DNA of 64,000 nt from Epilithonimonas bovis DSM 19482 (GCF_900108115.1 NZ_FTPU01000011.1:1-64000); one strand, 5' to 3'; positions 1 to 64,000 are shown, counted from the first letter of the stretch. Numbers and translations are program-made. The notes: a model not told the origin generated them from the sequence alone.

Positions 1-341
1 ATTGAGCATCTGCATAATCCGAATAATCTGCGAGAATTGGAAATAATCAGAAATCCTTTTATGATAAAGGCTTCCCTTCGATAAACTCAGGATAAACTAC
101 GCCTCAGCCTGACAATGTAGACATTTAATGATATACTGAGAAATATAATATTCTTGCTGATGAGGCAGATTTTACAGATTTTAAATTGAGCATTTGCGTT
201 ATCAGAAAAATCTGTGAGGTCATCATTTAATGATATCCTAAGAAATAAGTTATTCTCGCTAATGAGGCAGATTTTGTAGATAAATTGAGCATCTGCATAA
301 TCCGAATAATCTGCGAGAATTAAAAATAATCAGAAATCCTT
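1..341. repeat. Array of about 100-bp direct repeats
   Basis: The block at 1-58 recurs at 284-341 with few changes. A second block starting CATTTAATGATAT at 122 recurs at 224, so 122-223 and 224-341 are two neighbouring copies of a unit of about 102-118 bp, and 1-58 is the end of a third copy cut by the window edge. The unit contains opposed AATCTGC/GCAGATT words that could pair. Positions 62-121 between copies carry a dispersed repeat shared with other intergenic sites. No reading frame is supported in the first 529 bases. Confidence 0.7.
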
Positions 342-529
342 CAAGAATATTTGGTGGTATGAAATATCTTATGACCTATAAACTTTTACTATTTAACTTT
401 TTTGGTTGTAACTATAATTTCTGATATATTTATCATCTGGCTTTAGGTAAAACTTTAACTGTTAATCATTAATCATATAAAGTGTCAAGCTTCATAGACT
501 TTGGATTGGCCCAAAAACAATATAACAAG

Positions 530-1465
530 ATGAACAGGATTACTCAACTTTTCGGAACCAAATATCCAATTGTACAAGGCGGGATGATTTGGCATTCCGG
601 CTGGCGATTGGCTTCAGCAGTTTCCAACAATGGCGGCCTGGGATTGATTGGTTCTGCAAGCATGTATCCCGATATTTTGCGGGAAAATATCAGAAAATGC
701 AAGGCTGCGACCGATAAACCTTTTGGAGTGAATATCGCGTTGCTCTATCCCAATCTGGAAGAAGTTATAAATATCATCCTGGAAGAAGGCGTGGAAATTG
801 TGTTTACATCGGCAGGAAACCCCAAAACCTATACGGAAACTCTGAAAAAAGAAGGCATCAAAGTCGCTCATGTGGTGTCGAGTGTGAAATTTGCTGTGAA
901 ATGCCAGGAAGCTGGCGTGGACGCTGTGGTTGCAGAAGGTTTTGAAGCCGGCGGTCATAACGGGCGAGACGAGACGACAACGTTCTGCCTGATCCCGAAT
1001 GTGCGACAACATATCGATATTCCATTGATTGCAGCGGGCGGAATCGGTTTGGGAAGCCAGATGAAAGCTGCCATGATTCTCGGTGCCGATGGCGTGCAGA
1101 TTGGTTCCCGTTTTGCGGCAACAATAGAAGCGAGTTCTCACCAAAATTTTAAAAACAAAATTGTTGAACTGAAAGAAGGTGACACCCAATTAACCCTGAA
1201 AGAATTGGCACCCGTAAGATTAGTAAAAAATAAATTCTTCCACGATCTGGAAAATTTATATGAAACAGGCAGGAATATTGAAGCTCTGAAAGAAACATTG
1301 GGAAGAGCGCGAGCTAAACGCGGCATGTTCGAAGGGGATTTAGTGGAAGGCGAATTGGAAATTGGGCAGGTATCTGCTTTGATCGACGAAATCCTCCCGG
1401 TTGAAAAAGTCTTTGAAAACCTGATTAGGGAATTTAATGAAGCAAAAGTAGAACTCACGTTGTAG
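530..1465 (+). CDS. Nitronate monooxygenase / 2-nitropropane dioxygenase family protein
   Basis: The protein of 311 residues is a probable FMN-dependent TIM-barrel enzyme of the nitronate monooxygenase family, which oxidises alkyl nitronates; some relatives are enoyl-ACP reductases (FabK-like). Seen: the N-terminal YPIVQGGMIWHSGW segment, a VVAEGFEAGGHNGRDE stretch and a phosphate-binding IAAGGIGLGSQMKAAMILGADGVQIGSRF stretch near residues 178-206. I chose the ATG at 530 because family homology begins there (MNRITQLFG); a GTG at 482 would add 16 unconserved-looking residues. The exact substrate is not visible. Confidence 0.85.
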   Translation: MNRITQLFGTKYPIVQGGMIWHSGWRLASAVSNNGGLGLIGSASMYPDILRENIRKCKAATDKPFGVNIALLYPNLEEVINIILEEGVEIVFTSAGNPKTYTETLKKEGIKVAHVVSSVKFAVKCQEAGVDAVVAEGFEAGGHNGRDETTTFCLIPNVRQHIDIPLIAAGGIGLGSQMKAAMILGADGVQIGSRFAATIEASSHQNFKNKIVELKEGDTQLTLKELAPVRLVKNKFFHDLENLYETGRNIEALKETLGRARAKRGMFEGDLVEGELEIGQVSALIDEILPVEKVFENLIREFNEAKVELTL

Positions 1466-1535
1466 GAAGAAACAAGATTAAAGTAAAAAGAGACAAGGCT
1501 ATCAACAGTCAATCAACAACTATCAACCCATAAAG

Positions 1536-1964
1536 ATGTTCTCCAAACAAGAAGCTCAAAAACTTAAATCAGAATTCTGGACAGCCTTCGGAAAAGCGTT
1601 CCCGAGAAAATGGTTATTATACGATACAAAAATCAAGGATTTTTCTTTCAAATTTTCTGCTGACAACAAAAAAGCTGAGGTTTCATTGGATATCGAGATG
1701 AAGGATGAACTGTTCCGAAATGCTTATTACGAGAAAATCTGGTCTTTGGAATCGATACTTGAGGATTTTGTTGGTGATTTTACAAAAGATGAGTTTTATA
1801 CTTTGGATAACGGGAAAGTCATCAGCAGGATTTGGGTAGAGAAAACAGATCTCAGTATTTATAATAAGCAAACCTGGCCGCATATTTTCGAATTCTTTGT
1901 CGAGAAAATGGATGGTTTTGAACGCTTCTATTATGAATATGAAGATTTTATAAAAGATGTCTGA
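1536..1964 (+). CDS. DUF4268 domain-containing protein
   Basis: This 142-residue soluble acidic protein starts MFSKQEAQKLKSEFWTAFG and is rich in Trp, Phe and Tyr, as in the DUF4268 family, which is common in Flavobacteria and has no established role. The length matches a stand-alone DUF4268 domain. It lies 70 bp after the nitronate-monooxygenase-like gene on the same strand, so co-transcription is possible. No catalytic motif was recognised. Confidence 0.7.
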   Translation: MFSKQEAQKLKSEFWTAFGKAFPRKWLLYDTKIKDFSFKFSADNKKAEVSLDIEMKDELFRNAYYEKIWSLESILEDFVGDFTKDEFYTLDNGKVISRIWVEKTDLSIYNKQTWPHIFEFFVEKMDGFERFYYEYEDFIKDV

Positions 1965-2070
1965 TGGATGGAGGCTGGAAGAAGAAAAAATACATTCACA
2001 AATAAACATTTTACATTATACAACCTACATTAATACCAAATAAATCTTAAAATGCAACAAATTATTTTTT

Positions 2071-2143
2071 AACGCAAAGCTTGCAAAGAATCTCACTATT
2101 ATTCAATGTTTTTAAGTTCGCAAAGGCGTAAACTCAGTAAAGA
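2071..2143. repeat. Dispersed intergenic repeat (CTTTGCGAAC family), copy 1
   Basis: The segment contains AACGCAAAGCTTGCAAAGAAT and, about 40 bp on, AAGTTCGCAAAGGCG. In the opposite orientation the same two blocks with the same spacing occur at 45817-45888. It lies in a 250-bp gap that also holds a 25-bp imperfect direct repeat (2010-2036 and 2184-2209). Confidence 0.5.
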
Positions 2144-2217
2144 ACTCAGAGATTTTATAGCATTTATGATTGAAACGATATAATACATTATATAACTTAC
2201 ATTAATACTTTTTACAA

Positions 2218-2454
2218 ATGCAAAATATCACGATAAAAGCCAACGATTTTTTTGAATTGCTTAAACTTAAAGACCAGTCCATGTGGGATGTTTTTGCCCA
2301 AATGATTGATGGTGAAGAAAAAGAAATTGTCTTCCTGAATGATGATAAACAATATATTTTCCATTACGTTTTGCCAGCAACTATAGAAAAACTGCAGGAG
2401 GACAAAGTGCTTTTCGCCAAAGAATATGCTGAGAAATTATCAGGGCTTAATTGA
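2218..2454 (+). CDS. Small hypothetical protein
   Basis: This 78-residue acidic protein begins MQNITIKANDFFELLKLKDQ and is predicted to be mostly helical with a short beta segment (KEIVFLNDDKQYIFHYVLP). I do not recognise a family. Its size resembles an antitoxin, but no toxin gene adjoins it: downstream is a terminator hairpin and then convergent pnuC. Coding is supported by length, a normal start and isolation on its strand. Confidence 0.5.
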   Translation: MQNITIKANDFFELLKLKDQSMWDVFAQMIDGEEKEIVFLNDDKQYIFHYVLPATIEKLQEDKVLFAKEYAEKLSGLN

Positions 2455-2482
2455 CATCAATCAACATAAAATCTTAAAGGTA

Positions 2483-2532
2483 AAACACAAAGACACAAGA
2501 GTTTTTTTTTAAATTCTTGTGTCTTTGTGTTT
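2483..2532. terminator. Bidirectional intrinsic terminator with 18-bp perfect stem
   Basis: Arms 2483-2500 and 2515-2532 are perfect reverse complements of 18 nt around a 14-nt loop containing a T run. It separates the small + strand gene from convergent pnuC. The stem word ACACAAAGACACAAG resembles the arm of the element at 45196, so it may derive from a dispersed repeat used as a terminator. Confidence 0.75.
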
Positions 2533-2566
2533 AATAATTTTGCTTGGTTTTGAGTGTTAATCCTAA

Positions 2567-3229
2567 TTATTTTTCAACCAAATTCTTTTTCCATTCCAGA
2601 TAGCCGATAATAGCCATTACCGTGAAAATGAAATATTGTAATCCCGTCAATGCCAATCCTTTGTAAAACATCATGGGAACGCATATCATATCTGCAACGA
2701 TCCAGAACAGCCAGTTTTCGAGGTTTCGCTTGGCCATAAAATACATCCCGACAAGGAACAGGGAAGTGGTAACAATATCGGTGTAGTTGGCCCAATCCAG
2801 GTGGTAAAGCCCGAGCTGCACACCGTTCATAGAAAAACGATTGTCTATATACGGTTTAAGATAATAGACCGTCCCTACGAAAATCAAACTTCCTGCAAAT
2901 AGAATACTTCCAGTTTTCCAGTCGGCTTTGCTGGCTTTTTTAACCTCTACGTGTACATGGTCGTCTGCATTTTTTGCCCACAAAATCCAGCCGTAGATAC
3001 TCATAACAGTATAATAAACATTGATGAGCATATCGCCCAAAAGCCCGAATACAAACATTATATAAATAAAAAGCAGCGTAGAAATAATCCCGGTAGGGTA
3101 CACCCAGATATTCTTCCTGATTGAAAAGTAGACACTCAGCAATCCAAAAAAAACGGCTACAGCCTCAAAAATGATTAGGTAGGTATCATAAGACTGATAT
3201 TGTGCCGTTAGATTTTCTAAAAAGTTCAT
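2567..3229 (-). CDS. pnuC: PnuC-type nicotinamide riboside transporter
   Basis: PnuC proteins move nicotinamide riboside (some relatives thiamine) across the inner membrane by facilitated diffusion, feeding NAD synthesis. The 220 residues form about seven hydrophobic segments. Seen: the PnuC-like IRKNIWVYPTGIIS segment after helix 2, the VYYTVMSIYGWILW segment in the middle and a C-terminal GLTGLQYFIFTVMAIIGYLEW segment. The length is normal. No thiamine kinase, TonB receptor or TPP riboswitch adjoins it, which favours the NAD-precursor role, though substrate is an inference. The promoter box lies 5 nt before the ATG. Confidence 0.85.
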   Translation of the reverse strand: MNFLENLTAQYQSYDTYLIIFEAVAVFFGLLSVYFSIRKNIWVYPTGIISTLLFIYIMFVFGLLGDMLINVYYTVMSIYGWILWAKNADDHVHVEVKKASKADWKTGSILFAGSLIFVGTVYYLKPYIDNRFSMNGVQLGLYHLDWANYTDIVTTSLFLVGMYFMAKRNLENWLFWIVADMICVPMMFYKGLALTGLQYFIFTVMAIIGYLEWKKNLVEK

Positions 3230-3234
3230 GGTCT

Positions 3235-3242
3235 CAAAGATA
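3235..3242 (-). promoter_or_regulatory. Minus-7 box (TATCTTTG) of pnuC
   Basis: The minus-strand octamer matches the Bacteroidetes TAnnTTTG element and ends 5 nt before the pnuC ATG, so the transcript would be leaderless or nearly so. No TTG minus-33 element was seen at the usual distance. Confidence 0.5.
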
Positions 3243-3408
3243 ATTATAAAAGTTCAGAAACAGATGCGGCTATCTCTATTTAATACAAATAAGTAAAATT
3301 AATTACTTAAAAAAAGTTAATGAAAGCAATTTTTTAATACTTTCGTAATTCAAAATAATTAAATATTAGAAAAGCCCCTGTTTTTATAGGGGATAAAAAA
3401 ATTAACTT

Positions 3409-4941
3409 ATGTCAAAAATCTGGACAAAAAAACCAATGAGTGCTTTTGAAGCTGATGTAAAGAGCAGCGAACTAAAGCGGGTATTGGGTAAATGGAGTCT
3501 TACTGCCATTGGAATTGGAGCTATTATTGGAGGAGGAATTTTTGTACTCACAGGTACAGGTGCTTATTATCATGCGGGCCCGGCGTTGGCCCTTTCGTTT
3601 GTAATTGCAGGTATTGCCTGCGTTTTTGCGGCGCTGTGTTATTCAGAATTTGCGTCGATCTTACCGGTAGAGGGTTCTGCTTATGCCTACGCTTACGGAA
3701 CTGTGGGCGAAATTTTCGCGTGGATTATCGGCTGGGGCCTTATCCTGGAGTATGCGATGGGATCTATGACTGTTGCTGTTTCATGGTCAGGCTATTTTAA
3801 TAAATTGCTGAAGATGTTTGGCCTCCATCTTCCGGATTATCTCACCTCGGACCCGGCAAGTTACACGGGCGAAGGGTTTTCTATGAACCTGCCAGCCTTT
3901 TTCATTGTGTTATTTGTTATTTCGATATTAATTAAAGGGACCAAAGAAGCTGCTAAAGCCAACAATATGATTGTGATTATGAAGGTGTCAGCAGTACTTT
4001 TTGTCATTATAGCCGGTGTATTTTTTATCAATACAGACAACTGGTCGCCATTCATCCCTGCGCCGGAGATGGTAAAAGAAGGTGATACACTGAAAGAGGC
4101 CTACGGCGTGCAGGGTATTATCTCTGGTGCCGCTGCTATTTTCTTTGCTTATGTCGGCTTTGATGCGGTTTCCACACAAGCCGGTGAAGCAATCAATCCC
4201 AAAAAAGATGTACCGTTTGCCATTATTGTTTCCTTATTAACATGTACGTTGCTTTACATCCTGGTATCGTTGGTATTAACCGGGATGATGCATTACACAG
4301 ATTTTAATCCTCAGGGCAAATTCCCCGACGCTATTAAGGCGCCTGTAGCCTACGCTTTTGAGATCGCAGGTCAGGGCTGGGCCGGTTATATTATCACCAT
4401 TGCTGCTACGCTAGGTCTTATTTCTGTACTCATGGTAATGATCATGGGACAGTCAAGGATTTTTCTGGGAATGTCAAAAGACGGACTGATTCCTAAGATG
4501 TTCAGTGATATACATCCGGTAAGAAAAACACCTGCAAAAAGCCTTATGCTACTGGGGATTCTCATAGCGACCATTGCCGCATTTACACCAATCAGCAAGC
4601 TGGCGGATATGACCAGTTTTGGGACGCTGTTTGCCTTCACCATGGTATGTGTGGCTGTTTGGATCCTTAGAAAAAAAGAACCTAATTTGCCCCGGAATTT
4701 CAGGGTTCCCGCATTGCCGGTTATTGCCACATTAGGTATACTTATCAATGTGTATTTGATCTGGAACCTTAGCCACGATGCCAAATTACTTTCTACAGGC
4801 TGGCTGCTTCTGGGTGTGGTGATCTACTTCCTGTACAGTATCAAAAACAGTAAACTTCACAAAAAAGGTTTGGGAGAGACTTTTAAGTCTGAGCAGGAAC
4901 CTCTGGAGGATGTCGATATTGATATTGATAACAAAGATTAA
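3409..4941 (+). CDS. APC-family amino acid permease (cationic amino acid transporter type)
   Basis: This is an inner-membrane amino acid transporter of the APC superfamily. The 510 residues give about 12 hydrophobic segments. TM1 carries the substrate-binding signature GIGAIIGGGIFVLTG near residues 36-50, and VGFDAVSTQAGEAINPKKDVP matches the CAT subfamily segment. The C-terminal tail is hydrophilic and acidic (EDVDIDIDNKD). It stands alone with its own terminator; a small CCCCT/AGGGG hairpin at 3376-3391 lies in its leader. Substrate specificity (cationic or branched-chain amino acids) cannot be told from sequence by eye. Confidence 0.88.
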   Translation: MSKIWTKKPMSAFEADVKSSELKRVLGKWSLTAIGIGAIIGGGIFVLTGTGAYYHAGPALALSFVIAGIACVFAALCYSEFASILPVEGSAYAYAYGTVGEIFAWIIGWGLILEYAMGSMTVAVSWSGYFNKLLKMFGLHLPDYLTSDPASYTGEGFSMNLPAFFIVLFVISILIKGTKEAAKANNMIVIMKVSAVLFVIIAGVFFINTDNWSPFIPAPEMVKEGDTLKEAYGVQGIISGAAAIFFAYVGFDAVSTQAGEAINPKKDVPFAIIVSLLTCTLLYILVSLVLTGMMHYTDFNPQGKFPDAIKAPVAYAFEIAGQGWAGYIITIAATLGLISVLMVMIMGQSRIFLGMSKDGLIPKMFSDIHPVRKTPAKSLMLLGILIATIAAFTPISKLADMTSFGTLFAFTMVCVAVWILRKKEPNLPRNFRVPALPVIATLGILINVYLIWNLSHDAKLLSTGWLLLGVVIYFLYSIKNSKLHKKGLGETFKSEQEPLEDVDIDIDNKD

Positions 4942-4948
4942 AAACTTA

Positions 4949-4976
4949 AATTCCGCTTTTCTTAGCGGAATTTTTT
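4949..4976 (+). terminator. Intrinsic terminator of the amino acid permease gene
   Basis: A 9-bp stem (AATTCCGCT / AGCGGAATT, 4949-4957 and 4964-4972) with a 6-nt loop is followed by a T run. Confidence 0.8.
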
Positions 4977-4991
4977 ATGATGATTATTTTT

Positions 4992-5103
4992 GGAGCTATT
5001 CCCGCTATCCACTGTATCTTTTTTCTCGCTCGGTCGGCTCCGCTTCGCTCCGCCGCCTCGCTCAAAAAAAGGATGCCGTTCCTATCGGGGCTATGAGCTT
5101 GGT
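4992..5103 (+). repeat. GC-rich dispersed repeat, copy 1
   Basis: A stretch of about 112 bp, much richer in GC than its surroundings, is nearly identical to 50434-50549. Shared landmarks are GGAGCT, CCCGCTATCCACT, GGCTCCGCT..GCTCCGCC, GGATGCCGTT and TATCGGGGCTATG. Both copies start 15-22 bp after the terminator of the preceding + strand gene. It contains overlapping inverted words and could fold. A short open frame crosses it but I do not call a protein. Confidence 0.75.
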
Positions 5104-5164
5104 TTACAAAACCAATTTTTGACGATTATGGTGTTTATTTGTCAATTTTAATTAATTTCATATC

Positions 5165-6187
5165 ATGAAAAAACTACTACTACTTTCCTTCACCATTATT
5201 TCATCAATTTTATCTTCGCAAAAATTTAAAATTGATACATTGTTGACGGATAAAATCAGCATCAGAGCCATTCAGCTTTGGGACGGGAAAGTCTGGTATG
5301 CGGGAACAGATTCCAAATTTGGCTATGTTGGTATAAAAGATAAATCAGACAGAAAACAGATTTTACTTTCCGCTAAAAACTTGCAGTTCAGGACACTGGC
5401 CTATAACAAAAGCAATTTTTATACAATTAATATAGAAAGTCCGGCCTATTTTTTTAAAGTGAACAGAAAAACGTTGCATACATCAGTTGTTTTTACAGAT
5501 CAGGATAAAACGGCGTTTTATGATGCTTTTAAATTTACTGATAATTCCTACGCTATCGCATTTAGTGATCCTACAGAAAATCAAAAGCTCAATATTTCTC
5601 TAACAAGGAACAGTGGAGATAGCTGGATCCACTGTAATAATTGTCCGGATTTCCCTCTTCTGGAAAAAGGAGAAGCAGCCTTTGCTGCCAGCAATAGTAA
5701 TATCGCCTCAGTAGGGAATTTTATTTGGATTGCAACTGGTGGTACAAAGTCCAGGATTTACAGGATGAAAAATAAAGACTGTAACTGGCAAGTCTTCGAA
5801 ACACCTTTTATCCAGGGAACATCTTCACAAGGTATCTATTCCATCGATTTTTATGATAAGAATTTTGGCATTGCAGTCGGTGGCGATTATACCAAACAAG
5901 CCGATAATATCAACAATATTGCTACAACCAAGGACGGTGGACAGACTTGGCAAATTCAGGCATCCGGGGAAAATGCCGGTTATATGACCTGTGTCAAATT
6001 CCGCCCGAAAACCAAAGGCAAAGACATTGTTGCAGTGGGCGACCAGCACATCAGCTTTTCTTCCGATTACGGAAAAACCTGGACAAAGATCTCAGACGAA
6101 AAGAACCTGTATGCCTGCGATTGGCTGGATAATAACACGTTGATTTTAGCCGGGAAGAACAGGATTATTCGCTTGAAGTTTGATTAA
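5165..6187 (+). CDS. Secreted beta-propeller protein with Asp-box (BNR/Ycf48-like) repeats
   Basis: The 340-residue product has an N-terminal signal peptide (MKKLLLLSFTIISSILSS). It carries at least three Asp-box repeats of the form S/T-x-D/N-x-G-x-T/S-W: TRNSGDSW, TKDGGQTW and SSDYGKTW, each before a VGD/VGG-type blade strand. This suggests a small exported beta-propeller similar to Ycf48/sialidase-fold proteins, often labelled oxidoreductase in flavobacterial genomes without evidence. The function is unknown. It is transcribed alone and converges on a GLPGLI gene 8 bp away. Confidence 0.7.
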   Translation: MKKLLLLSFTIISSILSSQKFKIDTLLTDKISIRAIQLWDGKVWYAGTDSKFGYVGIKDKSDRKQILLSAKNLQFRTLAYNKSNFYTINIESPAYFFKVNRKTLHTSVVFTDQDKTAFYDAFKFTDNSYAIAFSDPTENQKLNISLTRNSGDSWIHCNNCPDFPLLEKGEAAFAASNSNIASVGNFIWIATGGTKSRIYRMKNKDCNWQVFETPFIQGTSSQGIYSIDFYDKNFGIAVGGDYTKQADNINNIATTKDGGQTWQIQASGENAGYMTCVKFRPKTKGKDIVAVGDQHISFSSDYGKTWTKISDEKNLYACDWLDNNTLILAGKNRIIRLKFD

Positions 6188-6195
6188 TTATCAGG

Positions 6196-7023
6196 TTAAG
6201 GATAGTTTATAATACGGGTCAGTTCTATGGGGTTATTATATTTTTTGATGGCTTTGCGGAGATTGGCGTTGATCTCTCTGGAATTGGCGGCAGTTACCAC
6301 CGTACCGTCATTCAGGAAAAACTCATTATCATTAGAAGTCCCCAGTCCATTTTTGATATAATTAACAGGAGATTCATAATATTGAAGTTTGGCTGATTTA
6401 TATTTCTCCCAAGTCACGGCAGTTCCCATTTCTTTTGCTGCAGCTAAAAACTGGTTATCATCAGTACGGCCTAATTTTTCCGATTTCACCAGGGCAAAAT
6501 GATAATTACCTTTATCGTCATAGAGCTCTACAATCAGTCCCGGCAGTCCACGGAATTTATATGGTCCTTCGGGAAAAGGTATTGTTTCACAAAACCACGC
6601 AGTCCAGTTTCTGCCTGCCCATCGGCTTGTCGCCTTTTGCAGCTTCAGTTGGTTGATTTCCTTTTTCTCATCAGAAAGTTTCCAAATTTGATGGTCAGAA
6701 GTTGCCAGTTTCAGGACGGTATTTTCCAATAAGTCATAGTCTTCAAATTGATTGCTGCCAGGCTTGTGGCGGATGATGTTGGATGTATTGAGTTTTGCAT
6801 TTTTCGGGAATGGGATATCGTTTACAATGAGAGAATCGGCGATAAAGTAATCGCGAGTGTAATACAGGATCTCATCTTTTTTAATATCCAGATTGTAATT
6901 TTCTTTGCTTGTAATCTCAGAGGTGGAATCTTTTTTATACACCACATCATAGATATAGCGGTAGTTTTGAGCTTGGGCAAAACAACCTATGAGCAGCAGG
7001 AAAGCAATAAAATTAGTCTTCAT
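6196..7023 (-). CDS. GLPGLI family secreted protein
   Basis: The protein carries the diagnostic motif FRGLPGLIVEL near two thirds of the first 175 residues, after EGPYK, as in the GLPGLI family of Bacteroidetes. The role of the family is not established; members are often coded next to TonB or carboxypeptidase-regulatory-like proteins. I chose the ATG at 7023 because MKTNFIAFLLLIGCFAQAQ is a clean signal peptide; an upstream ATG at 7041 adds six residues. The start overlaps the end of the upstream gene by 11 bp, so the two are probably translated from one mRNA. Confidence 0.8.
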   Translation of the reverse strand: MKTNFIAFLLLIGCFAQAQNYRYIYDVVYKKDSTSEITSKENYNLDIKKDEILYYTRDYFIADSLIVNDIPFPKNAKLNTSNIIRHKPGSNQFEDYDLLENTVLKLATSDHQIWKLSDEKKEINQLKLQKATSRWAGRNWTAWFCETIPFPEGPYKFRGLPGLIVELYDDKGNYHFALVKSEKLGRTDDNQFLAAAKEMGTAVTWEKYKSAKLQYYESPVNYIKNGLGTSNDNEFFLNDGTVVTAANSREINANLRKAIKKYNNPIELTRIINYP

Positions 7024-8176
7024 TCCCGTTTGATTTTTCATTGATAAAATTTTGTTCCTCTTTTGTTAACAGGATGTCGCCTTTATCCTGACTTACTTTC
7101 ATTGTTGTCCAAAAAGCCTTGTTTATCTCCACCGGATTCTGAAGGCCATTTTTATCAGTTTTCCGGAAATTTTTAAAAATAATTACTCTTGCGGATCTGT
7201 ATTCATAAGTTTTGTCGCCGATCATCGTTTTAAAACCGTGGCCTTGTACCGATATTTTGGAAGGGGCATATTTTTCGCCGCTCTTATAAAAATCGAAAAT
7301 GATGAGTCCGTCGCCCAGCTGTTTCTGATAGTCAACACCGTTTTCGTCTTTCAGCTTGTAGGGCTCAGATGAACTTTGGTTAAAATCCAGTTCAAAATGG
7401 GTAATAGCTTTATCGCGTTTGTTGTAAAGGATAAAACCTTTGTATATCATATTCCGGTCTGTTTTTATCATGAATGAGATATCCTGCTCGTCACCATTCT
7501 CGGCCAGTAATTTTCCGCTGGTTTTTACATTTTTTCCGGTTGCCAAGCGTAAAGTCAGGAAGAGTTCGTAACTGAAAAACATATCGCCGGTATAATCCTG
7601 TGATGTATCCTGTTTTTTTACTTTTACGGGATTCTCGGCCTTTTCAGATTTTAGGTAGCGCAAATGATCGATTTCTACCTGCAAAAAGTTATTATACTTA
7701 TTATTGAAGGCTTCTTTAGCGTTATATTGGCCATCTCTGCTCCAGAATTTTCCGTCGGCAATCATCAGCAGCTTCATATTATTATTCTCAAAAGAGCGTT
7801 GGCTGATGGTAATGTCATAAAGTTGTGGCTTATCGTAATAGACATCATTATAGTTTTTGGAGACCAGTTTGAGGATTTTGGTCACGTCAATAGAGGTGAT
7901 TTTAACTTCGTCAATGTCCTGATATTTTGGACGCAGCTTTATGATCGGCGCATATTTAATATTTTGATTGATATAACCAAAGGCCGAAATGGACAGATCA
8001 CCTGTATTTTCTGCTAACAATATAAAGCCTTCGTCATTCGGGTAATAGACCTGATTATTGGAGATTATTCTGGCATTAGGGATAGGTTTTGATGTTTCGG
8101 AATCCAGTATCTGCACTTTTTGCTGACCGAAAAAAAGTATCGGGAACTGTAAAAAAAAGAGTATTAGTTTTTTCAT
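7013..8176 (-). CDS. Secreted protein with carboxypeptidase-regulatory-like domain
   Basis: After a signal peptide (MKKLILFFLQFPILFFGQQ) comes a short beta-sandwich like the carboxypeptidase regulatory domain: VQILDSETSKPIPNARI followed by GFILLAENTGDLSISAFGY. About 300 residues without a recognised domain follow. Such N-termini are common in flavobacterial surface proteins. The start at 8176 gives the signal peptide; an upstream codon at 8197 is less likely. A TAGTTTTG box lies 18 nt upstream. It heads a two-gene operon with the GLPGLI protein, which suggests a shared envelope role (inferred). Confidence 0.7.
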   Translation of the reverse strand: MKKLILFFLQFPILFFGQQKVQILDSETSKPIPNARIISNNQVYYPNDEGFILLAENTGDLSISAFGYINQNIKYAPIIKLRPKYQDIDEVKITSIDVTKILKLVSKNYNDVYYDKPQLYDITISQRSFENNNMKLLMIADGKFWSRDGQYNAKEAFNNKYNNFLQVEIDHLRYLKSEKAENPVKVKKQDTSQDYTGDMFFSYELFLTLRLATGKNVKTSGKLLAENGDEQDISFMIKTDRNMIYKGFILYNKRDKAITHFELDFNQSSSEPYKLKDENGVDYQKQLGDGLIIFDFYKSGEKYAPSKISVQGHGFKTMIGDKTYEYRSARVIIFKNFRKTDKNGLQNPVEINKAFWTTMKVSQDKGDILLTKEEQNFINEKSNGNED

Positions 8177-8194
8177 GTAATGGATATTATAATG

Positions 8195-8202
8195 CAAAAC
8201 TA
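8195..8202 (-). promoter_or_regulatory. Minus-7 box (TAGTTTTG) of the GLPGLI operon
   Basis: The octamer fits TAnnTTTG on the minus strand, 18 nt upstream of the start at 8176. No clear TTG minus-33 element was seen. Confidence 0.45.
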
Positions 8203-8248
8203 AGGATTCTCTAATTCCGGAAATTGTAAAAATGTAAACAAAAATATG

Positions 8249-9058
8249 TTAAAAAATGAGCCACTTGTTTTGCTGCCCAAGATCTGTTTTTGCAAGAAAT
8301 TCTTTGGGGTTGAGCTTCGTCATCGCCTTGAAGTCCCTGTTGAAATGAGACTGGTCAAAAAACAGGTGGTCATAAGAAATTTGTGTCAGGCTTTTTTCTT
8401 TGTTTTTATAGGATTCTAATAATCTTCTGAAGCGGGAAACCTTCCGAAATTCAGACGGCGATTTGCCAATTTTCAGTTTAAAATACTGATTAAGATATTG
8501 CCTGGATATCTTATGTTTTTGAGCAATATCTTCGATGCTGCGGTCAGAATCTAAATCTGATAAAATATTTTCTATAAGAAGATCCTTCTGTTCGCAAAAC
8601 AACGAAGTCAACTGATTTTCTAGATAGTCGATCTGTGATGTCCTGCTTTCCAAATCAAATATTTTGAAAAATACAGATTTGAAATCTTCGTAAGGATCAA
8701 AGGAAACCATAGATTCTGCACGATAAAAATCGGTCATGTTATTAATGAAATGATTAATCCCGTTTGGTTTGAAATAAACAGTTAATTCCTCAACCGGCTC
8801 CAGATATTGTACGCTTAACTGCGTTTTGTAATGGTAAGTAAGGCTTGAGATTTGTGCCGGGATAGGTGAACGACTTATCAGTACATCATGGCCTTTGATT
8901 TCCAGATATGCATTATTCATCAGGGTTAGTATGCAAAAATTGTTGGGAAATGTATAATACTGAAACGGATAAGCATCCTTCTGATTCATAAAATAATAAC
9001 CTTCTATATGTCTGGACAATAGTTCTGATTGAGGTTTGTAAAAATCCGCATGTTTCAT
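8249..9058 (-). CDS. AraC family transcriptional regulator
   Basis: The 269-residue protein ends in an AraC/XylS double helix-turn-helix DNA-binding domain (about residues 165-260). The first HTH is SIEDIAQKHKISRQYLNQYFK; the second region includes SLTQISYDHLFFDQSHFNRDFK followed by NPKEFL, the usual end of the domain. The N-terminal 150 residues form a cupin-like ligand domain without recognised specificity. No metabolic gene adjoins it in an operon, so its targets cannot be read from context. Confidence 0.88.
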   Translation of the reverse strand: MKHADFYKPQSELLSRHIEGYYFMNQKDAYPFQYYTFPNNFCILTLMNNAYLEIKGHDVLISRSPIPAQISSLTYHYKTQLSVQYLEPVEELTVYFKPNGINHFINNMTDFYRAESMVSFDPYEDFKSVFFKIFDLESRTSQIDYLENQLTSLFCEQKDLLIENILSDLDSDRSIEDIAQKHKISRQYLNQYFKLKIGKSPSEFRKVSRFRRLLESYKNKEKSLTQISYDHLFFDQSHFNRDFKAMTKLNPKEFLAKTDLGQQNKWLIF

Positions 9059-9141
9059 TGGATAAAAATAACATGGCGTGACAAAAAATGCTCATAATGA
9101 AGTAATAAATTAACGTTCAAAAATGTTAATTTAAAATTAAA

Positions 9142-9149
9142 TACTTTTG
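9142..9149 (+). promoter_or_regulatory. Minus-7 box (TACTTTTG) upstream of the HAD gene
   Basis: The octamer fits TAnnTTTG and lies 73 bp before the ATG of the HAD-family gene. No TTG was seen at the minus-33 distance. Confidence 0.4.
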
Positions 9150-9221
9150 CACCGGTTAAATAAGATGATCTTATGAAGCATTTGTTCTGAATAAGACCCA
9201 TGAAAATTACAAAAGCTACTG

Positions 9222-9875
9222 ATGAAAAATACGGTTATTTTTGATATGGACGGTGTGATTGTGGATACGGAACCACTGCATAAAAAGGCCTATTACCAGC
9301 ACTTTGGAGAATTGGGTATTGAGGTAGATGCCGAATTATTCTCCAGGTTTACCGGTAAATCTACGCGCAATGTCTACCAGATGATCAAAGAGATTTTTAA
9401 GATCGGTACTGATGTTGAGGCGCTTATCCAGAGAAAAAGGACCATTTTTTATGGATTGTTTGATTCCGATCCGGCGCTGCAATTATTGGATGGTGTAGAG
9501 GATCTGGTCAAAAATCTGCATTCGGCCAATTTTCAGTTGATATTAGCATCGTCTGCTGCCAAATCTACTATTAACAGGGTTTTCAAACGCTTCGATCTGT
9601 TTCCTTACTTTTCATATTTGGTAAGTGGAGAGGATTTCCCCGAGTCAAAACCAAATCCGGCTATTTTCATCGAAGCTCAGAGACTTTCGGGTAACGTTAA
9701 AACCAGTTGCATCATTATAGAAGACAGTACCAACGGAATTTTGGCGGCCAACCGTGCTGATATATTTTGTGTGGGTTATAAAAGTGCCAACAGCAAAAAT
9801 CAGAATTATGAACTGGCAGATATGGTCATTCAGCATTTTGATGAGTTAGACCCAACCAGGATTGCGGATTTGTAA
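9222..9875 (+). CDS. HAD-superfamily phosphatase / beta-phosphoglucomutase-like
   Basis: The 217-residue protein has all four HAD motifs: I, DMDGVIVDTEPLH (D8, D10); II, LASSAAKS; III, the lysine in ESKPNPAIF; IV, IIEDSTNG. The helical cap follows motif I, as in subclass I enzymes such as beta-phosphoglucomutase and sugar-phosphate phosphatases. It would act in the cytoplasm on a phosphorylated sugar or similar small molecule; no neighbour gives the substrate. Confidence 0.85.
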   Translation: MKNTVIFDMDGVIVDTEPLHKKAYYQHFGELGIEVDAELFSRFTGKSTRNVYQMIKEIFKIGTDVEALIQRKRTIFYGLFDSDPALQLLDGVEDLVKNLHSANFQLILASSAAKSTINRVFKRFDLFPYFSYLVSGEDFPESKPNPAIFIEAQRLSGNVKTSCIIIEDSTNGILAANRADIFCVGYKSANSKNQNYELADMVIQHFDELDPTRIADL

Positions 9876-9878
9876 AAC

Positions 9879-10172
9879 TTAGTTGTCGTTTTGTGTGACC
9901 TTGATCCTGCCAAAACCATTTTGGTAGTATAGGCGGTTAGTAAACGTATCTCTGTAAATACTTGTATTTTCTCTGCCCAAGCTAAAACGGAATTTTTTAC
10001 CGGAGTTTCCTGTTTTTTGATTGCCCAAAAAAGCCAGTTGCTGACGGATCGACTGTACATTCTTTCTCAGATTTGTACTGTCGCTGATGAGTGAATCGGT
10101 CTTTAGAGACTGCTGAGCCACAAAAAATGGAGTGAAAATAGTAACTGCTAAAATCGTGATGATTGATTTCAT
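9879..10172 (-). CDS. Small secreted hypothetical protein
   Basis: The 97-residue product starts with a signal peptide (MKSIITILAVTIFTPFFVAQQ), then a polar domain ending in IYRDTFTNRLYYQNGFGRIKV. No family was recognised. It is the last gene of the minus-strand amidoligase cluster, 15 bp after the glutathionylspermidine-synthase-like ligase, so it may be co-transcribed, but its export argues for an unrelated role. Confidence 0.55.
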   Translation of the reverse strand: MKSIITILAVTIFTPFFVAQQSLKTDSLISDSTNLRKNVQSIRQQLAFLGNQKTGNSGKKFRFSLGRENTSIYRDTFTNRLYYQNGFGRIKVTQNDN

Positions 10173-10187
10173 GGCTTAAAAATATGT

Positions 10188-11369
10188 TTATTGTTCGAAA
10201 AAAGCCATAGAACTGCCAATCCAGATGGCGTCTTTCTTGTTAAAATCTACATTTACCATGGCCGCTTTTGTCATCCTTACCAGATTCACGAGAAGTTCCG
10301 GGTTTTCTGATTTGGGATTCCATGCAAAAAGCAAACGGATCTCTGCTTTGGAAAATTCGCCGTTGATATCTTTAAAAACCGGTGCGTAATCTACTTTGCG
10401 CTGCATGATATAGTTGTTTTTGTCCTTAATCTCATTAATGACTTCCTGAGTTGGGTTGAGATTCACACCACTGCCCGCAAAAGAAAAAAGAGGTTTCAGT
10501 ACAAAGTTTTCCAGAGATTCATTCTGAGGAAAATCGGATAAGTAATAACTTTTTGGGACAAATTCGTGCTTTAGTTTTGGCAGAATATATTTGGATATTT
10601 TGAAAAACCAGTTCGGATGGGTGACCCATTCTACGTCCACTTCTTCGCGGAAATCAAATTCGGTTTCCAGACCTTCGATCTTATCAAGCTCATCAAAAAT
10701 CACACGGTTATAGATCCGGTTGATAGGGATCAATTGTCCGTCATTTTCATAGAATAATTTTTTGCATTCTTTTTTGATTTTGGTCAGGCAAACGGTTTTG
10801 ATTCCCAGGTATTTTTCGGTGATGATAAAGTCAACTGCGGTTTTCTGTTTCTCAGGATAGATTTCCAGCAGAATCACGTTTTCTGGATTTTCGTCCCCAA
10901 CAATCACCTCTTTCAGCTTTTGGATGTATTCTTCTTTTGGAAGGCTGTTTTTAAGTGCATCCAGAAAAGGATAAACTTCAGTGATGATTTCTTCATACAA
11001 CTTCTGAAACCCAAACAGGCTGGGGAAGGCCTGCAATTCTATCAATTTCGGGACTATTTTTCCGTTCTCATCCTGGCAGATTCCAAAATCTATGGCTAAA
11101 AAGTGCGGTTTTTGCGTATCATTTGGGACGTTACAATGATTAGGGACGGCCTTTCTCAGCTCTTCTTCAGGCATCTGTTTGATTTGCGAAATGATGGACT
11201 GAGAAGCGTCATCCAGCTTTTCCCAAAAATCTTTGGTGAGGAAAATCGGGCTTTCTGATAAACGGAAAACAGATCCCTGGCCGGTTTCTTCTTTTACAAG
11301 ATCCTTGGTTTTCTGATATTTTTCTTCGGAAAATTCCTGGTTAAATTGAGATCTGTATTTTGTTATCAT
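10188..11369 (-). CDS. ATP-grasp ligase of glutathionylspermidine-synthase-like type
   Basis: The 393-residue protein has an N-terminal region with FLAIDFG (D94) and PKLIELQAFPSLFGFQ (E111), and a C-terminal ATP-binding segment NFVLKPLFSFAGSGV (K292 and the loop at 296-301). The order resembles the synthetase half of glutathionylspermidine synthase, where the metal-binding residues come before the nucleotide-binding lysine. Such enzymes join a carboxylate to an amine using ATP. It is the most downstream ligase of the cluster, 140 bp after the amidotransferase. Substrates are unknown. Confidence 0.65.
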   Translation of the reverse strand: MITKYRSQFNQEFSEEKYQKTKDLVKEETGQGSVFRLSESPIFLTKDFWEKLDDASQSIISQIKQMPEEELRKAVPNHCNVPNDTQKPHFLAIDFGICQDENGKIVPKLIELQAFPSLFGFQKLYEEIITEVYPFLDALKNSLPKEEYIQKLKEVIVGDENPENVILLEIYPEKQKTAVDFIITEKYLGIKTVCLTKIKKECKKLFYENDGQLIPINRIYNRVIFDELDKIEGLETEFDFREEVDVEWVTHPNWFFKISKYILPKLKHEFVPKSYYLSDFPQNESLENFVLKPLFSFAGSGVNLNPTQEVINEIKDKNNYIMQRKVDYAPVFKDINGEFSKAEIRLLFAWNPKSENPELLVNLVRMTKAAMVNVDFNKKDAIWIGSSMAFFEQ

Positions 11370-11510
11370 AGTTTGTGTTTGGTTGTTGGTATGTGACAGT
11401 TATTTTTTAAAATAATTCACCATTAGAATAACTTATCATAATCATCCTGATTTAACAATATATTCAGGATTTAGAGCATTAATTTTAATCTAAGATCTGA
11501 CATCTAAATT

Positions 11511-12359
11511 CTAACATCTATTCAATACCATATTTTTAGTAATTTGTTCAGCCGCAGACTGTAAAAATCTTGGGATGATTTGGGCTCTGGTCAGCACAAT
11601 CTTATCATCATCATCCATCCGGTCGATCGTTTCCAGGTATTTTTCCATCCCAAATGTTTCTACCATGGCTTCTTTGTTTTTAGGGTCTTCCAGATTTTTG
11701 ATAAAACCTATAGGATCGGCCTCCGGATGGAACTGCGTTCCGAAGATTTCATCAGAAAAACGTACTGCCATCAGGGCTCTTTCCAGATGTACATTGGGAC
11801 GGATTTTTTCCAAAGCCACCACTTTCATTCCCAGTTCATTCAATTTTTCCTGATTTGGTTCGATGCATTGATACGCTCTGGAATCTACAGCATAGAAAGG
11901 TTCGGGCAGGTTTTTGAACAAAAATTCTTTTTCGCCGTCTTCGGATTTGTGGATGGGCATCACACCAAAAGAGTAGGACTTACGCTTGCAGACATTGGCA
12001 ATCCCAAAATGAATAACCGCCAGCTGGAAAGAATGGCAGATCAAAAACGCATATTTTTTCTGATCATTATCTTTGTTATGTTGCCAAATGGTATCTAAAA
12101 ACTTAGCATATTTACCTTCCCAGATGTAGCCTTCTCTGTGCGGATTTCCTGGTCCTCCGGAAGATATAAAGATATCAAAATCTTCAATTTTGGGCATTTC
12201 AGCTTTGTAACGGACATCAAAGATATCTACAGAAACATCATAGTCTGACTGTTCCTGAAACGCTTTTGCCAGCTCTTTTATATTGCGCATCCCTTGGTTG
12301 GGATGATTGTTATTCATATCCAGAAGTGCAATTCTTACATCATTTTTAGTCATATTCAT
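11511..12359 (-). CDS. Class I glutamine amidotransferase-like protein
   Basis: The 282-residue protein has a GATase-I fold: an oxyanion strand ISSGGPGNP (66-73), a nucleophile elbow FLICHSFQLA with C108, and GTQFHPEADP with H211 and E213, so Cys, His and Glu are all present. The elbow reads ICHSFQ instead of the common GICxGxQ. Members with a full triad release ammonia from glutamine or hydrolyse gamma-glutamyl amides. It is often auto-named GMP synthase, but it lacks the synthetase domains. Between two ligase genes, it probably serves the same pathway, as ammonia donor or gamma-glutamyl remover (inference). Confidence 0.75.
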   Translation of the reverse strand: MNMTKNDVRIALLDMNNNHPNQGMRNIKELAKAFQEQSDYDVSVDIFDVRYKAEMPKIEDFDIFISSGGPGNPHREGYIWEGKYAKFLDTIWQHNKDNDQKKYAFLICHSFQLAVIHFGIANVCKRKSYSFGVMPIHKSEDGEKEFLFKNLPEPFYAVDSRAYQCIEPNQEKLNELGMKVVALEKIRPNVHLERALMAVRFSDEIFGTQFHPEADPIGFIKNLEDPKNKEAMVETFGMEKYLETIDRMDDDDKIVLTRAQIIPRFLQSAAEQITKNMVLNRC

Positions 12360-12367
12360 AATCGTCT

Positions 12368-12661
12368 TTAATAAATTGATTTTTGTTTACCATCTCTGAA
12401 GTTAATGATTACAATCTGTTTCTTTTTTGCGTTTATTTTGTAAACAATATAGTTATTCTCATCAACCATTCCTTTGTGCAGGTTTTTGAATTTTGCAGTC
12501 TTAGGATATAGATTTGGCTGCAGTTTTATCCTTTCTATGAATTGGTTAAGATGATTCTCCAGTCTCAATATTTCTTTTTCTGTCCAGTGTTGCTTAAGAT
12601 ATTCAACTGTTTTACGAAGGCCTTTTTCTGCACGTACAGTCCATATGGTTTCTATTTCCAT
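12368..12661 (-). CDS. RelE/ParE family toxin
   Basis: The 97-residue basic protein has the ParE/RelE pattern: an N-terminal strand (IETIWTVRAEKGLRKTVEYL), a helical hairpin (WTEKEILRLENHLNQFIERI), NLYPKTAKFKNLHKGMVDENNYIVYKI and a C-terminal IINFRDGKQK. RelE members cut mRNA at the ribosome and ParE members inhibit gyrase; the type cannot be decided here. Its start overlaps the antitoxin gene by 10 bp, so the two are translationally coupled. Confidence 0.8.
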   Translation of the reverse strand: MEIETIWTVRAEKGLRKTVEYLKQHWTEKEILRLENHLNQFIERIKLQPNLYPKTAKFKNLHKGMVDENNYIVYKINAKKKQIVIINFRDGKQKSIY

Positions 12662-12882
12662 TCATCAAACAATTTCATCACATCCCGGTGTGATTTTACT
12701 TGTCCATTTTCGGCATCTTTAAGTCCAACTTCGATATCCTGATGTTCTTCTTTACTCAATTCTTCCCACCAATCCTGAGATCCTTCTTGTCGAAAAATAT
12801 CTTTTATTTTTTCAAGTACACTTTCTTTTTGAGTATTTAGTAAAAGATTCATCAATTCTAATTTGGTTGCTTCTATATTCAT
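12652..12882 (-). CDS. Antitoxin of the ParE/RelE module
   Basis: This 76-residue acidic protein (MNIEATKLELMNLLLNTQKES...) precedes and overlaps the toxin gene, the standard antitoxin position. It is helical, with a C-terminal toxin-binding tail (HRDVMKLFDEWK). The ATG at 12882 is preferred over a TTG at 12888. A TAAATTTG box 14 nt upstream gives the pair its own promoter inside the amidoligase cluster. Confidence 0.75.
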   Translation of the reverse strand: MNIEATKLELMNLLLNTQKESVLEKIKDIFRQEGSQDWWEELSKEEHQDIEVGLKDAENGQVKSHRDVMKLFDEWK

Positions 12883-12896
12883 AACCAATGTTTTTG

Positions 12897-12904
12897 CAAA
12901 TTTA
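12897..12904 (-). promoter_or_regulatory. Minus-7 box (TAAATTTG) of the toxin-antitoxin pair
   Basis: The octamer fits TAnnTTTG on the minus strand, 14 nt upstream of the antitoxin ATG, so the pair can be transcribed separately from the surrounding cluster. Confidence 0.45.
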
Positions 12905-12950
12905 TAAAAAATGAAATGGTTGTTTTCCTGACAATTATCTTTAAGAAAAG

Positions 12951-14054
12951 TTACACAAGTCCTTTCTCGGTTTCATAGATCATATAATCTACTACTTTTT
13001 TCAGGTCGCCGCCTGTTTCTTCAAAGACTCTGAGTTGTCTGTCTGCTCCGGTTCCGTTTTTCACGATTTCCCGTGCGTATTCTACTTCCTTCCTGCATCC
13101 AAGATCATCCACAACATCATCAATAAAAGCTAACAATTCCTCCAACAGATCTTTATAAGGGACGCTGATTTCTTTGCCAAAATCAATCAGATGCGCATCA
13201 ATCCCGTCTTTGGAAGCACGCCATTTGTTTTCTGTCAGCAGCAATCTCCTATAGCTTCTGTAACTGGTATTTTGCTGATGCATTTTGTAAACTTTAGCCA
13301 CCAAAGCCTGCATAATTGCTGCGAGGCAAACTGTTTCGTCAATCGTCAAAGGCATATCGCAAATCCTGAATTCTATCGTTGGGTAGAACGGATGCACGCG
13401 GAGATCCCACCAGATTTTCTTGGCGTTATCGATGGTTCCGGTTTTCACCATCAGGTTGACATAAGCATCAAATTCCGCCACACTGCTGAAGTAGCTAGGC
13501 AATCCGGTTCTTGGGAATTTGGCGAAAACCTCCTGTCGATAAGATTTGAAACCCGTCAATCTTCCAACCCAAAACGGGGAATTGGTAGACAGTGCATAAA
13601 CATGCGGCAGGAAATAGCGCATCACATTCTGGATCCTGATGCCTTCTTCACGGTCAGGAATCCCAATGTGAACGTGCAATCCGAAAATCAAATTTGACCT
13701 TGCAACATCGCCCATATCTCTTACGATTTTATCATAACGAGCATCTTTTGTGATAATATTATCTTTCCAGTGCGAAAATGGATGCGTGCCACCGCCGGAA
13801 ACGCGCAAACCTTGCTCATGAGCGGTTTTTACGAGATGTCTCCTTAGGTCGGTCAACTCCTGGCGGACCTGCTGTATGTTTTCACAGATCCCCGTTTCCA
13901 TTTCCACGACTGATTCGTGCATCTCGTGTTTTAGGTTTTCGCTGAGGACGGCTTTTCCGCCTTCTATAATTTTGGAGACATGGGAAACCAAATCGCGGCT
14001 TTCGGCATCGATGATCTGGTATTCTTCCTCGACACCAATGGTGAATTTGTGCAT
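12951..14054 (-). CDS. Carboxylate-amine ligase, GCS2 family (YbdK-like)
   Basis: GCS2 enzymes (COG2170) are glutamate-cysteine-ligase-fold amidoligases that form amide bonds with ATP; YbdK has weak glutamate-cysteine ligase activity. The 367-residue protein shows the N-terminal GVEEEYQIID (7-16), an SGGGTHPFSHW segment, HVHIGIPD followed by an NVMRYFLP...LSTNSPFW stretch, and EFRICDMPLT. These are characteristic and intact. I chose the ATG at 14054 because GVEEEYQ normally lies a few residues from the start; an upstream ATG would add 31 residues reading through a repeat. In the cluster it probably makes the first or a branch amide bond (inference). Confidence 0.85.
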   Translation of the reverse strand: MHKFTIGVEEEYQIIDAESRDLVSHVSKIIEGGKAVLSENLKHEMHESVVEMETGICENIQQVRQELTDLRRHLVKTAHEQGLRVSGGGTHPFSHWKDNIITKDARYDKIVRDMGDVARSNLIFGLHVHIGIPDREEGIRIQNVMRYFLPHVYALSTNSPFWVGRLTGFKSYRQEVFAKFPRTGLPSYFSSVAEFDAYVNLMVKTGTIDNAKKIWWDLRVHPFYPTIEFRICDMPLTIDETVCLAAIMQALVAKVYKMHQQNTSYRSYRRLLLTENKWRASKDGIDAHLIDFGKEISVPYKDLLEELLAFIDDVVDDLGCRKEVEYAREIVKNGTGADRQLRVFEETGGDLKKVVDYMIYETEKGLV

Positions 14055-14109
14055 TTTTTTTCTTGTGTTAGTTAAGTTAGTAGTGTAAGTTTTGCAATGT
14101 TTTTGTAAC

Positions 14110-14214
14110 AGCGAATGGCAAAGCAGCCCGGCCTGAGTGAAGCTCATTTTTTTTGCTTTGAAGTGAGGCTGGCAAAAAAATAGCGGGAACGGAGGACGGA
14201 TTAGCTGCCCAAAA
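14110..14214. repeat. GC-rich dispersed repeat, related copy (AGCCCGGCCTGAG type)
   Basis: This non-coding segment between the GCS2 and ATP-grasp genes contains CAGCCCGGCCTGAGTGAAGC, TAGCGGGAACGGAGGACGGA and TTAGCTGCCC. Its reverse complement matches 26984-27147 in several blocks (CTAATCCG, CGGGCTGC, the ATTCGCT/ATTTGCT end) and shares a weaker layout with the repeats at 4992 and 50434. It interrupts the operon with about 160 bp. Confidence 0.5.
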
Positions 14215-14216
14215 AA

Positions 14217-15167
14217 TTAAAGTTTATTGGTTACAAATGTTCCCCATTCGATATTGATTTTGCCGGGTTTGTAGCCTTTTGCTTTCTCAATTGCGAGTTT
14301 TGCGGCGTGTTCTACAATCCATTGGAAATTTTCTTCGCCCACCGAATTCCGGTCTGCATCCGGTGCAGGATTGCAAAAATCTATAGCGTAAGGGATACCG
14401 TCTCTCACAGCAAATTCTACCGTATTGAAATCATAGCCCAACGCTTCATTCATCTTGAGGGTGTAGTCGGTAATGGTTTTCAATAATTTTTCGAGTTCTT
14501 TGCCTTCGGTTTTGTGAGTGGTTGCGTAGCGCAGAGGATGAGGGTTTCTTGGTTCGTAAGGCATAATGTGGACATATTTTCTGCCCAGGCAATATACTCT
14601 GTAATAATCCTCGAAAACGATCTCTTCCTGTACCATCATTACCAATTGCTCTGTTTCTGCGTGTTTTGCCCACATATCTTCGGGGCTCTCTACACGATAA
14701 ACATTGCGCCAGCCACCACCGTCGTGAGGTTTCATATAAGCTGGGAAACCGATGTAATTGAAGATGTACTCCCAATCGTGAGGGAATTTTAGGTTTCTGA
14801 AAGACGTTTCCGTAGTATTGGTTGGTCTCTCGTGAGAAGGCAGCAAAACGGTTTTCGGAAGCGGAATTCCGATTTTTGACATCAACGCGTTGTTGAAGAA
14901 TTTCTCATCTGCGCTCCACCAGAATGGATTATTAATAACATAAGTCCCGTTAACAGCAGCATTTTTAAGATAAGCCCTGTAGAAAGGCACATCCTGCGAA
15001 ATCCGGTCGATGATGACAGCGTAGCCATAATCTGCGCCTTGCTCCAGTTTGTCGATCATTACCGGTTCTGCGATATATTCCCCTTTGCCGAGTTCATTCA
15101 CTTTATCGATAAAAGCCCAAGGGAAAGTGTCCTCCATCCCGAATAAGATTCCAATTTTTTTTGCCAT
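14217..15167 (-). CDS. ATP-grasp ligase (RimK-like fold)
   Basis: The 316-residue protein has an N-terminal pre-ATP-grasp domain and ATP-grasp core motifs: FPAYMKPHDGGGWRNVYRV (K146, loop 148-153), MMVQEEI in the hinge, and GYDFNTVEFAVRDG...AIDFCNPAPD with E251, D263 and N266 as probable metal ligands. ATP-grasp enzymes activate a carboxylate as acyl-phosphate and couple it to an amine or thiol. It lies between the GCS2 ligase and an esterase on the same strand. The substrates are unknown. Confidence in the fold is high; confidence in a pathway role is moderate. Confidence 0.8.
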   Translation of the reverse strand: MAKKIGILFGMEDTFPWAFIDKVNELGKGEYIAEPVMIDKLEQGADYGYAVIIDRISQDVPFYRAYLKNAAVNGTYVINNPFWWSADEKFFNNALMSKIGIPLPKTVLLPSHERPTNTTETSFRNLKFPHDWEYIFNYIGFPAYMKPHDGGGWRNVYRVESPEDMWAKHAETEQLVMMVQEEIVFEDYYRVYCLGRKYVHIMPYEPRNPHPLRYATTHKTEGKELEKLLKTITDYTLKMNEALGYDFNTVEFAVRDGIPYAIDFCNPAPDADRNSVGEENFQWIVEHAAKLAIEKAKGYKPGKINIEWGTFVTNKL

Positions 15168-15312
15168 AATGTTTTGTTTTTTGGTCAGAAGTCCGATGTT
15201 GGATATCTGAAGTTTGTATGTTTATTTTATTAATTTAAAACTATTGTCTCATGGATTAAGTTGTTTTTTTATATTTTAAATTTGCTAAATCACTAAAATC
15301 TGCGAGAGATTA

Positions 15313-15337
15313 TTATTGATTGATTGATTGATTGATT
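15313..15337. repeat. Simple tandem repeat (TGAT)n
   Basis: About five to six uninterrupted TGAT units end at the stop codon of the esterase gene. Such a tract can change length by slippage, but here it only touches the 3' end of the gene. Confidence 0.8.
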
Positions 15338-16050
15338 TACCCGAAAAACCTTCCAATAAATTTCGGGAAAACCATTCTCCAAAGCACCCAATCGTGATCT
15401 ATCCATTTTTGCTCATCATACCAGTGATTAATTCCTTTTGATGTTAAGATGCCCGCCATTTTCCTGGTTGGTTCCAGGCAAATGTCGCCGTCCGAAGTGC
15501 TGAGTACAATATGCATATGCTTATATTTCCAGGCTTCATCATTCTTCACGAATTCATCCGGACAATTGAAATAAATCAGCTGATCCTGATAGCCGTCCAT
15601 AAAATTCCGGATGTTAAAAGCACCAGACAGACAGAAAAGATGTGAAACCAAATCTGGAAATCTAAACGCAAAATTTGCTGCGTGATAACCACCAAAACTT
15701 GCGCCTGCAACAGCTACACGATGTGTGTTATGCGTTCTTTGGATATAAGGAATGAACTCCTGAACCAAAAACTGAACATACATTTCGTAATTTCTAATTC
15801 TTTCGTAAGGAGAAATTCCTTTGTCATAAAAACTGAATTTATCAATCGTCTGAACATTGAATAATTTCAAAATGCCATTGTCTGTGAAATGGGAAATACT
15901 TCCGTTAAGATGAAAATCTGCGTTCTGGGTATAAGAACCCTGCGAAGTCGGAAACATAATTATGGGATAACCGAAATGACCGGTAACCTCCAGCGGAAGG
16001 CTCATCCCAAGAATATGTGAATAATAATCTGTATGTATAATCTGAGGCAT
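15337..16050 (-). CDS. Esterase-type alpha/beta hydrolase (COG4947-like)
   Basis: The 237-residue cytoplasmic protein (no signal peptide) carries a nucleophile elbow AGASFGGYHA, an acid segment LSTSDGDICLE and a catalytic-histidine segment WIDHDWVLWRMVFP, so a Ser-Asp-His triad is plausible. It resembles predicted esterases of the enterochelin-esterase-like group. It lies between two ATP-grasp genes and is probably a tailoring or proof-reading hydrolase of that pathway (inference). Confidence 0.75.
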   Translation of the reverse strand: MPQIIHTDYYSHILGMSLPLEVTGHFGYPIIMFPTSQGSYTQNADFHLNGSISHFTDNGILKLFNVQTIDKFSFYDKGISPYERIRNYEMYVQFLVQEFIPYIQRTHNTHRVAVAGASFGGYHAANFAFRFPDLVSHLFCLSGAFNIRNFMDGYQDQLIYFNCPDEFVKNDEAWKYKHMHIVLSTSDGDICLEPTRKMAGILTSKGINHWYDEQKWIDHDWVLWRMVFPKFIGRFFG

Positions 16051-16143
16051 ATGTTTTTTATAAATGATAATTGATGAATGATTTCTCTTTCAAGATCGTT
16101 AAGTTGACATTGTTGTCAGGCTGAAGCTCTCGAAGCTCACAGA

Positions 16144-17349
16144 TTAGCTGGTTGGTTTTTCTTTTGGTGGTAAAATGTTCAGGATTTGCTCTGTTACAAT
16201 TTGTGCAGCCTCATCCAGCCGTTGCTGTATTTTGTCTGCGCTATCCGATTGGTAAACAATACCGATATGATAATCTATAGGAAGAAATTTGACCACTTCA
16301 GGGTTTTCCAAGATGCTTGTGTCAGGATGTTTTTCTTTGGCCAGAGCTACAATTAAGCCTGCAAAACGATGTTGCGATTCTTCTACTTTATAGCTTCGAG
16401 AATCTAAAAGCGCATTTTCCAGCTTTGCCCATTCTCGCCAGATATTGACGCCGGTTGCCGCTTCTACCATATCGGGAATGTGGGCACCGCCAACTCTTGA
16501 TGACGTTTCAAGGAAATAATATTGTCCGTCAATTCCTCTGATATATTCGCTGTGAGTTGCGCCGTTCTGAATCCCGAATTTTGTTAGAACTTCTTTGTTG
16601 ATTTTTTCCAAACCTTTTGCTTCGTCCGAATTTTTATCCAGGGTTTTGGTACGGAAAACGCCGCCTTCGTGAGAGACCTTCATTGGCGGAGAAAGGTATT
16701 TTGAAAAACACGAAAATACGATCTCCTTGTTGTAAACCAAACAATCTACGTGATAGACATCGCCGGGTTTGAAGGCTTCCAGAAGAAATTTATAACGCTC
16801 ATCACCAAGACTTTCCACTGCAGGCCAGAGCTCTTCTACCGAATTAATTTTCTTGATGCCGCTTGCGGACGCTTCGGAACGAGGTTTCAGAACCCACGGA
16901 CCGGGAACGTCCTGCGTGAATTTGTGAAGTTTTTCATCATTGAAAATCGAGGAAAATTCCGGTACAGAGATCCCATTGTCTTTGGCTTGCTGGCGCATGG
17001 CCAGTTTATCCCGGAAATAGCGGTACGTTGTCTGTCCCATCCCGGGAATCCGGTAGGTTTCACGGATCATCGCCGCTTTTTCCACATCGTAATCGTCCAG
17101 AGCGATCACCGCATCTATCTGATGATTTTTCATGAGGTAAGCAAAGCCCTGAACCAGTTGATCGAGGTTCCAGACGGACGGTTCGAGCTCCGGCATATAA
17201 TATATTTCATCTATGGCGTGCCACGGCCACGGTTTTTCTTTCAGGTTTTCCGAAGTAATGAGAATGACTTTGTCACCGAGTTTTTTGCACTCGTCCATAA
17301 AATCGTAACCTTTATAATAGCAGGAGATGCAGACAATCGTTTTTTCCAT
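16144..17349 (-). CDS. ATP-grasp ligase (carnosine-synthase / biotin-carboxylase-like)
   Basis: The 401-residue protein has a Rossmann-like N-terminus (MEKTIVCISCYYKG; AVIALDDYDVEKAAMIRE), a linker with MGQTTYRYFRDKLAMRQQAKDNGI typical of carboxylate ligases, the ATP-binding segment GPWVLKPRSEASASGI (K155) and metal-binding THSEYI (E268) and FLETSSRVGG (E281, R285). This layout is that of amino acid ligases such as carnosine synthase and bacilysin-type BtrJ/LAL enzymes. It is the third ATP-grasp enzyme of the cluster and the most likely to join two amino acids. Substrates are not visible. Confidence 0.8.
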   Translation of the reverse strand: MEKTIVCISCYYKGYDFMDECKKLGDKVILITSENLKEKPWPWHAIDEIYYMPELEPSVWNLDQLVQGFAYLMKNHQIDAVIALDDYDVEKAAMIRETYRIPGMGQTTYRYFRDKLAMRQQAKDNGISVPEFSSIFNDEKLHKFTQDVPGPWVLKPRSEASASGIKKINSVEELWPAVESLGDERYKFLLEAFKPGDVYHVDCLVYNKEIVFSCFSKYLSPPMKVSHEGGVFRTKTLDKNSDEAKGLEKINKEVLTKFGIQNGATHSEYIRGIDGQYYFLETSSRVGGAHIPDMVEAATGVNIWREWAKLENALLDSRSYKVEESQHRFAGLIVALAKEKHPDTSILENPEVVKFLPIDYHIGIVYQSDSADKIQQRLDEAAQIVTEQILNILPPKEKPTS

Positions 17350-17351
17350 AA

Positions 17352-17630
17352 TTAAATTTTTTCGTTTCTTAATAAGATTTCAAAGCCTTCATCTGCAGTA
17401 TCTACGACGTAAATTTTATTTTCTTCGAAATAGAATTCTTTATACTCATTTAATAATTCCACTAAGTCGATTTTGTTTTCTCGAATAATCTTTAAGATTT
17501 CAATCTTTTTCTCCATTGTAGTTTGATTGTATTGACTTGAATTTGGGTCAAATAATGTTCTCAAAGTTCTATGTTTCCAAAGATTTCCTTTCGAAAATAT
17601 TTTGTCTAATTTCTGTTGGTAATGCATCAT
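17352..17630 (-). CDS. Hypothetical protein, second gene of an unknown pair
   Basis: The 92-residue Lys/Glu-rich protein (MMHYQQKLDKIFSKGNLWKH...) has no recognised domain. Its start overlaps the stop of the upstream gene by 4 bp, and it ends 2 bp before the ATP-grasp gene, so it is part of a tight polycistron. It is visibly richer in AT than its cluster neighbours, hinting at later insertion. Confidence 0.55.
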   Translation of the reverse strand: MMHYQQKLDKIFSKGNLWKHRTLRTLFDPNSSQYNQTTMEKKIEILKIIRENKIDLVELLNEYKEFYFEENKIYVVDTADEGFEILLRNEKI

Positions 17631-18196
17631 TTTGGATTGTAAACATTAAAAAATTCAAATTCATCAACAATGGGGAAGTTTCCTGTGTTTTTTTCTCTAT
17701 GTCTTATCTGATATTGTAAGTAAGTTTCATAATCTGAAATTTTGCTCCACGGTTTAGGTTTTTTTTCTTCAAACATTCCTTTCTGTACAAAACTGTCAAT
17801 TGGAATATGGAAATATTTTGCATTAAGTTCAATTCCACTAATTCTATTTTCTCCAAAAAGCAACCAATACTTAAGTGTCATATTAATCCATTTTTGAGCT
17901 TGTCCAAAAGAAAGTTCATTCCAGATTTTAGTTAGTTCTTCTGCGGTGTATTTATGAAAATTATCGAATTCTTCTTGATTTTCTAGTTTATTTCTAGTTA
18001 GCTTATACAGATTTTCGTGTAAAAAAAATTCTGCGGATTTCTTTAATTCTAAACGATTTTTATCCTTTATTCTTAATGTTCTGCTAAAATCCAAAAAAGC
18101 TCTTTTTATTCCAGCGCTGTAAAAACCATTTTTTGTATCAAAGAAAAGCCTTATATAAAAATCTTCCCTTAAACTTTCTTTTATAATTGTCTCCAT
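17627..18196 (-). CDS. Hypothetical protein, first gene of an unknown pair
   Basis: This 189-residue soluble protein has no family I can name. Its features are a basic N-terminal half, a conserved-looking FGQAQKWINMTLKYWLLFG segment near residues 113-131 and an FHIPIDSFV segment near 143-151, then W-S-K-I-x-D-Y-E. The 4-bp overlap with the next small gene and 3-bp gap after the M17 gene show one transcript. Its base composition is more AT-rich than the flanking ligases. The pair could be an accessory insertion or an unrecognised two-component module. Confidence 0.55.
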   Translation of the reverse strand: METIIKESLREDFYIRLFFDTKNGFYSAGIKRAFLDFSRTLRIKDKNRLELKKSAEFFLHENLYKLTRNKLENQEEFDNFHKYTAEELTKIWNELSFGQAQKWINMTLKYWLLFGENRISGIELNAKYFHIPIDSFVQKGMFEEKKPKPWSKISDYETYLQYQIRHREKNTGNFPIVDEFEFFNVYNPK

Positions 18197-18199
18197 TTT

Positions 18200-19603
18200 C
18201 TAATAATTTTCAATTAAATCTAACAAAAGCTGAACGCCATAACCAGTCGCCGCTTTATCTTTAGCATAACCAACATTACCAAATGCAACGCCCGCAATAT
18301 CCAGATGTGCCCAGTTGGGATGGTCTTCTATAAACTGCTCCAAGAATTTCCCGGCAATAATGCAATCGCCAAAAGGCTTCATCGAGATGTTTTTGAAATC
18401 TGCCACATCCGAAGCAAAATCATCTTTCCATACATCCCAAAGCGGAAGATTCCAAAGCCGCTGATTGGTTTTATCCGCAGATTTTTCCAGCTTGATTTTC
18501 AAATCATTATTGTTGGAAAAATACGCACCGCAAGTATAACCGAACATTCTTACTGAGCTTCCCGTCAAAGTCGCCAAGTCTATCAAAACATCAGTTTTAT
18601 AATTTTTTGACAAGTAAGAAAGTCCGTCTGCTAATGTCATTCTTCCTTCTGCATCGGTGTTTAGAACTTCAATTGTTTTTCCGTTGTAAGCCGTCACAAC
18701 ATCGCTCGGCAAGTACGCATTTTCCGATACAGCATTATCAGTAATCGGAAGAATAGCGATGATATTGACTTGAAGCTTGAGTTCTGAAGCTGTAATCAAA
18801 GCTCCAATGACTGCGCTTGCACCGCCCATATCACTTTTCATGTAATGCATATTGTCAGATGGTTTGATGGAAATCCCTCCAGTATCAAACAAAACGCATT
18901 TCCCTACCAATCCGAAGGTTTTAGCATCATCTTTTCCGCAATTGTATTCCAAAATTGTAAAAGATGCTTCCTGTGAACTTCCTTGATTCACAGCAACAAA
19001 CGCACCTAAACCTTCTTTAATTGATTCTTCTCTGTTGAATGATTTATACTTTAAACTATATTTTTCTGCAGTCGATTTCAGAAAATCTGAAATCTGATTT
19101 ACTTTTTTATGGTTGGCAGGTTTGTTCAGCCATTCCATTCCGGCAAATTGTCCGTTGCAAAGCGCTGCTGTTTTTAAAGCTAAATTTTTTCCTTCTTCTT
19201 CAGAAATATTTTCAAAATGAAGTTCAAAATTCTCCTGCCAAAACGGATGCGATTTTTCAAAAGGGTAGAGGTAAGTTCCCAAAAACAGACCTTTCACAAA
19301 TTCTTCCGTCAAATCCAATCCTAACTTTGAATGAACCGAAGTTGGAACTGCCTGCAGATTTTTTTTATAATCATTTGCAAATTTGTTGGCAATCGCTTGT
19401 ATTTCGAATCCTTTTGAATCTTTCCCAATTCCAATGAAAAAGCTAATTTCATCTGGATTTGTTTTAATAAAAACTTCGTTCTTTTTTCCATTGAAGAATA
19501 ATTCAACATTCGGATGCGAGCTTTTTTCCTGTTCCCAATCGTCTTCGCTGAACAGATATATATTTTGAGTTGTTGATTCTTTTTTATTGTAAATTTTAAT
19601 CAT
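18200..19603 (-). CDS. M17 family leucyl aminopeptidase
   Basis: M17 enzymes are hexameric two-metal aminopeptidases; some also cleave Cys-Gly. The 467 residues include FDTGGISIKPSDNMHYMKSD (Lys and Asp metal/catalytic ligands) and NTDAEGRMTLADGL, the family signature, with the usual DLATLTG strand after it. Length is normal. The N-terminal domain is divergent from PepA. It is the second gene of the amidoligase cluster, so it may trim or recycle the cluster's peptide-like product; a housekeeping role is the alternative. Confidence 0.85.
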   Translation of the reverse strand: MIKIYNKKESTTQNIYLFSEDDWEQEKSSHPNVELFFNGKKNEVFIKTNPDEISFFIGIGKDSKGFEIQAIANKFANDYKKNLQAVPTSVHSKLGLDLTEEFVKGLFLGTYLYPFEKSHPFWQENFELHFENISEEEGKNLALKTAALCNGQFAGMEWLNKPANHKKVNQISDFLKSTAEKYSLKYKSFNREESIKEGLGAFVAVNQGSSQEASFTILEYNCGKDDAKTFGLVGKCVLFDTGGISIKPSDNMHYMKSDMGGASAVIGALITASELKLQVNIIAILPITDNAVSENAYLPSDVVTAYNGKTIEVLNTDAEGRMTLADGLSYLSKNYKTDVLIDLATLTGSSVRMFGYTCGAYFSNNNDLKIKLEKSADKTNQRLWNLPLWDVWKDDFASDVADFKNISMKPFGDCIIAGKFLEQFIEDHPNWAHLDIAGVAFGNVGYAKDKAATGYGVQLLLDLIENY

Positions 19604-19683
19604 AGTTTTTATAAGTTTTGGCTAAAACCAAATCTGATTTTTAATTCTTGATCGGGCTTCCTTCGACTTTGCTCAGGATGACG

Positions 19684-20814
19684 TTACCCGACATTATTGC
19701 TGTTATTTTCCAATTCATTTTTTGCTTTTACCGGGCTTTCCAAACTGTCGATGTAGAGCCATTCTACAGCTCTGGGGAACTCCTGGGACCAGAAAAATTC
19801 CTGATGCGTGCCTTTGTCATTGATGCTGGTTTTGACTTCAAAATCAAAAAGTTTCTGCAACTCCCATTTTTTCAGAGATTTTTCAAACAATCTTATTCTG
19901 CCTACCATTCGGGAGCCTTCCAGACGGCCTCCGTAGAGATAAACCTTGATCTTATAAGGATTACTGAATGACATCAGCGGGAAATTATTATCCGGTTCCA
20001 CCCAAAGTGACGGCGAAAAAATCAACAGTTTGGAATAGACTTCCGGATAAAGAAATCCTCCATAAATACTTATCAATCCGCCCAAAGAGCTTCCGCCAAT
20101 CCCGGTATTTTCCCGGTCTTTCTTCGTTCTGTAGTTTTTATCGATCCATGGTTTCAAAGTATCGGTAATAAATCTCAGATACTTTTTGCCTTCTGCACTC
20201 TCTGTAACATCCTCGTTGTCAAAAATGTACTCTTTGATACGGTCATCTTCGCCGTGTTCTACTGCGATAACTATCAACTCGCCACGGCCATATTCTGCCA
20301 GGAGCGCCAGTTTTTTATCAATTTCCCAATTGCCATACGCTGAACCGTTGTTGAAAAGATTCTGTGCATCCTGCAAATAGAGAACAGGATATTGTGCATC
20401 TGACTCATAATAATCATGCGGCAGAAGCGCCCAAACCTTCCTCGTTTTATCGAGTTGAGGGATGTAAAATTCTTCATTTACCAATTCCACAATCGGGAAA
20501 AATTCTTTTTTGAACGGTCCCCAGTTCAGTCGCCATTTTTCTACAACGTCCTGTGTTTTCTGTTGGGTTTTGGTTACAGTTCTGTTGGGCGTGATGTTAT
20601 CATATCTGTCAATTTCCACATTTTCCCAGCCACCTTTTGTGAATTTATATTCAATATTGTCATTCAATAATTCATCAGCGATGTTGATATAATAATGACT
20701 GTCATCTAATTGTTCCAGTTTAAATTTTGAATCTTTTGGATTCCATTTGTTAAAATTACCTGTGATAAAGACGGCTCGTTCATCATTGTCTTCTGATGTC
20801 AGAAAAAATTCCAT
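19684..20814 (-). CDS. Esterase with N-terminal CBM48/E-set domain (COG2819-like)
   Basis: The 376-residue protein begins with an Ig-like E-set domain of the AMPK/CBM48 type (AVFITGNFNKWNP...YYINIADELLNDNIEYKFTKGGWENVE, about residues 13-65), then an IroE/enterochelin-esterase-like alpha/beta hydrolase: WALLPHDY, LYLQDAQNLFN, nucleophile elbow GIGGSSLGGL, and a C-terminal GTHQEFFWSQEFP histidine segment. No signal peptide is present, so it is cytoplasmic. It is the first gene of the cluster on the minus strand. The E-set domain might bind a sugar or simply shape the active site. Confidence 0.78.
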   Translation of the reverse strand: MEFFLTSEDNDERAVFITGNFNKWNPKDSKFKLEQLDDSHYYINIADELLNDNIEYKFTKGGWENVEIDRYDNITPNRTVTKTQQKTQDVVEKWRLNWGPFKKEFFPIVELVNEEFYIPQLDKTRKVWALLPHDYYESDAQYPVLYLQDAQNLFNNGSAYGNWEIDKKLALLAEYGRGELIVIAVEHGEDDRIKEYIFDNEDVTESAEGKKYLRFITDTLKPWIDKNYRTKKDRENTGIGGSSLGGLISIYGGFLYPEVYSKLLIFSPSLWVEPDNNFPLMSFSNPYKIKVYLYGGRLEGSRMVGRIRLFEKSLKKWELQKLFDFEVKTSINDKGTHQEFFWSQEFPRAVEWLYIDSLESPVKAKNELENNSNNVG

Positions 20815-20984
20815 TACTTTTTAAAATTCGTTAATTGAATATAAATTTATAAAATAAATCTAATTATGGGATAACTCTTGCGTATTTTTATTTATAAAAA
20901 TAATTTTATTGACGAAAATTAATCTTAAATTAATAATTGTTGAATTAATGAGAAATTGATGGTGTTGAAAAAATACCCTGAAGA

Positions 20985-21014
20985 ATAAAAAAACTTCTGA
21001 AGATATTTCAGAAG
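20985..21014 (-). terminator. Intrinsic terminator, minus strand
   Basis: Arms 20994-21001 (CTTCTGAA) and 21007-21014 (TTCAGAAG) form an 8-bp stem with a T run on the minus strand. It ends transcription from the broken lipoprotein gene before the amidoligase cluster begins. Confidence 0.7.
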
Positions 21015-21041
21015 CTGATGATTTCAAAATGGTTTTGGGTG

Positions 21042-21563
21042 TTACTTGAGCGTTTTCTTATCCAGCATCATAATATTATTATTTGCAAAATTGAAAGTGT
21101 CTTTTGTAATGGTATGATCATCATCAGGATTTTTGGAAAAAAGGAGGATGTAATCCTGATCATTGATATTAATTTTTCCTCCTACCGATTTGGCATCGTA
21201 AAATTGATCGAGCTTATAGATAAAATATTTCCCGTTTTTTATGGTAATAATAATAGGGAAGTACTGCGAAGGCACTGCCGAAGTCCTGTTGAAGCTGTTG
21301 GAAACATTCGCCAGGTAGTCCTCTTCGCCATCGTGGTTGAAATCGCCTGAGATCATGGTGATGACGTTGTTTTTTTAGAGATAATTTTCAAAATAGGTGT
21401 CTCTTTTGCCGTCAGGTTTGTAAAATACCATATCGTCATTGGTGCTCAGCTTGTTTGTAAAAGAGCTCTTGCTGATGATATGCTGTAGGGTTTTGAGATC
21501 CATATCGGTTCTCATGCACGATAAAAGATTAAGCAGCAATAAAACTAAGACGGTATTTTTCAT
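21042..21563 (-). pseudogene. Lipoprotein gene interrupted by one in-frame TAA
   Basis: Residues 1-62 (signal MKNTVLVLLLLNLLSC, lipobox LLSC) end at a TAA at 21375-21377. The same frame then runs on without a shift to 21042, continuing KNNVITMISGDFNHDGEEDYLANV..., which reads as the natural continuation with an FG-GAP-like GDFNHDGxxDY motif. 18 nt separate the stop from the next ATG, so both halves are in one frame and a single base change (such as AAA to TAA) would explain it. Both halves have reasonable composition. The downstream part could still be made from ATG 21356, but would lack the export signal. A sequencing error is the alternative. Confidence 0.65.
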
Positions 21564-21635
21564 CAGGTAAATTTAGGAGACAACCAGTTGTTATCTTTAT
21601 TCCCCTGAAGCAATACAAATTTTGAGCAAAAAATG

Positions 21636-22043
21636 TTATTTCCAGCTTTTTTCTATTAACTGCATGAGAAACTCCGGGCATTTTACAATCTTATTGGTAT
21701 CCGAAGTCAGGAAAAAAAGCGTAGTAGAAGCTTCCGTAATTTTGATGCCTTCCTGGTTATAAATTTCATAATCGAACTCTATTTTTACGCCAGGTATTTT
21801 TTTTACATAGGTGTGGATTTCCAAAATCTGGTCATAAAATGCCGGTCTGATATATTTGATTTTATATTCTGAAACGGGCAGGAAAAAACCTCTTTTTTCG
21901 ATCTCATCATAAGACATGCCCAGTTGTCGGAAAAGCTCAACCCTTGCGACCTCAAAATATTCTGCATAGTTGCCATAGTAGACATATTTCATTGGGTCTG
22001 TTTCTCCGTAACGTACTCGTAATGTGTGTGTTGTGTGTATCAT
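21636..22043 (-). CDS. Acyl-CoA thioesterase, YbgC/4-hydroxybenzoyl-CoA thioesterase family
   Basis: The 135-residue hot-dog-fold protein carries RYGETDPMKYVYYGNYAEYFEVAR, whose Asp is the catalytic residue of the YbgC/4HBT family. It would hydrolyse short- or medium-chain acyl-CoA thioesters. Length is normal. It stands alone, divergent from dnaA, with a TATATTTG box 22 nt upstream. Confidence 0.85.
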   Translation of the reverse strand: MIHTTHTLRVRYGETDPMKYVYYGNYAEYFEVARVELFRQLGMSYDEIEKRGFFLPVSEYKIKYIRPAFYDQILEIHTYVKKIPGVKIEFDYEIYNQEGIKITEASTTLFFLTSDTNKIVKCPEFLMQLIEKSWK

Positions 22044-22065
22044 TTTTTGTCTTTTCTAAGTCATA

Positions 22066-22073
22066 CAAATATA
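22066..22073 (-). promoter_or_regulatory. Minus-7 box (TATATTTG) of the thioesterase gene
   Basis: The octamer fits TAnnTTTG on the minus strand in the 135-bp gap between the thioesterase and divergent dnaA. Confidence 0.45.
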
Positions 22074-22178
22074 TTTTTAAATAATCAATAGTTAAATAAT
22101 TTTTTTATAAAGATTAATAATTAGATATTTGTCTTCTCCTAAAAAAACTAAAATCTTACCGGAAATAGCAGCAGAAAA

Positions 22179-23633
22179 ATGAATGAAAATTTAGTATTAA
22201 TCTGGGATAGGTGTCTCCAATTTATGCGGGACAATCTAAACGCAGCGGAGGATAATACAGACCTCAAAAAGTTAGAAAACTCTTTTGACTTATTATTTGA
22301 TAAAGTTCAGCCAATTTCGTTGGTGAACAATAATCTTACGTTGCTAGTTCCAAGTGATTTTTACAAAGAATATATCGAGGACAATTATCTGTCTCTGCTC
22401 TCTGCTGCGCTTAAAAAAAATATCGGTAAAGGTGTAAAATTATGGTACTCCGTTATGGAGAACAAACCTGTGGGTAAAGAAAAGCCAATTACAGTGAATG
22501 TAAAAGGAATCTCTACCCAGACACCAAAAATACAGGAAGCAAGACCGGTTCCCAAAGAAAGCAACGTGAATCCTTTTGTTGTACCGGGAATCAAAAAAGT
22601 CAATATCGATTCTAACCTGAAAGCGGATCAGTCTTTTGACAACTTCGTAGAAGGTGAGAGTAACAAGTTTGCTTATACCGTTGCAAAAAATATAGCCAAA
22701 AGGCCAGGTTCTACCGCCTTTAACCCTTTATTTGTTTACGGTGGTTATGGTGTTGGTAAAACACACCTGGCACAAGCCATTGGCCTGGAAGTGAAGGCTT
22801 CTTACCCAGAGAAAGTGGTACTATATCAGTCTTCGGAGAAGTTTATTCAGGATTTTGTAAAGGCAGCCAAATCTCAGAACAAAACTGATTTTCAGCATTA
22901 TTATCAGATGATTGACGTTTTGATCATTGATGATATCCAGTTCTTGTCCGGGAAAGCTGCTACACAGGACAGTTTCTTCCATATTTTTGACTACCTTCAT
23001 CAGAATGGCAAGCAGATTATATTAACGTCTGATAAAGCTCCGGCTGATATCCTTGATACTCAGGAGCGGATTATTTCCCGTTTCAAATGGGGGCTTTCTG
23101 CGGAAATAAAATCACCAAACTTTGAGACCAGAAGAAAAATTATAGTTGACAAACTCAACCGCGACGGGATAGAGTTGACAGACGATATGCTGGATTATCT
23201 GGCATCTGAAGTTAAAACCAATGGTGTGAGAGAGCTGATAGGGGTTGTGAATGCGGTGATTGCTTATTCTACGGTTTACAAATCCGATTTTAGCCTGGAT
23301 CTTTTAAAGGATACCATCAACAAACTAGCAACCACTCAGAAAAAAACGATCAATATCCCTTATATTCAGGAGATTGTTTGCGATTATTTTGGGATAAAAA
23401 GAGAACAGTTGCTTTCTAAAACCAGAAAAAGAGAAATTGCTTTGCCAAGGCAGCTGGCAATGTATTTTGCAAAAGAATATACCAATGCAACGTTTACAAA
23501 AATTGGTGAAGAGATGGGCGGAAAAGACCACTCAACGGTGATGTATGCCTGCGATACTATTCGCGATGTTTCCAAAATAGACAAAGAACTCAAAAAGTAC
23601 ATCAAGGATCTGAAAGATAAGATCGGGCAATAG
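22179..23633 (+). CDS. dnaA: Chromosomal replication initiator DnaA
   Basis: DnaA is the AAA+ ATPase that melts oriC. The 484 residues show domain I (1-90), a linker, the AAA+ domain with Walker A GGYGVGKTH (188-196), Walker B LIIDDIQFLSGK, and the C-terminal DNA-binding domain ending in GGKDHSTVMYACDTI, the DnaA signature. It is complete and flanked by its own terminator. dnaN is not next to it but about 22 kb away, and I saw no cluster of TTATCCACA boxes on either side. Confidence 0.97.
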   Translation: MNENLVLIWDRCLQFMRDNLNAAEDNTDLKKLENSFDLLFDKVQPISLVNNNLTLLVPSDFYKEYIEDNYLSLLSAALKKNIGKGVKLWYSVMENKPVGKEKPITVNVKGISTQTPKIQEARPVPKESNVNPFVVPGIKKVNIDSNLKADQSFDNFVEGESNKFAYTVAKNIAKRPGSTAFNPLFVYGGYGVGKTHLAQAIGLEVKASYPEKVVLYQSSEKFIQDFVKAAKSQNKTDFQHYYQMIDVLIIDDIQFLSGKAATQDSFFHIFDYLHQNGKQIILTSDKAPADILDTQERIISRFKWGLSAEIKSPNFETRRKIIVDKLNRDGIELTDDMLDYLASEVKTNGVRELIGVVNAVIAYSTVYKSDFSLDLLKDTINKLATTQKKTINIPYIQEIVCDYFGIKREQLLSKTRKREIALPRQLAMYFAKEYTNATFTKIGEEMGGKDHSTVMYACDTIRDVSKIDKELKKYIKDLKDKIGQ

Positions 23634-23648
23634 AAAATAAAAAAATAG

Positions 23649-23679
23649 GGATTTAATTAATTTTAAATCCTTTTTTTTT
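23649..23679 (+). terminator. Intrinsic terminator of dnaA
   Basis: Arms 23649-23656 (GGATTTAA) and 23663-23670 (TTAAATCC) form an 8-bp stem followed by a nine-T run, 15 bp after the dnaA stop. Confidence 0.75.
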
Positions 23680-23830
23680 ATTATCAAAAAAATGCCAACA
23701 GGTTACTGCCTGGCTGTTTTTGTATTGCGTTGAGGTATCGATAGGTTGTAATTCGTTGATTTACATATTTTTAAGTGATTTTTTCTTTTGCGTAAATTTT
23801 ATTAACATTGCAGACTTAAATTAATAAACT

Positions 23831-24481
23831 ATGAAAAAGCTATTTTTAGTTGGTGCATTAGCACTTTTCGGAGCGGTGAATGCTCAGACAACATTTGGAG
23901 TGAAAGCTGGTTATGCGTTGTCAAATTTAAAATACAAAGTAGATAATTCATCCATAACTACAGATGGAAAATCTTCTTTTTATGTTGGTGGTTTGGTAGA
24001 ACATAAACTTACTGATAAATTTGCTTTGCAGGCAGAACTATTGTATGCTGATCTTGGAGGAAAAACAACCGAAGAAGAATCTATGGGAGGTTATTATGTA
24101 AAAGCTACAGGCAAAAATAATATTAGTTCTTTGCTTTTGCCTCTTTCTGCAAAATATTTTGTTGCTAATGCTTTCTCTTTATCAGCGGGTGTAAATGTTG
24201 GATTTGTTTTATCCGCAAAATCAAAAGTAACTGTAGATCATAATCTTCCTTCGGAATATGCCAGTTACATAAATAGTTACGAGGGTGAAGATGACTTCAC
24301 CGATGATATTAAGACTGTTAATCTATCACCATTTGTAGGTGCTGAATATACATTATCAAACGGATTGTTTTTTGATGCGAGGTATAATTTTGGAGTAACC
24401 AATATGGTGAAAAAGTCTGAATACGGAGAAAAGGTACATCTAAATTTTTTCCAAGTTGGTGTTGGTTATAAATTTAAATAG
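23831..24481 (+). CDS. Outer membrane beta-barrel protein (porin family)
   Basis: The 216-residue product has a signal peptide (MKKLFLVGALALFGAVNAQ) and alternating beta strands such as TFGVKAGYALSNLKYKV, FALQAELLYADLG, LSPFVGAEYTLSNGLFFDARYNFGV, closing with HLNFFQVGVGYKFK, an aromatic C-terminal strand. This is an 8-stranded OMP_b-brl type protein of the outer membrane. Its role (porin, adhesin, structural) is not evident. It is a single gene with a strong terminator. Confidence 0.85.
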   Translation: MKKLFLVGALALFGAVNAQTTFGVKAGYALSNLKYKVDNSSITTDGKSSFYVGGLVEHKLTDKFALQAELLYADLGGKTTEEESMGGYYVKATGKNNISSLLLPLSAKYFVANAFSLSAGVNVGFVLSAKSKVTVDHNLPSEYASYINSYEGEDDFTDDIKTVNLSPFVGAEYTLSNGLFFDARYNFGVTNMVKKSEYGEKVHLNFFQVGVGYKFK

Positions 24482-24495
24482 ATACAATTTACAAA

Positions 24496-24525
24496 AAAAA
24501 GTCTCGCAATTTGCGAGACTTTTTT
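24496..24525. terminator. Bidirectional intrinsic terminator
   Basis: Arms 24496-24508 and 24512-24524 form a 13-bp stem (AAAAAGTCTCGCA / TGCGAGACTTTTT) with a 3-nt loop. It serves the beta-barrel gene on + and the NamZ-like gene on -, whose stop codon it overlaps. Confidence 0.85.
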
Positions 24526-25720
24526 AGTTGGGATAAACAATATATTTCTGTCTTATCTTTTCGAAGTTATTAAGGTCATTTTTCCAACTGTCTTTGATTT
24601 CTTTAGCAGACTTTCCAGAGATCATTTGCTTTCTCAGTTCATCACTGCCTGCCAGTTTATCAAAAAACAGATTCTTAAGGAAAAAATCCTGATTCGGGTT
24701 TTTATAATCTTTGTACGCCTTTAGCAGCCAGTCTATGTTAATCGCTCTCAAGTCTTCTTTATTGTTACTCAAATTCTCGCCATAGCATAATTTCCCGTTC
24801 AGGAAAGGATCTTTGGCGCCTTCGGTTGGTTTTGGCGTGAACTGATAGGGGAAATCCTTTGTCCAGGGTGAACCATAAATCTGGAAAGGCAGATCTGTAC
24901 CTCGGCCAACAGAGACCTGCGTACCTTCAAAAAAGCAGAGGCTTGGATAAAGGTTGATTGACCTGTCGTTTGGGAGATTGGGAGATGGTTTGTCAGAAAC
25001 GCCGTATCGTTTTTGCTTATGATAATTAAGCATTGGAATTAAAGTATATTTTGCAGTGACGCCATTTTTTAACCATTTTTCCCCGTTGACCATTTTCCCG
25101 TATTCACCGATGGTGAGGCCATAGACCACAGGAACATTGTGCAGCCCTATAAAACTTTTCCATTGGTTGCGCATCATGGGGCCATCGGTATAACCGTCAT
25201 GAGGGTTGGGCCTGTCCAGGACAATCACTTCTACATTATTTTCGGCTGCAGCTTCCATAATATAAGACAGGGTAGAGATATAAGTGTAAAACCGAACACC
25301 AACATCCTGAATGTCAAAAAGGATGACGTCTGCGCCTTTCAGATATTCCGCTTTTGGCTTTTTATTATCACCATAAAGGGAGACAATAGGTAAACCAGTT
25401 TTGCTGTCGGTGCCGTTTTTTACATGTTCTCCGGCATCTGCTATCCCACGGAAACCGTGTTCCGGTGCAAAAATAGATTTGATTTTAATATGGTTTTCAA
25501 CCAAAAAATCTACCAGATGCTTTTTGTTTTTCAACACGCTGGTTTGGTTGGCGGCGACGATTACATTTTTACCCTTAAGCAGTGGCAAATAAAGTTCAGG
25601 CCGGTCTGCAGCGGTGGTAAAGCAGTCTTTGCACGGGTTTTGAGACTTAATAAAAGTTAATGTACCAAAATAAATTAGCAGGATAAAAACTAAAGTTTTA
25701 TTTTTGAAACTTAAAATCAT
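24524..25720 (-). CDS. DUF1343 protein, NamZ-like exo-beta-N-acetylmuramidase
   Basis: DUF1343 proteins such as Bacillus NamZ (glycoside hydrolase family 171) remove N-acetylmuramic acid from the ends of peptidoglycan fragments. The 398-residue product has a signal peptide (MILSFKNKTLVFILLIYFG...SQ) and conserved stretches VAANQTSVL, FAPEHGFRG, SLYGDNKKP, DIQDVGVRFYTYISTL, DRPNPHDG and ERP-like SPNLPNDRSINLYPSLCFFEGT. I chose the ATG at 25720; a codon at 25792 would run through the neighbour's start. A role in wall recycling is inferred. Confidence 0.8.
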   Translation of the reverse strand: MILSFKNKTLVFILLIYFGTLTFIKSQNPCKDCFTTAADRPELYLPLLKGKNVIVAANQTSVLKNKKHLVDFLVENHIKIKSIFAPEHGFRGIADAGEHVKNGTDSKTGLPIVSLYGDNKKPKAEYLKGADVILFDIQDVGVRFYTYISTLSYIMEAAAENNVEVIVLDRPNPHDGYTDGPMMRNQWKSFIGLHNVPVVYGLTIGEYGKMVNGEKWLKNGVTAKYTLIPMLNYHKQKRYGVSDKPSPNLPNDRSINLYPSLCFFEGTQVSVGRGTDLPFQIYGSPWTKDFPYQFTPKPTEGAKDPFLNGKLCYGENLSNNKEDLRAINIDWLLKAYKDYKNPNQDFFLKNLFFDKLAGSDELRKQMISGKSAKEIKDSWKNDLNNFEKIRQKYIVYPN

Positions 25721-25724
25721 AGAT

Positions 25725-26954
25725 TTGAATTTTCCGTTATATTTCTCGAAAAAAATAGCGTTTTCCAAAGATAACAAAAATAATCTCTCCAAAGTGATTG
25801 TCTACATCGGCAGGCTGTCCGTTGCGCTGGGCATCATTGTTTCGCTGATTACAATCTCCACAGGTTTGGGTTCCAAAAGGGCAATAGAAGACCGGATTTC
25901 TAACTTTAGTGGCGATATTTCTGTAAAATCTACACGTTCCAATTCTTCTTACAACTCTTCGGTTTTGGATACCAAAGGCTTGGATATTAATGCTATCAAA
26001 GCAACTTCCGGCGTGGCTGGATTACAGTCCTATGCATCAGTAAGTGGGATATTGCGGACAGACAAAGACTTTGCAGGTGTTATCCTGAAGGGTGTAGGGA
26101 AGGATTTTGATAAAGACCGTTTCCAGCCATTTATGATTGCCGGCTCAATCCCGGATTATAATGAAGACGGTTATAACAATGAGATCATCCTTTCTGAAAA
26201 AATTGCTAATGACCTGGCGCTCAAAGCTAACGACAGTATTGTGGCCATATTTTCCAAAGAAGACCAAAAGCCGATTTACAGAAAATTTCTCATCAAAGGG
26301 ATTTACAAAACCGATATTAAGCTCGTCGATGACCTGTATATGATCGGCGATATCAATCATGTCCGAAAAGTGATGAACATGGGCGAGAAAGAAGTAGGCG
26401 GATTGGATATTTTTCTGGATGATACCGATAAGATTGATTCAGTTTTTCCGAAGATCGAGAAATATATTGGTTACAAGAATTATGCGGAAAAAGTCACAGA
26501 AAAATACCCTCAGATCCTGGATTGGGTCAATATTTTTAACCAGAACATTTCGCTCATTATTGCCATCATGCTGATTGTGGTGGTCATTAATATCATTATG
26601 GTTCTGTTGATCCTGATTATAGAACGGACTAATTCCATTGGCCTCCTCAAAACATTTGGGGCTTCTAACGCGCAGATCAGATCTATATTTATCAATTATA
26701 CATTGCTGATTATGGTACCGGGATTGCTGGCTGGCAATGCCATTGGAATAGGGCTCTTGCTGATACAGAAATATACGGGCGTGATCAAGCTGGATCCGCA
26801 GAATTATTTTATCAGCACGGTTCCGGTAGAGCTTAATCCTTTTTACATCATTTCGGTTTCGGTAGGTATATTTATTGTTTCTGGAATTGCGATGATTTTG
26901 CCAAGTTATCTTATTAGCAGGATTTCGCCGCTTAAGGCCATTAAGTACAGTTAA
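25725..26954 (+). CDS. ABC transporter permease, LolC/LolE-FtsX type
   Basis: This 409-residue inner membrane protein has one N-terminal helix (VIVYIGRLSVALGIIVSLI), a large periplasmic MacB-like domain and three C-terminal helices near 275-400, the LolC/E layout; LolCDE moves lipoproteins to the outer membrane. The start is a TTG at 25725, giving (M)NFPLYFSKKIAFSK, where family homology begins; a further TTG lies at 25704. The start is 4 bp from the divergent NamZ-like start. No ATPase gene adjoins it, so the partner is encoded elsewhere. Confidence 0.8.
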   Translation: MNFPLYFSKKIAFSKDNKNNLSKVIVYIGRLSVALGIIVSLITISTGLGSKRAIEDRISNFSGDISVKSTRSNSSYNSSVLDTKGLDINAIKATSGVAGLQSYASVSGILRTDKDFAGVILKGVGKDFDKDRFQPFMIAGSIPDYNEDGYNNEIILSEKIANDLALKANDSIVAIFSKEDQKPIYRKFLIKGIYKTDIKLVDDLYMIGDINHVRKVMNMGEKEVGGLDIFLDDTDKIDSVFPKIEKYIGYKNYAEKVTEKYPQILDWVNIFNQNISLIIAIMLIVVVINIIMVLLILIIERTNSIGLLKTFGASNAQIRSIFINYTLLIMVPGLLAGNAIGIGLLLIQKYTGVIKLDPQNYFISTVPVELNPFYIISVSVGIFIVSGIAMILPSYLISRISPLKAIKYS

Positions 26955-26983
26955 AACATTACAATATAATGCAATAAAGTAGA

Positions 26984-27147
26984 AAAATTAGCGCTGCTAA
27001 TCCGCTTGTAGTTTATCCTGAGCTTGTCAAAGGGCTCACAAACTAACGAAGCAGTTTGATAGAGTTAATCTTTCTGGGGCTTCTTACACTTTTGCTCCAG
27101 GCTACAAGAAGGATTTCCGCCCAAGTCGGGCTGCGTGCAATTTGCTA
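26984..27147. repeat. Composite intergenic repeat, related to the GC-rich dispersed repeat
   Basis: The outer parts (26989-27006, GCGCTGCTAATCCGC, and 27090-27147, TTTGCTCCAGGCTACAAG to GTCGGGCTGC) match the reverse complement of 14110-14214. Between them lies GTTTATCCTGAGCTTGTCAA, a member of a second dispersed repeat family. This gap before the cysteine synthase gene holds no supported coding sequence. Confidence 0.5.
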
Positions 27148-27165
27148 TCAATAAAAAAAAGAAAT

Positions 27166-28149
27166 ATGAAATATTACAATAATATCGTAGAAACCATTGG
27201 TAACACGCCTTTGGTAAAACTCAACAAAGTTTTAGGACCTGATTTTCCGGCTTTGGTTTTAGCGAAAGTAGAAACCACCAATCCAGGTAATTCTGTAAAA
27301 GACCGTATGGCTCTTAAAATGATAGAGGATGCAGAAGCCGATGGAAGACTAAAGCCAGGCGGAACTATTATAGAAGGGACTTCCGGGAATACAGGAATGG
27401 GATTGGCTTTGGTGGCTATCCAGAAAGGGTACAAATGTATCTTTGTGACCAACTCCAAACAGTCTAAGGAAAAATGTGATATCCTGCGTGCTGTAGGGGC
27501 AGAAGTTATTGTTTGCCCAACGGATGTTAAACCAACAGATCCGCGCTCTTACTATTCGGTTTCCAAAAGGCTGGCCAATGAGACACCCAACGGCTGGTAC
27601 GTGAACCAATATGATAATCTATCCAACAGGCAGGCGCATTATGAGAGTACGGCCCCGGAAATCTGGGAACAAACCGAAGGGAAACTGACTCATTTTGTAG
27701 CTGGTGCAGGAACAGGCGGAACGATTACCGGTTGCGGCAAATTCTTCAAAGAAAAAAATCCGGACATCAAGATTGTTGGTGTAGATACTTATGGCTCAAT
27801 TTTGAAGGAATTTCATGAGACCGGAGAATTGCATTACGACCATGCTTACACTTACATCACCGAAGGGATTGGCGAAGATATTATCCCGGAGAATTATGAT
27901 ATGAGTGTTATTGATCACTTTGAGAAAGTAACGGATAAAGACGGTGCTGTCTTTGCCAGAAAGCTGGCCAAAGAAGAAGGGATTTTTTGTGGTTACTCTG
28001 CCGGAAGTGCTATCTCATCGCTGGTACAGATGAAAGATCAGTTTACCAAAGACGACATTATTGTCGTTCTGCTGCATGATCACGGCTCCCGATATGTGGG
28101 CAAGATCTACAATGATGAGTGGATGCGTGAGCAAGGCTGGCTGGACTAA
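27166..28149 (+). CDS. PLP-dependent cysteine synthase / cystathionine beta-synthase family enzyme
   Basis: The 327-residue enzyme is of the fold-type II PLP family (CysK/CBS): ETIGNTPLVKLN at the start, the PLP lysine K45 in NPGNSVKDRMA, the substrate loop EGTSGNTGMGLA, the phosphate loop GAGTGGTITG, and GYSAGSAISS near the end. Its length lacks the regulatory CBS domains. It makes cysteine from acetylserine or cystathionine from serine and homocysteine; the two cannot be told apart by eye. The ATG at 27166 gives the family start. Confidence 0.88.
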   Translation: MKYYNNIVETIGNTPLVKLNKVLGPDFPALVLAKVETTNPGNSVKDRMALKMIEDAEADGRLKPGGTIIEGTSGNTGMGLALVAIQKGYKCIFVTNSKQSKEKCDILRAVGAEVIVCPTDVKPTDPRSYYSVSKRLANETPNGWYVNQYDNLSNRQAHYESTAPEIWEQTEGKLTHFVAGAGTGGTITGCGKFFKEKNPDIKIVGVDTYGSILKEFHETGELHYDHAYTYITEGIGEDIIPENYDMSVIDHFEKVTDKDGAVFARKLAKEEGIFCGYSAGSAISSLVQMKDQFTKDDIIVVLLHDHGSRYVGKIYNDEWMREQGWLD

Positions 28150-28160
28150 TCAGATATAAA

Positions 28161-28187
28161 AAAAACCGCTTTTTCAGCGGTTTTTTA
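28161..28187. terminator. Bidirectional intrinsic terminator
   Basis: Arms 28161-28170 (AAAAACCGCT) and 28176-28185 (AGCGGTTTTT) form a 10-bp stem between the cysteine-synthase-family gene and convergent isoaspartyl peptidase gene. Confidence 0.85.
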
Positions 28188-28204
28188 TTGATGGTATATT
28201 GAGA

Positions 28205-29047
28205 TTACTCAAAAACCTCAAAATCTTCTCCGTCAAAACTGGCAAAAACCATGGTAGGATAAGAATCCTGATGGTAAACGGTCCCCTCTGAATCAATACC
28301 AATAGCGCCGGCAAATCCGTCAATCTGTTTAAGTTCTTCAAAGGTTCTGTCAAAAGCATTTTCTATCGAGAGGCCATCTGTAACCCGTGTTACAATTTTT
28401 GCCGCGGTTGCATTGCTCACGATATCTTCGCCAACGCCGGTGCAGCTCACAGCACAATATTGATTGGCGTAATTTCCTGCAACGGTGGCAGAATCGGAGA
28501 TTCTGCCCGGGATTTCAAAACCTTTACCGCCTGTGGATGTTGCAACGGCCAATTTGCCTTCCTTATCAATCGCGACAGCGCCAACCGTCCCTTTGCCTCC
28601 GGACTTTATTTTATCTTCATATTCCTTTCTACGCTGAGGGATTTCAGTCGAAAAATTTTGGAACCCATGTTGTTCGGCATATTCTTTAGCTCCTTTTCCT
28701 CCCAGGATTCGGTCATCCTCGTTGATGAGCTCTTTTGCCACAAAAACCGGATTTTTCACATCCTGAATATTGATAACACCACTCATTTTTTGCGTTTCGC
28801 CGTTCATGATGGCCGCACTCATTCTTATCACACCATCACTCTGGATTTGAGAACCAATCCCAGCATTATAGAGCTCATCATCTTCCAGTAATGATACCGC
28901 ATAAGCCACAGTGTCAAACGCCGAATTGTCTTTCAAAAACTCAAAGGCTTTTTTAGCAATAGCTTTTAATGAGTTTTGTTTTGCCAGTTTCACGTCGTGG
29001 CTTTGGCTGCTTTCGGAGAAAAATCCGCCGTGGATGATTATTTTCAT
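28205..29047 (-). CDS. iaaA: Isoaspartyl peptidase / plant-type L-asparaginase
   Basis: Ntn-hydrolases of this family split beta-Asp-Arg dipeptides and asparagine after self-cleavage before a threonine. The 280-residue protein shows IIHGG at the start, YNAGIGSQIQSDG, the autocleavage site GGKGTVGAVAID with nucleophile T154, and STGGKGFEIPGRISDSATVAGNYA for substrate binding. It lies 96 bp after cyanophycinase on the same strand, so it would turn the beta-Asp-Arg released by CphB into Asp and Arg. The gene symbol is by analogy. Confidence 0.88.
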   Translation of the reverse strand: MKIIIHGGFFSESSQSHDVKLAKQNSLKAIAKKAFEFLKDNSAFDTVAYAVSLLEDDELYNAGIGSQIQSDGVIRMSAAIMNGETQKMSGVINIQDVKNPVFVAKELINEDDRILGGKGAKEYAEQHGFQNFSTEIPQRRKEYEDKIKSGGKGTVGAVAIDKEGKLAVATSTGGKGFEIPGRISDSATVAGNYANQYCAVSCTGVGEDIVSNATAAKIVTRVTDGLSIENAFDRTFEELKQIDGFAGAIGIDSEGTVYHQDSYPTMVFASFDGEDFEVFE

Positions 29048-29143
29048 TGGATGGAGTTTAAATTTTTATAGGGTCTTCTAGAACTTTAGGCTCACATTTT
29101 TTTTGTGAAATTGATATTCTAAATGGGACAATACAGATCAACT

Positions 29144-30040
29144 TCAGTCTTCAGGATTCACCTGAGGGATGGGATTATATTGCGAATTAACAATAGTCAT
29201 TTCTCTGGTTTTGAGATCAAAAGTATCATTCATAGACAAAACATCCACAATCATATTTTTGATGGAAATAGGCTGTCCCAACTCGATATTAGTAAGATTG
29301 GTATCTTTGATCTGTAGGCCATCCACGATAATTACAAGGCCGGAACCAATAGCGGTCATTTTATCATCATCAATAAAAAGCCCGGTGTCTTCTCCAAGGC
29401 CGATTCCTAATGTTCTCGGATTGTTCACAACCGCTTGGAAAAGCCTTCCGATTCTGCCGCGCTGTACAAAATGCGTGTCAATAATCACATTCTCTATAAA
29501 ACCAAGGCCTTGCGTTGTTTTGATTTCGCCCTTTAACAAGGCTTCGGAACTGGAACCCTGATAGATCATATTTTCAGAAGCCGCCGCTGCTCCGGCAGAA
29601 GTTCCGGCATAGATAAAATCTTCGGTTTGGTATTTGGTCAGAATAGCATCGTGGAATCTTGTTCCACCGAGGATAGAGGTTAAACGGAGCTGGTCGCCAC
29701 CTGTAAACATCACCACATCTGCCGCGCTAACTCTGGCTACAATAGCATCGCTATTGGCCTGCTCACGGTTTTGGATATTCAGGATGTTGCAGTTTTTGTT
29801 GCCGAGATATTCAAATGCTTTCTTGTATTCCGGCCCCACAATATCAGGGATCTGCGAAGCGGTCGTAATAACTTCTATAACAGAATTTTCTTTTTTCTTA
29901 GACTCATCAATGATTTTTCTGAGGATTCCTCTTTCAAAAAAGTTGAGGTTTTTTTCAACATTTTGGTCATAACTGATTTCTGTAAAACTTCCTTTGTTTA
30001 CAGCACCGCCAATGATGACTAGTTTTCCTTTTGATTTCAT
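29144..30040 (-). CDS. cphB: Cyanophycinase
   Basis: CphB is a serine exopeptidase (family S51) that degrades cyanophycin to beta-Asp-Arg dipeptides. The 298-residue protein has LVIIGGAVNKG at the start, MFTGGDQLRLTS, the nucleophile S148 in YAGTSAGAAAAS, and IDTHFVQRGRIGRL with the catalytic His region. It lacks a signal peptide and so acts in the cytoplasm on stored polymer. It is divergent from cphA; a TATTTTTG box ends 5 nt before its ATG. Confidence 0.92.
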   Translation of the reverse strand: MKSKGKLVIIGGAVNKGSFTEISYDQNVEKNLNFFERGILRKIIDESKKKENSVIEVITTASQIPDIVGPEYKKAFEYLGNKNCNILNIQNREQANSDAIVARVSAADVVMFTGGDQLRLTSILGGTRFHDAILTKYQTEDFIYAGTSAGAAAASENMIYQGSSSEALLKGEIKTTQGLGFIENVIIDTHFVQRGRIGRLFQAVVNNPRTLGIGLGEDTGLFIDDDKMTAIGSGLVIIVDGLQIKDTNLTNIELGQPISIKNMIVDVLSMNDTFDLKTREMTIVNSQYNPIPQVNPED

Positions 30041-30045
30041 ATTAA

Positions 30046-30053
30046 CAAAAATA
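30046..30053 (-). promoter_or_regulatory. Minus-7 box (TATTTTTG) of cphB
   Basis: The minus-strand octamer fits TAnnTTTG and ends 5 nt before the cphB ATG, predicting a leaderless transcript. Confidence 0.5.
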
Positions 30054-30241
30054 GCAAATCATTACAGAATAAGGCTTTCTAAAAAGGAAAAATCACAAAT
30101 AATAATTCAAAATTTCATCTTTTTACATCTCATTTGTATAAATAATTATACAGATTAATATATTTTTAAAAATCATAAGTCAACAATGAAAGATACTTGT
30201 GATCATGCAATATTTATTTCCGATTTAATTACATTTTGCAT

Positions 30242-30249
30242 TATCTTTG
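30242..30249 (+). promoter_or_regulatory. Minus-7 box (TATCTTTG) of cphA
   Basis: The octamer fits TAnnTTTG. Transcription would start near 30255, giving a leader of about 85 nt that includes the hairpin at 30286-30313. Confidence 0.5.
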
Positions 30250-30285
30250 ATAAAGTTGATGGATCAAGTGACCATTATCTGTCCT

Positions 30286-30320
30286 AACCTTGGATATTTC
30301 TGATACCGAGGTTTTTATTA
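30286..30320 (+). promoter_or_regulatory. Terminator-like hairpin in the cphA leader
   Basis: Arms 30286-30293 (AACCTTGG) and 30306-30313 (CCGAGGTT) pair over 8 bp with one G-U, followed by a short T run, and end about 22 nt before the cphA ATG. It could act as an attenuator or protect the mRNA end. This is a fold seen by eye, not tested. Confidence 0.4.
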
Positions 30321-30341
30321 TCAACCATCTTCTGACTACAT

Positions 30342-32963
30342 ATGAAAATAGAAAAAATTCAGGTTCTGAGAGGGCCTAATATCTGGAGCATCACCCGAAA
30401 AAAACTCATCCAGATGCGTCTGGATCTGGAAGAGACAGAGCATACACCAACCAATAAAATCCCGGGATTTAGGGAAAGGATAGAGACGCTTTTGCCATCA
30501 ATGTACACCCACCGATGTTCCGAAGGTACAGAAGGTGGATTTTTTAAACGCGTGGAGATGGGAACATGGATGGGGCATGTGATAGAGCATATTGCACTGG
30601 AAATCCAAACGCTGGCAGGGATGGATGTTGGTTTTGGAAGAACCCGTGAGACCAAAACACCGGGAACTTATAATGTTGTGTTTAATTATATCGAGGAAAG
30701 TGCAGGTGTCTACGCAGCAGAGGAAGCGGTAAAAATCGCAGAATCATTGATGAACGCAACGGATTATGACATCAATGCCTGCATCCAGACACTGAAAGAG
30801 ATCCGTGAACGCGAAAGGCTGGGCCCTTCCACCGGAAGTATTGTAGAGGAAGCGGCCTCCAGAAAAATCCCGTGGATCAGATTGGGGAAAAACTCATTGG
30901 TACAATTAGGTTACGGAATCAATCAGCAGCGTTTTCAGGCAACTATCACAGGTAACACCAGTTGTATTGCGGTGGATATTGCCTGCAACAAAGAACTGAC
31001 AAAAAAAATGTTGGAAGATGCAGCCATCCCTGTACCTTCCGGAGACTTGGTGCTGGATGAAGAAGGCTTGCAACGGGTGATTAAGAAAATAGGCTATCCG
31101 CTTGTGCTGAAACCGCTGGACGGGAATCATGGGAAAGGTGCTTCTATTAATGTAAAAGATTATGAAACGGCTCTGGTAGGATTAGAGCACGCTCAAAAAT
31201 ACTCCAGAAAAGTGATTGTAGAAAAATACATTACGGGGTATGATTTCCGGGTGCTGGTGATTGATCATCGGATGGTTGCTGCTGCAAGGCGTGTTCCCGC
31301 CCATGTGATGGGCGATGGTGAGCTTAATCTTCAGCAACTCATAGATAAAGAAAATGAAGACCCAAGAAGAGGCTATGGCCATGAAAATGTTCTGACAGAA
31401 ATAGAGGTAGACAAAGATACCAATGAATTGCTCGCAAAACTTAATTATACCTTAGAAACAGTTCCGCAAAAAGGCGAAATTGTGTACCTTAAATCTACGG
31501 CTAACCTCTCCACAGGCGGGACGTCAATTGATGTGACAGATATGATTCACCCCGAGAATATCCAGATGGCAGAGCGTATCTCCAGAATAATAGGTTTGGA
31601 TGTCTGCGGTATCGATATTATGGCGGAAAATCTTACTCAGCCACTAAAAGAAAGTGGCGGCGCCATCCTGGAAGTGAATGCGGCTCCCGGTTTCCGGATG
31701 CATCTGGCGCCAAGCGAAGGTTTGCCAAGAAACGTAGCCGCGCCGGTGGTGGACATGCTTTATCCACCGGGAAAAGAATTCAGGATTCCGATTATTGCTT
31801 TGACGGGGACCAACGGGAAAACTACTACTACAAGGCTCTTGGCGCATATTGTGAAAAATAATGGCAAACGGGTTGGTTTTACCACTTCGGACGGGATCTA
31901 TATCCACAACACACTGCTTGAAAGAGGCGATACAACAGGACCTTTGTCTGCTGAATTTATCCTGAAAGACCCGACGGTTGAATTCGCAGTGCTGGAAACC
32001 GCACGAGGCGGAATCCTGCGTTCGGGGCTTGGATTTGGAACCTGTGATATTGGCGTTTTAACGAATATCAAAGAAGATCACCTGGGGATCAGCGATATCC
32101 ATAACCTGAAGGATTTGACCCGTGTAAAAAGAGTGGTGCTGGACAGCGTGAAAAAAGATGGCTGGTGTATCCTGAATGCCGATGATGACTATTCTATGAG
32201 GATTATGAACGACCTGCATTCTAAGGTGGCATTATTCAGCCTGGATGAAAATAATCCGCATATCAAAAAATTTGCGAAAGAAGGCAAGGTAACCTGTGTA
32301 TACGAAGAAGGATTTGTGACCATCAAAAAAGGAGAATGGAAAATCAGGATCGAGCGCGTTAAGAATATTCCGATTACCATGGACGGCAAAGCCAGATTTA
32401 TGATTGCGAACGTTTTAGCAGCATCTTTGGCGGCTTATGTTTATGGGTTTGAGATTCCTAATATTGCATTGGCGCTCACCACTTTTATCCCAAGTGCACA
32501 GTTGACGCCGGGCAGGCTGAATGTCTTTAATTTTAAAAATTTCAAAGTCATGATTGACTTTGCCCACAATCCTGCAGGCTATGAAGCGATTGAAGATTAT
32601 CTGAAAAATGTAGAATCAAACAAAAAAATAGGTATTATCTCCGGCGTTGGTGACCGGCGCGACAGTGATATCCGTGAGTGTGGTAAAATTGCTGCAAGGA
32701 TGTTTGATCATATCATCATCCGCAACGAGAAACATCTTAGGGGCCGTACAGAGGATGAGATCAATGGGTTGATTATTGATGGGATCCACAGCTCCGGGAA
32801 TAATGTGAGTTATGAGATTATCCCAAAAGAGATTGATGCCCTTAAGCATGCCATGAGCCTGGCAGAGGAAGGCACTTTTATTACTGCGCTGAGTGATGTG
32901 ATTAATAATGCTATAGAAATCGTTCAGGAATATCAGGCCAGAGAACTGTTGGATGAACAGTGA
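30342..32963 (+). CDS. cphA: Cyanophycin synthetase
   Basis: CphA builds cyanophycin, a poly-aspartate backbone with arginine side chains, using two ATP-dependent activities. The 873-residue protein has the N-terminal domain (1-160, with WMGHVIEHIALEIQTLAG), an ATP-grasp domain (about 200-470, KPLDGNHGKGASI and EVNAAPGFRMH) and a Mur-ligase-like domain (about 480-870) with P-loop ALTGTNGKTTTTRLL. All parts are intact and length is typical. Divergent cphB and iaaA complete a synthesis-recycling module, storing nitrogen and carbon inside the cell. Confidence 0.95.
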   Translation: MKIEKIQVLRGPNIWSITRKKLIQMRLDLEETEHTPTNKIPGFRERIETLLPSMYTHRCSEGTEGGFFKRVEMGTWMGHVIEHIALEIQTLAGMDVGFGRTRETKTPGTYNVVFNYIEESAGVYAAEEAVKIAESLMNATDYDINACIQTLKEIRERERLGPSTGSIVEEAASRKIPWIRLGKNSLVQLGYGINQQRFQATITGNTSCIAVDIACNKELTKKMLEDAAIPVPSGDLVLDEEGLQRVIKKIGYPLVLKPLDGNHGKGASINVKDYETALVGLEHAQKYSRKVIVEKYITGYDFRVLVIDHRMVAAARRVPAHVMGDGELNLQQLIDKENEDPRRGYGHENVLTEIEVDKDTNELLAKLNYTLETVPQKGEIVYLKSTANLSTGGTSIDVTDMIHPENIQMAERISRIIGLDVCGIDIMAENLTQPLKESGGAILEVNAAPGFRMHLAPSEGLPRNVAAPVVDMLYPPGKEFRIPIIALTGTNGKTTTTRLLAHIVKNNGKRVGFTTSDGIYIHNTLLERGDTTGPLSAEFILKDPTVEFAVLETARGGILRSGLGFGTCDIGVLTNIKEDHLGISDIHNLKDLTRVKRVVLDSVKKDGWCILNADDDYSMRIMNDLHSKVALFSLDENNPHIKKFAKEGKVTCVYEEGFVTIKKGEWKIRIERVKNIPITMDGKARFMIANVLAASLAAYVYGFEIPNIALALTTFIPSAQLTPGRLNVFNFKNFKVMIDFAHNPAGYEAIEDYLKNVESNKKIGIISGVGDRRDSDIRECGKIAARMFDHIIIRNEKHLRGRTEDEINGLIIDGIHSSGNNVSYEIIPKEIDALKHAMSLAEEGTFITALSDVINNAIEIVQEYQARELLDEQ

Positions 32964-33036
32964 AAATCTTAAATAAGCTTCGAAAAGCACCAGCTGATGA
33001 TTATCAATTTAATAAATAATCCGTTACGGTAAATAA

Positions 33037-33075
33037 AAATGACAGTCTTATTTTTGAGACTGTCATTTGTTTTTT
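33037..33075 (+). terminator. Intrinsic terminator of cphA
   Basis: Arms 33037-33048 (AAATGACAGTCT) and 33057-33068 (AGACTGTCATTT) form a perfect 12-bp stem followed by a T run. Confidence 0.85.
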
Positions 33076-33094
33076 TGAATAGAGATTAGTATTA

Positions 33095-33322
<228 letters not shown>

Positions 33323-33339
33323 TTATAAATCAAAACGTA

Positions 33340-34266
33340 TTATGGTTGTGGATTTTGCAATAATTTTATAACAACAGGGAAATGATCGCTGTAACCGCCC
33401 ATATATCTCGATCCGGAATAAGTCCTGTAAGGATATTGACTGTTTTTGCAGTCTTTATTCCTCAGTTTTTCCGATCGGCAAATATCTGTTTCGATTACAT
33501 TAAATCCGAATGTCGTGCACAAGCTGTCGGTAAAAATAATCTGGTCAAAACAAGTACCCTTTTTGCCATGGTAGGTGGAGAAATGACCAGCTTCAAAAAA
33601 TTTTATGAAAGGGTTTTCCAGTATTCTGTCCTTATTTTTACAATGTAGGAATTGCTGTAGAATTTCGCTGTCGGGATCTTCATTGAAATCGCCCATAATA
33701 ATAACTTCCTCATTATTTTTCATCAGATTTTGCACAGTTTCCTTTAACTGTCCCAAAATGTGGTGCCGCAGATCTTTTTTTGCATCCCGATCCCTTTTGG
33801 ATGGCAGATGTAGTACGAAGGTGTGTAGTGTTTTTCCTTTGTATAGCATTTCCGCATGCAGAATATCGCGGGTTCCGATATCGTTTTGGTTATCCTGGTG
33901 AAACCGTAATACCTGGAAATTCACCAATGAGAAAACGGATGAGTTGTATAATATTGCAACGCTTAGATTTCTGGGATCTGCAGATTTTTGATATATGATT
34001 CCATAATCTTTTATAACTGAATTTTGACTGACAAGATCTTCCAAAACCGATAGGTCACCAATCTCTGCCAAACCAATTAACGCAGGCTGTCCATTATAAT
34101 TATCGTTGATAAGGTTAAAAACCTGCCCTATTTTGTGGAGTTTGAGCTTATATTTGTAATCATCCCAATTCCGCATCCCACAATTCGGAAGGTCATCTTT
34201 GTCTGGCGGATAAAAATTCTCGGTATTGTAGAACATCAGGATCTCGGATGCTGCCTGATCTACCAT
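33340..34266 (-). CDS. Endonuclease/exonuclease/phosphatase family protein
   Basis: The 308-residue protein has EEP-fold motifs in order: FYNTENFY (Asn), LIGLAEI (Glu metal ligand), HLPSKRDRD, IIMGDFNEDP (Asp/Asn), CFDQIIF and GGYSDHFPVV (catalytic Asp-His). Such enzymes cut DNA, RNA, phospholipids or phosphoinositides; the substrate cannot be told. No signal peptide is seen. Its start overlaps the end of corA by 7 bp, so it is translated from the same mRNA. Confidence 0.85.
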   Translation of the reverse strand: MVDQAASEILMFYNTENFYPPDKDDLPNCGMRNWDDYKYKLKLHKIGQVFNLINDNYNGQPALIGLAEIGDLSVLEDLVSQNSVIKDYGIIYQKSADPRNLSVAILYNSSVFSLVNFQVLRFHQDNQNDIGTRDILHAEMLYKGKTLHTFVLHLPSKRDRDAKKDLRHHILGQLKETVQNLMKNNEEVIIMGDFNEDPDSEILQQFLHCKNKDRILENPFIKFFEAGHFSTYHGKKGTCFDQIIFTDSLCTTFGFNVIETDICRSEKLRNKDCKNSQYPYRTYSGSRYMGGYSDHFPVVIKLLQNPQP

Positions 34267-35162
34267 CTTTTCCGGCGCATATAAATAAAAGTTATTACGA
34301 CAATCAACAGCATAAGCCCAAGAGTAAAATAGTAGCCGTTTTTGTGGTGCAGTTCCGGCATGTTGTCAAAGTTCATCCCGTAGATGCCTGCTATAAAGGT
34401 GATTGGTAAAAAATAAACAGAATAGATAGCCAGGAGTTTCATCACCTGATTGGCCTTTTGGTCAGACAGGGCCAAAAACATAGAGATGAGGTTGACGGTC
34501 TGGGCGTTGACATGGTCAAAATCTGCAATCACATCTTTTTGCTTGTCCAGCAGGTCCATTACTTCAACTTCCTGCAAATCAAGATTTTTAAATTTGGTGA
34601 TCCATTCTGCAGAGATATTCAGGATACGGGTATTAAGGCCGGATTTCCTCTTTAAGTTATAAAGCCTTCGGATCTGGTTGGTTTGATTGGTATTTTTAAG
34701 GAAAATTTCATTTTCTATAGCATCCATTATCTCAAGGAGCGTGTTGCTCTCATCATCAAAGGTTTTAATAATCTTTAGAGCCAGCCGCAATGCCAGTCTG
34801 TCCCGTGTGATATCATCAGGCTTTTCTTTCAGTAATTCTTCATAGACCTTATTGATACTTTTGCTTTGAGCTCTGTGCATGGTAATGATAAGGCCGGGAA
34901 CCAAAAAAATGCCCAGCTTGCTGCTGATATCGCTGATATTGTTGAGAGCACGCCGCTCAAGGTCTGTGGATTCCCGCGTCAGGAAGAATTTTACCTGATC
35001 TACTTCCTCATATTTTGGGAGGTGATTAGGATCAATAGTGTCTTCCAGAAGCATTTCATTAATATGGTAACGCTCGTGCAAAAACTGCAGGTCTTCTTCG
35101 GTTGGTGCAATAACGTCTAGCCATTCCCAATTGGCATGTTTGTATTTCTGTTCTATTGGCAT
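34260..35162 (-). CDS. corA: Magnesium/cobalt transporter CorA
   Basis: CorA is a pentameric inner-membrane Mg2+ channel. The 300-residue protein has a large cytoplasmic N-terminal domain and two C-terminal helices with the pore signature YGMNFDNMPE between them, ending in the basic MRRKRW tail. It is first in a two-gene unit with the EEP-fold enzyme, which needs Mg2+ (a suggestive but unproven link). A TAGATTTG box ends 4 nt before the ATG. Confidence 0.93.
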   Translation of the reverse strand: MPIEQKYKHANWEWLDVIAPTEEDLQFLHERYHINEMLLEDTIDPNHLPKYEEVDQVKFFLTRESTDLERRALNNISDISSKLGIFLVPGLIITMHRAQSKSINKVYEELLKEKPDDITRDRLALRLALKIIKTFDDESNTLLEIMDAIENEIFLKNTNQTNQIRRLYNLKRKSGLNTRILNISAEWITKFKNLDLQEVEVMDLLDKQKDVIADFDHVNAQTVNLISMFLALSDQKANQVMKLLAIYSVYFLPITFIAGIYGMNFDNMPELHHKNGYYFTLGLMLLIVVITFIYMRRKRW

Positions 35163-35166
35163 ATAA

Positions 35167-35174
35167 CAAATCTA
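35167..35174 (-). promoter_or_regulatory. Minus-7 box (TAGATTTG) of corA
   Basis: The octamer fits TAnnTTTG on the minus strand and ends 4 nt before the corA ATG, predicting a leaderless transcript. Confidence 0.5.
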
Positions 35175-35402
35175 AATAAAATCCGGATAAATATGATAAT
35201 TTTTCAGTTTTCTTCAGCCATATTTTCAGGTGCGGTTCGCCGAAAAGTCAGTCGGAGATGTGGAAGTGTTAATTGCTGGTGAAAATTTTCTCTTATCGAT
35301 TAGAGGCCAATAATCTCCAAAAAAATGGCTTTTGACATCGCTGATGATTAATTGCAGATTATGATTTTATTAATTAAAACCTTATGTATTAAATAAAATA
35401 AT

Positions 35403-35410
35403 TATTTTTG
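35403..35410 (+). promoter_or_regulatory. Minus-7 box (TATTTTTG) of fabH
   Basis: The octamer fits TAnnTTTG, 24 nt upstream of the chosen fabH ATG. It overlaps a TTG at 35408, which argues against that codon as the start. Confidence 0.5.
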
Positions 35411-35434
35411 CCGGGAATTTTTGAAATCAGAGAA

Positions 35435-36457
35435 ATGTTTAAAAGTGTGATAGCTGGTGTAGGACATTATGTACCGGAAAATATAGTAACCAATGATGAT
35501 CTTTCTCAACTGATGACCACCAACGATGAGTGGATTACCGAGAGAACTGGTATCAAAGAAAGACGACACCGCAAAAACCGTACAGATGCAGAAGAAACAA
35601 CATCGTTCTACGGCCTGAAAGCTTCAGAAATCGCTCTTAAAAATGCCAATCTTACAGCTAAAGACATCGATTATATTGTTTTTGCAACCCTATCACCGGA
35701 TTACTTTTTCCCGGGGTCCGGCGTGCTTTTGCAGGACATGCTGGGTTGTGGTACTATTGGCGCGCTGGACGTCAGAAACCAATGTTCTGGCTTTGTATAT
35801 GCCATGAGTGTGGCAGACGCTTTTATAAAATCAGGGCTGTATAAAAATGTTCTGGTTGTAGGAGCAGAGATCCATTCCTTTGGCCTTGATTTTACAGACC
35901 GCAGCCGTGGTGTTTCTGTTATTTTCGGAGACGGTGCCGGCGCTGTGGTTTTATCGGCATCCGAGGACGATAACAAGAGTGGTATTCTCTCTGTTAATAT
36001 GCATTCGGAAGGGAAATATGCAGAGGAACTGGCGGTGAAATTCCCGGGCACCAAATTAGGCTGGAGCGATACGCTTCTTACTAATCCGGATTCTATCAAG
36101 CCGGAAGATATTTATCCTGTAATGAATGGTAATTTTGTCTTCAAACATGCGGTAACCCGTTTTCCTGAAACCATTATGGAAGCTCTGGAAAAAGCCGGAA
36201 AATCGATAGAAGATTTGGATCTTTTAATTCCGCATCAGGCCAATATCAGGATTGCGCAGTATGTTCAGCAATTGCTGCATCTGCCGGATGAGAAAGTGTT
36301 TATCAATATCCAGAACTATGGTAATACCACCGCTGCATCTATCCCGATTGCGCTAAGCGAAGCCATCCAGGAAGGGCGTATGAAGCGTGGCGACCTCGTT
36401 TGTATGTCTGCTTTTGGTAGCGGTTTTACATGGGGAAGCGTCCTTTTTGAATATTAA
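35435..36457 (+). CDS. fabH: Beta-ketoacyl-ACP synthase III
   Basis: FabH starts fatty acid synthesis by condensing an acyl-CoA with malonyl-ACP. The 340-residue protein has the catalytic C117 in LDVRNQCSGF, His in LIPHQANIRI and Asn in NYGNTTAASIP, with FGDGAGAVVL before them. The ATG at 35435 gives MFKSVIAGVGHYVPE, the usual family start. In flavobacteria the primer is often branched-chain acyl-CoA. No other fab or plsX gene adjoins, so this may be a second, specialised KAS III. Confidence 0.9.
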   Translation: MFKSVIAGVGHYVPENIVTNDDLSQLMTTNDEWITERTGIKERRHRKNRTDAEETTSFYGLKASEIALKNANLTAKDIDYIVFATLSPDYFFPGSGVLLQDMLGCGTIGALDVRNQCSGFVYAMSVADAFIKSGLYKNVLVVGAEIHSFGLDFTDRSRGVSVIFGDGAGAVVLSASEDDNKSGILSVNMHSEGKYAEELAVKFPGTKLGWSDTLLTNPDSIKPEDIYPVMNGNFVFKHAVTRFPETIMEALEKAGKSIEDLDLLIPHQANIRIAQYVQQLLHLPDEKVFINIQNYGNTTAASIPIALSEAIQEGRMKRGDLVCMSAFGSGFTWGSVLFEY

Positions 36458-36478
36458 TTTATGATTATAAATCATATT

Positions 36479-36515
36479 AAAACCCGAAGTCTCCTCTTCG
36501 GGTTTTGTTTTTATC
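36479..36515. terminator. Bidirectional intrinsic terminator of fabH
   Basis: Arms 36479-36489 (AAAACCCGAAG) and 36496-36506 (CTTCGGGTTTT) form an 11-bp stem between fabH and the convergent DUF1501 gene. Confidence 0.85.
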
Positions 36516-36533
36516 ATTTTCTAAATCATTCTT

Positions 36534-37730
36534 TTAAATAAAATCATAATAGCCATTGGGTTTTCCAAGGATTTTTTGATCGTCAGAATGGAGCCATTTT
36601 TTTAGGATGGTAGCATATATTTTTCGGAAATCTTCGGTATAGATCAAGTCACCATAGCTAAGGTTTTCGAGATCAGGAAGTGTATTCAGTAAACCTTTTT
36701 TCTTCAGGCTGCCACTTATGAAAAACATCTGATTGGCAGTGCCATGGTCGGTTCCGTTACTGGCATTCTGAGCCACGCGGCGGCCAAACTCAGAAAAAGT
36801 CATGATCATCACATCTTGGAATTTCCCATTCTCCTTTATATCCTTTGTAAAAATCTCGACCGCGTCACTGATATTTTTAAATAACTGATTTTGCCTGCTG
36901 TTTTGGTTGGTATGCGTATCAAAACTACCTGTAGACAGGTAGTAAACCTGGGTATTGATATCCGACTTGATGAGTGATGCAATGGTTTGGAAATCTTTAC
37001 CAATTTGGGTATTGGGATAGGTTTTATCGGTAGGTTTTGCCTCGCTTTCTTCAAAAATGTAACCCGAATTGCTGATGGCGTTCCCCAGAGTGTTATAGAG
37101 ATAAGATGCAAGATGATGCTCGTGGTCATGGTTGTCTGCTGCCAGTTTTTTATAAAGCGTCTCCTGGCTGTTATCATACAGTTTTTTCGGATCTCGGAAG
37201 GCAATGGCTTTGTTATTGTCGCCCTTCATCGCCAGGCTCAGCAGATCGTCAATTTCAATAGCTTGTGTTGGCTTTTGGCAATTGTGGCAGGCTTCATCCA
37301 GATAACGCCCAAGCCATCCGGTATTGATGAACTGATTGCTGGCACTGGCGGATTGCCAAATATCCATACTCCGGAAATGGGATTTATTGGGATCGGGATA
37401 GCCAACGTTATTCATCACTGCCAGTTCGCCGTTATCATATAGTTCTTTGAAGAATTTTAAGTTGGGATTAATCCCTGCCTCATCTGTCAAGCGAAACGCA
37501 TCATTCTCTTTGATAGAAATCTGATTTCTCACTTTATAATAGATGTCGTTTTTCACAGGGATAATCGTGTTGAGGCCATCATTACCGCCGGACAACTGAA
37601 GAATAATCAGTGTTTTCCCATTCATGGCAATTGCTTCCGGCAACGTCAGAGCTTTGAGAAAGTTGGGGAAAAGGAAAGAAGCGGCGGCAAGGCTGCTGGT
37701 TTTTATAAAGGTTTTTCTGTTGATAATCAT
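36534..37730 (-). CDS. DUF1501 domain-containing exported protein
   Basis: The 398-residue protein has a Tat-like leader (NRKTFIKTSSLAAASFLFP) and the DUF1501 sulfatase-like fold: LIILQLSGGNDGLNTIIP, NNVGYPDPNKSHFRSMDIWQSA and MTFSEFGRRVAQNASNGTDHGTANQMF with His and Asp residues that may bind metal. It lies 10 bp after the DUF1800 gene. The two families are often neighbours in bacteria, but their shared task is not known. Confidence 0.85.
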   Translation of the reverse strand: MIINRKTFIKTSSLAAASFLFPNFLKALTLPEAIAMNGKTLIILQLSGGNDGLNTIIPVKNDIYYKVRNQISIKENDAFRLTDEAGINPNLKFFKELYDNGELAVMNNVGYPDPNKSHFRSMDIWQSASASNQFINTGWLGRYLDEACHNCQKPTQAIEIDDLLSLAMKGDNNKAIAFRDPKKLYDNSQETLYKKLAADNHDHEHHLASYLYNTLGNAISNSGYIFEESEAKPTDKTYPNTQIGKDFQTIASLIKSDINTQVYYLSTGSFDTHTNQNSRQNQLFKNISDAVEIFTKDIKENGKFQDVMIMTFSEFGRRVAQNASNGTDHGTANQMFFISGSLKKKGLLNTLPDLENLSYGDLIYTEDFRKIYATILKKWLHSDDQKILGKPNGYYDFI

Positions 37731-37740
37731 AGCATTGTTT

Positions 37741-39105
37741 TTAGCAAAGTTGATAGTCTGGAGTTGACATGATACTGATCATCAGGTGTTTTTTGCTCTT
37801 TTCTGTATTGAATTGTGCAATCAGCTTTTCCAGACTTTTATCTGGATTGGCAAGCAACAGATTAAAAAGGTCCTGATCTAGTATCTTCGCCATACTTTCC
37901 CAATGGATGGTAATGGTATTTTGTTTTTTATTAACCACTATATTTTGGTCGGATTTTCCCATATTGACATCATCATTGGCTTTTGGCTCAATATCCAGCG
38001 TTTTGTAGCCAGCTATTACCGCCGGGATTTTCATTCTGAGCAATAGGGTAGAGGCGTCTATCCATGCGGCACCGCTTGGCCAGCCTGCAACATTGGGCGG
38101 TTGTAGGAGTTCCTGGCCCAAGAGTTTTTCAAAATTGTAGACGATGTCGCGGTTTTGCAAATCCATTGGTAAAATACGCCTGATGCCTACAATCAGCTCT
38201 ACCGGAGATTTTACTTTAGCCCCAATGTTTTTTTCTGAATAAAACCAGTCGGATAAGAAGATCTCATCCATCAGTGCCATGATGTCATAATTAGATTGGT
38301 AGAATTTTTGGCTTAAGGATTTGATGAGTTTTTCATCAGGATCTTCATTTACATAAAACTGGTAGATCTTTCCGGTTATAAATTCTGCGCAGGCCGGCTT
38401 TTCTAAAATAATATTGATGATATCAGCACCGTCAAAATTGTCGGTTTTACCCAAAAATTCTTTTTCGCCGGTATCGTGTTGCTTTTTATTATCTGTAAAT
38501 TCGCCAAGCCCGTTATAACTCCAGCCCGTGAAAGCCCTTGCAGATTCACGGATGTCTTTTTCGGTATACTGCCCTCTTCCCAGGGTAAATAATTCCATCA
38601 GTTCTCGGGCAAAATTCTCGTTGGGATTGGCTTTTTTATTCTGTTGGTTGTTGAGGAAATTAAGCATCGCTGCAGATTTTGAAACAGCGAAAACCAGGTC
38701 GCGGAAGTTTCCGAGCGCATTTTTTCTGAAAATCTCGATAATCTCCTTATTAAAAAGCGCCTGCTGGATTCTTGTGGCAAAATGGCCGTGCCAGAACAGG
38801 GCCATTTTCTCCTGAAGCTGGCTAGGACTTTTTATCATCTCCTCGTGCCAGGATTTTTTAACAGCATTATTATAATTTTTGTTGAAAAGGTTAACAGGCT
38901 TTTTATCAACAGCCTTAGCGAGTTCTTGATATTCTTCGGGGCTGAGGCCTGCTATATCGGTTTGCAGAATATGGTAATCGCCAGTGTTACTGATTTCTTT
39001 GTAAAAATCCTTTGGGCTTCTATTTTTATATTTCTCAATATCGTTATGATGGATACCAAAACCCGCTCTGGAAATCAAATGTTTATTTTTGAGAAAGTTA
39101 TTCAT
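37741..39105 (-). CDS. DUF1800 domain-containing protein
   Basis: The 454-residue protein matches DUF1800: HLISRAGFGIHHNDIEKY at the start, LFWHGHFATRIQQ, ENFARELMELFTLGRGQYTEKDIRESARAFTGW and QPPNVAGWPSG near the C-terminal third. These are the recurrent family motifs. I chose ATG 39105; an upstream start at 39180 adds 25 residues. It is first in the two-gene operon with DUF1501. The role is unknown; an envelope function is inferred from the exported partner. Confidence 0.85.
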   Translation of the reverse strand: MNNFLKNKHLISRAGFGIHHNDIEKYKNRSPKDFYKEISNTGDYHILQTDIAGLSPEEYQELAKAVDKKPVNLFNKNYNNAVKKSWHEEMIKSPSQLQEKMALFWHGHFATRIQQALFNKEIIEIFRKNALGNFRDLVFAVSKSAAMLNFLNNQQNKKANPNENFARELMELFTLGRGQYTEKDIRESARAFTGWSYNGLGEFTDNKKQHDTGEKEFLGKTDNFDGADIINIILEKPACAEFITGKIYQFYVNEDPDEKLIKSLSQKFYQSNYDIMALMDEIFLSDWFYSEKNIGAKVKSPVELIVGIRRILPMDLQNRDIVYNFEKLLGQELLQPPNVAGWPSGAAWIDASTLLLRMKIPAVIAGYKTLDIEPKANDDVNMGKSDQNIVVNKKQNTITIHWESMAKILDQDLFNLLLANPDKSLEKLIAQFNTEKSKKHLMISIMSTPDYQLC

Positions 39106-39322
39106 AAGGTAAAGATTATGACAGTTGGAGTTGATTGTTACAGCATAGTTAAACATGACAAAACGAATTCCGGCTGTCATTAACAGAATTTAATAGTAAT
39201 TTAAAATTAATTAACTGAAAATTAGACGCTTGTTAAATGCTGTGTTAGATTTGTCAAACAAAAGGTATGCTTTGGCACGGTATTTACAATGAAGACCTTT
39301 GTAAAATTTAAAATTTAAAAAT

Positions 39323-39919
39323 ATGAAAACTTTAAAGCAGTTGGTATTAGGACTAGGGATTTTGGTTGGCGGAGTTGCTTCAGCTCAAAGTTCGGATATG
39401 ACTAATATGTTCAAAGTAGGTCTTAACGGTGGTGTTTCTACAGGCGGTAATACAGCGGCAAACCTCGGTGTTGATTTGTCTTACCAAAATCTGATTACGC
39501 CTGGTTTTGGTTTAGGTATCGCTACTGGTTATAACCATTATTTTGCAAAAGATAGGACTATAAACGGCGTTGACGTAAAAAATAACGATTTTGGTGTAAT
39601 ACCTGTTGCAGCACTTTTCAGAATTTATCCTAAACAAACAGGTTTCTATTTTGGAGCTGACTTAGGTTACGGTTTTATCGTAGGTGATGATAAAGTGGCA
39701 TCAAGTACAAACCCAACTAATGTAGCATATAATAATGTTGACAGACCTGATGGCGGTTTTTACATCAAGCCGGAAATTGGATATCATAACCGTGACTGGA
39801 ACTTCTTTGTACAGTATAACAAAACCTTTACAGGTGACAAGGGACAGATTGGAGATCAAAAATACAATGCCGGTGCAATCGGTGTTGGATTTGGTTACAA
39901 CATTCCTTTAGGAAAATAA
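39323..39919 (+). CDS. Outer membrane beta-barrel protein
   Basis: The 198-residue protein has a signal peptide (MKTLKQLVLGLGILVGGVASAQ) and barrel strands such as MFKVGLNGGVSTGG, FGLGIATGYNHYF, GFYFGADLGYGFIVG, GGFYIKPEIGYHNRDWNFFVQYNKTF, and closes with GAIGVGFGYNIPLGK. It is likely a small outer membrane protein of unknown role. It stands alone with a strong terminator. Confidence 0.82.
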   Translation: MKTLKQLVLGLGILVGGVASAQSSDMTNMFKVGLNGGVSTGGNTAANLGVDLSYQNLITPGFGLGIATGYNHYFAKDRTINGVDVKNNDFGVIPVAALFRIYPKQTGFYFGADLGYGFIVGDDKVASSTNPTNVAYNNVDRPDGGFYIKPEIGYHNRDWNFFVQYNKTFTGDKGQIGDQKYNAGAIGVGFGYNIPLGK

Positions 39920-39973
39920 AAAATGTTTTAATATCATAAAGATTGCTAAAACATTAAAATTAAACTATGTCAT

Positions 39974-40012
39974 ATTAACGCTTTCATGAATAATGAGAGC
40001 GTTAATTTTTTT
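39974..40012 (+). terminator. Intrinsic terminator of the beta-barrel gene
   Basis: Arms 39974-39987 and 39993-40006 form a 14-bp stem (ATTAACGCTTTCAT / ATGAGAGCGTTAAT, one G-U) followed by a T run. Confidence 0.85.
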
Positions 40013-40057
40013 ATTTAAAAGTTATCATAAATCAATTTAATTTTGAATCATTCTAAG

Positions 40058-40065
40058 TAAATTTG
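40058..40065 (+). promoter_or_regulatory. Minus-7 box (TAAATTTG) of the yceI-like gene
   Basis: The octamer fits TAnnTTTG and ends 21 nt before the ATG at 40087. Confidence 0.5.
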
Positions 40066-40086
40066 TGCAATTAAATTATTTAAAAA

Positions 40087-40653
40087 ATGAAAAAAGTATT
40101 ATTACTTGCCGTGTTGGCCAGCGGACTGGCATTTGGACAGACGAAAAAAGTTATAGGTTCTGATGTACACTGGTGGGGTTATAAAATAGCTAAAACAGAG
40201 GCTTCTTCTCATGACGGAACCGTAAAAGTGAAATCAGGAAACCTTGTTCTGAAAAATGGCGCAGTAGTCGGTGGTGATTTCGTTTTGGATATGACAACTA
40301 TCAGCGCTACAGACCTTTCCGGAGAAGGCAAAACAAAATTAGAAGGACATCTTAAAAATGGTGATTTTTTCGAAGTTGAAAAATATCCTACAGCAACATA
40401 TAAAATCACTTCTGTAAAGAAAAATACAAACAAAGATTATAACTTTGTAGTCAACGGAAATCTGACTGTGAAAGGTAAAACCAATCCGGTTTCTTTCCCG
40501 GCAAAAATCACTTCTAACAAAGGTATAATCACATTAGAGTCTGATAAATTCTCTTTTGACAGACAAAAATTTGATGTGGCTTACAAAGCTGCCATGCAAG
40601 ATGCACTGGTAAAAGATGATGTTGATATGAAGATTAAAATTACTGTAAAATAA
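40087..40653 (+). CDS. YceI family periplasmic protein
   Basis: YceI proteins are lipocalin-like beta barrels that bind isoprenoid or lipid chains in the periplasm. The 188-residue product has a signal peptide (MKKVLLLAVLASGLAFGQ) and the family pattern: VHWWGYKIAKTEASSHDGTVKVKSG, FVLDMTTISATDL, LEGHLKNGDFFEVEKYPTATYKIT, and GNLTVKGKTNPVSFPAKI. The physiological ligand is unknown. Confidence 0.88.
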   Translation: MKKVLLLAVLASGLAFGQTKKVIGSDVHWWGYKIAKTEASSHDGTVKVKSGNLVLKNGAVVGGDFVLDMTTISATDLSGEGKTKLEGHLKNGDFFEVEKYPTATYKITSVKKNTNKDYNFVVNGNLTVKGKTNPVSFPAKITSNKGIITLESDKFSFDRQKFDVAYKAAMQDALVKDDVDMKIKITVK

Positions 40654-40673
40654 TTTTACCGATCATAAATTTT

Positions 40674-40702
40674 AAAGAGCAGATTTTTTCTGCTCTTTTT
40701 TG
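40674..40702 (+). terminator. Intrinsic terminator of the yceI-like gene
   Basis: Arms 40674-40683 (AAAGAGCAGA) and 40689-40698 (TCTGCTCTTT) form a 10-bp stem followed by T residues. Confidence 0.85.
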
Positions 40703-40706
40703 TTCT

Positions 40707-40714
40707 TAACTTTG
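40707..40714 (+). promoter_or_regulatory. Minus-7 box (TAACTTTG) of the small hydrolase gene
   Basis: The octamer fits TAnnTTTG, directly after the yceI terminator and 20 nt before the TTG start at 40735, supporting that start. Confidence 0.5.
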
Positions 40715-40734
40715 GCATAAAATAAACATAGAAA

Positions 40735-41376
40735 TTGAAATTATACATCATAAGTGGACTTGGTGCAGACGAAAAAGTCCTGGAAAAACTGAGCTTTAAT
40801 CCCAATATTCAGCCGGTGCATATCTCCTGGCTGATCCCGGAAAAAGACGAAGAATTTCACCATTATATCGGGAGGATGGCCGATTGTATAGATAATACCG
40901 AGGATTTTTACCTGATGGGATATTCTTTCGGAGGGATTATTGTGCAGGAGATCCATAAGATAAAACCGGCAAAAAAAGTAGTAATACTGGGAAGCATCCG
41001 TTCAGATAAAGAAAAATCCCGGCTTATCAAACTGGGAGAAGTCACGCATCTTACCAAATACCTGCCTGTTCGGCTTTTTAATGAAAACAGTGCCGCTTTC
41101 TACACCTTCTTCCGCAAACTTTTCGATCCCAAAAATCCTGCATTGCTACAATATTTTCGGGTAAGAGATCCTTATTATCTCAAATGGTCTGTAGATAAAA
41201 TTTCCGCCTGGCGATTTGATGCTATAGATGATGTTATCCAGATTATGGGAGACCGGGACATTGTTTTTCCACTCAAAAATTCGCGGCCGGATTATGTGAT
41301 AAAAAATGCCACACATCTCTTTCCTGCAACCAAAGCCAAACAGGTTTCCGATATCCTTAAAACTATTTTTGTTTAA
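40735..41376 (+). CDS. Small alpha/beta hydrolase with TTG start
   Basis: The 213-residue protein starts (M)KLYIISGLGADEKVLEKL from a TTG; no ATG lies between the promoter box and this conserved start. It has the nucleophile elbow LMGYSFGGIIVQE, an acid segment IMGDRDIVFP and a histidine in NATHLFP, so a Ser-Asp-His triad is present. No signal peptide. The substrate is unknown; such proteins are frequent in Bacteroidetes. It converges on tex. Confidence 0.78.
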   Translation: MKLYIISGLGADEKVLEKLSFNPNIQPVHISWLIPEKDEEFHHYIGRMADCIDNTEDFYLMGYSFGGIIVQEIHKIKPAKKVVILGSIRSDKEKSRLIKLGEVTHLTKYLPVRLFNENSAAFYTFFRKLFDPKNPALLQYFRVRDPYYLKWSVDKISAWRFDAIDDVIQIMGDRDIVFPLKNSRPDYVIKNATHLFPATKAKQVSDILKTIFV

Positions 41377-41383
41377 AAATCAT

Positions 41384-43507
41384 TTAAAAGACCATTGTCA
41401 GTTGGATTCTTTTTCGGGCCTCATCTACTTCGGTTACTTTTACCTGGATGTGCTGATGCAGCTTTACGACCTCATTTACATCAGAAACAAAACCATCTTT
41501 CAGCTGGGAAATGTGTACAAGGCCACTCTCCTTGATCCCAAGATCCACAAAACATCCAAATGCGGTAATATTATTAACGATGCCGGGCAGGATCATGCCG
41601 GGTTTTACATCCTTAATTGATTTTACATTGGCATCAAATTCAAAAACTTTGGCTGCTTTCCTTGGGTCAAGGCCTGGTTTTTCAAGTTCTTTCAAGATAT
41701 CGCGGATGCTGAGAATACCAATCTCTTCGGTCGCATATAAATAAGGGTTAATTTTTCTGATTTTATCATGGTTGGCGATCAGTTCATCTGTTTTGATTCC
41801 CAAATCTTTGGCCATTTTTTCGACGGTTTGGTAAGCTTCCGGATGCACTGCCGAATTATCAAGCGGATTTTTCCCATTCTTGATCCTCACAAATGCTGCC
41901 GCCTGCTGATACGCTTTTTCCCCTAATCTGGGAACTTTTTTAAGATCTTTCCTTTGTGAAAAAGCACCATTTTCTGATCGGTACAATACAATATTCTCAG
42001 CCATTTTTTCACCAATCCCCGAGACGTAACTCAGGATAGATTTGCTGGCAGTGTTCAGGTTAATCCCAACCGAATTTACCGAGCGAATGACCGTTTGATC
42101 CAATTCTTCTTTCAGTTTTGCCTGGTCTACATCGTGCTGATATTGCCCGACACCTATCGATTTTGGATCTATTTTCACCAGTTCTGCCAATGGATCTGCC
42201 AGTCTGCGGCCAATAGAAACGGCTCCACGCACCGTCACATCATAATTGGGAAACTCATCTCTTGCAATTTTGCTTGCAGAATAGACTGATGCACCCGCTT
42301 CTGACACGACAAAAACCTGAATGGGCTTGTCAAATGCAATTTTCTTGATAAAAAATTCGGTTTCCCGGCGGGCGGTTCCGTTCCCGATAGAGATGGCTTC
42401 TATGTGATAGGCATTCACCATAGAGCGGATTTTTTTCATGGCCATCCCGCTTTCGTTTTGTGGCGCATGCGGATAGATGGTTTCGTTATGGAGGAGGTCG
42501 CCCTTTTCATCCAGGCAAACCACTTTGCAACCAGTCCTGTAACCAGGATCTATGGCTAAAATCCGTTTTTCACCCAAAGGCGGAGCCAGCAGAAGCTGTT
42601 GCAGGTTGTCAGAAAAAACCTGAATCGCTTTGGAGTCTGCTCTGTGTTTCGCTTCCTGCAATACTTCGTTAGAAATGGCTGGCTCCAGTAGGCGTTTATA
42701 AGAATCTGCCACTGCCTGCCTGATCTGTTCCGATGACGGATTGTGATTTTTGAGGACGGCTCTCCCGATGATTTCCAGCGCCTCGTCTTTTTCTGTATTG
42801 ATACTCACTTTTACAAAACCTTCCTGCTCTGCACGCAACATGGCGAGAAGCCGGTGCGACGGGATTCTTCCCAAAGATTCTTCCCAGTCAAAATATTGTG
42901 AAAATTTCTGAGCCGCCTCATCCTCTTTCTTGGATTTTACCACTTTAGATCCAATCATGGCCGTTTTTTGAAAAAATCGGCGCAGGTTTTTTCGGACAAA
43001 AAGGTTTTCATTAATCCATTCTGCGATGATATCTCTTGCGCCCTGCAATGCTTCTTCGGCATCTGCAATATCATTATTAATATATCTTTCTGCCTGATAT
43101 TGGATGTCATCTGCTCGCTGGCTCATGATCAATTTTGCCAATGGCTCAAGTCCTTTTTCTCGGGCGGTGTCGGCTCTGGTTTTTCTTCGTTTTTTATAAG
43201 GCAGATAAAGATCCTCCAATTCTTGTAAATCGAAGGTCTGTATTATTTTGTGGTGCAGTTCTTCGGAAAGCGCATGCTGCTCCTCAATAGATTTTAGGAT
43301 GCTTTCTTTGCGTTTCAGGATTTCTTCAAACTGCTTGTTAAGTTTGGCTATTTTTTCTATCTGGACTTCATCCAGGTTGCCTGTGCGGTCTTTCCGGTAA
43401 CGAGCGATGAAGGGGATTGTGCAGTCTTCCTGCAAAAGTTGAAGCGTGCTCTCTATACTTTTGGATGGTAATTCCAGTTGTTTTTGGATATATTCTGTCT
43501 TATTCAT
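41384..43507 (-). CDS. tex: RNA-binding transcription accessory protein Tex
   Basis: Tex is a nucleic-acid-binding protein related to eukaryotic Spt6. The 707-residue protein has the N-terminal helical Tex domain (PFIARYRKDRTGNLDEVQ), a YqgF/RNase H-like domain (RILAIDPGYRTGCKVVCLD, about residues 318-336), helix-hairpin-helix repeats (LNTASKSILSYVSGIGEKMAENIV) and a C-terminal S1 domain (PGMILPGIVNNITAFGCFVDLGI...GLVHISQL). It is complete, and a TATTTTTG box lies 17 nt upstream. Confidence 0.93.
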   Translation of the reverse strand: MNKTEYIQKQLELPSKSIESTLQLLQEDCTIPFIARYRKDRTGNLDEVQIEKIAKLNKQFEEILKRKESILKSIEEQHALSEELHHKIIQTFDLQELEDLYLPYKKRRKTRADTAREKGLEPLAKLIMSQRADDIQYQAERYINNDIADAEEALQGARDIIAEWINENLFVRKNLRRFFQKTAMIGSKVVKSKKEDEAAQKFSQYFDWEESLGRIPSHRLLAMLRAEQEGFVKVSINTEKDEALEIIGRAVLKNHNPSSEQIRQAVADSYKRLLEPAISNEVLQEAKHRADSKAIQVFSDNLQQLLLAPPLGEKRILAIDPGYRTGCKVVCLDEKGDLLHNETIYPHAPQNESGMAMKKIRSMVNAYHIEAISIGNGTARRETEFFIKKIAFDKPIQVFVVSEAGASVYSASKIARDEFPNYDVTVRGAVSIGRRLADPLAELVKIDPKSIGVGQYQHDVDQAKLKEELDQTVIRSVNSVGINLNTASKSILSYVSGIGEKMAENIVLYRSENGAFSQRKDLKKVPRLGEKAYQQAAAFVRIKNGKNPLDNSAVHPEAYQTVEKMAKDLGIKTDELIANHDKIRKINPYLYATEEIGILSIRDILKELEKPGLDPRKAAKVFEFDANVKSIKDVKPGMILPGIVNNITAFGCFVDLGIKESGLVHISQLKDGFVSDVNEVVKLHQHIQVKVTEVDEARKRIQLTMVF

Positions 43508-43524
43508 CAGGCATTATAAGACGG

Positions 43525-43532
43525 CAAAAATA
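43525..43532 (-). promoter_or_regulatory. Minus-7 box (TATTTTTG) of tex
   Basis: The octamer fits TAnnTTTG on the minus strand within the 48-bp coaD-tex gap, so tex can be transcribed independently of coaD. Confidence 0.45.
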
Positions 43533-43555
43533 CAGACTTTTTGTTTAAATATAAG

Positions 43556-44029
43556 TTATGATTTTCTCTCTACTCTTACGGCATCAGGCACCATAATTTC
43601 ATAATTGCCACCAAAAGAAATAATCTCTCGTACGATGCTGCTGCTGATGTAAGATTTTCCCGATGAGGTCAATAGGAAAATGGTTTCGATGGTATTTTTT
43701 CTGGTTAATGCTCTGTTGGTCTGCGCGATAGCTTTTTCAAACTCGAAATCGGCTGGATTGCGAAGGCCTCTCAGTATGAATTTAACGTTTTTACTTTTGC
43801 AGTAATCGATGGTAAGCCCTTCAAAATCGTCTACTTCTACATTCGGAAACTTTTCAAAAGTTTTTCTGATAAATTCTTTACGTTGCTCCAGAGAGAACAT
43901 ATATTTTTTCTGGGAATTTTTTCCGATGGCAATGATAATCTTGTCAAACAGCGGAACGGCGCGTTCTACAATATCATAATGGCCAAGTGTAATGGGATCA
44001 AACGACCCGGGAAAAACAGCGATTTTCAT
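43556..44029 (-). CDS. coaD: Phosphopantetheine adenylyltransferase
   Basis: CoaD makes dephospho-CoA from 4'-phosphopantetheine and ATP. The 157-residue protein has the nucleotidyltransferase motif FPGSFDPITLGHYDIVERA (T/HxGH), NSQKKYMFSLEQR, LRGLRNPADFEFE and the ISSSIVRE motif for phosphate binding. Length is normal. It lies between ddl and tex on the same strand. Confidence 0.95.
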   Translation of the reverse strand: MKIAVFPGSFDPITLGHYDIVERAVPLFDKIIIAIGKNSQKKYMFSLEQRKEFIRKTFEKFPNVEVDDFEGLTIDYCKSKNVKFILRGLRNPADFEFEKAIAQTNRALTRKNTIETIFLLTSSGKSYISSSIVREIISFGGNYEIMVPDAVRVERKS

Positions 44030-44114
44030 TTTATAATTGATGGATTATGGTTGATAATGATTAATTCTTGAGATTATAATTGAAGTTTATCATTAATCAA
44101 TTATCTCTTATCAT

Positions 44115-45098
44115 TTATTTTAAAAGTGCTTTCTCTACTTCGTTTCCGCAAAGGTCTTTGATGGAGATTCCGTAGATTTTGGCCTGTTGCGGCAGCAAAC
44201 TTGCGGGTGAAAAACCGGGATTGGTATTCATCTCCAGCATATGTGGGATGCCATCTACAATGATATATTCTGACCGCGAAAATCCGCTCATTCCCAACGA
44301 TTTATAGGCTTTTATCGCGATTTCTTCAACTTTTTTTCTGGTTTCTTCATCAATTCTTGCCGGCGTGATTTCTTGGGAAGCACCCTCATACTTGGCTTCA
44401 TAATCAAAAAATTCTTTATCCGGAACAATTTCTGTAATGCCCAAAACGATGACTTCACCCTTATAATCCAAAACGCCAACGGAGACTTCCATTCCTGCCA
44501 AAGCGCTTTCTATAAGGATTTCATCGTCTTCTTTATAAGCGAATTCTATAGCCGCATTCAGTTCACTTTTTTCTTTCACTTTGGAGATTCCGAGGGAAGA
44601 ACCGCTTTGATTGGGTTTTACAAAAACCGGAAGCCCCAGTTGTTTTACAATTTCATCATCAGAAATCGCTTCGCCCTTTCTTAGATAAATACTTTTTGCG
44701 GAAGGGATTCCATATTTAGATAAAACAGCTAAGGTATCTTTTTTGTTAAATGTGAGTGCACTTTGGTAAAAATCGCAACCGGTGTATTTTTGCCCAACGG
44801 CATCCCAATAAGCCTGCAAACTGCCGTTTTCGCCCGGAGTTCCGTGGATAATATTGAAACAAGCATCAAACTTCAGGCTTTCACCATTTCCCAGATCGGC
44901 AGAAAAATCAGCTTTATTAATGGGTTTTTTACTACCATTGTCTTCGAGAAAGTACCACTCATCTTTCAGGACAACGACTTTGTAAACATTATAAAGTTCA
45001 CGGTCCAATGAATCAAAAATCAATTGTCCGCTTTTGAGAGAAACCTTGTATTCATCAGAATAACCGCCCATTACAACGGCTACATTTTTTTTGCTCAT
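44115..45098 (-). CDS. ddl: D-alanine--D-alanine ligase
   Basis: Ddl makes the D-Ala-D-Ala end of peptidoglycan precursors. The 327-residue ATP-grasp protein has VVMGGYSDEYKVSLKSG at the start, IHGTPGENGSLQAYWD, ATP-binding VFVKPNQSGSSLGISKV and EMNTNPGFSPASLLP near the end. It lies 85 bp upstream of coaD; a TACATTTG box is 19 nt before its ATG. A YSxxGSL-like segment around the substrate loop reads YEGASQEITPAR. Confidence 0.93.
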   Translation of the reverse strand: MSKKNVAVVMGGYSDEYKVSLKSGQLIFDSLDRELYNVYKVVVLKDEWYFLEDNGSKKPINKADFSADLGNGESLKFDACFNIIHGTPGENGSLQAYWDAVGQKYTGCDFYQSALTFNKKDTLAVLSKYGIPSAKSIYLRKGEAISDDEIVKQLGLPVFVKPNQSGSSLGISKVKEKSELNAAIEFAYKEDDEILIESALAGMEVSVGVLDYKGEVIVLGITEIVPDKEFFDYEAKYEGASQEITPARIDEETRKKVEEIAIKAYKSLGMSGFSRSEYIIVDGIPHMLEMNTNPGFSPASLLPQQAKIYGISIKDLCGNEVEKALLK

Positions 45099-45117
45099 TA
45101 TCTAATTTTCTTGAAAA

Positions 45118-45125
45118 CAAATGTA
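45118..45125 (-). promoter_or_regulatory. Minus-7 box (TACATTTG) of ddl
   Basis: The octamer fits TAnnTTTG on the minus strand, 19 nt upstream of the ddl ATG. Confidence 0.45.
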
Positions 45126-45195
45126 AAGATTTTATAAAAAACAGGATTAAATTTTTCTGATTTTTTAAAATGACGAATTAATGTATGAAATAATT

Positions 45196-45317
45196 AAACA
45201 CAAAGGCACAAGAGTCAATGACAAATTTATTGCATTTAAGGCACAAAGTTTAATTTCATTAAATTTAATAATAAAGGCTTCGAGAGCCTCAGCCTGACAT
45301 TGATTTCCTTGTGCCTT
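45196..45317. repeat. Non-coding element with inverted ends, MITE-like
   Basis: Inverted words AAGGCACAAG (45203-45212) and CTTGTGCCTT (45308-45317), with CAATG/CATTG just inside, bound a 120-bp AT-rich block. Inside lies GAGCCTCAGCCTGACATTG, a dispersed repeat also seen at 16101 and 62-121. No open frame is supported. The outer arm resembles the terminator arm at 2483. Confidence 0.45.
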
Positions 45318-45365
45318 AAAACATTCCAATATTAAGAAAATCGTCGCGCCTTTGGATTAATCAAA

Positions 45366-45731
45366 TCAATAAAAATATAATTTCAAATAAGGCCAGTAAA
45401 CCAAAATCCCAACACAGACTGCGGCAATGACCGACAGCAGAACCGCACCACCGGCTAAATCCTTGATAACGCCAATTTTTGTATCAAAATTCGGTTGGAT
45501 ATAATCACAGATTTTCTCTGCACAAGTGTTCAAAGCTTCGGTTACCAAAACAAAAAAGCTGCATAACAGAATCAAAGCCGCTTCTAGGTTAGAAAGGCCG
45601 AGGAAAACAATCAGAAACAGATTAATAAGCAAGCCTACAATGTGAAACTGAAAATTTCGCTCGTTTCTCAGGATCCAGATCAATCCATTGATAGTGAATT
45701 GTACACTTTTATAAAATGGCGGTTTTTTCAT
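45366..45731 (-). CDS. Diacylglycerol kinase family protein (undecaprenol kinase-like)
   Basis: The 121-residue inner membrane protein has three hydrophobic helices. The DgkA-type catalytic segment is seen as LVTEALNTCAEKICDYI (E-x-x-N-T-x-x-E), followed by IGVIKDLAGGAVLLS. Members phosphorylate diacylglycerol or undecaprenol, recycling lipid carriers. It stands alone, 270 bp from ddl, so a wall-related role is plausible but unproven. Confidence 0.87.
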   Translation of the reverse strand: MKKPPFYKSVQFTINGLIWILRNERNFQFHIVGLLINLFLIVFLGLSNLEAALILLCSFFVLVTEALNTCAEKICDYIQPNFDTKIGVIKDLAGGAVLLSVIAAVCVGILVYWPYLKLYFY

Positions 45732-45816
45732 TATTAATTCAATAAAATCAATATCCAGATTTAAACTAATCTTTTAATTTTTGCTAAGTTTGAAGTTTAC
45801 ACTGAGCTTGTCGAAT

Positions 45817-45888
45817 TGTCTTTGCGAACCATAAAAATATTTTCAATAAGTTCAAAAAAATCTTTTCGGACTTTGCGTGTAAAAATTC
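45817..45888. repeat. Dispersed intergenic repeat (CTTTGCGAAC family), copy 2
   Basis: CTTTGCGAACCATAAAAAT and, 35 bp on, GGACTTTGCGTGTAAAAA match the reverse complement of 2071-2143 in order and spacing. A CTGAGCTTGTCGAA word of another dispersed family lies just upstream. This 290-bp gap before dnaN otherwise holds only the dnaN promoter. Confidence 0.5.
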
Positions 45889-45971
45889 AGCAATAATCAA
45901 ATTTCCACAAAGTTATTCAAACTTATTTTACTCCAATCCAAAAATTGTTAATAACTAAAGAAATACAGTTT

Positions 45972-46000
45972 TTGAAATCGAATCAGAATCATTATCTTTG
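45972..46000 (+). promoter_or_regulatory. Promoter of dnaN (TTG-18-TATCTTTG)
   Basis: A TTG at 45972-45974 and TATCTTTG at 45993-46000 are 18 bp apart, matching both Bacteroidetes primary sigma elements. The leader would be about 18 nt. This is one of the two most complete promoters in the window. Confidence 0.7.
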
Positions 46001-46023
46001 TAGAATTGAAATAAATACAGTTT

Positions 46024-47154
46024 ATGAGATTTATTGTTGCCAGTGGCGATTTGCAAAAAGCTTTACAGACGGTGAGTGGCGTAATTTCCGGCTCGCAGTC
46101 CCGACCAATTTTGGAGAATTTTCTTTTCGAGCTAGATCAGAACTTGTTGACAGTGACGGCTTCTGACGGCGAAACAACGCTGATTACTTCTCTCGAAGTA
46201 AAGTCGGATGACAAAGGGAAAATAGCAGTTCCGGGTAAGATTTTTCAGGATTTCCTTAAAACTTACGGCGAGCAACCTTTGACATTAGCTGTGAAAGATT
46301 CAGAAGACGGAAATGGAAGCGTTTTGGAAATTCTGGATGAGAAAGACAACTTTGCAGTAGCGCTGGACAATGCGGATGATTATCCAGAGTTGCCGGAATT
46401 TGATGCTTCCCAAAAGGTGACGATTCCTGGCGGTGTTTTGGCTGAAGCTTTGGCTAACACACTGTTTGCGACCAGCAACGATTCTCTGCGACCGGTGATG
46501 ACAGGCGTTTTGTTTCAGTTCAAAGAAGATGAAGCCAATTTTGTCTCTACAGATTCTCACAGACTGGTGGTTTACAAAAGGACAGATATCGTGAATCCGG
46601 AAACTTTGGAATTTATTATGCCAAAGAAACCGTTGTCAATTTTCAAGAATATTCTGAATAATTCCAGCGATGATGTTGTGATAGAATTCAGTGATAATAT
46701 GGCGAAATTTACATTTGGGAACAACATCTGGATTTGCCGTTTGATTGATGGGAAATATCCGAATTACAATGCGGTAATCCCGAAAGAAAACCCCAATGTT
46801 TTGACCATTAACAGAGGTTTGCTTTTGAGTTCGATAAGAAGAGCGTCTATTATGTCAAACAAATCGACCAATCAGGTAAGATTCAAATTGTCAGGAAATG
46901 TGCTTCATCTTCACGCAGAAGATACAGAATACGCTAACAAAGCGGATATGCAGATCCCTTGTGACTATAACGGTGATGATATCAACATTGGTTTCAGTTC
47001 CAAATTTTTGATGGAGATGTTATCTGTGTTGGCATCTGATGATATTACGATGAAGATGTCTCAACCCAACAGACCTGGTATCGTAGAACCGGTTGATGGA
47101 CTAGAGGAGAACGAGAGTATCCTAATGCTGTCAATGCCGGTGATAGGGCTTTAA
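46024..47154 (+). CDS. dnaN: DNA polymerase III beta subunit (sliding clamp)
   Basis: DnaN is the dimeric ring that holds DNA polymerase on DNA. The 376-residue protein has three clamp domains: MRFIVASGDLQKALQTVSGVI...SRPILENFLF at the start, DSLRPVMTGVLFQF...STDSHRLVVYKR in domain 2 and a C-terminal RPGIVEPV...ILMLSMPVIGL, typical of the clamp's end. It is complete with its own promoter and terminator, and is about 22 kb from dnaA. Confidence 0.96.
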   Translation: MRFIVASGDLQKALQTVSGVISGSQSRPILENFLFELDQNLLTVTASDGETTLITSLEVKSDDKGKIAVPGKIFQDFLKTYGEQPLTLAVKDSEDGNGSVLEILDEKDNFAVALDNADDYPELPEFDASQKVTIPGGVLAEALANTLFATSNDSLRPVMTGVLFQFKEDEANFVSTDSHRLVVYKRTDIVNPETLEFIMPKKPLSIFKNILNNSSDDVVIEFSDNMAKFTFGNNIWICRLIDGKYPNYNAVIPKENPNVLTINRGLLLSSIRRASIMSNKSTNQVRFKLSGNVLHLHAEDTEYANKADMQIPCDYNGDDINIGFSSKFLMEMLSVLASDDITMKMSQPNRPGIVEPVDGLEENESILMLSMPVIGL

Positions 47155-47208
47155 GATAGACGATAATTGATGAATGATAATTGATTATCTATTGAAACAA
47201 TAAAAAAG

Positions 47209-47241
47209 ATGCGACTTTAATTTTTAAGTCGCATTTTTTTA
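47209..47241 (+). terminator. Intrinsic terminator of dnaN
   Basis: Arms 47209-47217 (ATGCGACTT) and 47226-47234 (AAGTCGCAT) form a 9-bp stem followed by a T run. A dispersed repeat word, TCATTCTGAGCGGAGTCGAAG, starts just after it at 47244. Confidence 0.8.
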
Positions 47242-47269
47242 TTATCATTCTGAGCGGAGTCGAAGAACT

Positions 47270-47554
47270 TTAGTTTGGTTTCTTTTTTGGGTTTTGTGCC
47301 GTATTGAAAACTGAATATACAACCACATTATCTTCCTCAATTCTGTAAATTATCAGATAAGGAAACTTCTTGATATAAGCTTCTCTGTAATTATTTTTGA
47401 TTTCAAAATGTTTTGGATTCTCAGTAATTCTTTTGAAGTATAACCCTAATTGCTCGAAAAATGTTTCTCCTAATCCGGGTTGTTGGCTTTCGTAATATGA
47501 ATAGGCATCAATGATTTCTAGATTTGCCTCTTCTTTGATTTCTAAAGTATACAT
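47270..47554 (-). CDS. RelE/ParE family toxin
   Basis: The 94-residue protein shows the ParE/RelE layout: MYTLEIKEEANLEIIDAYSYYESQ, GLGETFFEQLGLYFKRITENPKHFE, YREAYIKKFPYLIIYRIEEDNVVVYSVFNTAQNPKK. Its start overlaps the antitoxin stop by 1 bp. The cellular target (ribosome-bound mRNA or gyrase) is not decided by sequence alone. Confidence 0.85.
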   Translation of the reverse strand: MYTLEIKEEANLEIIDAYSYYESQQPGLGETFFEQLGLYFKRITENPKHFEIKNNYREAYIKKFPYLIIYRIEEDNVVVYSVFNTAQNPKKKPN

Positions 47555-47790
47555 TACTTTGCAGAAGTTCTTGCTTTATTCTTTACCTCTTCCCAGGTGT
47601 AAGATTTAGACTCCCCTTTTAGATGTCTTTCTCTTCTTTTATCTAGTTCTTCATAAAATGATTTTGGAATGGATGATTCATCCTCAGAACTTTTGGCACT
47701 GATCAATTCATTGAAAATTCGCAACATCTTCTCATCGGCTTGGTCTACAAAGGCGTGGATTCTTTTTCTGATATCTATTATTGTATCCAT
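47554..47790 (-). CDS. Antitoxin of the second ParE/RelE module
   Basis: The 78-residue protein (MDTIIDIRKRIHAFVDQADEKMLRIFNELI...) has a helical N-terminus and a charged tail (YEELDKRRERHLKGESKSYTWEEVKNKAR) like addiction-module components. It precedes the toxin with a 1-bp overlap, and a TAACTTTG box lies 23 nt upstream. It differs in sequence from the antitoxin at 12652. Confidence 0.75.
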   Translation of the reverse strand: MDTIIDIRKRIHAFVDQADEKMLRIFNELISAKSSEDESSIPKSFYEELDKRRERHLKGESKSYTWEEVKNKARTSAK

Positions 47791-47813
47791 TATTTTTTTT
47801 GATTTGCTTATTT

Positions 47814-47821
47814 CAAAGTTA
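47814..47821 (-). promoter_or_regulatory. Minus-7 box (TAACTTTG) of the second toxin-antitoxin pair
   Basis: The octamer fits TAnnTTTG on the minus strand, 23 nt before the antitoxin ATG. Confidence 0.45.
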
Positions 47822-47937
47822 ATGAAATATTTTAATTGATGGATTGGTTACAATCACTTTCCTGTTTCTCAAAAAATCACGATATTTGCAAACTTAATTG
47901 GGTTTGTATTTCAAACCTAGAATTTCAAATCAATCAA

Positions 47938-50337
47938 ATGAAAATTTCTAATAATTGGCTTAAAGATTACATCAATACAGACCTTAACACAGAAAAAATC
48001 AGTGCTTACCTTACCGACATTGGTTTGGAAGTAGAAGGTGTTGATAAATTCGAAAGCGTAAAAGGAAGTCTGGAAGGGATTGTTATTGGTAAAGTTTTGA
48101 CTTGCGAAAAACATCCCAATGCCGATAAACTAAGCAAAACAACTGTTGATGTCGGGAATGGGAAAATCCTTAATATCGTTTGTGGCGCACCCAATGTTGC
48201 TGCCGGACAGACGGTTCCGGTTGCGGTTGTCGGAACAAAAATCTACGCCAAAGACGGCAGTTCTTTCGAGATCAAAAAAGCTAAAATCCGTGGCGAGGTT
48301 TCCGAAGGGATGATCTGCGCAGAAGATGAATTAGGCCTGAGCGATAATCACGCCGGGATTATGGTTTTGGATGAAACTAAATATGAAGTTGGACTACCAT
48401 TTGCTGATTATTTTGATTTGACAAACGATGAGGTTTATGAGATTGGACTGACACCAAACAGAACCGATGCAATGTCGCATTATGGCGTTGCCAGGGATTT
48501 GCAGGCATTTCTCATTTCCAATGATTTGAAATCTGAGTTTGAAAAAATCACTTCTGTTCCATTAAATATCGAAGGTTCTCACGATTTTAAACTGGAAGTT
48601 GAGGATTCTGAATTAACGCCAAGGTATTTAGGAGCAGTTATCGAAAATGTTGAAATAAAAGATTCACCGGATTGGCTGAAAAACAGGCTCAAAGCGATTG
48701 GCCTTTCGCCAATTAATAATGTGGTAGATATCACCAATTATGTCCTTCACGGTCTTGGACAGCCGCTTCACGCTTTTGATGCAGACAAGATTGCTGATAA
48801 AACCGTGAAAGTCGGTACGATAAAAGAAGGAACAAAATTTAAAACGTTGGATGGTGTGGAAAGAACATTGAACGGTTCCGAAATCATTATCAAAGACGGA
48901 AAAGATCAGCCGCTTTGCATTGCCGGCGTTTTCGGTGGAAGTGACAGTGGCGTTTCTTCTGAAACCAAAACTATTTTCCTGGAAAGTGCTTATTTCAACC
49001 CGGTTGCTATCAGGAAAGCTTCCAAATTCCATGGTCTTAATACAGATGCTTCTTTCCGTTTCGAGAGAGGCGTAGATCCTAACAATGCGAGAACAGCTTT
49101 GACGCACGCGATTAATCTGATTCATGAATTAACAGGCGGAAAATTGGTGGGTGAGATTTTAGAACATTATCCTGAAAAAATCAAAGACCATTATGTGGTT
49201 TTCAGGTATTCTAAGTTAGATCAGATCCTTGGGACAAAAATCCATAGGGAAAAGATCAAAGAAATTTTGAAATCACTTGGTATTCAGATTCTTAATGAAA
49301 TCCAAAATGGATTGGAATTGTCCGTTCCGGTTTACAGAGCAGATGTCACAAGAGAAATTGATGTGATCGAGGAAGTGTTGAGGATCTACGGCTACAACAA
49401 GATCGATGCGCCTAAGAAAATCTCCTTTACACCGGTAAAACTAAGTTTTGAAGATCAGGATGCTTTAGAAAACTCTTGGGCCAGAACATTGCAATCCAAC
49501 GGTTTCCACGAAGTGATGAACAACTCGTTGACTTCTGTAAAAGACGAAACGGATGCTGTAAAATTGCTTAATCCATTAAGCAGTGATTTGGCATTTATGA
49601 GAAAGTCTTTGCTGGAAGGGCTTTTGGAAAATGCAATCTACAATATCAATAGAAAATCATCTGACATCAAGTTTTTCGAATTAGGGAAAATTTACCATAA
49701 AAAAGAGAAATACGAAGAAAGAAAACAGTTGGCAATTTTGACTTCGGGAAGAGAAGTGGCAGAAAACTGGCTGCAGCCAAAAAGCGCAACAGATTTTTAT
49801 CATCTGAAAGCTTATGTAAAAATTCTTTTGGAAAAACTGAACCTTGTTCTGCATGAATCTGCCCTGGAAGACGAGCGTTTTTCTGATGCTCTGGAAATCA
49901 AATCAGAAGGTAAAACCTTGGCAAGATTAGGTAAAGTTGCACCACAATTATTGAAGGATTTTGACATCAGCCAAGACGTTTTCTATGCAGAAATAGAACT
50001 GGAAAATTGCCAGGCATTGAGATCTAAAACCAACCTGAAATTTGTTGATATTCCGAAATTCAATAAAATTAGAAGAGATTTGGCTTTGTTGGTTGATAAA
50101 ACCATTACCTATGCAGAATTGTATGAGTTAGCAAAATCCAACAAATCACCTTTCCTGAAAAATATCAATCTGTTTGATGTTTACGAAGGCAAAAACCTTC
50201 CGGAAGGTAAAAAATCTTACGCCTTGAGTTTTGAACTTCTGAACGAAGAAAAAACCTTAGAAGATAAAGACATTACAGAAGTAATGAACTCTCTCATCAA
50301 GTCTTTTGAAAAAGAATTCAAAGCAGAATTGAGATAA
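47938..50337 (+). CDS. pheT: Phenylalanine--tRNA ligase beta subunit
   Basis: PheT pairs with PheS to charge tRNA-Phe. The 799-residue protein has an N-terminal tRNA-binding (EMAP-like) domain with CEKHPNADKLSKTTVDVG, the B3/B4 editing domain (SPINNVVDITNYVLHGLGQPLHAFD), B5 (YRADVTREIDVIEEVLRIYGY) and the C-terminal anticodon-binding domain (FDVYEGKNLPEGKKSYALSFEL). I chose ATG 47938 (MKISNNWLKDYIN); an upstream codon adds 34 unrelated residues. pheS is not adjacent, which is usual in Bacteroidetes. Confidence 0.95.
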   Translation: MKISNNWLKDYINTDLNTEKISAYLTDIGLEVEGVDKFESVKGSLEGIVIGKVLTCEKHPNADKLSKTTVDVGNGKILNIVCGAPNVAAGQTVPVAVVGTKIYAKDGSSFEIKKAKIRGEVSEGMICAEDELGLSDNHAGIMVLDETKYEVGLPFADYFDLTNDEVYEIGLTPNRTDAMSHYGVARDLQAFLISNDLKSEFEKITSVPLNIEGSHDFKLEVEDSELTPRYLGAVIENVEIKDSPDWLKNRLKAIGLSPINNVVDITNYVLHGLGQPLHAFDADKIADKTVKVGTIKEGTKFKTLDGVERTLNGSEIIIKDGKDQPLCIAGVFGGSDSGVSSETKTIFLESAYFNPVAIRKASKFHGLNTDASFRFERGVDPNNARTALTHAINLIHELTGGKLVGEILEHYPEKIKDHYVVFRYSKLDQILGTKIHREKIKEILKSLGIQILNEIQNGLELSVPVYRADVTREIDVIEEVLRIYGYNKIDAPKKISFTPVKLSFEDQDALENSWARTLQSNGFHEVMNNSLTSVKDETDAVKLLNPLSSDLAFMRKSLLEGLLENAIYNINRKSSDIKFFELGKIYHKKEKYEERKQLAILTSGREVAENWLQPKSATDFYHLKAYVKILLEKLNLVLHESALEDERFSDALEIKSEGKTLARLGKVAPQLLKDFDISQDVFYAEIELENCQALRSKTNLKFVDIPKFNKIRRDLALLVDKTITYAELYELAKSNKSPFLKNINLFDVYEGKNLPEGKKSYALSFELLNEEKTLEDKDITEVMNSLIKSFEKEFKAELR

Positions 50338-50379
50338 TTTTCATCAAATCTTTGACAAAATTTATTTTATGCTATAACC

Positions 50380-50412
50380 CTGTCAGAGTTTTAAACTCTG
50401 ACAGAGTTTTTT
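50380..50412 (+). terminator. Intrinsic terminator of pheT
   Basis: Arms 50380-50391 (CTGTCAGAGTTT) and 50393-50404 (AAACTCTGACAG) form a near-perfect palindrome, followed by a T run. Confidence 0.7.
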
Positions 50413-50433
50413 ATTCACAACTTTTATTTTTTA

Positions 50434-50549
50434 GGAGCTTAATCCCGCTATCCACTATATCTTTTTTTGGATCTCGGTCGGCTCCGCTGCGCTCCGCCGC
50501 CTCGCTCCAAAAAAAGGATGCCGTTGCTATCGGGGCTATGGCATTAGTC
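50434..50549 (+). repeat. GC-rich dispersed repeat, copy 2
   Basis: Nearly identical to 4992-5103 and in the same orientation, again directly after a terminator. The shared open frame reads KKDAV-x-IGAM-x-LV in both copies, with three third-position changes in the last three codons, but the copies differ in the upstream frame, so I do not call a protein. The rest of the 299-bp gap before hemN holds the hemN promoter. Confidence 0.75.
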
Positions 50550-50623
50550 ATCCACTCAACTTTTAATAGAATTTACCAATGAAAATCATCCTTAATTCAA
50601 AAATATTCCAAAATCAATTTTCG

Positions 50624-50631
50624 TAACTTTG
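50624..50631 (+). promoter_or_regulatory. Minus-7 box (TAACTTTG) of hemN
   Basis: The octamer fits TAnnTTTG and ends 5 nt before the hemN ATG, predicting a leaderless transcript. Confidence 0.5.
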
Positions 50632-50636
50632 CACCA

Positions 50637-51995
50637 ATGAATTCGCTCGTTACAAAATACAATATCCCCGGTCCGCGTTACACCTCTTATCCCACAGTTC
50701 CTTATTGGAACGAAGAAGATTTTGCAGCAGAACTTTGGAAAAATTCGGTTATCAAATCCTTTTCAGAAAGCAACGCAAAAGAAGGGATTTCCATTTATAT
50801 CCATTTGCCTTTTTGTGAGGCTTTGTGTACGTTTTGTGCCTGTCATAAGAGGATTACAAAACAGCATTCTGTAGAAGTTCCTTATCTGGAAAGTGTCCTG
50901 AAAGAATGGAAATTGTACCTTGAATTATTCGATGAAAAACCAAAACTGAAAGAACTTCATTTGGGAGGCGGAACACCAACTTTTTTTTCTCCGGGAAACC
51001 TGAAAACGCTTCTTCAGGGGATTTTTGATACTGTAGAAATTGCAGATGAACAGGAATTCAGTTTCGAAGGGCACCCTAATAATACCACAAAGGAACATTT
51101 GCAGACTTTATTTGATTTAGGTTTCAGGAGGGTGAGTTTTGGCGTTCAGGATTATGACCCCAAAGTTCAGAAAGCCATTAACCGGATTCAGCCTTTTGAA
51201 AATGTGAAAAACGTGACAGAGTGGGCAAGGGAAATCGGATATAAAGGCGTGAGCCACGATTTGGTTTTCGGATTGCCGCATCAGACCTGGGAAGCAATGG
51301 AATTTACCATCCGAAAAACCCTGGAACTGAAACCAGACCGATTGGCGTTTTACTCATATGCGCACGTGCCTTGGGTAAAAGGCGTTGGGCAAAGAGGTTT
51401 TGATGAAAATGATTTGCCAAGCGGAGATGAGAAAAGGCGACTTTATGAGGATGGGAAAAAATTGTTAGAAGATCTCGGTTATATAGAAATAGGGATGGAT
51501 CATTTTGCGTTGGAACACGACGACCTTTATCAATCCCTGATCCAGAAAAAACTGCACCGCAACTTTATGGGCTATACCTCCAGCAAAACGCAACTGATGG
51601 TTGGTTTGGGTATGTCAGCAATTTCGGACTCTTGGTATGCTTTTGCACAGAATGTAAAAACGGTGGAAGAATATCAAAAGGTTGTAGAAGAAGGCAAGAT
51701 TCCCGTATTCCGGGGGCATATTTTGGATGAAGAGGATCTGATTGTGAGAAGGCATATTCTCGACCTGATGTGCCAATTGGAGACAAGCTGGGATTTGCAA
51801 AATTCTTTCCCTGAACTGGAAAATTCTCTGGAAAAACTGAAAGAAATGGAATCTGACGGTTTGGTAGAAATTTCAGACAATCAAATTAAAATTACCGAAA
51901 AAGGACGCGCTTTTACCAGAAATGTCGCAATGGTTTTTGATCTCAGAATGATGAGAAACAAACCGGAAACCCGGATTTTCTCGATGACGATTTAG
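50637..51995 (+). CDS. hemN: Oxygen-independent coproporphyrinogen III oxidase
   Basis: HemN is a radical-SAM enzyme that decarboxylates coproporphyrinogen III in heme synthesis without oxygen. The 452-residue protein has N-terminal GPRYTSYPTVPYW and the iron-sulfur motif FCEALCTFCAC (C60, C64, C67, plus C69), then HLGGGTPTFF, and the HemN C-terminal domain (about 370-450). The FCxxxCxFCxC layout and PRYTSYP start mark a true HemN rather than HemW. Confidence 0.95.
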   Translation: MNSLVTKYNIPGPRYTSYPTVPYWNEEDFAAELWKNSVIKSFSESNAKEGISIYIHLPFCEALCTFCACHKRITKQHSVEVPYLESVLKEWKLYLELFDEKPKLKELHLGGGTPTFFSPGNLKTLLQGIFDTVEIADEQEFSFEGHPNNTTKEHLQTLFDLGFRRVSFGVQDYDPKVQKAINRIQPFENVKNVTEWAREIGYKGVSHDLVFGLPHQTWEAMEFTIRKTLELKPDRLAFYSYAHVPWVKGVGQRGFDENDLPSGDEKRRLYEDGKKLLEDLGYIEIGMDHFALEHDDLYQSLIQKKLHRNFMGYTSSKTQLMVGLGMSAISDSWYAFAQNVKTVEEYQKVVEEGKIPVFRGHILDEEDLIVRRHILDLMCQLETSWDLQNSFPELENSLEKLKEMESDGLVEISDNQIKITEKGRAFTRNVAMVFDLRMMRNKPETRIFSMTI

Positions 51996-52066
51996 GGAGA
52001 ATTTGAGATAATAGAGAAAAGATGATAGACTTTTGATTCTGTTCTTAAAATAAAAAAATATTCACT

Positions 52067-52114
52067 TTGTCATTCTGAAAGAATCTAAACTCTAAGATTC
52101 CTGCGGAATGACAA
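52067..52114. repeat. Palindromic intergenic element
   Basis: A 48-bp inverted repeat has outer arms TTGTCATTC (52067-52075) and GAATGACAA (52106-52114) and inner arms AGAATCT and AGATTC. It could fold as a long hairpin in the gap before the alpha/beta hydrolase gene. The left arm resembles TCATTCTGAG at 47244. Confidence 0.6.
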
Positions 52115-52141
52115 TTTTAATTTTTAAACAATTCTTTTACT

Positions 52142-52972
52142 ATGGATTTAATCAAACATAAAAATATTGTTCTAAAAAGTTTCAGGGAATTTTTAGCAGA
52201 TGCTATTTTTCCTGAATCTGACGAGAAACTGCCGTTGATTATTTTTGTCCACGGCTACAAAGGTTACAAAGATTGGGGCGCCTGGGAACTGATGGGAGAG
52301 AAGCTGGCCAAAGCCGGATTTTATTTTGTTAAATTCAATTTTTCTCATAACGGAACTACGATTGAGAATCCGAAAGAATTTGCAGATCTGGAAGCGTTTG
52401 GACAGAATAATTATTCCAAAGAATTGGATGATCTGGAGGTGGTTATCAATCATTTCAAAAATCAGAAAGAAGTAGATCCTGATGAAGTTATTTTGCTGGG
52501 ACACAGCCGTGGCGGCGGAATTTCGGTTATCAAAGCTTCTGAAAATAAATCAATTTCTAAATTGATTACGTTAGCCAGCGTTTCTACACTTGACCGGTTT
52601 CCGAAAGATGAAGCTTTTGAAAACTGGAAAAAAGAAGGTGTTTATTTTGTAGAAAATGCCAGGACTCATCAAAATATGCCTCATTATTTCCAGTTCTACC
52701 AGGATTTTGAAAATAATAAAGAGAGATTGGATGTAGAAAAAGCCTGCGTAAAATTGGATATCCCGGCCTTGTTTATTCATGGTACTAAGGATGAGTCCGT
52801 GAAACCGGAGCATTCTGAAAATCTTCACAGATGGACAAAAGCTTCTCAAATCAAATGGATTGAAAATGCAAACCATACATTTGGTGCAAAAGAGCCGTGG
52901 GACGATAAAGAGCTGCCTATAGGTTTGGAACTTGCAACAGAAAGAATCATTAATTTTATCAAAAAAAATTGA
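52142..52972 (+). CDS. Alpha/beta hydrolase (dienelactone-hydrolase-like)
   Basis: The 276-residue cytoplasmic protein has the oxyanion segment IIFVHGYKGYKDWGAWE, the nucleophile elbow LLGHSRGGGISV, an acid segment FIHGTKDESVKPEHSE and a C-terminal histidine in NANHTFGAKEPW. The full triad indicates an active hydrolase of carbon-ester or related bonds. The substrate is not visible and no operon partner helps. Confidence 0.82.
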   Translation: MDLIKHKNIVLKSFREFLADAIFPESDEKLPLIIFVHGYKGYKDWGAWELMGEKLAKAGFYFVKFNFSHNGTTIENPKEFADLEAFGQNNYSKELDDLEVVINHFKNQKEVDPDEVILLGHSRGGGISVIKASENKSISKLITLASVSTLDRFPKDEAFENWKKEGVYFVENARTHQNMPHYFQFYQDFENNKERLDVEKACVKLDIPALFIHGTKDESVKPEHSENLHRWTKASQIKWIENANHTFGAKEPWDDKELPIGLELATERIINFIKKN

Positions 52973-53067
52973 TAGTTTTATTAAATCTTTTTGTTAAGAT
53001 TTTGTAATATTCAATTGGTAGTTTGGTTTAGTTTTTGTGGTTATTAGTTTATTAAATATTATAAATT

Positions 53068-53538
53068 ATGAAAGCACAAATAGGTCTAGAACCCAAAAAA
53101 GCAGAGTCTATCTCAGAAGTTTTATCATCTCTTTTAGCAGATGAATTTGTATTGTATGCCAAAACAAGGAATGCACACTGGAACGTGCAGGGACCAGATT
53201 TCCACACCGTTCATTTGTATTTTGAAACCTTGTATCATGAGTTGGAAACGTATATAGATGATGTTGCAGAGAGAATCAGGCAAATTGGTCATTACGCACC
53301 AGCCACATTGCAGGAATATCTTGAATTGACCCACCTTACTGAGCAGCGTATTGAGAAAAATGACAGCCTTAGCTTTATAAAAGATTTACTTTCTGATCAC
53401 GAAGCCATCATTATTTTCTTAAGAGAGAATATCGATAAAATCGAAGAAGAATATGACTTTGGTACAAGTGATTTCTTGACAACCCTTATGGAAAAACATG
53501 AGAAAACAGCCTGGATGCTGAGATCTCATTTAAAATAA
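53068..53538 (+). CDS. dps: Dps family DNA-binding ferritin-like protein
   Basis: Dps forms a 12-subunit shell that oxidises and stores iron and protects DNA. The 156-residue protein has the intersubunit ferroxidase ligands in the normal spacing: H37 (NAHWNV), H49, D64 and E68 (DDVAERI). The N-terminus is short and has one basic patch, so DNA binding may be weak. It is a single gene with a strong terminator; no oxidative-stress regulator adjoins. Confidence 0.93.
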   Translation: MKAQIGLEPKKAESISEVLSSLLADEFVLYAKTRNAHWNVQGPDFHTVHLYFETLYHELETYIDDVAERIRQIGHYAPATLQEYLELTHLTEQRIEKNDSLSFIKDLLSDHEAIIIFLRENIDKIEEEYDFGTSDFLTTLMEKHEKTAWMLRSHLK

Positions 53539-53560
53539 TCAGTTGTAGAATTACAAAAAT

Positions 53561-53590
53561 AAGGCTGCCCGTTATTGGGCAGCCTTTTGT
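53561..53590. terminator. Bidirectional intrinsic terminator of dps
   Basis: Arms 53561-53570 (AAGGCTGCCC) and 53577-53586 (GGGCAGCCTT) form a 10-bp stem followed by T residues, just before a convergent gene. Confidence 0.85.
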
Positions 53591-53594
53591 TTTG

Positions 53595-54059
53595 CTATTT
53601 TTTCTTTATAATGTTATTATTTTCTATCCATCGTTTTTTGCTGTTGATATCGGTAAGGTACCAGATATCATTAGCTTTCATAATATAAAGGTTGTATACC
53701 AGCGGACGCACGATTTTTTTACCTTCCAATAGGTCAGCTCTTACAGATATTGCATTTCTCTTGCGGACGAAGTCACCTGTGAAGATGTTAGAATAAGATT
53801 TTCCGGTTTCTTTGTCATCAATCAACTCAATTAATGTCAACGTATTATCGGCATTGAATTCTAAAATATGACGCTCACTGTGATCTTCAAAATCTTCTAT
53901 CAGTACAAATTTTTTGTTGTTAATAGTGTAGCCGGATGCGTCAATCATTTTTGCATGCTTAGCTTCTATTTTCTGAAGAAGATCATTAATTGCTGAGTAA
54001 CTCTGCGCGTTAAAAAAGGACGCAGATATAATCCCAGTCAGAATAAATAATTTTTTCAT
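53595..54059 (-). CDS. Secreted hypothetical protein
   Basis: The 154-residue product has a signal peptide (MKKLFILTGIISASFFNAQ) and a mixed alpha/beta domain (KKFVLIEDFEDHSERHILEFNADNTLTLIELIDDKETG...) with no family I recognise. It ends in a lysine-rich tail. It is a single gene between dps and queD, convergent with dps. Confidence 0.6.
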   Translation of the reverse strand: MKKLFILTGIISASFFNAQSYSAINDLLQKIEAKHAKMIDASGYTINNKKFVLIEDFEDHSERHILEFNADNTLTLIELIDDKETGKSYSNIFTGDFVRKRNAISVRADLLEGKKIVRPLVYNLYIMKANDIWYLTDINSKKRWIENNNIIKKK

Positions 54060-54143
54060 TTGTATGTGTATTGGTTACAAATTAAGCTAATGTAAAATTC
54101 ATATACAAATCTTTGATCAAAAAATAGAGATCGGTTTTTTAAT

Positions 54144-54151
54144 TATCTTTG
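54144..54151 (+). promoter_or_regulatory. Minus-7 box (TATCTTTG) of queD
   Basis: The octamer fits TAnnTTTG and ends 4 nt before the ATG, predicting a leaderless transcript. Confidence 0.5.
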
Positions 54152-54155
54152 CAGG

Positions 54156-54602
54156 ATGATTAGAATTACAAAAATTTTCACTTTCGAAACAGCTCATGTT
54201 CTTTATAATTATGATGGTAAATGTAAAAATATGCACGGCCATTCTTACAAATTATTTGTAACAGTCAAGGGGAATCCTATTAATAATCTGGATGATCATA
54301 AAAATGGGATGGTAGTGGATTTCGGTGAGATTAAGGATATTGTGAAAAAAGAAGTGGTAGATGTTTGGGATCATGCAGTCCTGGTGAATGGCAACTCTCC
54401 TCATAAGATTTTGGGTGAGAATCTGCAAAGTGCCGGCCACAAAGTCATTTTTTGCGATTACCAGCCAACCTGCGAAAATATGCTCTATGATATTGCAGCC
54501 AAAATCAAATCCAATTTATCGGGAAATATTGAACTGGCTTATCTTAAACTCCATGAGACCGAAAATTCTTATGGTGAGTGGCTTGCCGAGGAAAATCCTT
54601 AA
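54156..54602 (+). CDS. queD: 6-carboxytetrahydropterin synthase / 6-pyruvoyltetrahydropterin synthase family
   Basis: The 148-residue protein has the PTPS/QueD zinc and catalytic residues: H14 (FETAHVL), C23 and H27/H29 in CKNMHGHSYKL, then DFGEIKDIVK, WDHAVLV and a C-terminal LHETENSYGEW. QueD makes 6-carboxytetrahydropterin for queuosine; PTPS makes pyruvoyltetrahydropterin. The CxxxHGH layout fits QueD, but no other que gene adjoins, so the symbol is moderately supported. Confidence 0.85.
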   Translation: MIRITKIFTFETAHVLYNYDGKCKNMHGHSYKLFVTVKGNPINNLDDHKNGMVVDFGEIKDIVKKEVVDVWDHAVLVNGNSPHKILGENLQSAGHKVIFCDYQPTCENMLYDIAAKIKSNLSGNIELAYLKLHETENSYGEWLAEENP

Positions 54603-54624
54603 AATCATACTTTTTATGAAATAA

Positions 54625-54657
54625 AAAAACCGTTCTAAAAGTAGAACGGTTTTTCTT
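54625..54657. terminator. Bidirectional intrinsic terminator
   Basis: Arms 54625-54637 (AAAAACCGTTCTA) and 54642-54654 (TAGAACGGTTTTT) form a 13-bp stem between queD and convergent groEL. Confidence 0.88.
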
Positions 54658-54680
54658 TATTTGTTTCGGTTGATGCTCGA

Positions 54681-56360
<1,680 letters not shown>

Positions 56361-56407
56361 TTAATAAAAAGTCCTTAATACTTTTTACATTTTACTTTTT
56401 ACAAATT

Positions 56408-56686
56408 TTACCCAATTATTCCTAAAAGGTCTCCTTCTTTTACAATTAAATAATCTTTGCCTTCAAATTTTAGTTCAGTTCCGGAGTATTTTCCATAAAG
56501 AACTTTGTCACCCACTTTTACAGTTGTAGGCTCATCTTTTTTACCGGGACCTACTGCTACTACGGTACCTTCTTGTGGTTTTTCTTTTGCGGTATCAGGG
56601 ATAATAATTCCTGATGCTGTTTTAGTCTCAGCCGGAGTTGGTTCTACAAGAACTCGGTCTGCTAATGGTTTAAAATTTACTGACAT
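56408..56686 (-). CDS. groS: Co-chaperonin GroES
   Basis: The 92-residue protein is the seven-subunit lid of Gro[38 protein letters not shown] with the mobile loop, then [30 protein letters not shown]. It precedes groEL on the same strand. I saw no CIRCE operator (TTAGCACTC and its inverted match) upstream; 56687-56826 otherwise holds nothing recognised. Confidence 0.96.
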
Positions 56687-56826
56687 AATTATATATTATT
56701 TTTTTATAGTTATTCTGTCTCTATATTCTCCAACAATGTGCCAAATAGGATGCAGGTTAGAAGTTGTAACTCAGAAGATAGATTTGGCAGTTTTTTATTT
56801 GATGGACTGAAATTTTGGCAGAAAAT

Positions 56827-57834
56827 TTACTTTTTGAACCACAGGTTTTCTCCGTCCAATAGTAATGGCGTTTCAAAATTATTGGTAAACAATCCTCCGG
56901 TTCCCAATCCTTGTGGCATCGGACTATTTTTAGTGTAAGTATATTGAGCAATAGCATTGAGCCCAATATTACTTTCCAAAGCCGATGTAATCCACCAACC
57001 GATGTTTTGTTTTTCTGCTAAATCAGTCCATTCATCAGCGCCTGAAAATCCACCGATTAAACTAGGTTTTAAAATAATATATTGAGGATTGATTTCTCTG
57101 AGAAGATCTTTTTTAGATTCAAAATTCAGAACACCGATTAGTTCCTCGTCCAAAGCAATTGGAGTAGGAGTGGTTCTGCAAAGTTCAGCCATAGCTTTCC
57201 AATTGCCGGCTTGTATGGGTTGTTCGATAGAGTGAATGTCTAATTCTGCTAATTCCTGCAAAACAACTTTGGCTTGCTTTGGAGAAAATGCGCCGTTTGC
57301 ATCTACACGAAGCTCGATTTTTTCTTTCGGGAATTTTTGTCTTAAAGATTTGATGACTTCTTTTTCGGAATTCCAATCAACGCCAATTTTCAGTTTGATG
57401 CAGGAAAATTCTAAGTCTAACTTTTCCTCAATCTGAGAGTGCATATAGTCTGCATCTCCCATCCAGATTAATCCATTAATTTTGATAGAATCTTTTCCTT
57501 CTGTAAAATCGCTTGGGAAATAGAGTTCTCCTTGATGTTCAAGATTGAGCAAAGCTTGTTCGATACCAAAAATGATAGAAGGATGGTTAATTAATTCTTC
57601 TTTTAGTTCTTCCAAAGTTAAATTGATATTACGACAAGCCCATTCCAAAGCTGCTTCATAATCATCATCGTCATCAAAACTCAATCCGCGGAAAAGAGCG
57701 CATTCGCCAATTCCCTTTTTGTCATCTTCAAATATTTCTATAAAATAAGTTTCTTTTGTATTGAGAACGCCTCTGGAAGTTCCGCTTGGACGTTTGAAAT
57801 TAAGTATATATTGATTAAATGTTGCAGTCTTCAT
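56827..57834 (-). CDS. menC: o-Succinylbenzoate synthase (enolase superfamily)
   Basis: MenC dehydrates SHCHC to o-succinylbenzoate in menaquinone synthesis. The 335-residue enolase-superfamily protein has the acid/base lysine in IKLKIGVDW, metal ligands in RVDANGAF, SIEQP and ALDEEL, and the second lysine in IILKPSLIGGFSG. I chose ATG 57834 (MKTATFNQYILNF). Members can instead be N-acylamino acid racemase or dipeptide epimerase; MenC is favoured because flavobacteria use menaquinone, but no other men gene adjoins. The box at 57839 ends 4 nt before the ATG. Confidence 0.75.
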   Translation of the reverse strand: MKTATFNQYILNFKRPSGTSRGVLNTKETYFIEIFEDDKKGIGECALFRGLSFDDDDDYEAALEWACRNINLTLEELKEELINHPSIIFGIEQALLNLEHQGELYFPSDFTEGKDSIKINGLIWMGDADYMHSQIEEKLDLEFSCIKLKIGVDWNSEKEVIKSLRQKFPKEKIELRVDANGAFSPKQAKVVLQELAELDIHSIEQPIQAGNWKAMAELCRTTPTPIALDEELIGVLNFESKKDLLREINPQYIILKPSLIGGFSGADEWTDLAEKQNIGWWITSALESNIGLNAIAQYTYTKNSPMPQGLGTGGLFTNNFETPLLLDGENLWFKK

Positions 57835-57838
57835 CCTG

Positions 57839-57846
57839 CAAAAATA
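57839..57846 (-). promoter_or_regulatory. Minus-7 box (TATTTTTG) of menC
   Basis: The octamer fits TAnnTTTG on the minus strand and ends 4 nt before the chosen menC ATG, predicting a leaderless transcript and supporting that start. Confidence 0.5.
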
Positions 57847-57895
57847 AGAAAAGACCGGCAAAACGGTCTTTAATATGATTCAAATTGGAGAATTT

Positions 57896-58228
57896 TTAAT
57901 TCTTTTTCTTCATCCTTCTGTTAACTATTTCCCAAAAATAATGGACTTGGTCTGGATCTACCAATTTTGCAACATTATTAACATAAACATTGCATAAACT
58001 ATCTTTTTTTTGCTGATAATTAATAAAGCTAATTGATCCATCCTGAAGTTTGAGTCTTTCTTTTTGATCTCTGTTTTTTTGACTCAAAATTTTAAGATCG
58101 ATATTTAACTGATCGCTCAGTATTTCATACTTGATTTTATTCTCACGAGAAAAAGTAACCTTCGGTCCGAATTGAGCAAACGCTAAAACCGAATTTAAAA
58201 ATAATAATAAAAAGCAGGTTTTTTTCAA
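57896..58228 (-). CDS. Small secreted hypothetical protein
   Basis: The 110-residue product has a signal peptide (MKKTCFLLLFLNSVLAFAQ) and a helical, Lys/Gln-rich mature part with a coiled-coil-like stretch (YEILSDQLNIDLKILSQKNRDQKERLKL). I do not recognise a family. It starts 3 bp after the fbp stop, so it is probably co-transcribed with fructose-bisphosphatase, though no functional link is evident. Confidence 0.55.
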   Translation of the reverse strand: MKKTCFLLLFLNSVLAFAQFGPKVTFSRENKIKYEILSDQLNIDLKILSQKNRDQKERLKLQDGSISFINYQQKKDSLCNVYVNNVAKLVDPDQVHYFWEIVNRRMKKKN

Positions 58229-58231
58229 AAC

Positions 58232-59251
58232 TTAATTTTTATCCACGGCTTTTGCCATAAATTCTTCTGCCTTGGTTACCATAGCAGCACTTCCGCAGAA
58301 AAAAGGAACGCGCTGGTGGAGTTCGGTCGGTTCAATCTCCATAATCCTCCGGTAGCCGTCACTGCATTTGCCACCGGCCTGTTCTGCTAAAAAAGCCATA
58401 GGATTACATTCATAAAGCAACCTCAGTTTTCCGTTTGGCGATTGTGATGTAGAAGGGTAGATGTAGATGCCGCCTTTCAGCATATTCCGGTGAAAATCAG
58501 ATACCAATGAGCCAATATAGCGCGAGGTGTAAGGTCTGTCATCCTCTTCTTCCTGGCAATATTTGATATAATCTTTTACACCTTGCGGAAATTTGATATA
58601 ATTGCCCTCGTTAATGGAATAAATCTTACCTAAAGTCGGGATTTTAATATCTTTATGAGATAAATAATAGGTGCCGATTGACGGATCCAGCGTAAAACCA
58701 TTGACGCCATTGCCCGTGGTGTAAACAATCATTGTAGAAGAGCCATACACCACATAGCCCGCTGCTACCTGGTTAATTCCTTTTTGGAGAAAATCCTCCA
58801 GCTGTACCGGCGAGCCGGGATTGCTAACGCGCCTGTAGATCGAAAAAATTGTCCCTACTGATACATTAACGTCAATATTAGAAGAGCCGTCTAACGGATC
58901 TATCAGGACCACATATTTGCTAAGGTGGGCATTGCCAGTGCATTTGATCTCAATAAAATCATCATTTTCTTCTGATGCAATGCCGCAGACAACTTCGCGT
59001 TGAGAAAGTGCGGCAATAAAAATATCGTTGGCCAAAACATCCAGTTTCTGCTGCTCTTCGCCCTGTATGTTCTCTTTCCCGACTTTCCCTATAATATCAG
59101 CAATACCGGCCTTGTTTACCTCACGGTTTACAATTTTTGAAGCAATCCGGATAGAGCTTATAAGCCTGGATAATTCTCCGGTTGAGTATTGGAAATCATC
59201 CTGTTTTTCTATGATAAATTCGCCTAAAGTTTGTAATGCTTGTCCTGACAT
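58232..59251 (-). CDS. fbp: Class 1 fructose-1,6-bisphosphatase
   Basis: FBPase hydrolyses fructose-1,6-bisphosphate in gluconeogenesis. The 339-residue protein has the class 1 metal site: [35 protein letters not shown], and the substrate loop [35 protein letters not shown]. The length fits. A TAGATTTG box lies 21 nt upstream. Confidence 0.95.
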
Positions 59252-59272
59252 TTTATAATTTTTAGTGGTTTA

Positions 59273-59280
59273 CAAATCTA
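59273..59280 (-). promoter_or_regulatory. Minus-7 box (TAGATTTG) of fbp
   Basis: The octamer fits TAnnTTTG on the minus strand, 21 nt upstream of the fbp ATG. The 239-bp gap to aspartate kinase is otherwise AT-rich with nothing recognised. Confidence 0.45.
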
Positions 59281-59490
59281 AATTTTTTTTTGATTTGACC
59301 ATACAGAATTGTTATGTAATTAATGATAATTGTAAAAAGATGATTAATATCGTTTTAATTTAAAAAAAAATGGTTTGCAGAATCCAGCTTTCATAATTCA
59401 ACCATTATTAATATTTTTGAATCCCGAATTAAAATCAATTTAAACATTATTTTAATTATGAGTAATATTGGACCTAACAACTGAATCTAA

Positions 59491-60729
59491 ATGAAAATCT
59501 ACAAATTTGGTGGTGCATCGGTAAAAGATGCCGAAAGTGTGAAAAATGTAGCGCTGGTGCTTGAGTCACAGGGCTTTGAGAAATGCCTGCTCGTGGTGTC
59601 TGCCATGGGGAAAACTACCAACGCTTTGGAAAAAGTGGTGGAATATTACTTTAAAAAGCAGGATTACCAGGCAGAAATTAGCCTGATAAAAGACAATCAC
59701 ATCGCTATTGCCAAAGGTTTATTTTCCGACGACCATGCTGTTTTTGGTGAGATTTCTTTGTTTTTTGATGACATTGATTCTTTTTTAAGGCGCAATAAGT
59801 CTCCTAACTACAACTTTGTCTATGATCAGGTGGTAAGTTGCGGAGAGATGATCTCTTCTAAAATATTGAGTGAATACCTTAATGATATTCAGTTTTTCAA
59901 TCATTGGCTGGATGCCCGGGATTATATTAAAACCGACAGCACCTACCGAGAAGGAACGGTCAACTGGCAGGAGACGGAGCAGAATATCGCCAAGCTGGAT
60001 AAAATCAACTGCTATGTTACGCAGGGTTTTATAGGATCTGAGGCTAATAACTTTACCGTAACATTGGGTAGGGAAGGCTCTGATTATACAGCTGCTATTT
60101 TTGCCTATTGCCTGAATGCAGACGAAATGACCATCTGGAAAGATGTTCCGGGTGTAATGACCGGCGATCCCAGAAAGTTTGATAATGTAGAACTTTTAAC
60201 ACATATTTCTTACGAAGAGGCGATAGAGATGGCTTATTACGGGGCATCGGTAATTCACCCAAAAACATTGCAGCCACTTAAACAAAAACATATCCCGTTT
60301 TATGTAAAATCTTTCTTAGAACCACAAAAACCAGGAACCAAAGTTGGTATTTCTCCTGATAATGAGTTGGTGGAAAGTTATATCCTCAAAGAAAACCAAA
60401 CACTGCTGAATGTAGAGACCAGGGACTTTTCTTTCATTGCAGAAGATCACATGAGTCTTATTTTTACATTGCTGGCCAAATACAAGATAAAAGTGTCACT
60501 GATGCAGAATTCTGCCATCTCTTTAGCTCTGTGCCTGGAAGACAAATTTGGACATGCCAACGGTCTTAATGAGGAATTGCAGCAAAGCTTTATTACACAA
60601 ATGACCAAAAATGTGTCATTATTTACCGTGAGAAATGTGGAGCTTGACAACATGGACCGTTTCTACAAAGATAAAAAAGTATTGCTGGAGCAGATTTCCA
60701 AGAGAACTTTACAAATGGTAACCATGTAA
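59491..60729 (+). CDS. Aspartate kinase, monofunctional
   Basis: Aspartate kinase makes aspartyl phosphate, the first step to lysine, threonine and methionine. The 412-residue protein has the KFGGASVKDAESV start, CGEMISSKILSEYLN, TLGREGSDYTAAIFAYCLNADEMTIWKDVPGVMTGDPR and a C-terminal ACT region for feedback control (about 300-412). It has no homoserine dehydrogenase domain. The acyltransferase gene follows 7 bp after its stop, so the two share a transcript. Confidence 0.92.
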   Translation: MKIYKFGGASVKDAESVKNVALVLESQGFEKCLLVVSAMGKTTNALEKVVEYYFKKQDYQAEISLIKDNHIAIAKGLFSDDHAVFGEISLFFDDIDSFLRRNKSPNYNFVYDQVVSCGEMISSKILSEYLNDIQFFNHWLDARDYIKTDSTYREGTVNWQETEQNIAKLDKINCYVTQGFIGSEANNFTVTLGREGSDYTAAIFAYCLNADEMTIWKDVPGVMTGDPRKFDNVELLTHISYEEAIEMAYYGASVIHPKTLQPLKQKHIPFYVKSFLEPQKPGTKVGISPDNELVESYILKENQTLLNVETRDFSFIAEDHMSLIFTLLAKYKIKVSLMQNSAISLALCLEDKFGHANGLNEELQQSFITQMTKNVSLFTVRNVELDNMDRFYKDKKVLLEQISKRTLQMVTM

Positions 60730-60736
60730 AAAAACT

Positions 60737-62581
60737 ATGAGCTTAATATCCAAAGAAGACTTAATAAAAGCAGCCGGGCTGGATAAGATTGGACCCCTTA
60801 AAAGTCCTGTTGCATCTGCCATAATGAATCTGGCAAAGATTAACGATGTCAATCATCTCTATGATAAACTTAAAAATACCCAAGGTGTAGATTTTTTTGA
60901 TCAGTTTATCAAAGAGCAGGATATCAGTTATATTGTTTTTGAAGAAGATCTGGCCAAAGTCCCAAAAACCGGCCCTTTTATCCTGGTTTCTAACCATCCG
61001 CTGGGCGCTTTGGACGGTATCCTGATGTGCAAAATATTATTGCGCGTGCGGCCCGATTTCAAAGTAATGGGCAACTTTTTGCTCTCGAAAATAGAGCCAA
61101 TGGCTCCATTTGTTATTTCTGTAAATCCTTTTGAAGGCAGAAAAGATGCTTATAACAGTTCATACGGTATGCGTGAGACGCTGCGCCATTTGCAGGAGGG
61201 CGGATGCATTGGAATATTTCCTGCGGGCGAAGTTTCCAATAAAAATAATGAATACGGCGAAATATTGGATAAACCCTGGGAGAAAACAGCACTTAAGCTG
61301 ATCAAGAAAGCAAAAGTGCCCGTGGTTCCCATGTATTTCCATGCTACCAACAGCAAACTGTTTTATAATGTCGCCAAGATCCACCCGGATCTGCAAACAT
61401 TGATGCTTCCGGCTGAGATGATGAAGAAACGGGATAAGCCAATCCGTATCCGCATTGGTAAACCAATCTCTGTAAAACAGCTGGATGAGGAAGAAACCCT
61501 GGAAGAGTTGGCCGACTATCTCTATAATAAAGTCTATATGCTGAAATCTTACTATGAGAAAAGAAAAAGCATTGTAGAGAAACTGAAACTTCCCAATATG
61601 GCACTCAAACTGCCGTTGCAGAAGCAGAACAATATTGTTCAGAATATTATTGATGAGACACCAATTAGTGATATCATCAGCGAGATAGAAACACTTAGGA
61701 ACGCCGAAAACAAAAAACTGTTTTCCCATGGTGATTATGATGTATTTTTCACCACATCCGGCGAGATTCCTTTTATCATGAGAGAGATTGGTCGCCAGAG
61801 AGAGCTCACGTTCCGGGCCATTGGTGAAGGAACCAATTTACCCTTTGATCTGGATGAGTATGATAACCATTATCATCACCTTTTCCTCTGGGATAATGCC
61901 GAGAAAAAACTGGTTGGCGCTTATCGAATGGCTTTGGGGTCCGAGGTAATGAAAAAGTACGGTATCAACGGGTTTTATACCAGTTCGCTTTTTGAATACG
62001 ACCCGGAGTTGCAGCCATTTTTCCGCAAAGTGATAGAGATGGGAAGAGCTTACGTCTCTGTAGAATATCAGCAAAAACCATTTCCGTTATTTTTGCTTTG
62101 GCGGGGAATTGTGCACGTCTGCCTTAGAAATCCCGAGCACAAATTCCTCATGGGTGGCGTAAGTATCAGTAATAAATTTTCTGAGTTTTCAAAATCGTTG
62201 ATGATAGAGTTTATGCGGTCGCATTATTATGACTCTGCCGTAGCGCAATATATTCATCCAAAAAATGAGTATAAAGTCATTATGAAAGAACGTGACAAAG
62301 CTCTGTTTTTCGAGGATATGGATGCTGATCTCAATAAGCTGGATAAGATAATTGATGATCTGGAACCAGAGCTTCGTCTGCCTGTGCTGATTAAAAAATA
62401 TATCAAACAAAATGCGAAGGTTATTGCTTTTAATGTCGATCCAAATTTCAACGATGCTATAGATGGCCTGATGTACATCCGGATCAGCGATCTTCCGGAG
62501 GATACAATTAAGCCGGTTCTGGAAGAATTAAGCGATTTTTTCAAAGCGCAGACCGAAAAAAAATCCTCTGATAATCAGTGA
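60737..62581 (+). CDS. OlsF-like bifunctional aminolipid synthase (O-acyltransferase plus GNAT N-acyltransferase)
   Basis: OlsF proteins make ornithine lipids (or other aminolipids) with two acyl transfers. The 614-residue protein has an N-terminal lysophospholipid-acyltransferase domain (about 70-270) with VSNHPLGALDG (HxxxxD) and GIFPAGEVS, and a C-terminal GNAT-type domain (about 340-540) with REIGRQRELTFRAIGEGTN..DLDEYDNHYHHLFLWD and GAYRMALG. The domain order matches OlsF, known from Serratia and Flavobacterium johnsoniae. The head group (ornithine, glycine, glycyl-serine) is not visible. It is coupled to aspartate kinase. Confidence 0.8.
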   Translation: MSLISKEDLIKAAGLDKIGPLKSPVASAIMNLAKINDVNHLYDKLKNTQGVDFFDQFIKEQDISYIVFEEDLAKVPKTGPFILVSNHPLGALDGILMCKILLRVRPDFKVMGNFLLSKIEPMAPFVISVNPFEGRKDAYNSSYGMRETLRHLQEGGCIGIFPAGEVSNKNNEYGEILDKPWEKTALKLIKKAKVPVVPMYFHATNSKLFYNVAKIHPDLQTLMLPAEMMKKRDKPIRIRIGKPISVKQLDEEETLEELADYLYNKVYMLKSYYEKRKSIVEKLKLPNMALKLPLQKQNNIVQNIIDETPISDIISEIETLRNAENKKLFSHGDYDVFFTTSGEIPFIMREIGRQRELTFRAIGEGTNLPFDLDEYDNHYHHLFLWDNAEKKLVGAYRMALGSEVMKKYGINGFYTSSLFEYDPELQPFFRKVIEMGRAYVSVEYQQKPFPLFLLWRGIVHVCLRNPEHKFLMGGVSISNKFSEFSKSLMIEFMRSHYYDSAVAQYIHPKNEYKVIMKERDKALFFEDMDADLNKLDKIIDDLEPELRLPVLIKKYIKQNAKVIAFNVDPNFNDAIDGLMYIRISDLPEDTIKPVLEELSDFFKAQTEKKSSDNQ

Positions 62582-62617
62582 TATCAAGGGAAATGATAAA
62601 ATTTGAGAGGTTATAAT

Positions 62618-62648
62618 TTGCATACTAATAATAAAGAGTATATTTTTG
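62618..62648 (+). promoter_or_regulatory. Promoter of tRNA-Phe (TTG-20-TATTTTTG)
   Basis: A TTG at 62618-62620 and TATTTTTG at 62641-62648 are 20 bp apart, matching both Bacteroidetes promoter elements, 24 nt before the mature tRNA 5' end. Confidence 0.7.
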
Positions 62649-62672
62649 CACCACTCAAAACAACAAGAGTAT

Positions 62673-62745
<73 letters not shown>

Positions 62746-62770
62746 CGAGAAACAACAACAATTTCTTACA

Positions 62771-62805
62771 AAAGCCCTTAAATCCTAGTATTTAAGGGCT
62801 TTTTT
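62771..62805 (+). terminator. Intrinsic terminator after tRNA-Phe
   Basis: Arms 62771-62783 and 62790-62802 form a 13-bp stem (AAAGCCCTTAAAT) followed by a T run. Confidence 0.85.
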
Positions 62806-62994
62806 GTTTTTTGAGAAATTCAAAATAATACAAATTTTCTCAAAAATTAGGTGACCTTCTCGGTGACCTGCCATTTTTTGAACTTTATAGGTAACCGAAT
62901 TCTTTGTAAAAGCCTATCAATAGAGGTGTAGAGCAATTGAACATCTTGTCTGATAGGTCGCCAAAAGGTAATTTTAACCCTTAAAGTCATCAAT
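62806..62994. other. Spacer between tRNA-Phe and the recombinase gene
   Basis: This region carries GGTGACC twice (62850-62856 and 62862-62868) and a related AGGTAACCG at about 62890, and GATAGGTCGCC at about 62952. Such short repeats next to an integrase gene may be recombinase or excisionase arm sites, but this is only a guess from position. No gene is supported. Confidence 0.35.
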
Positions 62995-64000
62995 ATGAAT
63001 GCAAAAGTTTCGGTATTATTTTATGCCAGAAAGTCGAAAGCGAAATCTAGTTCCAAAATCCCAATTTACATGCGGATTACAGTAGATGGACAACGAACAG
63101 AATTTTCAACAGGAAAATTTGTTGAAGGTAGCAAATGGAATCCTGCTCAAAGTCGTTTAAAGGGCAATTCTGAGGAGGCGCGCGTTATGAACAAGCATTT
63201 TGATATTCTACAAGCAAAAGTCCTCGAAATCGAAAATAGACTCGTTTTCTTAGGCGACCCTTTCGATGCTACGGATATTAAGAATTTGCTCACAGGAACA
63301 AAAACAGCGGAAAGATTCTTGATCCCAATTTTTGAGGAACACAATTCCAAAATGGAAAAACTTGTTGGCAAAGAGTATGCGATTGCGACCCTTAAAAATT
63401 TCAAAACTTGTTTGTCGCATTTGAAAGAATTTTTGTGGACATTTCACAAAAAAGCGGATATCAATATTCAGAAATTGGAACCGTCTTTTCTCAATGATTT
63501 TGATTTCTTTCTACGAACAAAAGCGAATATCAACAATAATTCTGCGGTGAAGCACACCAAAAACTTGAGTAAGATTTTAAAAATCTGTTATCAAAACAAT
63601 TGGATAGAAAAAGATTTGGTGATTTTCTACAAAGGCAGATTTAATGAAGTGAATGTGAATTTTCTAACTGATGAGGAACTTTCATCAATTCGCGAGAAAG
63701 AATTTTCGGGAAAAGGTTTGGAACTTGTTCGTGATATGTTTGTTTTCAGTTGCTATACAGGTTTGGCTTACATCGATATTTTTAATCTTACAAAAGATCA
63801 ACTTTCCAAAGGAATTGATGGAAATCTGTGGATTATCACAAACCGACAGAAAACGGGAAGCGCATCAAATATTCCTTTACTTCCAGTTGCTGAAGAAATT
63901 ATCAAGAAATACGAAAATCATCCAGTATCTTCCAATTCTGGAAAACTGCTCCCAGTTTATACCAATCAAAAGGTAAATGAATATCTGAAAACGATTGCCG
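62995..64000 (+). CDS. Tyrosine recombinase / integrase of a mobile element (truncated by window end)
   Basis: 335 codons run open from the ATG at 62995 to the window end. The N-terminal arm-binding region starts MNAKVSVLFYARKSKAKSSSKIPIYMRITVDGQRTEFSTGK, then a SAM-like core-binding domain (about 110-215, KEYAIATLKNFKTCLSHLKEFL) and the start of the catalytic domain, with FSCYTGLAYIDIFNLTKDQL and the beta-hairpin lysine in NRQKTGSASNIPLL. At residue 258 the usual first arginine is Ala, as in CTnDOT-type integrases, which also lack it. The C-terminal His-Arg-Tyr part lies outside. With tRNA-Phe 250 bp upstream, it marks the left end of an integrated element. Confidence 0.9.
   Translation, partial: MNAKVSVLFYARKSKAKSSSKIPIYMRITVDGQRTEFSTGKFVEGSKWNPAQSRLKGNSEEARVMNKHFDILQAKVLEIENRLVFLGDPFDATDIKNLLTGTKTAERFLIPIFEEHNSKMEKLVGKEYAIATLKNFKTCLSHLKEFLWTFHKKADINIQKLEPSFLNDFDFFLRTKANINNNSAVKHTKNLSKILKICYQNNWIEKDLVIFYKGRFNEVNVNFLTDEELSSIREKEFSGKGLELVRDMFVFSCYTGLAYIDIFNLTKDQLSKGIDGNLWIITNRQKTGSASNIPLLPVAEEIIKKYENHPVSSNSGKLLPVYTNQKVNEYLKTIA

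Follow-up and report, generated by a model that had tools for sequence, protein, structure and literature searches.

A conserved Bacteroidota gene set of ATP-grasp and GCS2-type ligases predicted to build a small amide or short-peptide metabolite

Do the eight enzyme genes that lie in a row on one strand of Epilithonimonas bovis DSM 19482 DNA belong to one system, and what would such a system make? An earlier note, based on the window alone (the whole stretch of 64,000 nucleotides that was analysed), had placed eight enzyme genes here, and all were found on the minus strand between positions 10188 and 20814. Family tests, together with fold comparison for G and J, supported their labels: three ATP-grasp ligases, a YbdK/GCS2 ligase, an enzyme of the class-I glutamine amidotransferase (GATase) fold, an M17 aminopeptidase, and two PF00756 esterases. 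Read 5′ to 3′ on the minus strand, the order is A, B, two ORFs, E, F, G, H, a ParE-like pair, I, and J; the intergenic gaps along the A-to-J row are all less than 170 bases and operon-like. The features are:

Gene A, 19684..20814, minus strand: PF00756 esterase (85 bits), part of module A-B-E.
Gene B, 18200..19603, minus strand: M17 leucyl-aminopeptidase-type metallopeptidase (PF00883, 337 bits).
Two overlapping ORFs, 17352..18196, minus strand: 189 and 92 aa, between B and E.
Gene E, 16144..17349, minus strand: ATP-grasp ligase (PF13535, 31 bits; cut-off 27).
Gene F, 15337..16050, minus strand: small PF00756 esterase (40 bits), adjoining G.
Gene G, 14217..15167, minus strand: ATP-grasp enzyme of the RimK/LysX/Ddl fold, unnamed family; marker of the system.
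Gene H, 12951..14147, minus strand: GCS2/YbdK-type carboxylate-amine ligase (PF04107, 227 bits).
ParE-like toxin-antitoxin pair, 12368..12888, minus strand: PF05016 (24 bits), between H and I.
Gene I, 11511..12359, minus strand: class-I glutamine amidotransferase-fold enzyme (PF00117, about 44 bits).
Gene J, 10188..11369, minus strand: 393 aa, ATP-grasp enzyme of the glutathione synthetase/GspS/YgiC fold.
Cyanophycin set, 28205-32963, same window: synthetase on the plus strand, cyanophycinase and plant-type asparaginase on the minus strand.

The host genome (3.35 Mb) is of the Weeksellaceae type, and its nearest named loci are from Epilithonimonas and Chryseobacterium. The active-site residues, described in the earlier note as intact, were found to be conserved across all eight families (33 to 132 homologues per family). 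The gene list of that note held for the eight enzymes and passed over the ParE-like pair and the 189- and 92-aa ORFs inside the cluster, both of which are lineage-specific insertions outside the pathway. The ParE-like pair, which had no defence-family match, was detected in some members of the genus at about 75 to 87% identity and was absent in others. The two ORFs had no match in Pfam, NCBIfam, PADLOC, or PHROGs, nor by tblastn in any other locus compared; they represent either a recent insertion or a fast-evolving pair and lie outside the conserved unit. A small secreted ORF (9879-10172), taken earlier as the last gene of the row, was not conserved along with the cluster when the loci around G were searched by tblastn.

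The ligases were related to known enzymes to different degrees. G displayed only weak matches to the RimK/LysX profiles of Pfam and NCBIfam and did not pass the RimK cut-off (TIGR00768, 30 bits versus 143.4); its predicted structure (pLDDT 82) matched LysX, ArgX, RimK, and D-Ala ligases, and residues K146, E251, and N266 were conserved among its homologues. H was over the cut-offs of PF04107 (227 versus 21 bits), PRK13515 (538 versus 371), and TIGR02050, with YbdK-like proteins as its best solved relatives. E passed the ATP-grasp_4 cut-off (PF13535, 31 bits versus 27), and its nearest solved relatives were L-amino acid ligases (PDB 4wd3, 5e-16; BL00235, 5e-11); judged by this domain and these relatives, E is nearest to the L-amino acid ligase-type ATP-grasp enzymes and is predicted to form dipeptides.

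J had no Pfam or NCBIfam match. Its AlphaFold model (pLDDT 87.8, from 27 sequences) matched YgiC, YjfC, GspS, and glutathione synthetases over the full length (VIA Z about 24-25), including YgiC (7uk8) at a VIA Z of 25.4 over 342 residues and 3.5 Å, while Foldseek returned 3n6x as the best match (4.5e-15) and a profile search of the PDB returned YgiC as the sole match (E 0.013). The label of GSP-synthase-like that J had been given is, thus, correct at the fold level (VIA Z 24-25) and is not backed by a family-profile match. The fold of J does not fix its substrate, since YgiC is without Gsp synthase activity (PMC12506659) and Cp1B, a fungal ligase of similar fold, couples a dicarboxylate to amino acids (PMC12568646). 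In 11 loci, G was flanked by c26, a 450-residue circularly permuted ATP-grasp protein that is nearest to PF14403/PF04174 and under cut-off. J was absent from all of those genomes, and c26 therefore probably replaces it; when the profiles of c26 and J were compared, the hhalign probability was 3%, with the alignment spanning the ATP-binding part.

Among the remaining enzymes, A retains its nucleophile (in GGSSLGG), H337, and E299 in 33 homologues, and has an N-terminal region that by eye resembles CBM48/E-set domains. The conserved residues of B are K235, D240, K247, D258, D317, E319, and R321, and those of F are S118, D189, and H219 (93 sequences). A further PF00756 esterase family, c6, is divergent from F in many Cytophagales and adjoins E in several distant genomes; the generic nature of PF00756 esterases counts against assigning them to one pathway. 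I scored 43.6 bits with PF00117 (versus 22.8) and has a Cys-His-Glu triad (C108, H211, and E213) that is conserved in 96 sequences, and it is predicted to be a hydrolase or an amidotransferase. In three loci, an M29 aminopeptidase was found between H and J at the place of I, in genomes without I, which is a hint that I acts as a hydrolase on a peptide or amide bond rather than feeding ammonia. In family f17, I sits away from the core and, as judged by eye in eight loci, often near an M24-type peptidase.

Gene order around G was compared across 80 named loci and about 60 further ones. This comparison revealed two modules, A-B-E (esterase, M17 peptidase, and amino-acid ligase) and F-G-H-I-J (esterase, ATP-grasp, GCS2, GATase, and ATP-grasp), with median gaps of less than 50 bases within the latter. 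F-G-H-I-J was collinear in Weeksellaceae, Maribacter-like Flavobacteriaceae, Dyadobacter, Roseivirga, and Cyclobacteriaceae, and variants of this order were present in Saprospiraceae. In the loci compared, fusion of the two modules was limited to Weeksellaceae, where A-B-E lies upstream of F-G-H-I-J; elsewhere they were apart, with A-B-E forming a nearby operon on the opposite strand in Winogradskyella and Polaribacter (three loci) and lying at other places in other genomes. A adjoins B-E in Weeksellaceae, in these three loci, and in four more. Of the Weeksellaceae-type loci with enough flank, all 29 had G accompanied by B, E, and H, and 28 of 29 had it accompanied by F, I, and J; among the 37 remaining named loci, 35 had H, I, and J close to G and 36 had F there. 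The genes cluster far beyond chance. In family f5, the order was F-G-I-J or G-I-J, with H absent genome-wide in the four genomes tested. An amidohydrolase-like family, c56 (identified by eye), was seen repeatedly next to H or J, in five loci of distant lineages, and is possibly a further pathway member. The earlier idea of one eight-gene system, therefore, needs to be divided: a core keeps its synteny in Flavobacteriia, Cytophagia, and Saprospiria, while the eight genes form two modules that are joined only in Weeksellaceae.

Co-occurrence was examined in an evenly spread sample of 395 Bacteroidota genomes. G was present in 127, a count that leaves out seven matches at ≤40% identity and one borderline match. 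J was detected in 114 genomes, 110 of which also had G, and E (orthologue threshold of at least 286 bits) in 80, every one of them with G; E was missing from 47 of the 127 G-bearing genomes, and three of these had neither J nor E. In a hand-picked set of 80 genomes, H was found in 43 of 44 that had G and in 1 of 36 that lacked it (the single case at 36% identity), while I was found in none of the 36. Fisher tests gave 2e-73 for G/J, 1e-50 for G/E, and 2e-20 for G/H, with genomes treated as independent and shared ancestry ignored. In many distant genomes, G, H, J, and E are on separate contigs or kb to tens of kb apart, so linkage does not account for their co-occurrence. The phylum-wide core is thus G+H+J, and about 60% of the genomes with G have E in addition. 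No fixed complete gene set emerges, since H (in five G-bearing genomes beyond f5 among those tested), E, and I (in many G-bearing genomes) are each missing in places; the missing members fit replacement or a branched pathway, and also a looser association. In the two apparent replacements, c26 for J and the M29 aminopeptidase for I, the type of chemistry is retained, which speaks for a single pathway. Distant G homologues at seven loci (32-40% identity) were found in other gene contexts, in genomes that lack orthologues of J and E, and are perhaps a related subfamily with another role. Carriage of G on a mobile element was considered and rejected, with zero matches to G in 72,556 plasmids.

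The search for the gene set over related genomes, on which the earlier note had staked its proposal, found the genes kept together, and co-occurring even when dispersed. It is conceivable that the row holds several unrelated functions that are merely side by side in Weeksellaceae, as A-B-E and F-G-H-I-J are separate in other lineages; however, E never occurs without G in the 395 genomes and H accompanies G while dispersed, and we regard such an assortment as very improbable. A common amide- or peptide-forming role is instead well supported, because both synteny and co-occurrence in dispersed form point to it. This agrees with the role first proposed for the locus, although its phylum-wide core is G+H+J and not all eight genes.

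The strength of selection also bears on the function. Between the host genome and four relatives, dN/dS ranged from 0.011 to 0.083, which indicates purifying selection and was lowest for G and H; G was 93-97% identical in 23 of 23 genomes of the genus, and mirror-tree correlations were compatible with plain vertical descent. The dN/dS values and the identity of G speak for a housekeeping role, and the pathway looks like conserved housekeeping metabolism rather than a niche biosynthetic cluster. That the most constrained proteins are G and H could also be expected if the enzymes tag proteins or modify their side chains, with G adding amino acids in the manner of RimK, whose target is ribosomal protein S6, and with the remaining ligases and peptidases extending and removing the tag. 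G has the fold of RimK and LysX, LysX and ArgX work on a carrier protein, and the pairing of ligases with peptidases would suit a writer-eraser scheme. Yet the unit includes no conserved carrier or target gene, and the median gaps of F-G-H-I-J are less than 50 bases; furthermore, G scores just 30 bits where the RimK cut-off is 143, and E and J resemble small-molecule enzymes. Protein tagging is, on this balance, unlikely. No recurrent small gene that could serve as a graspetide precursor was detected among mechanically called ORFs of at least 80 aa, with median gaps around G of less than 50 bases.

The flanking genes raised a connection to storage polymers. In Chryseobacterium, the cluster lies between glgCAB and cphA-cphB-asparaginase in most of the loci compared (L057-L079), and cyanophycin synthetase, cyanophycinase, and asparaginase are encoded in the window analysed here, which could mean that the eight genes are accessory to cyanophycin or glycogen metabolism. 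CphA was over cut-off in 46 genomes, however, only about half of which had G, one Weeksellaceae genome has CphA without the cluster, and the neighbourhood is confined to one lineage. An accessory role in polymer storage is accordingly given very little credence. An obligate link to cyanophycin was considered as well and was rejected, as CphA does not track G.

With moderate confidence, we favor a conserved pathway in the cytosol whose product would be a small amide or short peptide, assembled independently of the ribosome and of NRPS. The ATP-grasp and GCS2 folds catalyse amide formation through acyl phosphates. G, H, and J would form the core of this pathway, each using ATP to turn a carboxylate into an acyl phosphate for coupling to an amine, and all the enzymes would serve one common product. 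In the presumed order of steps, H, as a GCS2-type ligase that is most likely glutamyl-transferring, would add a glutamyl or similar acyl group, and J (glutathione-synthetase-type) and G (RimK/LysX-type) would attach further units. E, the predicted L-amino-acid ligase, may supply or add a dipeptide unit in the roughly 60% of G-bearing genomes that have it, whereas I (if a hydrolase), the M17 or M29 aminopeptidase, and the PF00756 esterases may trim, deprotect, or recycle intermediates. The product is perhaps gamma-glutamyl, an assignment favored because a GCS2 enzyme is paired with a ligase of the glutathione-synthetase fold.

The same pairing is the recipe for glutathione, and S-formylglutathione hydrolase belongs to PF00756, as do the two esterases. 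The genes might accordingly make a glutathione-like low-molecular-weight thiol, with H forming gamma-glutamyl-cysteine or an analogue, J completing the tripeptide, and the esterases resembling S-formylglutathione hydrolase. A role as the main cell thiol is disfavored, because the genome has BshC, a marker of bacillithiol, and the main thiol is thus already provided. Such a thiol would also leave G and E unexplained, H is absent from some genomes, and YgiC, which comes closest to J in fold, has no Gsp synthase activity (PMC12506659); taken together, a thiol product appears improbable.

Since the gene set is kept together, or at any rate within one genome, over a large part of Bacteroidota under strong selection, the small amide or peptide metabolite made by the favored pathway is probably an important one. 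Present in about a third of the sampled Bacteroidota, the pathway almost certainly makes something that the cell needs. We raise tentatively, and with more doubt than conviction, that this is a so far undescribed small metabolite, widespread in a large part of Bacteroidota and built by three to four ligases of different type; it could be a cofactor, an osmolyte, or a peptide with a protective role. If true, its place in these bacteria would be as fundamental as that of glutathione elsewhere. The near-perfect co-occurrence provides four genes (G, H, J, and E) as a short list for metabolite discovery, and the locus offers a natural setting for the substrates of two poorly understood ligase families, the YbdK-type GCS2 and the YgiC-type ATP-grasp enzymes.

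When compared with known systems, H resembles the YbdK-type carboxylate-amine ligases (PDB 1r8g and 1tt4), being over the PF04107, TIGR02050, and PRK13515 cut-offs, and differs in its setting with G and J. The L-amino acid ligases (PDB 4wd3; BL00235, PDB 3vot; DdaF) are the closest characterised relatives of E; however, E is far under every NCBIfam cut-off and is accompanied by an M17 peptidase and an esterase. J shares its whole-length fold with YgiC/YjfC, glutathionylspermidine synthetase, and eukaryotic-type glutathione synthetase (PDB 7uk8, 2ioa, and 2hgs), but at 10-15% identity and without an amidase domain. The N-acetylglutaminylglutamine amide osmolyte pathway makes a small peptide by means of an ATP-grasp enzyme, an amidotransferase, and a peptidase. 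The cluster is alike in outline, and differs from it in being without an acetyltransferase and without an asparagine-synthetase-type amidotransferase. No description of the gene set was found in the literature searched. A 2009 survey by Iyer et al. reportedly covered ATP-grasp/GCS2 amidoligase gene neighbourhoods, and the likeness of the cluster to these lies in the presence of several amide ligases, non-ribosomal and differing in fold, that are linked to unrelated peptidases. Mixed clusters of amidoligases and peptidases are, thus, of a known kind, and the exact gene set described here may already be listed in the survey.
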